Shown one piece after another: positions 1-24,867 of a stretch of 24,867 nucleotides of DNA (position 1 is the first letter of the stretch; each line of letters begins with the position of its first letter). The notes below the pieces were generated by a model. The model worked only from the letters and a program-made list of their open reading frames with translations, was not told where the DNA came from and ran no database searches. Location: assembly GCA_014189685.1 (NCBI GenBank), contig DVAB01000025.1, forward strand, positions 1 to 24,867, read 5' to 3'. The position numbers and the translations under genes are program-made. Source of the DNA: Candidatus Naiadarchaeum limnaeum (lineage in GTDB: Archaea; Undinarchaeota; Undinarchaeia; Undinarchaeales; Naiadarchaeaceae).

Positions 1-1
1 C

Positions 2-91
2 GCAAAAAAATGGAACTGCGACTGCCAGCACTTTGTCATGAAAGGGACTTATTGCTCTCATATCTTAGCCGCTCAAAATTTTCAGGGCTAA
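2..91 (+). CDS. SWIM zinc-finger protein, C-terminal fragment
   Basis: An open frame enters from the left edge and stops with TAA at 89-91, giving about 29 residues. They contain W-x-C-x-C, then C-x-H eight residues later (CDCQHFVMKGTYCSHILAAQ), which is the pattern of the SWIM zinc finger (CxCx(n)CxH), a DNA- or protein-binding module often at protein C-termini. The rest of the protein lies outside the window, so its role cannot be given. Its 3' end overlaps the convergent DUF1624 gene by 27 bases. Confidence 0.7.
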   Translation, partial: AKKWNCDCQHFVMKGTYCSHILAAQNFQG

Positions 92-829
92 AATTAGAAT
101 TGGCTGGTGGATTAAATAAATAAGCAAAGAATTTCTTCCCAAAAAAGTTAGAAATTTTATTAAAAGCAAATTTTCAAACTTTGGAATTTTAAAATTTCTA
201 ATTCCTCCTGTGTACAGTGTGTTCCCGATAAAAATTCCAATTAAAACTGCACTAAACCAAGGGATTAAAGGCAGATAATCAACAGAAAAATAATTATTGA
301 GAGGGGCCAGCCACAACAGCCACATGGAATTAATCCAGAAATTTTGAGAATAACTCCACATTGCAACCAAAAACGCGCCTAAAAATAAATTTGCAAAGCG
401 AAATTTTAAGAGTGGATATGCAAGAATAATTGAAATTCCGATTAAATGCAAAACCCCAAACAAAATTAAATCCTGTTTTAAGAAAAGCCAGCTCACAAAA
501 GTAATTATCAACCCCCAGCCAAAAATTTTCAGGCCGCGTTTCAAATATTTCAATAAGATTTGGCTTTGCGCCGCGCGCTTTGCGCTTTGTGTCCTAGAAT
601 AACTCAAAGTTAGAGAAACACCTACTAAAAAAATAAAAATAACTGCAGTTGCTCTAGAGAACAACCACCAAAAGCCCGAGAGCGAATTAATATCTAAAAT
701 ATTGAAATAACCCAAATCCGTGATAAAATTTGAAATTACCATAGCAATAATAGCTGCGCCGCGCAAGAAGTCGATTTCCCAATAGCGGTTTTCTAAATGT
801 TCTGCGGTTGAAAAAAGTTTTTGAAACAT
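65..829 (-). CDS. DUF1624 / HGSNAT-like membrane acyltransferase
   Basis: The 254-residue protein starts with a short cytosolic stretch and then R15-Y-W-E-I-D-F-L-R-G24, the typical opening motif of DUF1624 (heparan-alpha-glucosaminide N-acetyltransferase catalytic family). About seven hydrophobic segments follow. A conserved-looking GVLHLIGISIILAY segment lies mid-protein, and the C-terminus has LGRNSLLIYLIHQP, as in membrane acyltransferases of this superfamily. Family members move acetyl groups across the membrane onto sugars. The substrate here is unknown, though glycan modification is plausible given the glycoprotein genes nearby. The length is shorter than the eukaryotic enzymes but usual for prokaryotic members. 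It is divergent from the DUF359-DHH gene, with 58 bases between start codons. Confidence 0.8.
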   Translation of the reverse strand: MFQKLFSTAEHLENRYWEIDFLRGAAIIAMVISNFITDLGYFNILDINSLSGFWWLFSRATAVIFIFLVGVSLTLSYSRTQSAKRAAQSQILLKYLKRGLKIFGWGLIITFVSWLFLKQDLILFGVLHLIGISIILAYPLLKFRFANLFLGAFLVAMWSYSQNFWINSMWLLWLAPLNNYFSVDYLPLIPWFSAVLIGIFIGNTLYTGGIRNFKIPKFENLLLIKFLTFLGRNSLLIYLIHQPILILALKILSG

Positions 830-856
830 TTGAATGCAGTATAGTATAGGGGGAAA

Positions 857-867
857 GATTTAAAAAT
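857..867. promoter_or_regulatory. Shared TATA-like box of a divergent promoter
   Basis: The A/T run gatttaaaaat is centred about 26 bases before the + strand ATG at 888 and about 33 bases before the - strand ATG at 829. This is the spacing expected for leaderless or near-leaderless archaeal transcripts in either direction. A GC-poor intergenic gap of 58 bases leaves no obvious second box. Confidence 0.5.
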
Positions 868-887
868 CTAATTCTGCAATAGACCAG

Positions 888-2375
888 ATGATATCTGACC
901 TCGTTGTTAATGAAGAGATAAAGAAATACGTTAGAAAACCACTTGGGAAAATAATCAGGGAATCGCAGCTTTCTGCTAATTTTAAAGGAAATGTTATTTG
1001 TGTTGGAGATAAAGTTACTTTGACATGCGCAAAGTTACAGCTAATGCCAAAAGTTGCAATTGTTGATTATAAAGTTATGCGCAAAAAGATTTCTGCAAAA
1101 GATAAAAGACAACTAAAAAAATACGGAACAATAAAACTGCGCGCGAAAAACAAAGCAGGCACTATTTCTCTGGAAGCTTGGAACAAAGTTAGAGAAGCTC
1201 TTGAATTTACAGGCGCAATTGTAAAAGTCGAGATAGACGGGGAGGAAGATTTGCTAACCCTAGCTGCAATCTTAAATGGAGATGTCGGAGATACAGTAAT
1301 CTACGGCCAGCCAGGAAAAGGAATTGTTGTTGTTCAAATAACAGAAAAAAAGAAACAGGAAATTGCTGATATGTTGATTCAGGAAAAAGCGCGTGAGTTT
1401 TTGAAAAAGTTCAAAGGCACGACAGTTATCGTTCATGATTCGGATGCGGATGGAATGAGTTCTGCAGTAATGTTCACGCATTATGTAGGAAAGAGAAAAA
1501 ACAAAGTTATCCAAAGAACAAGTGACGGCGCAACTATTTCACCACATTTAAAAGAGGAAATTACAGGGTTAAATGCGAACAATTTAATAATTTTAGATCT
1601 AGGCGGCGAAGCGAGAAACACGATTAAAGAATTGTCGCAAAGAATGAATGTTTTAATTATAGACCATCACAAAATGTTTGAGGATGATTTTGGAAAGGCG
1701 CTTTATCTGAATCCGCAATTTTTCAATGTTCCAGATGATTATACAAGCCCAACTTCTTTCTTGAGCTGGCAAATCTGCAGAAATATAGATTGGCTTGCGG
1801 CTGCAGGAATAATAGCAGATAAAGGATTTTTACCCGCGCAGGAATTTTTAAAAAAAGTCAAGAAAAAATACTCAAAAATTAATCTTAATTATTTAGTTGA
1901 TTTACTAAACGCAGCAGATGCAAAAGAAAAAACAAAGGAGGCTGTACAAATTTTATTAAAGTCAAAAAGCCCGCAGGATTTAATCAACAGCGAAATTGCG
2001 CGATGGGAGAAAGAAGTAAATGGGGAAATTAGTAGACTTGTTGAGGAACATAAACAAAAGGCACTCTTTATTGCTGGCGGAAAAGTAATTTTATATGAAG
2101 TAACACCAAAATTTTATTTGCGCGGCGAAATTGCAAATAAGATTCAGGAAATTTATCCAGATAAAATTGTTATAATAGGCGAAATAGAAAATGGGCACTA
2201 TGTAATGAGCTTCAGAACTGTAAAAGTGAATATTTCTTTTCCAGACTTAATTAAAAAGGCGATACAAACTCTAGAGGGCGCACACGGCGGCGGGCATGCA
2301 AAAGCAGCAGGCTGCAAAATACGCCTTGTAGACAAGGAGAAATTTTTAAGAAGGTTTATCGAGAATTTAAAATAA
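888..2375 (+). CDS. Fusion of DUF359 (GTP-dependent dephospho-CoA kinase domain) with DHH/DHHA1 phosphoesterase
   Basis: The protein has 495 residues and two parts. Residues 1-155 match the archaeal DUF359 family (COG1909): V39-G-D41-K-V-T, I58-V-D60-x-K62-x-x-R65, K89-A-G-T-I-S, then GEED 118-121 and IYGQPGKGIVVV 138-149. Characterised members phosphorylate dephospho-CoA with GTP in the last step of CoA synthesis. Residues 177-312 are a DHH domain with H183-D-S-D-A-D-G189, LDLG 236-239, D259-H-H261 and A310-D-K-G. Residues 464-478 carry the DHHA1 signature GAHGGGHAKAAG. RecJ, nanoRNase and GAN-type nucleases share this layout, so a nuclease or phosphodiesterase that uses Mn is likely. All metal-binding motifs look intact. 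I know of no characterised protein with both domains. The start ATG follows a TATA-like box by 26 bases. Confidence 0.85.
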   Translation: MISDLVVNEEIKKYVRKPLGKIIRESQLSANFKGNVICVGDKVTLTCAKLQLMPKVAIVDYKVMRKKISAKDKRQLKKYGTIKLRAKNKAGTISLEAWNKVREALEFTGAIVKVEIDGEEDLLTLAAILNGDVGDTVIYGQPGKGIVVVQITEKKKQEIADMLIQEKAREFLKKFKGTTVIVHDSDADGMSSAVMFTHYVGKRKNKVIQRTSDGATISPHLKEEITGLNANNLIILDLGGEARNTIKELSQRMNVLIIDHHKMFEDDFGKALYLNPQFFNVPDDYTSPTSFLSWQICRNIDWLAAAGIIADKGFLPAQEFLKKVKKKYSKINLNYLVDLLNAADAKEKTKEAVQILLKSKSPQDLINSEIARWEKEVNGEISRLVEEHKQKALFIAGGKVILYEVTPKFYLRGEIANKIQEIYPDKIVIIGEIENGHYVMSFRTVKVNISFPDLIKKAIQTLEGAHGGGHAKAAGCKIRLVDKEKFLRRFIENLK

Positions 2376-2388
2376 GCCCTGCAAAACC

Positions 2389-2397
2389 TTTATAAAT
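2389..2397 (+). promoter_or_regulatory. TATA-like box for the 2422 gene
   Basis: The sequence tttataaat is preceded by an A/C-rich stretch (aaaacc) like an archaeal BRE. Its centre is 29 bases before the ATG at 2422, so transcription should begin at or just before the start codon. Confidence 0.6.
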
Positions 2398-2421
2398 TCT
2401 GCATACAACAATTATACTGTT

Positions 2422-2793
2422 ATGCCAAAACGCCACGTCTGGAAGGTCTTTGAGTTCAGCGGATGGTTTATTTTACTCATGGGAGTTATTTTTGGGCTAT
2501 TGTATTCTAGCATCGCCCTTGGAACTCCTGCAACAGGTGCTGGATTTTTAGTTGTTTTGGGAATAATTTTAGTTTTAATTGGAGAATATTTGCTTGGAGA
2601 GTACCAAGATCACAAGTATATGATGGTTTTCAATGCGCTTTCGATTGGAGGCGCATTCAGCTTGACAGTTGGAATACTTTGGTTTGTGATTCAATTGCTT
2701 GAAAACTATCAGAGCTGGTTTGCAGTTGTTGTTATGCTTGCTATCGGAGTTGGGCTCATAGTTGTTGGAGAATCAATAAAAATTGAAAAATGA
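2422..2793 (+). CDS. Small four-TM membrane protein with internal duplication
   Basis: The 123-residue protein has four hydrophobic segments near residues 12-32, 42-60, 70-90 and 97-118. The two halves look like copies: each starts with VF plus a Gly-rich helix and ends with a helix closing on G-x-G/I-x-L-I/V-x-x-G-E (LGIILVLIGEY and IGVGLIVVGES). This suggests a tandem duplication of a two-helix unit. I do not recognise a family. It has its own TATA box and ends at the 5' border of the double hairpin at 2793-2866. Confidence 0.75.
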   Translation: MPKRHVWKVFEFSGWFILLMGVIFGLLYSSIALGTPATGAGFLVVLGIILVLIGEYLLGEYQDHKYMMVFNALSIGGAFSLTVGILWFVIQLLENYQSWFAVVVMLAIGVGLIVVGESIKIEK

Positions 2794-2866
2794 TGTCAAA
2801 AACACTTCATGTACTTCCGTTTTTGACATATGTGAAATTCGGAAGTACTTAAAGAGAATTTCACAT
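2793..2866 (+). repeat. Two abutting 37-base hairpins, inverted copies with complementary loops
   Basis: Two perfect 11-bp stems abut with no spacer. Hairpin 1 pairs 2793-2803 with 2819-2829 around a 15-base loop (2804-2818). Hairpin 2 pairs 2830-2840 with 2856-2866, also around a 15-base loop (2841-2855). Loop 1 ends in gtacttcc (2811-2818) and loop 2 begins with its exact complement ggaagtac (2841-2848). Read on opposite strands, the hairpins agree at 28 of 37 positions, and all three stem differences are compensated by matching changes in the partner arm. The element fills the whole gap between two genes: it starts on the last base of the upstream stop codon and contains the first two bases of the downstream ATG. 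It may be a REP/REPIN-like repeat pair, a kissing-loop RNA or a switch. Confidence 0.85.
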
Positions 2867-3128
2867 GAAAATCACTATAGAATTTAACAAAACAAGAATT
2901 TTGATTCTTTCAGTTGTTCTCGTGTTTTTGTTAGTTAGCGGAATTACAGTTGCACAGCGCACAAGGCGCACAGCTGAGGCACCTCCAACAGAGCAGCCAA
3001 ATATTGCTGCGCAATTTGGAACAAGTTTTGTTTGTATGATAAGCCAGTGCGGATGGCCGGCATTAGTGTTCTTGATATTACCGGCTGTGGCTGTTTTTGT
3101 TTGGAAGAAATTCTTCAGTTGGGGATAA
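2865..3128 (+). CDS. Small membrane protein, two TM segments
   Basis: The 87-residue protein has a hydrophobic helix at about 11-30, a Pro/Thr-rich polar stretch with basic residues (RTRRTAEAPPTEQPN) and a second helix at about 64-80 followed by KK. Cys57 and Cys62 lie just before the second helix. The first helix could be a signal peptide or anchor. No family is recognised. The start ATG begins at the next-to-last base of hairpin 2 of the double hairpin, so initiation is probably affected if that RNA folds. The next gene starts shortly after its stop. Confidence 0.65.
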   Translation: MKITIEFNKTRILILSVVLVFLLVSGITVAQRTRRTAEAPPTEQPNIAAQFGTSFVCMISQCGWPALVFLILPAVAVFVWKKFFSWG

Positions 3129-3129
3129 T

Positions 3130-3139
3130 AATATTTAAA
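3130..3139 (+). promoter_or_regulatory. TATA-like box upstream of the 3174 gene
   Basis: The sequence aatatttaaa is centred about 39 bases before the ATG at 3174 and only about 12 before the ATG at 3147. If it is used, transcription would begin near 3160. That is downstream of 3147, so it favours the 3174 start. Confidence 0.4.
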
Positions 3140-3173
3140 TAGCGGCATGACAACTAAAAAGAAGAGGAAAAGA

Positions 3174-4364
3174 ATGGGTAACTTTCAAAAAGGCATAAGA
3201 GAGGTTGCACAAGAAAATAGACCACCAGGTGGTGCTGGTTCTTTAAAGCCTTTAATATGGTTTTTAGGTAGAGAGGGTAGAATAAGCTTGCCGGAAGCAA
3301 AAGTCGAAGCTATCAGCCCGCTGGATGTTTTTTCAGGAGATGTAGCTGCTATACGATACTGGAAAGATAGTGGTGCAAAAGCAGAAATTGCTCTTTCTAG
3401 ATTAGCGAGCATCGCTATTGGTAAAGAGCTAGTAGGACTTATGCTCACAAAACAATATTCAAGCTTGAATTCTTTGTCAGCAATGCTACACAGACTAAAC
3501 GAAATTAATGATGTTGACAAGGCAAAAAGAGATAAGATTTTCAGAACAGCATTCAACTTATTACTAGGATATGAAATAGCAAAAAATGAAATTGAAGAGA
3601 ACTATTTTGCTACTCTCTATATGAGAGGATTTTTCCTTGGCTTAAGAGAGAGTTTTCTCGCAAAACAATATGCACAAATAGTTGGTAATCCGGCACTTGA
3701 AAAAAGCGGGGATCCAGATGATCTTAAAGATTATTTAACGAAGTTATTCGGCAGAAAAGTAGTTATTGGTAAGCTTGGGAATGTTAGTGCTGCAAAAGAA
3801 TTTTTAGAGGCACTTGCAGTTGCTGAGCTGGCAGGATCAGAAGCTGAAGCTGGACAGCTAGCAGCACCAGCTCATTTATGGAAGGATCGCGGCAGAGATG
3901 CTATTCCAAGATTACAGAGCTTTTTAAGAAATGGCGAAGATAAATATGTTGACAGAGGGAGTGGTATACCTATTATCACAGGAGAAGGTCTTAGATATTT
4001 ACTACGCAACTTGCTTTTCCGTGAAGGTGATGAAAAATTTAGATTTGGAACAGTAGATGCTTTAGGGATGCAATTTATAAAAATTGATGAGCTAAACGAT
4101 GTCAAAAAAGCACTCACAGATCCTGTATTTTTGAACAGCTTGAGAATATACCTAGGTTTAAAAGCATTGAGCCATGAGGTACTATCTTTAATTGCTGCGG
4201 CCCTAGGGGAATTTGATACTGGCTTGCAATTCTCTACATGGAGATTGAGAGTTAAATATGGAAACTACTTAGATATGTCGAAGTTTGTTAAAGAGACGCA
4301 TAATAGGGGTGGGGTATTCACCGCTGGGCACATGGAATACTTTGCCAAAAACAAAACAGTTTAA
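3174..4364 (+). CDS. Orphan soluble protein, mostly helical
   Basis: No family is recognised. The protein has about 396 residues from ATG 3174. An in-frame ATG at 3147 would add nine residues including a basic MTTKKKRKR run. I prefer 3174 because a Shine-Dalgarno-like gaagagg (3161-3167) sits just before it and the upstream TATA-like box is too close to 3147. It has no signal peptide or obvious TM segment. It is rich in Leu/Ala helices, with an acidic Ala/Glu segment (AELAGSEAEAGQLAA) and Arg/Lys patches. It follows the 2865 gene in the same direction and may be co-transcribed with it. Confidence 0.7.
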   Translation: MGNFQKGIREVAQENRPPGGAGSLKPLIWFLGREGRISLPEAKVEAISPLDVFSGDVAAIRYWKDSGAKAEIALSRLASIAIGKELVGLMLTKQYSSLNSLSAMLHRLNEINDVDKAKRDKIFRTAFNLLLGYEIAKNEIEENYFATLYMRGFFLGLRESFLAKQYAQIVGNPALEKSGDPDDLKDYLTKLFGRKVVIGKLGNVSAAKEFLEALAVAELAGSEAEAGQLAAPAHLWKDRGRDAIPRLQSFLRNGEDKYVDRGSGIPIITGEGLRYLLRNLLFREGDEKFRFGTVDALGMQFIKIDELNDVKKALTDPVFLNSLRIYLGLKALSHEVLSLIAAALGEFDTGLQFSTWRLRVKYGNYLDMSKFVKETHNRGGVFTAGHMEYFAKNKTV

Positions 4365-4372
4365 CTCCAAAA

Positions 4373-4383
4373 CCTTTTTATCC
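4373..4383 (+). promoter_or_regulatory. TATA-like box for the 4405 gene
   Basis: The sequence cctttttatcc lies about 27 bases before the ATG at 4405, directly after the upstream stop codon. It is T-rich, so it could also serve as a terminator for the preceding gene. Confidence 0.45.
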
Positions 4384-4404
4384 TAAATAAGCCTATTTTT
4401 ATCC

Positions 4405-5046
4405 ATGGCCTTCCAGCCCGCATTTTCAAGTAGCGATTATAGAACGTGTATAAATGGTTTAGCTGATTTGTCAAACAGATTTTTAGAGGCGAGCAGAAAT
4501 TTTAACCTGCGCTTTGTAACAGCGCCGCAAGTTCCAAGGCTTACAAGAGTTGTTCAATCGATAAAGGATTCAAACCTGCAGCAAGTAAAAGGCTTGTCCT
4601 CTCTTTTAACAAATTTAGACAGCGAATTAGACACTTTAGTGAAAAAATTCCAGCTTGTTCAAAGAAGCCATCAATTCGATCCGACCTTAAAAAATTTCTT
4701 GGGAGATTTTTCAAGGGATTCTGCGGACGCGTTTAGAAAATTAAGCGATTTTGTAGATGAATCAATTAAACTTGCAGATTCTGTTATAACTGTTTACGCA
4801 CAAATTGAAAGAGATAAAAAACCTGCAAAAACTTGGATAGGCACAATTCTTGCCCCAGAGACAACTTCAACAAAAGCAATGATGGCAAAGGCCAACGAGG
4901 CGCAAAAGGTTTTGGCAGAAGCGGAAAGCGTTTGCAAAGATGTAAGAAATATGTGCCAGCAGACAAGGAATGAGTTAGAATCGATTAAGAGTCTTGCAAT
5001 AAGAAACTTAATAAGGCGAACTCCTTATTCTTATTCGGAAATTTGA
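4405..5046 (+). CDS. Orphan all-helical coiled-coil-like protein
   Basis: The 213-residue soluble protein is almost entirely predicted helix. Heptad-like Leu/Ile/Val spacing is visible around residues 45-90 and 160-200, with many Gln, Asn and Lys. Four Cys are scattered and no metal-binding motif is seen. No family is recognised. The short C-terminal tail is Tyr/Ser-rich. It is followed 10 bases later by the endonuclease V-like gene in the same direction, so the two are probably one transcript. Confidence 0.7.
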   Translation: MAFQPAFSSSDYRTCINGLADLSNRFLEASRNFNLRFVTAPQVPRLTRVVQSIKDSNLQQVKGLSSLLTNLDSELDTLVKKFQLVQRSHQFDPTLKNFLGDFSRDSADAFRKLSDFVDESIKLADSVITVYAQIERDKKPAKTWIGTILAPETTSTKAMMAKANEAQKVLAEAESVCKDVRNMCQQTRNELESIKSLAIRNLIRRTPYSYSEI

Positions 5047-5056
5047 AGGTGGGAAT

Positions 5057-5719
5057 TTGGAAGAATTATTTCCGCAAAAACTTACATTAAAAGAGGCAAA
5101 TGAATTTCAGGACAAATTAGCTGCGCGTTTAATCCTTGAGGATGATTTAAATGATAGCATTGAAAAAATTGGAGCAGCAACAATGCATACGCGCGGGGAT
5201 TTTATAACAATTAGCGCTGCAATTTTTAAAACAGATTCTGATTTAAAAAAATTTGAAATAATTGATAAAAATATTGTTCGCGAAAAATCTCCTTTTCCGG
5301 CAGTTCCTGGTTTAGAGAGTTTTAGGGATGGTGAAATTTTAACAAGAATTCTGCGTGGCTTTTCAAAGCCGGATTTATTTTTTATTGAGGGGCATGGAGT
5401 AAATCATCCGCATAAACTGGGATTGGCGTCCCATGTTGGACTGGCTTTAGATTTGCCAACGATTGCAGTGAGCAGGGATTTTATCGCAGGCCGCATCCAG
5501 ACTGTTGATGGAAAGGATGCGATAGTAGAAAATGGGGAAGCGCGAGGAGCTATACTAAAAAGTGGCACATTAAAAATTTATGTTTCTCCAGGGCATAGAA
5601 TAAGCTGGCAAACAGCTTTTGAGCTTGCTAAAAAATGCACAAAATCAATTTACCCAGAGCCGTTAAAAATTGTTCAGCAAAATATGATTGAAGCAATAAA
5701 CTCAGCTGTAAAAACTTAA
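5057..5719 (+). CDS. Endonuclease V homologue with altered catalytic residues
   Basis: The 220-residue protein aligns along its length with E. coli Nfi: P84-G-L-E-S-F-R-D91, I110-E-G-H-G-V-N-H-P118, LGLASHVGLALDLPTIAVS and S177-P-G-H-R-I-S. Endonuclease V cuts DNA or RNA next to inosine using three acidic residues. Here the first Asp (IAGADV in E. coli) is Thr42 (IGAATM), the FRE Glu is Asp91, and the DGHG Asp is Glu111. The His in GHRxS (H180) is kept. So the fold is clear, but the chemistry is doubtful or changed. The start is TTG at 5057 with a Shine-Dalgarno-like ggtgg at 5049-5053. It follows the 4405 gene closely and converges on the transaldolase with a 2-base gap. Confidence 0.8.
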   Translation: MEELFPQKLTLKEANEFQDKLAARLILEDDLNDSIEKIGAATMHTRGDFITISAAIFKTDSDLKKFEIIDKNIVREKSPFPAVPGLESFRDGEILTRILRGFSKPDLFFIEGHGVNHPHKLGLASHVGLALDLPTIAVSRDFIAGRIQTVDGKDAIVENGEARGAILKSGTLKIYVSPGHRISWQTAFELAKKCTKSIYPEPLKIVQQNMIEAINSAVKT

Positions 5720-5721
5720 AT

Positions 5722-6387
5722 TTATTTCTTTAAGAGCACGGATTTTGCTTTTTCCCAATCGTCCATGAATTTTTTCTGGCCAACATCTGTTAAATTGTGC
5801 TTCCATAGCTGCTCAAAAACATTGTGGGGCATTGTTGCGATATCAGCACCTGCAAGCGCGGCCTCGCGAACATGTTCAACACTTCTAATTGAGCCAACTA
5901 AAACTTCTGTTTTAAATCTATAATTCTTTTTTATTTTAACTAAATCTTCAACAACATTCATTCCTCTGTCTCCTATGTCATCAAGCCTTCCAATAAAAGG
6001 TGAGACAAAAGTTGCTCCAAGTTTCATCGCCAACAAGCCCTGTTGTGCAGAAAAAACTAGAGTAACATTTGTTTTGATTTTGTGTCCTTCATTTCTTATT
6101 GTGCGCAGTGCTTTTAATCCCTCAGGAATCATGGGAAGCTTTACAACAACATTTTTTCCCCAAGAGGCATAAGTGCGAGCTTCTTTTAGCATTCCTGCGG
6201 TATCCTGGGCAATAACCTCTATTGAAACAGGACCCTTAACCTCTTTTAAAATTTGTTTTTCCAATTGTTCAAATGGCTGATTTTCTTTTGCGCAAAGAGT
6301 TGGGTTAGTTGTGACTCCGTCTAAAAGGCCGAGTTCATTCGCCTTCTTTATTTGTTCCAGATTTGCAGTATCAAGAAAAAATTTCAT
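5722..6387 (-). CDS. tal: Transaldolase (small TalC/MipB type)
   Basis: The 221-residue protein has F4-L-D6-T-A-N, G24-V-T-T-N28-P-T and the Schiff-base lysine in V81-V-K83-L-P-M with PEG following. These are hallmarks of the short class-I aldolase-fold transaldolase/fructose-6-phosphate aldolase family. The length is typical. It moves a dihydroxyacetone unit between sugar phosphates in the non-oxidative pentose phosphate pathway. Downstream of the two transketolase subunits with a 14-base gap, it is probably the last gene of that operon. Fructose-6-phosphate aldolase activity cannot be excluded from sequence alone, but the transketolase context favours transaldolase. Confidence 0.9.
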   Translation of the reverse strand: MKFFLDTANLEQIKKANELGLLDGVTTNPTLCAKENQPFEQLEKQILKEVKGPVSIEVIAQDTAGMLKEARTYASWGKNVVVKLPMIPEGLKALRTIRNEGHKIKTNVTLVFSAQQGLLAMKLGATFVSPFIGRLDDIGDRGMNVVEDLVKIKKNYRFKTEVLVGSIRSVEHVREAALAGADIATMPHNVFEQLWKHNLTDVGQKKFMDDWEKAKSVLLKK

Positions 6388-6401
6388 TTTTGTAAAGCGT
6401 A

Positions 6402-7346
6402 CTAATGTTTCTTCCTCTTTATAACCCTTTTAGCAGCGGCAACTATATCTTCTGCGGTCAATCCATATTTTTTGTAAAGCTCTGCTGGACTTCCTGATTC
6501 TCCGAATTTGTCTTTTATTCCAACGCGCTCAAGAGGAACAGGATAATTCTCCCCAAGAAATTCTGAAACTGCTCCCCCCAGACCTCCTATTATACTATGA
6601 TCCTCAGCAGTTACTATAGCATGAGTTTCTTTCGCACATTTCAAAACTAAATTACCATCCAAAGGCTTAATTGTGCTTATATTGACAACTCTGGCCTTAA
6701 TTTTTTCTTTTTCCAAAAATTCTGCGGCTTTCAGAGATTCAGAAACTAGCGGACCGCAAGCGAGTATTGTCACATCCTCTCCGCCTTTCAGAACTTTCCC
6801 TTTTCCAATTTCAAATTTATAACTATCATCAAAAATGATAGGAACCCCGCTTCTAGTTAAGCGCATAAACACAGGGCCATTGTGCTTTGCAATTGCCTCA
6901 GTAGCTTTTTCTGCTTCAACTGCATCTGCCGGCACAATTACAGTAAAGTTTGGTATTACTCTGTAAACAGCTACGTCCTCAACTGTCTGCGCACTTGCGC
7001 CATCTTCGCCTGTTAAAATTCCTCCGTGTGAGCCGATAACTTTTACATTCATGTTTCCCCAGCCAATTGTATTTCTTATTTGTTCAAAAGCTCGTTCAGT
7101 AAAAATTGCAAAAGTTCCAGCAAAGGGAATTTTTCCACAGCTTGCAAGGCCAGCTGCAGTGACAAACATATCCTGCTCTGCAATTCCAAAATTAAAAACC
7201 CTTTCTGGGAATTTTTGCCTCATCCATTCTGTGCGCACAGATTTGCCTAGGTCAGCCTCTAGAGCAACTATGTTTTGATTTTTTTCTGCTAGCTTTAGTA
7301 AGCCTTTCCCGAATCCATCCCGTGTTGGAATTTTTTTCTGTTCCAT
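6402..7346 (-). CDS. Transketolase, C-terminal subunit
   Basis: The 314-residue protein covers the pyrimidine-binding and C-terminal domains of transketolase. Residues 53-62 read FGIAEQDMFV, with E57 the conserved glutamate that activates thiamine diphosphate. GTFAIFTERAFEQIRN follows. Archaea commonly encode transketolase as two chains. I chose ATG 7346 because it forms a TAATG overlap with the upstream microprotein stop and leaves the usual short lead into TRDGFGK. An in-frame ATG at 7367, with an aagga before it, would add seven residues and overlap the microprotein. Confidence 0.9.
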   Translation of the reverse strand: MEQKKIPTRDGFGKGLLKLAEKNQNIVALEADLGKSVRTEWMRQKFPERVFNFGIAEQDMFVTAAGLASCGKIPFAGTFAIFTERAFEQIRNTIGWGNMNVKVIGSHGGILTGEDGASAQTVEDVAVYRVIPNFTVIVPADAVEAEKATEAIAKHNGPVFMRLTRSGVPIIFDDSYKFEIGKGKVLKGGEDVTILACGPLVSESLKAAEFLEKEKIKARVVNISTIKPLDGNLVLKCAKETHAIVTAEDHSIIGGLGGAVSEFLGENYPVPLERVGIKDKFGESGSPAELYKKYGLTAEDIVAAAKRVIKRKKH

Positions 7347-7441
7347 TAGACTATACAGCACCCGCATTTTTTCCTTAATTTTTTCTCCTGCTCAATCGCA
7401 TGACCGCACTCAGCGCATTTAATTTTGTACGCTGAACTCAT
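7346..7441 (-). CDS. 31-residue Cys-rich microprotein between transketolase subunits
   Basis: On the minus strand an ATG at 7441-7439 opens a 31-codon frame ending with TAA at 7348-7346. The protein has C9-x-x-C12 and then C26-x-C28-C29 with a basic Lys/Arg stretch between, a pattern that could hold one zinc ion. Its ATG overlaps the TGA of the upstream transketolase half (ATGA), and a gagg lies 7 bases before it. Its TAA overlaps the next ATG (TAATG). Such couplings on both sides are what real operon genes show. It could instead be a chance frame if the C-subunit starts at 7367. No family is recognised beyond a zinc-ribbon-like look. Confidence 0.6.
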   Translation of the reverse strand: MSSAYKIKCAECGHAIEQEKKLRKKCGCCIV

Positions 7442-8271
7442 TTCAGTTCCTCGATTGCTTTTTTATATTCCTCTTCATTTGGAGCTTTGCCGTGGAATTC
7501 CGGGTTTAATTCCATAAATGAAACGCCCTTTCCTTTTGAAGTATCAGCAATTATTACGCGCGGCCCGCTTAAGTTTTCAGCATTATCAAGAGCAGTTGCA
7601 AGTGAATTGAAATCATGCCCATTGCACTCAATTACTTTCCATCCAAATGATTTCCATTTTTCCGCGTAGGGATCCATTCTTTTAGTTTTATCAACAAACT
7701 CGTCATTCTGGATTTTATTCCGATCAACAATTGCAACTACGTCTAAATTATAGTTTGCAGCACTCATTGCAGCCTCCCAGATTTGACCTTCCTGAGTTTC
7801 CCCGTCTCCAAGCAAAACAAATATTTTAAAGTTTTTGCCATCCAATTTTCGTGCAAGTGCAATTCCATTTGCAAAGCTCAGCCCCTGCCCCAAAGTTCCA
7901 ACTGAAAATTCAATTCCTGGGACATCTGTAACCGCGTGCCCTTGCAAAAGTGCTCCTATTTTTCTGAATTTGTTCAGTTCGCTTTTTGAAAAAAATCCTA
8001 AATCTGCTAAAATGGCATATAGAGCAGGGCAAGCATGCCCCTTGCTTAAAATAAAGCGGTCTCTATTTGGATCTTTATAATTCTTAGGAGAAATGTTTAG
8101 GCGGCCAGTATAATAAAGAGCTACCAAAATATCTGTTTCTGAAAGAGAGCCTCCTGGGTGGCCGCTCTGTGCCCTATAAAGCATTTCAACTATATCGCGG
8201 CGCAATTGCTTCGCCTTCTTTTGCAAGAATTCTATATCTGTTTCCTTAGCTTTTAATTCTAGCTTATTCAT
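7438..8271 (-). CDS. Transketolase, N-terminal subunit
   Basis: The 277-residue protein is the thiamine-diphosphate-binding half of transketolase. The cofactor motif runs from G155-D-G-E-T-Q-E-G to N185-K (IVDRNKIQND). Earlier hallmarks are SGHPGGSLSETDIL (36-49), SKGHACPALY (77-86) and GTLGQGLSFANG (126-137). It pairs with the C-subunit encoded just downstream to transfer two-carbon units between sugar phosphates. The start has a Shine-Dalgarno-like ggag close by and a TATA-like box at 8303-8313, so it may be transcribed separately from the rpe-EamA pair upstream. Confidence 0.92.
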   Translation of the reverse strand: MNKLELKAKETDIEFLQKKAKQLRRDIVEMLYRAQSGHPGGSLSETDILVALYYTGRLNISPKNYKDPNRDRFILSKGHACPALYAILADLGFFSKSELNKFRKIGALLQGHAVTDVPGIEFSVGTLGQGLSFANGIALARKLDGKNFKIFVLLGDGETQEGQIWEAAMSAANYNLDVVAIVDRNKIQNDEFVDKTKRMDPYAEKWKSFGWKVIECNGHDFNSLATALDNAENLSGPRVIIADTSKGKGVSFMELNPEFHGKAPNEEEYKKAIEELK

Positions 8272-8302
8272 TCTCCGGCTCCGAGTAGGGTAAGGCAGTA
8301 TT

Positions 8303-8313
8303 AATATTTAAAG
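8303..8313 (-). promoter_or_regulatory. TATA-like box before the transketolase N-subunit
   Basis: Read on the minus strand the sequence is ctttaaatatt, centred about 37 bases before the ATG at 8271. This predicts a short leader of roughly ten bases containing ggag. It marks the only gap of more than 50 bases inside this gene cluster. Confidence 0.45.
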
Positions 8314-8324
8314 ATTATTAAAAA

Positions 8325-8753
8325 TTATAAAGCGAGCAAAACCCCGGCCGCTATTGCCAATAAAATGCCAGCGGCATTTGCTAATTTTATCTTTTCTTTC
8401 AGTATTAAAATAGCTAGTACAGTTGTAACTGCTGGATAAAGAGCAGTTAGAGGAATTGCTATGCTAAGCGATGCTTTTCTTAAATAGGAAATGAAGAATA
8501 GAGTTCCAATCACAGAAGCTATGGAACCAACAATCATGTAAACCACGCCGCCGCCTGTTGTAAATGGTATTTTTTGATAAAAAACAATGGCTGTTAAAAT
8601 TACTGCGTCCAAAACTAAAAAAGTAAGGAATGCCCAAAAAGTTGCTCTCTCCAGTCCAATTTTTGCAGTTCCTATCTTATAGAAAAATCCCCAAAATCCC
8701 CAGAACAAAACCACCATTATCACAGCTATAAAACTCGTGTCCATTTTTCTCAT
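8325..8753 (-). CDS. EamA-type transporter, single-repeat (half) DMT protein
   Basis: The 142-residue protein has about five hydrophobic helices and the ending typical of one EamA repeat: IAIPLTALYPAVTTVLA, LKEKIKL and a final Gly/Ala-rich helix. Full-length drug/metabolite transporters carry two such repeats, so this single-repeat form probably works as a dimer. Its ATG overlaps the rpe stop (ATGA), so the two are translated together. The substrate is unknown. A sugar or other small metabolite linked to the pentose phosphate genes is only a guess. Confidence 0.85.
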   Translation of the reverse strand: MRKMDTSFIAVIMVVLFWGFWGFFYKIGTAKIGLERATFWAFLTFLVLDAVILTAIVFYQKIPFTTGGGVVYMIVGSIASVIGTLFFISYLRKASLSIAIPLTALYPAVTTVLAILILKEKIKLANAAGILLAIAAGVLLAL

Positions 8754-9427
8754 TTTTCGTACTTTTTAAAAATCTCCTTAAACTTTTTTGCGGTCTCTGT
8801 GGGATTTGGAGTTTTAAAAATTCCGCTTCCTGAAACAATTACATCCGCCCCTGCTTTTAAAACCGGTTCAACATTATCCAGTTTAATTCCGCCATCAACT
8901 TCTAAATCAAAACTGTATTTTTCTTTTTCCATAATTTTTCTTAGATCTAAAATTTTTGGCAAAACCTCTGGCATGAATCCTTGGCCGCCAAAACCTGGAT
9001 TAACACTCATAATTAAAGCTAGATCAATTTGATCAAGAACTGGCAGCAATTTCTTCAAAGGAGTTGGAGGATTAATGGCAGCGCCTGCTTTTGCCCCTGC
9101 ATCAGAAATTTGTTTTAATACTTGTTTGAAATGATTATTGTCGCGCATTGTTTCTGCGTGCACTATAATTATATCAGAGCCAGCTTTTGCAAACTGCTCA
9201 ATATATTTCCAAGGATGAGAAATCATTAATTGAGTATCAACAACTAAATTTGTGCTCTTTCTTACTGCCACAACAATTGGAATTCCAATTGAAATATTTG
9301 GAACAAAATGGCCGTCCATTACATCAACTTCTATGTAATCTGAATAAGGCTCAACTAATTTTATTTGCTCTGCTAATCTTGAAAAATCACAACTCAAAAT
9401 ACTTGGAGCAAGTTTTACTTTTTTCAT
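8750..9427 (-). CDS. rpe: Ribulose-phosphate 3-epimerase family, two metal His replaced
   Basis: The 225-residue TIM-barrel protein matches Rpe throughout: K5-L-A-P-S-I-L-S, D35-V-M-D-G-H-F-V-P-N, MSVNPGFGGQGF, LEVDGGIKLDN and VSGSGIF. It should interconvert ribulose-5-phosphate and xylulose-5-phosphate. The catalytic Asp35 and the later Asp (EVDGG) are present. However, the two His that usually bind the metal are replaced: the position before D35 (VHFD in E. coli) is Glu33, and the one in DVHLM is Gln66. Activity with a changed metal site, or a related substrate, is possible. First gene of the cluster, divergent from the HD protein. Confidence 0.88.
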   Translation of the reverse strand: MKKVKLAPSILSCDFSRLAEQIKLVEPYSDYIEVDVMDGHFVPNISIGIPIVVAVRKSTNLVVDTQLMISHPWKYIEQFAKAGSDIIIVHAETMRDNNHFKQVLKQISDAGAKAGAAINPPTPLKKLLPVLDQIDLALIMSVNPGFGGQGFMPEVLPKILDLRKIMEKEKYSFDLEVDGGIKLDNVEPVLKAGADVIVSGSGIFKTPNPTETAKKFKEIFKKYEK

Positions 9428-9442
9428 AGCCTAGGATAATTA

Positions 9443-9460
9443 ATATATAAGCATTTAAAC
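9443..9460. promoter_or_regulatory. Overlapping divergent TATA boxes between rpe and HD gene
   Basis: Only 46 bases separate the two start codons. The box atatataagc (9443-9452) is centred 27 bases before the + ATG at 9474. On the other strand gtttaaatgc (9451-9460) is centred 29 bases before the - ATG at 9427. The two boxes overlap, so binding of one preinitiation complex should hinder the other. Confidence 0.5.
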
Positions 9461-9473
9461 TTTACTTAGCCTC

Positions 9474-10031
9474 ATGAAAAAGGGAGATAGAAAGAAAAGA
9501 GTGGCGCAATTTTTCCTAGAAGTAGGAGTATTGAAAAGACTTCCACGCTCTGGATGGATTCAAGTAGGAGTGCAAAATCCAGAAACAGTAGGAAGTCATA
9601 GTTTCAGAACTGCGCTGATTGCCTGGGCACTTGCAAAATTTCTAAATGCGGATACAAATAAAGTTGTAAAAATGGGTTTACTGCATGATTTGGAAGAAGC
9701 GCGCACAGGAGATTTGAACATGGTAAATAAAAGATATCATCTGAATGATAAGAGAGCAAAGGCATATTCAGATGCTTTAAAAAATTCTCCTTTCGTAATT
9801 GAAGCGCTTGTTTTAATTACAGAATTAAGCATGGGAAAAACTCTTGAGGCAAAAATTGTAAAAGATGCAGATAAACTTGATTTGTTTTTGCAGGCTTTTG
9901 AATATAAAAGCGCAGGGTTAAAAGTTGCTGATAAGTTCTTGCATTCCTCAAGAAAAGAATTGAGGTTAAAAATTTCAAAGGACTTGGCAAAAGAAATTGA
10001 AAAAAGCGAGTTAGTTTGGTGGTACCCATGA
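9474..10031 (+). CDS. HD-domain nucleotidase (YfbR/HDDC2-like)
   Basis: The 185-residue protein has the HD metal centre in order: H42 (PETVGSHSFR), H71-D72 (GLLHDLEEARTGD, with E75 and D80) and D131 (VKDADKLDLFLQAFEY). The surrounding words, including the GW opening, match the YfbR/HDDC2 family of 5'-deoxynucleotidases, which remove phosphate from dNMPs. The length is typical. Its TGA overlaps the ATG of the gamma-carbonic-anhydrase-like gene, so the two share an mRNA. Substrate preference cannot be read from the sequence. Confidence 0.88.
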   Translation: MKKGDRKKRVAQFFLEVGVLKRLPRSGWIQVGVQNPETVGSHSFRTALIAWALAKFLNADTNKVVKMGLLHDLEEARTGDLNMVNKRYHLNDKRAKAYSDALKNSPFVIEALVLITELSMGKTLEAKIVKDADKLDLFLQAFEYKSAGLKVADKFLHSSRKELRLKISKDLAKEIEKSELVWWYP

Positions 10032-10507
10032 AAAAATCTAAACTGCAGTTCATTCATCCAAAGGCAACTGTTGTTGGAAGTGTTAAGCTTGGAAAATACG
10101 TTTCAATCTGGCCAGGCGCGGTTTTACGCGGGGATTTTCACAAAATTGAAGTTGGTGATTATACAAATGTTCAGGACAATGCGGTTTTGCACGGAAGCCA
10201 TACAAAGCCTGCAATTGTTGGAAACAATGTTTCGATTGGGCATGGAGCAATCGTTCATGGATGCACAATTGGGGATTATGTTTTAGTTGGAATGGGTGCA
10301 ATAATTTTAAGCGGTGCAAAAATTGCCAATAATTGTTTTATTGGAGCAGGAGCTTTAGTTCCGGAGGATGCAAAATTGGAAAGCGGAGTTTATGTTGGAG
10401 TTCCTGCACGAAAATTTAGGGATATGAAAAAAGGAGATCATGATTATATTAGAAAAAATGCTCTTGATTACTGGGAAATGGCGCAAAAGTATATGAGAAA
10501 TAAATGA
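10028..10507 (+). CDS. Gamma-carbonic-anhydrase-like left-handed beta-helix protein
   Basis: The 159-residue protein is built of hexapeptide repeats (IGDYVLVGMGA and similar) and has three His placed as zinc ligands: H55 (AVLHGS), H72 and H77 (SIGHGAIVHGC). This is the YrdA/PaaY/Cam family of trimeric metalloenzymes. Some members hydrate CO2, while others are thought to act on acyl-CoA thioesters. I chose ATG 10028 because it overlaps the HD gene stop (ATGA). A frame extended to TTG 10016 is possible but unneeded. The C-terminal helix is present, so the gene looks intact. Confidence 0.88.
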   Translation: MKKSKLQFIHPKATVVGSVKLGKYVSIWPGAVLRGDFHKIEVGDYTNVQDNAVLHGSHTKPAIVGNNVSIGHGAIVHGCTIGDYVLVGMGAIILSGAKIANNCFIGAGALVPEDAKLESGVYVGVPARKFRDMKKGDHDYIRKNALDYWEMAQKYMRNK

Positions 10508-10568
10508 AACTTTTGCTTGTCTCCTCGCAGATACTCGGAGATGGCAAAGAAACACATTAGCAAGAAGA

Positions 10569-11750
10569 TTAAGTAAAGCCGGTAGCTAACCTTCTAAAAA
10601 TTATTGGAGCAATTACTGTTGTTACAAAGCTCATAAAAACAAGTGCTGAAAATATTTCTAGAGAAATTAAATTTGCTTTAAACGCAAGTGTAGCAATAAC
10701 AAGCTCAACATCTCCTTTTGGAGTTAGACCGAAGCCAATAGCAAGCCCTTCTCTAATGCTATTGCCGCTTAATACAACGGCTAAAAGTGCCCCTCCAACT
10801 GTTCCGAAAATCGCAATTAAGATGAAAACAGCTGTTATTGAGGGATGAATGAAAAGCGTTGGAAGGCTAACCCTCATTCCCACCCATATAAGAAATATTG
10901 GAACTAAAAATCCAAAAGAGATAACATGAACCGCTTTTGCAATATCGTGTTCCTCCCAAATTTTTCCTGTTTTGTAATGCAAAAGCTCGCGAACAGAAAT
11001 CCCTGCAACAATTGCCCCTATCAAACTCCCAAATCCAAGAAACTCTGAGAGTGCTGCCATAAGCAAAGTTATTGTAAAGGCACCCATAAACAAACTTGCG
11101 GATGTATGCTCGCGTTCAAATAGTTCTATAAGCCACGGAATTACGTAAGTCTTAAAAAGAACAACAGAAATCACAAAAACTATAATCCCGGAAATTAAGC
11201 GTACTAAACTCACATAAGCCGATAATCCACTTATTACTGCAATTGTTGCGCTTACAAGAGCAAGCTCAAATATATCGTCTATTGCCCCAGTAGTAATTAT
11301 GAGCTCGCCAATTTTTGTTTTTACGAGTTTTAGCTCCTCTAAAATATCAAGAGAAATTGCTTGTGCACTAACAGAAAGGCAAGTTCCAATTATTATTGAA
11401 GATAAAAGACTTTGTTTAAAGTAGAGGGCAGCTAAAAATCCAAATACAAAGGGAATGGAGGTGTTAAAGAGTGATATGAGTACAGCCTCGCGTATATTTC
11501 TCTTCAGCTGCATTAAATCGATTTCCATTCCAACGAAGAAAAACAAGAGCACAACTGCAATATCTGAAAGAAATGAAAAAACATTCAATATTTCAGCGGA
11601 AAATAGAACTGCCTGTATTATTGGAATGCCAAAGAAAAATCCAATCAGAATTTGCCCAACTGCGCGCGGTATTTTAAAATAGCGCACTACTTCTGCCGCA
11701 ACATATGCCAGCATTAGGCTTATGAAAAGCGTGAACAGCATTTGGGACAT
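10569..11750 (-). CDS. CPA2-family Na+(K+)/H+ antiporter, membrane domain only
   Basis: The 393-residue protein has about twelve hydrophobic segments in the Na+/H+ exchanger fold. GQILIGFFFGIP near the N-terminus and TTGAIDDIFELALV in the middle match the family. The paired Asp (IDD) is the usual ion-binding motif of electrogenic members. FGLTPKGDVELVIATLA near the end is also typical. The RCK/TrkA-N regulatory domain found in many CPA2 proteins is absent. It could use a proton gradient, such as that from the pyrophosphatase at 18104-20098, to expel Na+. The start is 27 bases from a TATA-like box. Confidence 0.88.
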   Translation of the reverse strand: MSQMLFTLFISLMLAYVAAEVVRYFKIPRAVGQILIGFFFGIPIIQAVLFSAEILNVFSFLSDIAVVLLFFFVGMEIDLMQLKRNIREAVLISLFNTSIPFVFGFLAALYFKQSLLSSIIIGTCLSVSAQAISLDILEELKLVKTKIGELIITTGAIDDIFELALVSATIAVISGLSAYVSLVRLISGIIVFVISVVLFKTYVIPWLIELFEREHTSASLFMGAFTITLLMAALSEFLGFGSLIGAIVAGISVRELLHYKTGKIWEEHDIAKAVHVISFGFLVPIFLIWVGMRVSLPTLFIHPSITAVFILIAIFGTVGGALLAVVLSGNSIREGLAIGFGLTPKGDVELVIATLAFKANLISLEIFSALVFMSFVTTVIAPIIFRRLATGFT

Positions 11751-11772
11751 AATTTTTTGATATGTTTATTTG

Positions 11773-11782
11773 ATTAATATAC
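11773..11782 (-). promoter_or_regulatory. TATA-like box for the antiporter gene
   Basis: Read on the minus strand gtatattaat is centred about 27 bases before the ATG at 11750, which fits a leaderless transcript. Confidence 0.5.
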
Positions 11783-11837
11783 TTTTTAAGAGGGTTAGTC
11801 AATTTCCCTAAATCAAGAATTTGAAGTCCGGGGAAGG

Positions 11838-11848
11838 ATATATAAATA
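11838..11848 (+). promoter_or_regulatory. TATA-like box for the surface glycoprotein gene
   Basis: The sequence atatataaata is centred about 31-34 bases before the two adjacent ATG codons at 11874 and 11877. It is the strongest-looking TATA box in the window, as expected for an abundant surface protein. Confidence 0.6.
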
Positions 11849-11873
11849 AAAGGAGATTAAACAAAAATATTAA

Positions 11874-14096
11874 ATGATGAAAGCACGCGTGAGTGCACTG
11901 ATTTTGGGGGTGGCCATACTTATGAGTTTTCTTCTTGTGCCAGCGGTTTTTGCTGATGGTACAGGAATTTCTATAACAGAAGTTCAGACTCCTTTTAATT
12001 TCCTGGATGTCGGGAATGCCACGCCTCAAACTTATACATTATGGGCAGTTGTGAATAATACAGGCAGAGATACAAGTTCAGGAACAGGAGACAACAGTCT
12101 AAATTTTACAAATGTAACTTTTATTTTGCCTTTTGGTGTGAACCCTGCTGCAGGAGTTTGTAATGCTTCAAACAGTATAGATTTTGGCAGGACTAATGGA
12201 ACGCTAAACACAACTCATCATGCTTGCACGGTTGGGCATTGGAATTTGAGCATCGCTTCAGAAGGAACAAACACTGGTGTAAATGTATCGATTACAGTAA
12301 CCGCTAATATGTCTGCACTTGCCATGAATCATATTGCGCGTGGTGTCAATACAATTCCGGCACTTATTTACGCAATTACAAATGCTACAAATAACTCAAC
12401 AACAACCTTGGTGAGCAATAGATCAAACCCAGTTCAGCACAATTCAACTTCATTCTGGATAAACCCAAGGCCATATGCATATGCAGCCAACGTCACAGCA
12501 AATGGAACTGTTTACATAACAAACTGGAACCAGACAAGAAATGGTTATATTATGAATGCTCCTCTGATGACTTACAATTCAACACTTGGTTATCCTGTTC
12601 CGGCTTCAAATTCTTTTACAGAAATTATGTACATGGACAGGACTCCAATGGAGGCTGCGAGCAACTCTACTGATCCGCTTTATATGGAGCTGTTCAGCTA
12701 CAACCTCACTTTTAGAGTAGTTGTCCCCTATATCAATAACAGCACCACTGATTTTGTTCAACAAACTTATTACATAAATTCTCCTGCAGCTGCCGGAAAC
12801 CAGACATTAATGCCACTTCTCATAAGGCAGCAAACTGTTCCCGGGCCAATGGGGCAAAATATGACAATGATAATGGGGCTGCCAGCGCAAAGCGGCTTTA
12901 CGGTCTGGTATGGAGTAAATGGGACTGCTCCTGTAAATTCTTCAAATGCAGGAATTTATGACGATAATAATCTAACCAATCTGAAAGGAATAAATCTTTA
13001 TTTCAATCCAAATTACAATGCAAACAGCCCGATGCTCAGGATTATTGCAACAAATATTACAAATCTGAATAATACAGATATAAGCATATTACTCACATTA
13101 ATGGATTTTGCAAACCAAAGAACATCATCGCCGGTTTATGCGCTGGCGCAGCAAATAAGCGGGTTTGACATGAATGCACCCCCAAAATTGGGGGAGAACA
13201 TAACCACTGTATACTTGGTGAATATTTCAAATGGATTGGATAATTACACACTGAGCAATTTGTCTATCAGATTTATGATGCCAAAGAACGCCACTGTGAT
13301 AAATGGAACTAATGCAGGTGTTACAACAAATATATCTGATTTTGACAATGCAAGTTTCAAGCACTCTTCTAATAAACTCACACCGGGCGCGTGGTCGCGT
13401 CCTTGGTTTGCAGTAACAAATTATACAAAAAATGTAAACATAACTGATAGCGCTGGTCCGATGTCGGGGAGCGGGGTTAGCATATGGTTCCAGTTTGTGG
13501 ATTTAATGCTTAACAGCAGTTTCAACAACTGGATTCCCGGGGGGCAGACAGGCAATTCATCTTTTGTTGCTATGAACTTTACAACATATATGAGCTTCCC
13601 AACAATGAATTATACAAACCGCACCCCAGGGACAGCTGGCTCGTACAACTCATTCAATGCAACAATTCAGGTGCCGATGAAAGGCAGGCTTAATCTGACT
13701 GACAGAGTGCCAGGACTGGATTCCACTATTGCCAGTTATAGTGTTAAAATAGACGGGCAATCGTATACAAGCGGAGATGGAAACATCACTATCGGAAGCT
13801 TAACGCTAGATAATGTTGATTCTGGCTCTCACTCAATTTCAGTAAGCTATACTGTTCCTTCTGCAGGAGACGGTGGCACTAGTGGCGGAGGGGGAGGCGG
13901 CGGTGGAGGAGGGGGCGGAGGAAGTGGGATAGTATTTACAATTCCCTCTAATGTTGCACAGCGCAAATTTAATGTTTCAAGTGGAGACAGGATAGTTGTT
14001 GATTTTGGAATTCCCAAAGAAAAAAATATCTCTGAAAAATACACAGTAAAGGTTTTGAACATAACAGGCACGACTGTGCTGATTGACATAAAATGA
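11874..14096 (+). CDS. Large secreted sequon-rich surface protein
   Basis: The 740-residue protein starts with a signal peptide (a basic start, a hydrophobic core at about 8-25, and likely cleavage after AVFA). Counting by eye gives about fifty N-x-S/T sequons, far more than in its neighbours, so heavy N-glycosylation is expected. The body is beta-rich with no recognised enzyme motif. It then has a 13-glycine run (codons at about 13885-13923) and a final small beta module (KFNVSSGDRIVVDF to VLIDIK). There is no C-terminal membrane helix. The TGA overlaps the next ATG, and that gene encodes a membrane-anchored partner. An S-layer or adhesin-like role is inferred from composition only. Either ATG 11874 or ATG 11877 may be used. 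Confidence 0.8.
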   Translation: MMKARVSALILGVAILMSFLLVPAVFADGTGISITEVQTPFNFLDVGNATPQTYTLWAVVNNTGRDTSSGTGDNSLNFTNVTFILPFGVNPAAGVCNASNSIDFGRTNGTLNTTHHACTVGHWNLSIASEGTNTGVNVSITVTANMSALAMNHIARGVNTIPALIYAITNATNNSTTTLVSNRSNPVQHNSTSFWINPRPYAYAANVTANGTVYITNWNQTRNGYIMNAPLMTYNSTLGYPVPASNSFTEIMYMDRTPMEAASNSTDPLYMELFSYNLTFRVVVPYINNSTTDFVQQTYYINSPAAAGNQTLMPLLIRQQTVPGPMGQNMTMIMGLPAQSGFTVWYGVNGTAPVNSSNAGIYDDNNLTNLKGINLYFNPNYNANSPMLRIIATNITNLNNTDISILLTLMDFANQRTSSPVYALAQQISGFDMNAPPKLGENITTVYLVNISNGLDNYTLSNLSIRFMMPKNATVINGTNAGVTTNISDFDNASFKHSSNKLTPGAWSRPWFAVTNYTKNVNITDSAGPMSGSGVSIWFQFVDLMLNSSFNNWIPGGQTGNSSFVAMNFTTYMSFPTMNYTNRTPGTAGSYNSFNATIQVPMKGRLNLTDRVPGLDSTIASYSVKIDGQSYTSGDGNITIGSLTLDNVDSGSHSISVSYTVPSAGDGGTSGGGGGGGGGGGGGSGIVFTIPSNVAQRKFNVSSGDRIVVDFGIPKEKNISEKYTVKVLNITGTTVLIDIK

Positions 14097-14536
14097 AAAC
14101 AGGAAAAACTTTAACAGTGATATCGGTGGTATTACTTGCAGTAGTAACACTCGTTTTATTAGGGCCTTTCCAGCCAAGTGGAGCAATTTTGCTATCGGCT
14201 AATCTTGGGAGTACCCAAGAAATTGATGTTGATGGGGATGGTACAAAAGACTTGAGAGTCTTGGTAAATAGTGTATCAGCTAATAAAGCTGAATTAACTG
14301 TTACAAAACTTAGGGGAGCAAAAATTGCGGTACAAGCTGCTCCTCCAGCTCCTGAAATAGGTGCACCAGAAGAAACTCCAGCAGAGGTTACACTCCCAGA
14401 AGAAGTTATACAGCCACCCCTAGCGGAAAAACCCATAATTCCGCAGACCACACTCATAATAATAATTGTAGCAGTTGCAGTTGTTGCTATAGGAATGCTG
14501 TTTTATAATTTAAAAAAGAGGGGCAGTAAACAATAA
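14093..14536 (+). CDS. Membrane-anchored partner of the surface protein
   Basis: The 147-residue protein has a hydrophobic N-terminus (7-24, signal peptide or anchor) and a small beta module containing a calcium-loop-like D45-V-D-G-D-G-T-K-D-L54. A Pro/Glu-rich stalk (82-118), a C-terminal membrane helix (120-138) and a short basic tail complete it. The ATGA overlap with the large secreted protein indicates coupled expression. The module's shape (short strands, then K-A-E-L-T-V-T-K-L) recalls tails that, as far as I remember, lie at the C-end of single large surface proteins in related archaea. It may therefore hold the large protein to the membrane. Confidence 0.7.
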   Translation: MKTGKTLTVISVVLLAVVTLVLLGPFQPSGAILLSANLGSTQEIDVDGDGTKDLRVLVNSVSANKAELTVTKLRGAKIAVQAAPPAPEIGAPEETPAEVTLPEEVIQPPLAEKPIIPQTTLIIIIVAVAVVAIGMLFYNLKKRGSKQ

Positions 14537-14537
14537 A

Positions 14538-14547
14538 GTATATAAAC
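14538..14547 (+). promoter_or_regulatory. TATA-like box for the 14569 gene
   Basis: The sequence agtatataaa is centred about 27 bases before the ATG at 14569, consistent with a leaderless mRNA. Confidence 0.55.
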
Positions 14548-14568
14548 AATATTAATTTACTTCAAAAT

Positions 14569-14829
14569 ATGGAACAAAAAGATACCCTGCGTGATAATAT
14601 AGAGGATATGGGCTATTTTGTTGGCTGGATGATTTTTGGAGTTTTAATAGGATGGGGAATTGCTTGGCTTGCACAGCATCCTTGGATGAGCTCTCCATTC
14701 TATGACTTTTATGGAGTTGCCGGAGCTGCAATTGCAGTTATGTGGGCATCCTTCAGAAGACAAAAACATCTTGAGCACTTGCCACATGTCCGCATGCATC
14801 TGGAAAGAATGGCAGGGAAAAAAAGGTAA
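14569..14829 (+). CDS. Small membrane protein
   Basis: The 86-residue protein has two hydrophobic segments (about 14-35 and 44-61) joined by a short loop rich in aromatic residues and Pro. A basic, His-rich tail follows (RRQKHLEHLPHVRMHLERM, ending KKR). No family is recognised. The tail would lie on the same side as the acidic N-terminus. It has its own TATA box. Confidence 0.65.
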   Translation: MEQKDTLRDNIEDMGYFVGWMIFGVLIGWGIAWLAQHPWMSSPFYDFYGVAGAAIAVMWASFRRQKHLEHLPHVRMHLERMAGKKR

Positions 14830-14847
14830 ACAGTTATTCTTAAAAAA

Positions 14848-15090
14848 GTGATTGCTGTGATAAGAGCATACATTCTAGGAAAAGTGAATCCAAACTCTGA
14901 AAGGAAAGTTTTAGATAAGCTTAAAAAAATTAGTGGAGTGAAAAGTGCTAACATAACTTTTGGAAGTTATGATTTGGTTGTAAGAGTTGAAGCAACAGAT
15001 GAAATCAAACTAAAAAATATTGTTATAGATGAAATAAGAAAAATTCCTGAGATTACAAAAACATTAACGCTGATTGTGCAAAAAGTATAA
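14848..15090 (+). CDS. Stand-alone Lrp/AsnC ligand-binding (RAM) domain
   Basis: The 80-residue protein is a single ferredoxin-like alpha/beta unit: AYILGKVNP, KVLDKLKKISGVKSANITFG, SYDLVVRVEA, and TKTLTLIVQK. This matches the C-terminal regulatory domain of Lrp/AsnC proteins without the DNA-binding helix-turn-helix. Such lone RAM proteins form dimers or larger rings and bind amino acids. They may modulate other Lrp regulators or act as sensors. The start is GTG 14848, though a second GTG at 14857 is possible. No clear Shine-Dalgarno is seen, and it may be read through from the 14569 gene. Confidence 0.85.
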   Translation: MIAVIRAYILGKVNPNSERKVLDKLKKISGVKSANITFGSYDLVVRVEATDEIKLKNIVIDEIRKIPEITKTLTLIVQKV

Positions 15091-15092
15091 AT
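15085..15092 (+). promoter_or_regulatory. TATA-like box for the peptidase gene
   Basis: The sequence gtataaat spans the stop codon of the RAM-domain gene and is centred about 29 bases before the ATG at 15117. Confidence 0.55.
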
Positions 15093-15116
15093 TTATTAAT
15101 TCTAGTAGGTTATAAA

Positions 15117-16790
15117 ATGAATAAGGGGGCTTTAGTTTTAATAGGCATTGTTATTGTTGTTGTAATAGGTATCGCAGTTTTTTCACTAACAAAGGTACAA
15201 AAAAACCAACCAGAAGGTAAACCTGAACCGCAGCCAGCTGTAACTGAAAGCAAATCAGTAACGCAGAAGGGAGTAAGTACTTCAGATGTTTTCTATTCAG
15301 ACCTTCCAGTAATAGCACCAAAGAAAATTGTCTTGGTGGTGGACGCAACCACCTATCAAATGTTAAAATCTGAAATAGATAGATTCGCGAACGATATATC
15401 TGTAGACCTTAAGAACAGCGTAAAAATATTAGACAAAAATTATGGCTCTCCTTCAGAAGTTAAAACATCATTAACCCAGGAGAAGAATAATAATGGTGAT
15501 TTTGCAGGTATCATATTTATTGGGGATATACCATGGCAGTATCTAAGCACAAAGGGCGTGTTGCAAAGCCCTGCGGCCAGCGATTCGTGGTATCTTGACC
15601 TAGAAGACAAGAACCTTTACACAGAAAAAATTAATACAGAATGCAAAGATCCTAACTTAATGGATCAAGAAGGAAAATGTATTGCATCATATCTCGAAGT
15701 AACTATGGGGGCGGGCTTCGAGAAGAGTATCTCTAGATGGAGCGGCAGAATCATGCCTACACTGGGAAAATCTGACAGAATGGAATTACTTAAAAGTTAT
15801 TTTGATAGAAACCACGACTACAGGCAAGGAAATTTAAAATACGAAGGCGCTCTTATCTACGGACCTGACCCTACATTAAATGCTTGCAAACAATCTAATG
15901 AGTGTTTCTCGGAAGCTAAAAAACATTTTGTAGATGAAACTCACATAACCACTGAAGATAAATTAAATGTCATAGCAGCTGTGTCTCCTGAAGAAAACAC
16001 TGAAGCTACGTATCTGTCAAAACAAAAAGAACCTTATAAATTCGAATTGGTAAATGCACACGGCGGAACAACATCGTTTATGAGCGGCAGAGAGAAAACA
16101 GATACAATAACATATTCTGAATTAGTTGATAACAAGCCAGGTGCCTTATTCACCATTTTTCAGTCATGTTCAGTAGGATCATTCAATGTTAAAGATAATT
16201 TAGCAACTGCGCATATTTTTGAAGGAAATGGATTGGCTGCTTATGCAGCAAGCCTTCCTATTTTTACATTAAGCCCATTCGAGCCCAACTTTAACGATCT
16301 GTCGTTTTTTATTGTAGGTGCTGGGGGTAGATTGCACGAAGCTTTTAGTACAAGGCACTATTTCAATATTTTAGGGGACCCAACCATAAGGATAAATGAA
16401 CCTCCTAAAGAAGGGTGCAAACTTGCCTTTAACCAAACAAAAGTTGATCTTGATATTAGACTGACCCAGAATGGTGTTGAAAATAATGATGAGTTAGGGA
16501 AGCACGTAAAAATTAAGAATATCGGATCTGATACTTGTTACATAAGATTTAATGAGGTGGTTAGCAAAGGACAAGGACCGGCGGCTAGTTTTTCTTTTGA
16601 TAAGCCTAAAAATAAAATAGACCCAGGAGAAATTGTAGAATTTAAGATTTCATCAGGACTACAATCGTATACAAGTGATTTATGGGGTGCCGACAAAACA
16701 ATTAGATTTTCAGGCCTCATAACATTTGTAACCAATGATCCGCAATACCTCAAATCAATACCAGTGCAAGTAACTTTGATAAAAGTATGA
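15117..16790 (+). CDS. Membrane-anchored gingipain (C25)/caspase-fold cysteine peptidase
   Basis: The 557-residue protein has an N-terminal hydrophobic anchor (5-24), a Pro/Gln/Lys linker and then the clan CD fold. The likely catalytic pair is H315 in VNAHGG and C351 in IFQSCSVG. Other C25 signs are GDIPW (136-140), SDSWYLDL (155-162), SGRIMP (209-214) and FNILGDPTIRIN (416-427). From about 435 on lies an Ig-like domain of the type that follows the catalytic part in gingipains. It would cut proteins outside the cell. Several Cys in 176-263 may form disulfides. No propeptide is obvious. The ORF looks intact. Confidence 0.85.
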   Translation: MNKGALVLIGIVIVVVIGIAVFSLTKVQKNQPEGKPEPQPAVTESKSVTQKGVSTSDVFYSDLPVIAPKKIVLVVDATTYQMLKSEIDRFANDISVDLKNSVKILDKNYGSPSEVKTSLTQEKNNNGDFAGIIFIGDIPWQYLSTKGVLQSPAASDSWYLDLEDKNLYTEKINTECKDPNLMDQEGKCIASYLEVTMGAGFEKSISRWSGRIMPTLGKSDRMELLKSYFDRNHDYRQGNLKYEGALIYGPDPTLNACKQSNECFSEAKKHFVDETHITTEDKLNVIAAVSPEENTEATYLSKQKEPYKFELVNAHGGTTSFMSGREKTDTITYSELVDNKPGALFTIFQSCSVGSFNVKDNLATAHIFEGNGLAAYAASLPIFTLSPFEPNFNDLSFFIVGAGGRLHEAFSTRHYFNILGDPTIRINEPPKEGCKLAFNQTKVDLDIRLTQNGVENNDELGKHVKIKNIGSDTCYIRFNEVVSKGQGPAASFSFDKPKNKIDPGEIVEFKISSGLQSYTSDLWGADKTIRFSGLITFVTNDPQYLKSIPVQVTLIKV

Positions 16791-16816
16791 AAGCTCAGGC
16801 CTATACTTCTGTGAAA

Positions 16817-16831
16817 AATTTCTAAGAAATT
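16817..16831 (-). terminator. Weak hairpin plus T-run after rps27ae
   Basis: On the minus strand, 12 bases past the S27ae stop codon, there is an inverted repeat aatttct-t-agaaatt running into a TTTTT. The stem is only about 5 bp if a normal loop is allowed. It could end the ribosomal-protein transcript, but archaeal termination needs mainly the T-run, so the hairpin may be irrelevant. Confidence 0.3.
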
Positions 16832-16842
16832 CTACTATTTGA

Positions 16843-17007
16843 CTATTTCTTTGCAAACTCAGTATATCCACATTTTCCGCAGCTCTCTCTGTTAGAATGC
16901 TTTGCAAGAAAAATTCCAGGCCCACAGCGCGGGCAGTTTCTTAATTTCCGGACAATTTTCTCGCCCTGAACTAAAAACAGTTCACGCTTGTTAACTTTTT
17001 TAACCAT
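16843..17007 (-). CDS. rps27ae: 30S ribosomal protein S27ae
   Basis: This 54-residue protein has a basic start ([10 protein letters not shown]) and a zinc finger with C25-x-x-C28 and C43-x-x-C46 ([18 protein letters not shown]). This is the archaeal S27ae (eS31), a zinc-binding protein of the small ribosomal subunit head. It has the usual archaeal length without the ubiquitin fusion of eukaryotes. Its ATG overlaps the S24e stop (TAATG). It is the last gene of the cluster. Confidence 0.95.
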
Positions 17008-17318
17008 TATGTAGCCTTTGCCTCCTCTTTCTTTTCAGCTGCAGGAGCTTTTTCTTTTTTCTCTTTTGACTTTGGCTCTGTTTTTTGCAAATCTTCCAAA
17101 GTGTTGTAAACTTTTATATAAGCCTCTGCCCTTCGAACCCCAAAATATTGATGCGTTGTCTCAATAACAATCAAATTCTTATCAACATTTAGAAGTGCGG
17201 CCACTTTTCCTGCGATATCATCTGACTTTGGAGTTGCCCCATTATTATCTATTAGAACACGCAATTCTTTGCGGTTTAAAAGTTTATTTTCAATTTGTTT
17301 AGTTATCTTGACTTCCAT
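17007..17318 (-). CDS. rps24e: 30S ribosomal protein S24e
   Basis: The 103-residue protein starts [19 protein letters not shown] and contains the S24e core: [36 protein letters not shown] and VYNTLEDL. The C-terminal Lys/Glu/Ala-rich tail is normal for archaeal eS24. It overlaps the Spt4 stop and the S27ae start by one base each (TAATG both times), so all three are translationally coupled. Many archaea place a DUF359 gene between spt4 and rps24e; here there is no room for it. Confidence 0.95.
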
Positions 17319-17500
17319 TATTGCACGATTAAAGCGTACTCCCCTTTTTGTTTTATTGTGAGTTTTTTTGCAATCTCAGAATTTTCTGGATCAAAGATTA
17401 TTACAACCCCACTAAATCTGCCTGAGAGCTCTTCGCTTTTGCAAACTGGGCATATCGACTCTGATGTTATAAATCGACATTTTTTACAAGCTTTTCTCAT
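17318..17500 (-). CDS. spt4: Transcription elongation factor Spt4 (RpoE'')
   Basis: The 60-residue protein has the zinc ribbon C5-x-x-C8 ... C17-x-x-C20 and the core SGRFSGVVIIFDPENSEIA, with KGEYALIV at its end. Spt4 binds Spt5 and keeps RNA polymerase processive. Its ATG follows the RpoE' stop directly (TAG-ATG), and its own stop overlaps S24e. Confidence 0.95.
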   Translation of the reverse strand: MRKACKKCRFITSESICPVCKSEELSGRFSGVVIIFDPENSEIAKKLTIKQKGEYALIVQ

Positions 17501-18094
17501 CTATGCACTCTTCCTCTTTCTTCGTTTCTTTTTCCTTTCTCTGCCTTCTGCAACCGCTGCTTCCGGCGCCTCAAGCCACTCAAACTTCCCCAATCCGGGC
17601 TGGCGCATTGTTAATCCAATTTTGTTTTCCTTTGCTTTTTTCAAACTAATTGTTACTATTCTGGCGCGCACTTTATCACCTTCTTGAAGGGTTTTATTGC
17701 TCGCCTTTCCAACAAAGCGCGAACCTTTTGAATCATAGTTCAAAAAGTCATCGGCTATCTGTGAGACATGCACTAATCCATCAAGCGGCCCTAAACGAAT
17801 AAAAGCACCAAATTCGACTATTTCAATTACTTCCCCATCTATTACTTCCTGTAAATCCGGCTTGTAAACAAGTGCCTTAAAAACTGTTTCATAATAAGCA
17901 GCTCCATCTCCAGGAATAACTTTTCCAATTCCATCTGTTTTTGCATCTATGATTAGAACAATCGCACCAATATCACGATCAACTTTTCCTTCATATTTTT
18001 CTGATAAAATTTTTTTCAGCGTATCATCTAGTTTTCCGCCAAAATGTTCCGGCGGAACTCGTACTGTGTCATCAATTTCTATTATATGGTACAT
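17501..18094 (-). CDS. rpoE: RNA polymerase subunit Rpo7 (RpoE', Rpb7 homologue)
   Basis: The 197-residue protein has the N-terminal RNP-like domain (IDDTVRVPPEHFG, 7-19; IGAIVLIIDA) and a C-terminal S1 RNA-binding domain (GEVIEIVEFGAFIRLGPLDG, HVSQI). Together with Rpo4 it forms the polymerase stalk that aids open-complex formation and termination. A strongly basic tail (ERKKKRRKRKSA) ends it. A clear Shine-Dalgarno ggagg lies at 18101-18105, overlapping the stop codon of the pyrophosphatase gene, so the two are coupled. Confidence 0.95.
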   Translation of the reverse strand: MYHIIEIDDTVRVPPEHFGGKLDDTLKKILSEKYEGKVDRDIGAIVLIIDAKTDGIGKVIPGDGAAYYETVFKALVYKPDLQEVIDGEVIEIVEFGAFIRLGPLDGLVHVSQIADDFLNYDSKGSRFVGKASNKTLQEGDKVRARIVTISLKKAKENKIGLTMRQPGLGKFEWLEAPEAAVAEGRERKKKRRKRKSA

Positions 18095-18100
18095 TTTTCC

Positions 18101-18105
18101 TCCTT
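18101..18105 (-). promoter_or_regulatory. Shine-Dalgarno of rpoE inside the hppA stop region
   Basis: Minus-strand reading is TAAGGAGGAAAAATG. The ggagg overlaps the end of the pyrophosphatase gene and is six bases from the RpoE' start, so ribosomes ending on hppA can restart directly. Confidence 0.8.
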
Positions 18106-20098
18106 AAATCAAAGCGTTTGCAACTATTAATCCTATGAATAACAAACTAATCATATTTACAACTTTTATCAAAGGATTCAATGCTGGGCCAGCTGTATCT
18201 TTAAATGGATCTCCAACTGTGTCACCAACAACAGCCGCTTTATGAGTGTCGCTTCCCTTCCCACCAAGGTTTCCATCTTCTATATATTTCTTTGCATTGT
18301 CCCAAGCTGCGCCTCCAGATGTCATTTGAATTGCTAAAAGCAAACCAGAAATTATTGTCCCAACCAAAAGTGCACCCAAAGTTTTTACTCCAAGAAAAAT
18401 TCCAACCATTAAAGGAGCTAAAACTGCTAAAAGAACAGGAAGTGCCATTTTTTTCAGAGCTGCACTTGTAACAATTGAAACAGCTTTTGCATAATCAGGC
18501 TTTGCCTTGAATTTCATTATTCCAGGAATTTGTTTGAACTGCCTGCGAACCTCATTTACGACTTCAAAAGCAGTTTTTCCAACAGCAAGCATTAACATTG
18601 AGCTAAAAACAAAAGGCAAGAGTGCCCCAAGGAACAGTCCGACTAAAATTAATGGATCAGAAAGATCGAATGCGACTTGAACTCCGCGCTGTGAAAGCTC
18701 TTGTGTGTAAGAAGCAAATAAAACTAGAGCGGCTAAAGCTGCAGAGCCAATAGCATATCCTTTTGTAACTGCCTTTGTTGTATTTCCAACTGCATCCAAA
18801 GCATCTGTTACTCTGCGCACAGCAGAACTCAAATTAGACATCTCGGCAATTCCGCCTGCATTATCTGTTATCGGGCCATAGGAATCGATTGCGACAATAA
18901 TTCCTGTAAAGGACAGCATTGAAACAGCTGCGATTGCAATTCCATAAAGCCCTGCGAACCAATATGAAACTAAAATTCCAAAGCTAATTACTAAAACTGG
19001 CCAGAATGTGCTCTCCATCCCTACTGCTAATCCTGTTATTAGATTAGTTGCAGCTCCTGTTTGAGAAGCCTTTGCAATTTTTAAAACAGGCCTGAATTTT
19101 TTGCTTGTAAAATATTCAGTAATTACAATCATCGCAAATGTTACTAAAAATCCGATCAGAGCAGAGTAGAATAAATTAATCGGCGCTGAAACAAAATTTA
19201 CGAAATAATTTGTTATAACAAAAAACAAAATTATTGCGATTATTCCTGAAACAATCACTCCTTTGTAGAGAGCAAACATTATGTTTTTATTTGAGGGCAA
19301 TTGTATAAAAAATGTACCGACTACAGAAGCAATAATTGCTGCTGCGCCAAGCAAAAGTGGATAAACAACTGCTTCCTGCGCCCCATTAAAAAGCAAAAAT
19401 CCAAGAAGCATTGCACTTATCGCTGTTACAGCATAGGTTTCAAAAAGATCAGCAGCCATTCCTGCGCAATCCCCGACATTATCCCCGACATTATCAGCAA
19501 TTACCGCAGGATTTCTGGGATCATCCTCTGGAATTCCTTTTTCGATTTTTCCAACTAAATCTGCGCCAACATCTGCGGCCTTTGTATAAATTCCTCCGCC
19601 AACTCTTGCGAAAAGGGAAATTAAACTTGCACCAAATCCAAATCCTATAATTAAAAGTGGATCTCCAAACAACAAATAGAAAACAGAAACTCCTAACAAG
19701 GCAAGCCCTACAACAAACATTCCTGTAACTGCGCCGCCTTTGAATGCAACTGCTAAAGCTGCTTTTAAGCCCTTGCTCGCAGCTTGTGCAGTTCTAACAT
19801 TTGCGCGCACAGAGATTGACATTCCAATATATCCTGCAAGCGCGGATAAAAATGCGCCTGCTAAAAATCCAACTGCGGTTTGCCAGTTTAGAACAAAATA
19901 CAAAATAACTGCGATTATAACTGCAAAAATAGAAACAACTTGATACTGTTTGTTCAAGTAAGCCATCGCTCCTTCTTTAATCGCAGCAGCAATTGACTGC
20001 ATTTTTGGAGTGCCAGTATCCAGCTTTGATATTTCGAGAATTAGAAAAATTGCAAATCCAATAGCTAAGCCACTGGCTACAATTGGGAATGCTAACAT
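18104..20098 (-). CDS. hppA: Membrane proton-pumping pyrophosphatase, K+-independent type
   Basis: The protein has about 664 residues and many membrane helices. The substrate-binding loop is canonical: [32 protein letters not shown] and, near the end, [19 protein letters not shown]. It couples PPi hydrolysis to ion pumping. The segment [15 protein letters not shown] has Lys (residue 442) where K+-dependent enzymes have Ala, which marks the K+-independent H+-pumping subfamily. The start ATG 20098 has ggagg 11 bases before it. An in-frame TTG at 20131 would add 11 charged residues. It sits between the PIN gene and rpoE inside the conserved transcription/translation cluster. Confidence 0.94.
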
Positions 20099-20099
20099 T

Positions 20100-20144
20100 T
20101 TACTTTTTCCCTCCGCTGAAAATTTTCTCAACTAGTTCAGACAT
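20100..20144 (-). CDS. Possible 14-codon leader ORF before hppA
   Basis: A minus-strand frame opens at ATG 20144-20142, encodes [14 protein letters not shown] and stops with TAA one base before the hppA ATG. The TATA-like gtataaat (20164-20171) is centred about 24 bases before it, which would make this ATG the first codon of a leaderless mRNA. Its two Gly codons (GGA GGG) form the Shine-Dalgarno of hppA. This layout suggests that translating the short frame delivers ribosomes to hppA. It may also be chance, and a second A/T box at 20182-20195 would give a longer leader. Confidence 0.45.
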
Positions 20145-20163
20145 TTTTATAGAAAAGCTTCAG

Positions 20164-20171
20164 ATTTATAC
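20164..20171 (-). promoter_or_regulatory. TATA-like box upstream of the hppA leader ORF
   Basis: Minus-strand gtataaat precedes the ATG at 20144 by about 24 bases. Another A/T-rich candidate at 20182-20195 lies further upstream. Both lie in the gap after the PIN gene. Confidence 0.45.
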
Positions 20172-20198
20172 AAATAAATTAATATATAAATATAGCGT

Positions 20199-20591
20199 TT
20201 AACCAAATTTTCTTGTAAAAAGTTCTGCTGGAACAACTTTCACTCCTGCGGCCGCAAGCCTTCTTTTTAATGAGCGATCATTTGTTAAGACTAAACAATC
20301 ATTTTTCTTAGCATAATCCAAAATCAAATCATCTGTGCTCTTTCCTTTAATTGAATATTGCACTGTTTTCGCGTGGCCACGCAATAATTCAAGGGCAATT
20401 TTCGCAGGAGAGCGCGTTCGCTTTAATTTTTTTGCTCGCTCAGCCTGTTTTTCAAGCTCTTCCTTTACAGCACTAAGAACAATTAGCTCAAACGCGCCAA
20501 GATATTTCTGCAAATCATCAAATAAATCACGCTTTTTCTGAGCCGCGTAGATTAATGTGTTTGTGTCTGCAAGAACTTTATGTACTTTCAT
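20199..20591 (-). CDS. PIN-domain protein, Fcf1/UPF0129 type
   Basis: The 130-residue PIN domain has its acidic residues in order: D9 (LADTNTL), E44/E45, D87-D88 (STDDLILDY) and D105 (LTNDRSLKRRL). In archaea the stand-alone PIN next to aIF2-gamma and rpoE is related to Fcf1/Utp24, the nuclease that cuts pre-18S rRNA in eukaryotes. A ribosome-biogenesis role is more likely than a toxin, because no antitoxin gene is adjacent. It is the first gene of the hppA-rpoE-spt4-rps24e-rps27ae direction and is leaderless by promoter spacing. Confidence 0.88.
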   Translation of the reverse strand: MKVHKVLADTNTLIYAAQKKRDLFDDLQKYLGAFELIVLSAVKEELEKQAERAKKLKRTRSPAKIALELLRGHAKTVQYSIKGKSTDDLILDYAKKNDCLVLTNDRSLKRRLAAAGVKVVPAELFTRKFG

Positions 20592-20614
20592 AGCCTCAAT
20601 TAATTATCTCAAGA

Positions 20615-20623
20615 TTTATATAA
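20615..20623. promoter_or_regulatory. Single TATA box shared by two divergent genes
   Basis: The near-palindromic tttatataa is centred 28 bases before the - ATG at 20591 and 30 bases before the + GTG at 20649. One symmetric box placed at the leaderless distance from both starts suggests that TBP bound in either orientation drives both genes. Confidence 0.55.
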
Positions 20624-20648
20624 GCGCACGTCCAAGATATAATAGCTA

Positions 20649-21089
20649 GTGGGGGCTGAAATGACTTTTGGTACAAAGTACAAAGTTGAGATTTTATATG
20701 AGCCTAAGTACGGAAGGGGCGCAGAAATTACAAAACTTATTCAAGATCTTGCGCGTTTACAAGGATTTGAGAGCTTGGAAAAAGTAAAAGCTTTAGTTCC
20801 AGAGGAATCAGGCCGCTCTTATCCAACTGAAAAACAATACTGGGTGCATTTGACAAAAGCCCACCATGGAGTTGATTGGAGGCATTCTTTAGTTGGAATT
20901 AATTATAACATTGTTGCGAGCAAAATTGATTTGCACATAAGCACAGTTGGAGAGCATGCGCATGATATATGGGCAGCAATGGTTAAGCAACTGCGCGATC
21001 GAACGGATGTTAAAAAAATCACTATAAATGAAATAGAAAGCTGGGGCCCAGGCGGGTCTTTAAGCGATGGACCGGTTAACGTAAAATAA
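20649..21089 (+). CDS. Unknown protein, about 146 residues
   Basis: No family is recognised. The protein is soluble with mixed alpha/beta character. Noticeable parts are YEPKYGRGAEITKLIQDL, a His-rich middle (WVHLTKAHHGVDWRHS) and GEHAHDIWAAMVKQL followed by a Gly-rich tail (ESWGPGGSLSDGPVN). The His/Asp clusters could bind metal, but no known motif fits. The start is GTG 20649, set by the promoter distance. ATG 20661 in frame is the alternative and loses four residues. It is divergent from the PIN gene and convergent with the lipoprotein at 21093-21737. Confidence 0.65.
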   Translation: MGAEMTFGTKYKVEILYEPKYGRGAEITKLIQDLARLQGFESLEKVKALVPEESGRSYPTEKQYWVHLTKAHHGVDWRHSLVGINYNIVASKIDLHISTVGEHAHDIWAAMVKQLRDRTDVKKITINEIESWGPGGSLSDGPVNVK

Positions 21090-21092
21090 ATT

Positions 21093-21737
21093 TTAAGGGC
21101 AGGAAGTGCTTACAATTTTTGCATTTGAGCAAAATCCGTCTGGCAAGCAAAGATCTTTTGTACAATTACTTTTATCATTGCAATCAATATCAACTTTGCA
21201 CTCGGCCTGCAATGCTAAATTTGGAAACCAATCTGTTTGAGTACGATATTTTTTCCAATAAATGCTACGCTTTTCCTGTGTCCTTGAATCAGGGGACATT
21301 ATGATTTTTCCTTCCTCATTATATCCAGTTACGTTTGCAATAGGAACATCAGAAAATACTAAAAATTGAACCCCCAGCAAGTAAATCGATTCCTGCCTTG
21401 GATTTGGGGTGCTTGTTCTAAATCTTAAAATCGATCGATTCTCCCCTAACTCAACTTCAATTATTCTATTAGATATTCCTGGAAAAACTGCAACTGGATG
21501 TGCCTTTAAATATTCACTCACTTGCGTGGTTGGGTCTTCGCCCCTAATAACTTTAAGCGCTTCAGAAGCGTTTTCCTCAGTAGGCGGCGTAGTAGCAGCA
21601 GTTTTTGCTTTTTCAATCTCAGCGCTAATATTTATGATTGGGGCAACACTTCCAGATGATTTGGGTTGTGAAATGCATCCTGCAATTATCAAAACTCCAA
21701 GAAGCGCCAAAATTGATATTAACGATGAAATTTTCAT
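21093..21737 (-). CDS. Lipoprotein with C-terminal Cys-rich motif
   Basis: The 214-residue protein has a lipoprotein signal (hydrophobic core, then I17-I-A-G-C21). A Ser/Pro/Thr-rich linker follows, then a beta-rich middle (VFPGISNRIIEVELGENRS, YLLGVQFLVFSD) and a Cys-rich end: C-x5-C-x5-C-x4-C-x5-C (ECKVDIDCNDKSNCTKDLC, DGFC) with a final SCP. Such Cys-rich C-x-x-D-x-D-C-N-D motifs recur in exported proteins of related archaea and probably form disulfides. The function is unknown; it should sit on the outer face of the membrane. Confidence 0.75.
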   Translation of the reverse strand: MKISSLISILALLGVLIIAGCISQPKSSGSVAPIINISAEIEKAKTAATTPPTEENASEALKVIRGEDPTTQVSEYLKAHPVAVFPGISNRIIEVELGENRSILRFRTSTPNPRQESIYLLGVQFLVFSDVPIANVTGYNEEGKIIMSPDSRTQEKRSIYWKKYRTQTDWFPNLALQAECKVDIDCNDKSNCTKDLCLPDGFCSNAKIVSTSCP

Positions 21738-21759
21738 GTCCGCAAAATAAGAATGATTT

Positions 21760-21769
21760 GTTTAAATAC
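21760..21769. promoter_or_regulatory. Palindromic TATA-like box shared by divergent genes
   Basis: The sequence gtttaaatac is near-symmetric. It is centred 27-28 bases before the - ATG at 21737 and 32-33 bases before the + ATG at 21797, so one box may serve both the lipoprotein and the unknown zinc-finger-like gene. Confidence 0.5.
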
Positions 21770-21796
21770 TTTATCCACTAATGCTAGGCAAGAGTT

Positions 21797-22387
21797 ATGG
21801 AAAAATACTGCTCTGAAAAAATCCGCGGCTGCGAAAGAAATCCTGAATTCTCCTTTAAGTTAAACAGCAATATAACTGAAGATAAAACAACAAAAGTCCA
21901 CGAAACTTATTATTTTTGTTTAAAGCACGTGTTTTTGGAATCAATTAGACATACATACTGGAGCAACGAACAGCAAAATTTTATTTCAAATTTTTCTGTG
22001 CACAATAGGGGGTTGAGCGGAATTTTCTCAAGAAGAAAAATTTTTGATTATTTTGCGCAAGAAATTTTAAAATTAGTTTTTAAAAATCATAAAGATAATC
22101 CAAAAGTCTTTGGAGTTAAAACTTTAGACAGCGGGGATATTATAAAAATTTTCGGGCCAGAAATTAATCTTGAGAAAAAATACACAATTGATGATTCCTA
22201 TATGAGCGGATTTTTCCTGGCGCTTGGAGGTTTGGATGATTTGCAGACAATGTTTATTTCTGCGGAAATGAAAGAAAAAAACGAGCAGGAATGCAGAGAT
22301 TATATTAAGTCAATGCTTGAAAATCACACAAGAATTAAACAATGGCTTCCCGTTCCAAGTGTTTCAGAATTGCACCAGCTTAGATAA
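21797..22387 (+). CDS. Unknown protein with putative N-terminal zinc site
   Basis: The 196-residue soluble protein has C5-x6-C12 near the start and C41-x-x-H44 later (YCSEKIRGCERNPEF, YYFCLKHVFLE). This spacing could form a treble-clef-like zinc site. The rest is mixed alpha/beta with aromatic residues (RKIFDYFAQEILKLVF, SYMSGFFLALGGLDDLQ). No family is recognised. It ends one base before the aIF2-gamma stop codon, so the two genes converge with essentially no gap. Confidence 0.65.
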   Translation: MEKYCSEKIRGCERNPEFSFKLNSNITEDKTTKVHETYYFCLKHVFLESIRHTYWSNEQQNFISNFSVHNRGLSGIFSRRKIFDYFAQEILKLVFKNHKDNPKVFGVKTLDSGDIIKIFGPEINLEKKYTIDDSYMSGFFLALGGLDDLQTMFISAEMKEKNEQECRDYIKSMLENHTRIKQWLPVPSVSELHQLR

Positions 22388-22388
22388 C

Positions 22389-23588
22389 TTATTTTATAAT
22401 TCCGTACCCAATCAATCGCCATCTTGTTCCAAACCTTCTTGCTAAAGTTACTCTTGCCTCTTGCTTTGCGCAAACGGGAATTTTTAAATTGAACAAAAAA
22501 GTTCCTTTTTTACCCAAAGCAACAATTCCGACTGTTGTTGCGGTCCAAACGTTTAGCATTAGAGTTTCTCCAATTGCGAGCGGTTTGACTTCTAATTCTT
22601 CTTCAGCTCCAACAACTCTCTTTAATAAGTGAACTTCAAGATTTAATTGCGTATAAATGGGCGGCAATTTTCCCGGAAGTCCTGCAACTCTGCCAGATAA
22701 ACTATCTGCTTTTGTTAAGCTGGGATCCAAAAGTGTTTCCACTCCGAAAGTCCCCCCATGCGTAACAGATTTTACGCTCTGATTCACTGCATTTATGTTA
22801 ACAATTTTTGTTTTAACTGTGCTTTTTGAATCAAACCCTGGAGCGATTTCAATTTCTTCGTTTGTTTTTAAAGTTCCATCAACAAGTGCGCCACCCAAAA
22901 CTCCTCCGTGTAAGTTATCAATTGGAGTTCCTGGTTTGTTTATATCAAAACTGCGTGCAATTAACATTAAAGGAGCGGCATTTTCATTTTTTGAAGGAGT
23001 TTTAATTTTATTCTCAATTGTTTCTATCAGAATATCCATATTCGCGCGGTGCTGCGCGCTTATTGGAATTATTGGAGCGTTTTCTGCAACAGTTCCTTTT
23101 ACAAAATTTTTAATTTCATCATAACTTTGCTTTGCCCTTTGCTCTGAAACAAGGTCAATTTTGTTCTGCGCAATAATTATATTTTTTATTCCAACTATAT
23201 CCAGTGCCATCAAATGCTCTTTTGTCTGCGGCTGCGGGCATTTTTCATTTGCTGCAATTACTAAAATTGCTCCGTCCATTAAACTAGCTCCGGATAACAT
23301 AGTTGCCATCAAAGTTTCGTGCCCAGGAGCGTCAACAAAAGAAACTGAGCGCAATTTTTTTGCCTCATGGCCGTTTACGCATTTATTGGAAGTTAAATAG
23401 CATTCAGGAGCTTCGCATTTTGAGCATTTATAAAAAGTCGCATCAGCATATCCAAGTCTTATTGTAATCCCACGCTTTAATTCCTCAGAATGTTTTGCAG
23501 CCCAGACTCCAGTTAAAGACTCGGTTAGAGTTGTCTTTCCGTGGTCAATATGTCCCACCATTCCAATATTAACTTCTGGCAATTCCAT
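22389..23588 (-). CDS. eif2g: Translation initiation factor aIF2 subunit gamma
   Basis: The 399-residue GTPase has P-loop GHIDHGKT (12-19), switch-I region RGITIRLGYADA (39-50), D86-A-P-G-H90 and the NKID guanine-specificity motif (QNKIDL). The zinc knuckle of the gamma subunit is visible (C55, C58, C63, C70). Two beta-barrel domains follow (GGVLGGALVDGTL, LMLNVWTATTVGIV). It carries initiator Met-tRNA to the ribosome with the alpha and beta subunits, which are not in this window. In many archaea it sits next to the PIN and rpoE genes. Here three genes of unrelated type lie between. Confidence 0.97.
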   Translation of the reverse strand: MELPEVNIGMVGHIDHGKTTLTESLTGVWAAKHSEELKRGITIRLGYADATFYKCSKCEAPECYLTSNKCVNGHEAKKLRSVSFVDAPGHETLMATMLSGASLMDGAILVIAANEKCPQPQTKEHLMALDIVGIKNIIIAQNKIDLVSEQRAKQSYDEIKNFVKGTVAENAPIIPISAQHRANMDILIETIENKIKTPSKNENAAPLMLIARSFDINKPGTPIDNLHGGVLGGALVDGTLKTNEEIEIAPGFDSKSTVKTKIVNINAVNQSVKSVTHGGTFGVETLLDPSLTKADSLSGRVAGLPGKLPPIYTQLNLEVHLLKRVVGAEEELEVKPLAIGETLMLNVWTATTVGIVALGKKGTFLFNLKIPVCAKQEARVTLARRFGTRWRLIGYGIIK

Positions 23589-23616
23589 AAGTGAAATAGA
23601 ATAAATTTAGGGGGAT

Positions 23617-24723
23617 TTAGAGTTTTTCAAACTTAATTCCAGTAGAGCCAAAAGTGCGGACAGCATTGGCATAAGCGAAATTATCTTGATGCTCTGCGGG
23701 GAGAGAATCAACAAGTTCGTTGGAAAATTCCATAAGGCGATTATACACTGCGGGCTCCACATGCCACGCGGCAACTAGGTCAGTTCCCCACATCACGCGG
23801 TCAGGCGCTGCTTCCAGAAGAGGCAATAATTTACTGCGAGCCGACCTTAAATATTGCTGTTTGTTTGCGTCATACCATAAAATAAATTCTTCTGAATTCT
23901 GGGTTCTATAGAGATACCCATCAAACATTGTCGCCAAGTCATAGGTCCAATAAAGATTCTTGTGATTGCGAAGCAGGTTCTCCAATAATGTTGGGGTGCT
24001 CAATAGCTCATATCCATGGAGCACTACCTTTGTATTAGGATATTTTGAAAGCATTGTATCTATTTCGTTTGCCTGCAGTTGTGTTGGATGCAGCATTAAA
24101 ACAAGATCTTTTTCCGCAGCATATTCAAATATTGCTGGCCATGGATCTGCGGTAAGCGAAGTCCCAGTAAGAGGCCCTGTATAGAAACCATATTCGCCAA
24201 TGCCGAAAAACGCTTCTTCGCGGCCATTATGTGCGTTCTTAATAACATCTAAAGATAGATCGCCCCGCGACGAGCCGAAAACATTTATGAACGGCAGAAA
24301 ACCGGCATTTATCCCCTGCATGCTTTCACGCATGGAGTCATAATCCTTGTTGAGATCCATACTCGAAACGAATAGAATTCCACAGCTCACTTTGTGTTCG
24401 CTCATGCGCTGTGCGAGTTCTTTTGGGGTTAAGCTCACATATGCATTCCCATGCCCAAATACTTCGCCTGTGTTTTCCAAGCCATCAAAATGAGCATGTG
24501 TATCAAAAAAGTCTCCATTGCAAGCGACACTTTGTTTTTTCCATTGAGCCGCCTGTGGCGCAATATTTTGTTGTGGCTGAGTTTGTTCTTGGACAGGCTG
24601 AAATGGCTCTTGCTGGATTTGAGAGAGGTTTTCCTCTTGAGTTTTAGTTGTGCAGCCGCTGATTGAAATTATAATTAGCAATAATAAACTTACTAAAAAA
24701 ATGCGAATATCTGAGCCACTCAT
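23617..24723 (-). CDS. Lipoprotein amidohydrolase-superfamily enzyme
   Basis: The protein has about 368 residues from ATG 24723. It opens with a lipoprotein signal (core, then I21-S-G-C24) and a Gln/Pro-rich linker. A TIM-barrel hydrolase of the amidohydrolase_2/TatD-like superfamily follows, with D74-T-H76-A-H78, E177 (GIGEYGF), H212 (LMLHPT), H236 (VVLHGYE) and D315 (WGTDL) as probable metal and catalytic residues. It would act outside the membrane, which is unusual for a family that is largely cytosolic. The substrate is unknown. I prefer 24723 over the longer frame from 24813 because the TATA-like box and the signal peptide both point to it. Confidence 0.85.
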   Translation of the reverse strand: MSGSDIRIFLVSLLLLIIISISGCTTKTQEENLSQIQQEPFQPVQEQTQPQQNIAPQAAQWKKQSVACNGDFFDTHAHFDGLENTGEVFGHGNAYVSLTPKELAQRMSEHKVSCGILFVSSMDLNKDYDSMRESMQGINAGFLPFINVFGSSRGDLSLDVIKNAHNGREEAFFGIGEYGFYTGPLTGTSLTADPWPAIFEYAAEKDLVLMLHPTQLQANEIDTMLSKYPNTKVVLHGYELLSTPTLLENLLRNHKNLYWTYDLATMFDGYLYRTQNSEEFILWYDANKQQYLRSARSKLLPLLEAAPDRVMWGTDLVAAWHVEPAVYNRLMEFSNELVDSLPAEHQDNFAYANAVRTFGSTGIKFEKL

Positions 24724-24742
24724 ATAGTGGGTTAGTAGAAAT

Positions 24743-24754
24743 GCATTTTTAAGC
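24743..24754 (-). promoter_or_regulatory. TATA-like box for the lipoprotein hydrolase
   Basis: Minus-strand gcttaaaaatgc spans the stop codon of the upstream gene fragment and is centred about 25 bases before the ATG at 24723. Confidence 0.5.
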
Positions 24755-24867
24755 TTTTGCGAGCTCAGCCGGCTTTTCCTCTTTCTTTTCCTTAGGCGGA
24801 AATATTTTATCAAGTGAGGTGTGCCCTGCTTTTACAACTATTAAATTAACTTGAATCATCTCAGGCC
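24749..24867 (-). CDS. C-terminal end of an unidentified protein
   Basis: A minus-strand frame runs in from the right edge and stops with TAA at 24751-24749. It reads ...QVNLIVVKAGHTSLDKIFPP and then a charged Lys/Glu/Ala tail ending ELAKA. An ATG at 24858 lies in the frame but has no strong ribosome site, so the gene probably continues outside the window. The basic/acidic tail resembles those on translation proteins, but no family can be named. Confidence 0.5.
   Translation of the reverse strand, partial: PEMIQVNLIVVKAGHTSLDKIFPPKEKKEEKPAELAKA

Follow-up and report, generated by a model that had tools for sequence, protein, structure and literature searches.

Organization of the locus

The window, by which we mean the whole stretch of 24,867 nucleotides of Candidatus Naiadarchaeum limnaeum DNA that was analysed, carries at 888–2375 (+) a gene with an ATG start for a 495-residue protein in which a DUF359 domain is joined to a DHH/DHHA1 phosphoesterase, as seen from its translation, its Pfam matches and four full-length orthologues. 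This is exactly the open reading frame and the domain content given by the first-pass annotation, and Pfam bears the assignment out, with matches to PF04019 (DUF359) on residues 43–163 (1.8e-31, 108.8 bits against a cut-off of 25), PF01368 (DHH) on residues 180–276 (1.8e-9, 38.3 bits against 28.1) and PF02272 (DHHA1) on residues 413–492 (4.5e-12, 46.7 bits against 25.9). The reading of residues 1–155 as DUF359 had hinged on the first of these matches.

The DUF359 domain spans residues 1–165 (888–1382, +), assigned by PF04019 and by similarity to 8jvc in sequence and fold, with the codons for its catalytic aspartates at 1008–1010 (D41), 1065–1067 (D60) and 1248–1250 (D121). In the AlphaFold2 model of the fusion protein (pLDDT 81.3, pTM 0.69) a helix comprising residues 153–173 (1344–1406, +) is predicted to span the junction of the kinase and DHH domains without a break. 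The DHH catalytic domain (Pfam span 1425–1715, +) contains motif I, HDSDADG (residues 183–189), D237 and the DHH triad (residues 259–261; 1662–1670), and motif IV, D311 (1818–1820), lies past the Pfam span. The DHHA1 substrate-binding domain (2124–2363, +) carries S441-x-R443 and a GGGH motif (residues 467–470; 2286–2297), of which the S, R and GGH are invariant in the five fusions known from the phylum. A separate DHH protein made from an internal start was considered, there being an ATG at codon 162, but methionine is absent from this position in the orthologues.

The gene that follows the fusion (2422–2793, +) encodes a predicted four-helix membrane protein of 123 residues with four hydrophobic stretches and no Pfam match. 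In all five genomes it adjoins the fusion, and it is 51–60% identical among them, compared with about 40% for the fusion; its model also has four helices, at low confidence (pLDDT 70.5). A TATA-like TTTATAAAT lies ∼25 nt upstream of its ATG, so that this gene may have its own TATA box and an operon with the fusion is uncertain. In the other families a MobA-like NTP transferase gene, with a Cys/His-rich, SWIM-like C-terminus, lies directly upstream of the fusion and overlaps it (L004:546–1382, +; equivalents in L005–L007); its place in the window is taken by an HGSNAT-type acetyltransferase gene (68–829, −). Between the membrane-protein gene and an endonuclease V gene (5057–5719), the window encodes at 3147–5046 (+) two proteins of 405 and 213 residues with no convincing Pfam match.

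The ancestral position of the kinase gene is also recognizable in the window. In Bathyarchaeota, Hydrothermarchaeota and other archaea, the standalone DUF359 gene sits between spt4 and the gene for ribosomal protein S24e, after rpo7 and often the gene for the membrane pyrophosphatase HppA. The window retains this cluster at 17007–20131 (−), comprising HppA (18104–20131, −; PF03030, 5e-274), Rpo7 (RpoE1; 17501–18094, −; PF03876, 3.6e-16 and PF00575, 2.1e-13), Spt4 at the upstream edge of the vacated site (17318–17500, −; PF06093, 2.8e-14) and S24e (17007–17318, −; PF01282, 4.9e-22), with no DUF359 gene between the last two. The ATG of the S24e gene overlaps the spt4 stop codon, and DUF359 is therefore cleanly absent from its ancestral site, ∼15 kb from the fused copy. 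The simplest reading would be a relocation of the ancestral kinase gene together with its fusion.

Distribution and origin of the fusion

The fusion is present at full length in five of the six Undinarchaeota genomes, spanning three families, with relatives in Candidatus Undinarchaeales, UBA543, UBA55 and ARS1358. In each of the five, DUF359 lies within an open frame of 503–515 aa; in the sixth genome, which is 75% complete, DUF359 was not found. The genome to which the window belongs (G000; 0.98 Mb, 98% complete) has a single DUF359 match, which is the fusion. In a search of 394 archaeal genomes the five fusions gave E-values from 5.7e-252 to 1.1e-281 (3.8e-259 to 1.1e-281 for the four further genomes), and the next among the matches listed was a standalone DHH/DHHA1 protein at 3.4e-46; none of the matches listed, sorted by E-value, was a fusion from outside Undinarchaeota. 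A scan of GTDB r220 with short peptide patterns found the fusion in the same clade and nowhere else, and a similarly pattern-limited scan of viral contigs found no relative. DUF359 as such is present in 267 of the 394 archaeal genomes, and its standalone form is common.

Between families the fusions are 39–42% identical (40–41% to the window protein), with the two halves equally diverged (36–41% and 39–42% identity). The five form one group both in the DHH tree (bootstrap/SH-aLRT 100/100), which was built without the sequence of the pAp phosphatase MtPAPP, and in the DUF359 tree (85/86), where the fused domains are long branches, and their internal branching order is identical in the two trees. 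Both domains trace to a single ancient fusion event. Positions invariant across the five orthologues amount to 24%, and all 15 of the catalytic or substrate-motif positions checked are among them (D41, D60, D121, D186, D188, D237, D259, H260, H261, D311, S441, R443, G468, G469 and H470), which supports the earlier impression that both halves are catalytically intact. Because five of the six genomes carry the fusion at full length, with one origin and invariant catalytic residues, it is judged to be no product of chance or assembly; all the genomes are apparently metagenome-assembled, but a misassembly, frameshift or chance reading frame is hardly conceivable when the same junction is common to five separate genomes that are 39–42% identical in this protein between families.

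The kinase half

Over residues 9–164 the complete N-terminal domain matches 8jvc, the GTP-dependent dephospho-CoA kinase of Thermococcus kodakarensis (TK1697), by sequence (2.1e-15), and its predicted fold superposes on the same structure with a Z-score of 22.6 (rmsd 2.0, 158 residues aligned). The score against the dephospho-CoA kinase equivalog NF041125 (2.8e-22, 79.1 bits) is below its cut-off of 300 bits; this model is specific to Thermococcales, and the score rules out membership of that subgroup only. D41, D60 and D121, which are invariant in the DUF359 alignments (20 sequences), align with D48, D67 and D125 of TK1697, and alanine mutants of these three residues impaired the growth of Thermococcus kodakarensis (PMC6650551). 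The likeness to TK1697 (arCOG04076/DUF359; 8jvc) thus covers the whole length of the domain, its three tested catalytic aspartates and its predicted fold, and it is likely on these grounds that the N-terminal half is active as a kinase. TK1697 differs in being a standalone single domain, and its genome encodes the complete CoA pathway, whereas here the domain has DHH/DHHA1 as its partner and the upstream enzymes searched for were not found.

Fusions of DUF359 as such are already known. The first-pass annotation had described DUF359 proteins as single-domain, which needs correction, as it was PPAT–DUF359 fusions of uncultured archaea that led to the archaeal kinase being discovered (PMC6650551). 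We also found one in Gottesmanbacteria, a CPR bacterium (L032:5551–6513, +), where an archaeal-type dephospho-CoA kinase is thus encoded in a bacterium. These fusions resemble the present one in that DUF359 forms half of a two-domain CoA enzyme, but the partner there makes dephospho-CoA and is N-terminal in the Gottesmanbacteria example, whereas here it is a phosphoesterase and C-terminal. The further statement that no fusion with a DHH enzyme has been studied stands as far as the literature was searched, in which no DUF359–DHH fusion was found described, and it is the conserved joining to DHH/DHHA1 that appears to be new.

CoA synthesis in Undinarchaeota

Neither DFP/CoaBC (PF04127) nor PPS (PF02006) was matched in any of the six Undinarchaeota genomes, with control genomes positive for both. 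PPAT was likewise not found in the 98%-complete genome of this organism, where the two PF01467 matches belong to other enzymes, namely an archaeal NMN adenylyltransferase (NF002243, 5.3e-48) and a 517-aa protein (L080) judged by its sequence to be an RfaE-like kinase/nucleotidyltransferase, and PF01467 had no match in three marine Undinarchaeota genomes. The absence of these CoA enzymes is drawn mainly from this near-complete genome, together with the agreement among six incomplete metagenome-assembled genomes. The fusion protein itself has no PF01467 match and so is not a bifunctional CoA synthase combining PPAT and kinase. An AcdA-type CoA ligase is present (3.1e-54), and acdA is also reported in the published description of the phylum (PMC7414124); this ligase indicates that CoA is in use by the cell.

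No DFP/CoaBC match was obtained in 52 of the 267 DUF359-bearing archaea (G020, G051, G053, G063 and others), and keeping the final step of CoA synthesis in the absence of the middle ones seems to be widespread in archaea. Some DFP-less archaea have DUF359 in frames of 330–366 aa, which may be PPAT fusions. Undinarchaeota look more reduced than these other DFP-less archaea, PPAT also being missing as far as tested. Because DFP, PPS and PPAT were not found while AcdA is present, the fusion looks like the sole remaining enzyme of CoA biosynthesis, a salvage kinase for imported dephospho-CoA in a small archaeon that is probably host-dependent.

The DHH half

The best NCBIfam matches of the DHH half are RecJ_archaeal (1e-17 to 1.9e-17) and then recJ (4.7e-17), and the C-terminal part of the fusion protein weakly matches the sequence of the Pyrococcus furiosus RecJ structure. 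However, it scores 63 bits on the RecJ_archaeal/GAN models (NF053576, NF053575) against a cut-off of 360, and no Pfam match to the CID domain (DHH_CID, PF21763) was found in the fusion, whereas the same library finds CID in the full archaeal RecJ of UBA543 (L063). The DHH half is therefore best described as a member of the RecJ clade but no archaeal RecJ equivalog. With a profile built from the family, the strongest hits are GAN and RecJ2 (about 1e-26), and the pAp phosphatase is hit at 9.2e-14 in one co-linear stretch; the NrnA oligoribonuclease/pAp phosphatase model NF053633 gave no match to the fusion up to an E-value of 1. All 21 relatives compared, whether fused or standalone, keep the metal ligands of DHH unchanged.

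By fold, the best match of the model is the pAp phosphatase of Methanothermococcus thermolithotrophicus (8a8k; Z-score = 22.8, rmsd 3.2, 291 residues aligned of 316; Foldseek 2.9e-17), which is tied, with Z-scores within 1, with DNA-bound RecJ (5f55; 21.9, rmsd 3.4, 330 aligned); RecJ2 of Methanocaldococcus jannaschii (7ykv; 21.6, rmsd 3.0, 322 aligned) falls slightly outside this margin. Archaeal pAp phosphatases (MtPAPP, 8a8k; PyapApase) resemble the fusion in their metal ligands and in a compact DHH–linker–DHHA1 layout without CID or OB; such compact archaeal DHH enzymes cleave the 3′-phosphate of pAp (PMC8268124, PMC10322725). They differ in that identity is only ∼17%, that MtPAPP stands alone and has its role in sulfate assimilation, and that PyapApase has a lysine where the fusion keeps the histidine of GGGH (PMC8268124). 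Archaeal RecJ, GAN and RecJ2 share its sequence clade and the motifs DxDG, DHH, SxR and GGGH, but a true archaeal RecJ is a standalone protein of 430–480 aa with CID between DHH and DHHA1. The nearest relatives outside the phylum among the matches listed (3.4e-46) are standalone RecJ-like proteins of ∼360 aa (L038–L059), which have the same compact layout but lack DUF359, are uncharacterised and have varied gene neighbours. Small archaeal genomes, many of which have no DUF359, commonly encode such proteins, and some of the genes adjoin aminoacyl-tRNA-synthetase-like or fibrillarin-like genes. Clade membership thus points to RecJ, whereas in its compactness the layout is more like that of small-substrate enzymes, and we consider the chances even that the substrate of the DHH half is a small nucleotide.

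The strongest alternative, which we regard as possible though doubtful, is that the DHH half works as a RecJ-like exonuclease with single-stranded DNA or RNA as its substrate, serving repair, replication or the breakdown of imported nucleic acid, with the kinase half making CoA separately or acting as a nucleotide-sensing or scaffold domain. It would account for the RecJ models being the best curated matches and for the fold tie, and the organism's own genome has no RecJ-type gene besides the fusion. RecJ homologues are thought to be essential in archaeal replication (PMC3307487), and for Undinarchaeota the uptake and breakdown of DNA have been proposed (PMC7414124). Against it stand the missing CID match and the low RecJ_archaeal score, and UBA543 (G002) carries the fusion together with its full archaeal RecJ, which also weakens the idea that the fusion is a plain replacement for that enzyme; a domain that was no more than a scaffold would have little reason to retain all three kinase aspartates. 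The same evidence bears on the plainer option of the first-pass annotation, repair of RNA or DNA by a protein that reuses a nucleotide-binding domain, which is weakened by the retained kinase residues, although the RecJ models, the nearest curated ones, still speak for it.

Proposed function of the fusion

RecJ-, NrnA- and pApase-type DHH enzymes cut the bond between a phosphate and a nucleotide 3′-oxygen, and dephospho-CoA kinase places a phosphate on the adenosine 3′-oxygen of dephospho-CoA. Because the one adds and the others cut a phosphate at a 3′-oxygen, both halves of the fusion could serve one atom. We propose, with a probability of roughly 0.4, that the protein is a bifunctional salvage enzyme whose halves both act on the 3′-oxygen of 5′-phosphoadenosine. 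The N-terminal half would phosphorylate the 3′-OH of dephospho-CoA in a GTP-dependent reaction. As the upstream CoA enzymes tested are missing, the dephospho-CoA would come from outside, from a host, from neighbouring cells or from nucleic-acid material that the cell may import. The C-terminal half would act as a compact two-metal phosphoesterase, cutting the 3′-O–P bond of a small nucleotide with a 5′-phosphorylated adenosine and leaving a 3′-OH; candidate substrates are pAp, CoA itself and short RNA ends, possibly including dephospho-CoA-capped ones. The DHH half may thereby feed a 3′-OH substrate to the kinase, or balance or clean up its product. The bolder guess of the first-pass annotation, that the pair may act on CoA-type or capped molecules or that the DHH half may remove a nucleotide product, is strengthened by the failure to find upstream enzymes and by the compact form of the DHH half, which has a pAp 3′-phosphatase among its structural matches.

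Several observations count against the proposed salvage enzyme. The pAp phosphatase match is no better than that of RecJ, and among curated sequence models RecJ nucleases come closest. The only other PF01368 match in the genome, a protein with weak similarity to NrnA (L002; NF053633, 1.7e-6), could do the pAp or nanoRNA work alone. A kinase and an opposing phosphatase in one polypeptide would need regulation to avoid waste. We had also considered pAp from ACP-type phosphopantetheinyl transfer as the DHH target, but no ACPS match was found in the six Undinarchaeota genomes, and pAp from this source is therefore no obvious load.

Alternatively, the two activities may be independent and merely joined at the gene level, for co-expression, stability or genome compaction, with unrelated substrates. 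The genomes are small, and a DUF359 gene that had left its ancestral cluster could have met a neighbouring gene by chance. This seems rather unlikely, as the fusion has been kept down to ∼40% identity in three families with no split version seen, and the predicted helix is continuous between the domains, although fusion alone is no proof of coupling. Less likely still, the DUF359 half may have changed its substrate to the 3′-OH of another 5′-phosphoadenosine compound or of an RNA end, with the DHH half reversing the reaction. The missing upstream enzymes and the long branches of the fused DUF359 domains would fit such a change; however, AcdA points to CoA use in the cell, and the fused domains retain the residues that are conserved throughout the 20 aligned DUF359 sequences.

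A more specific form of the salvage proposal involves capped RNA. RNA with dephospho-CoA caps is known from bacteria; to our knowledge, CoA-capped RNA has not been reported in archaea. It is conceivable, but improbable, that the substrates trimmed by the DHH half are short RNA or nucleotide ends, among them dephospho-CoA-capped RNA acquired from a host or the environment, and that the freed dephospho-CoA is converted to CoA by the kinase within the same molecule. If true, a lineage without upstream CoA enzymes would meet its need for CoA from nucleic-acid debris.

For the salvage enzyme proposed here, it is the pathway context that makes the joining of DUF359 to DHH informative, all other CoA-synthesis enzymes tested being missing in the phylum. 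The fusion offers a testable clue to the CoA supply of a reduced, partner-dependent archaeon that needs CoA but is apparently unable to build it. It suggests that a kinase and a DHH phosphoesterase share a target, the adenosine 3′-oxygen, and thereby hints at what the compact, uncharacterised RecJ-like proteins common in small archaeal genomes may do.
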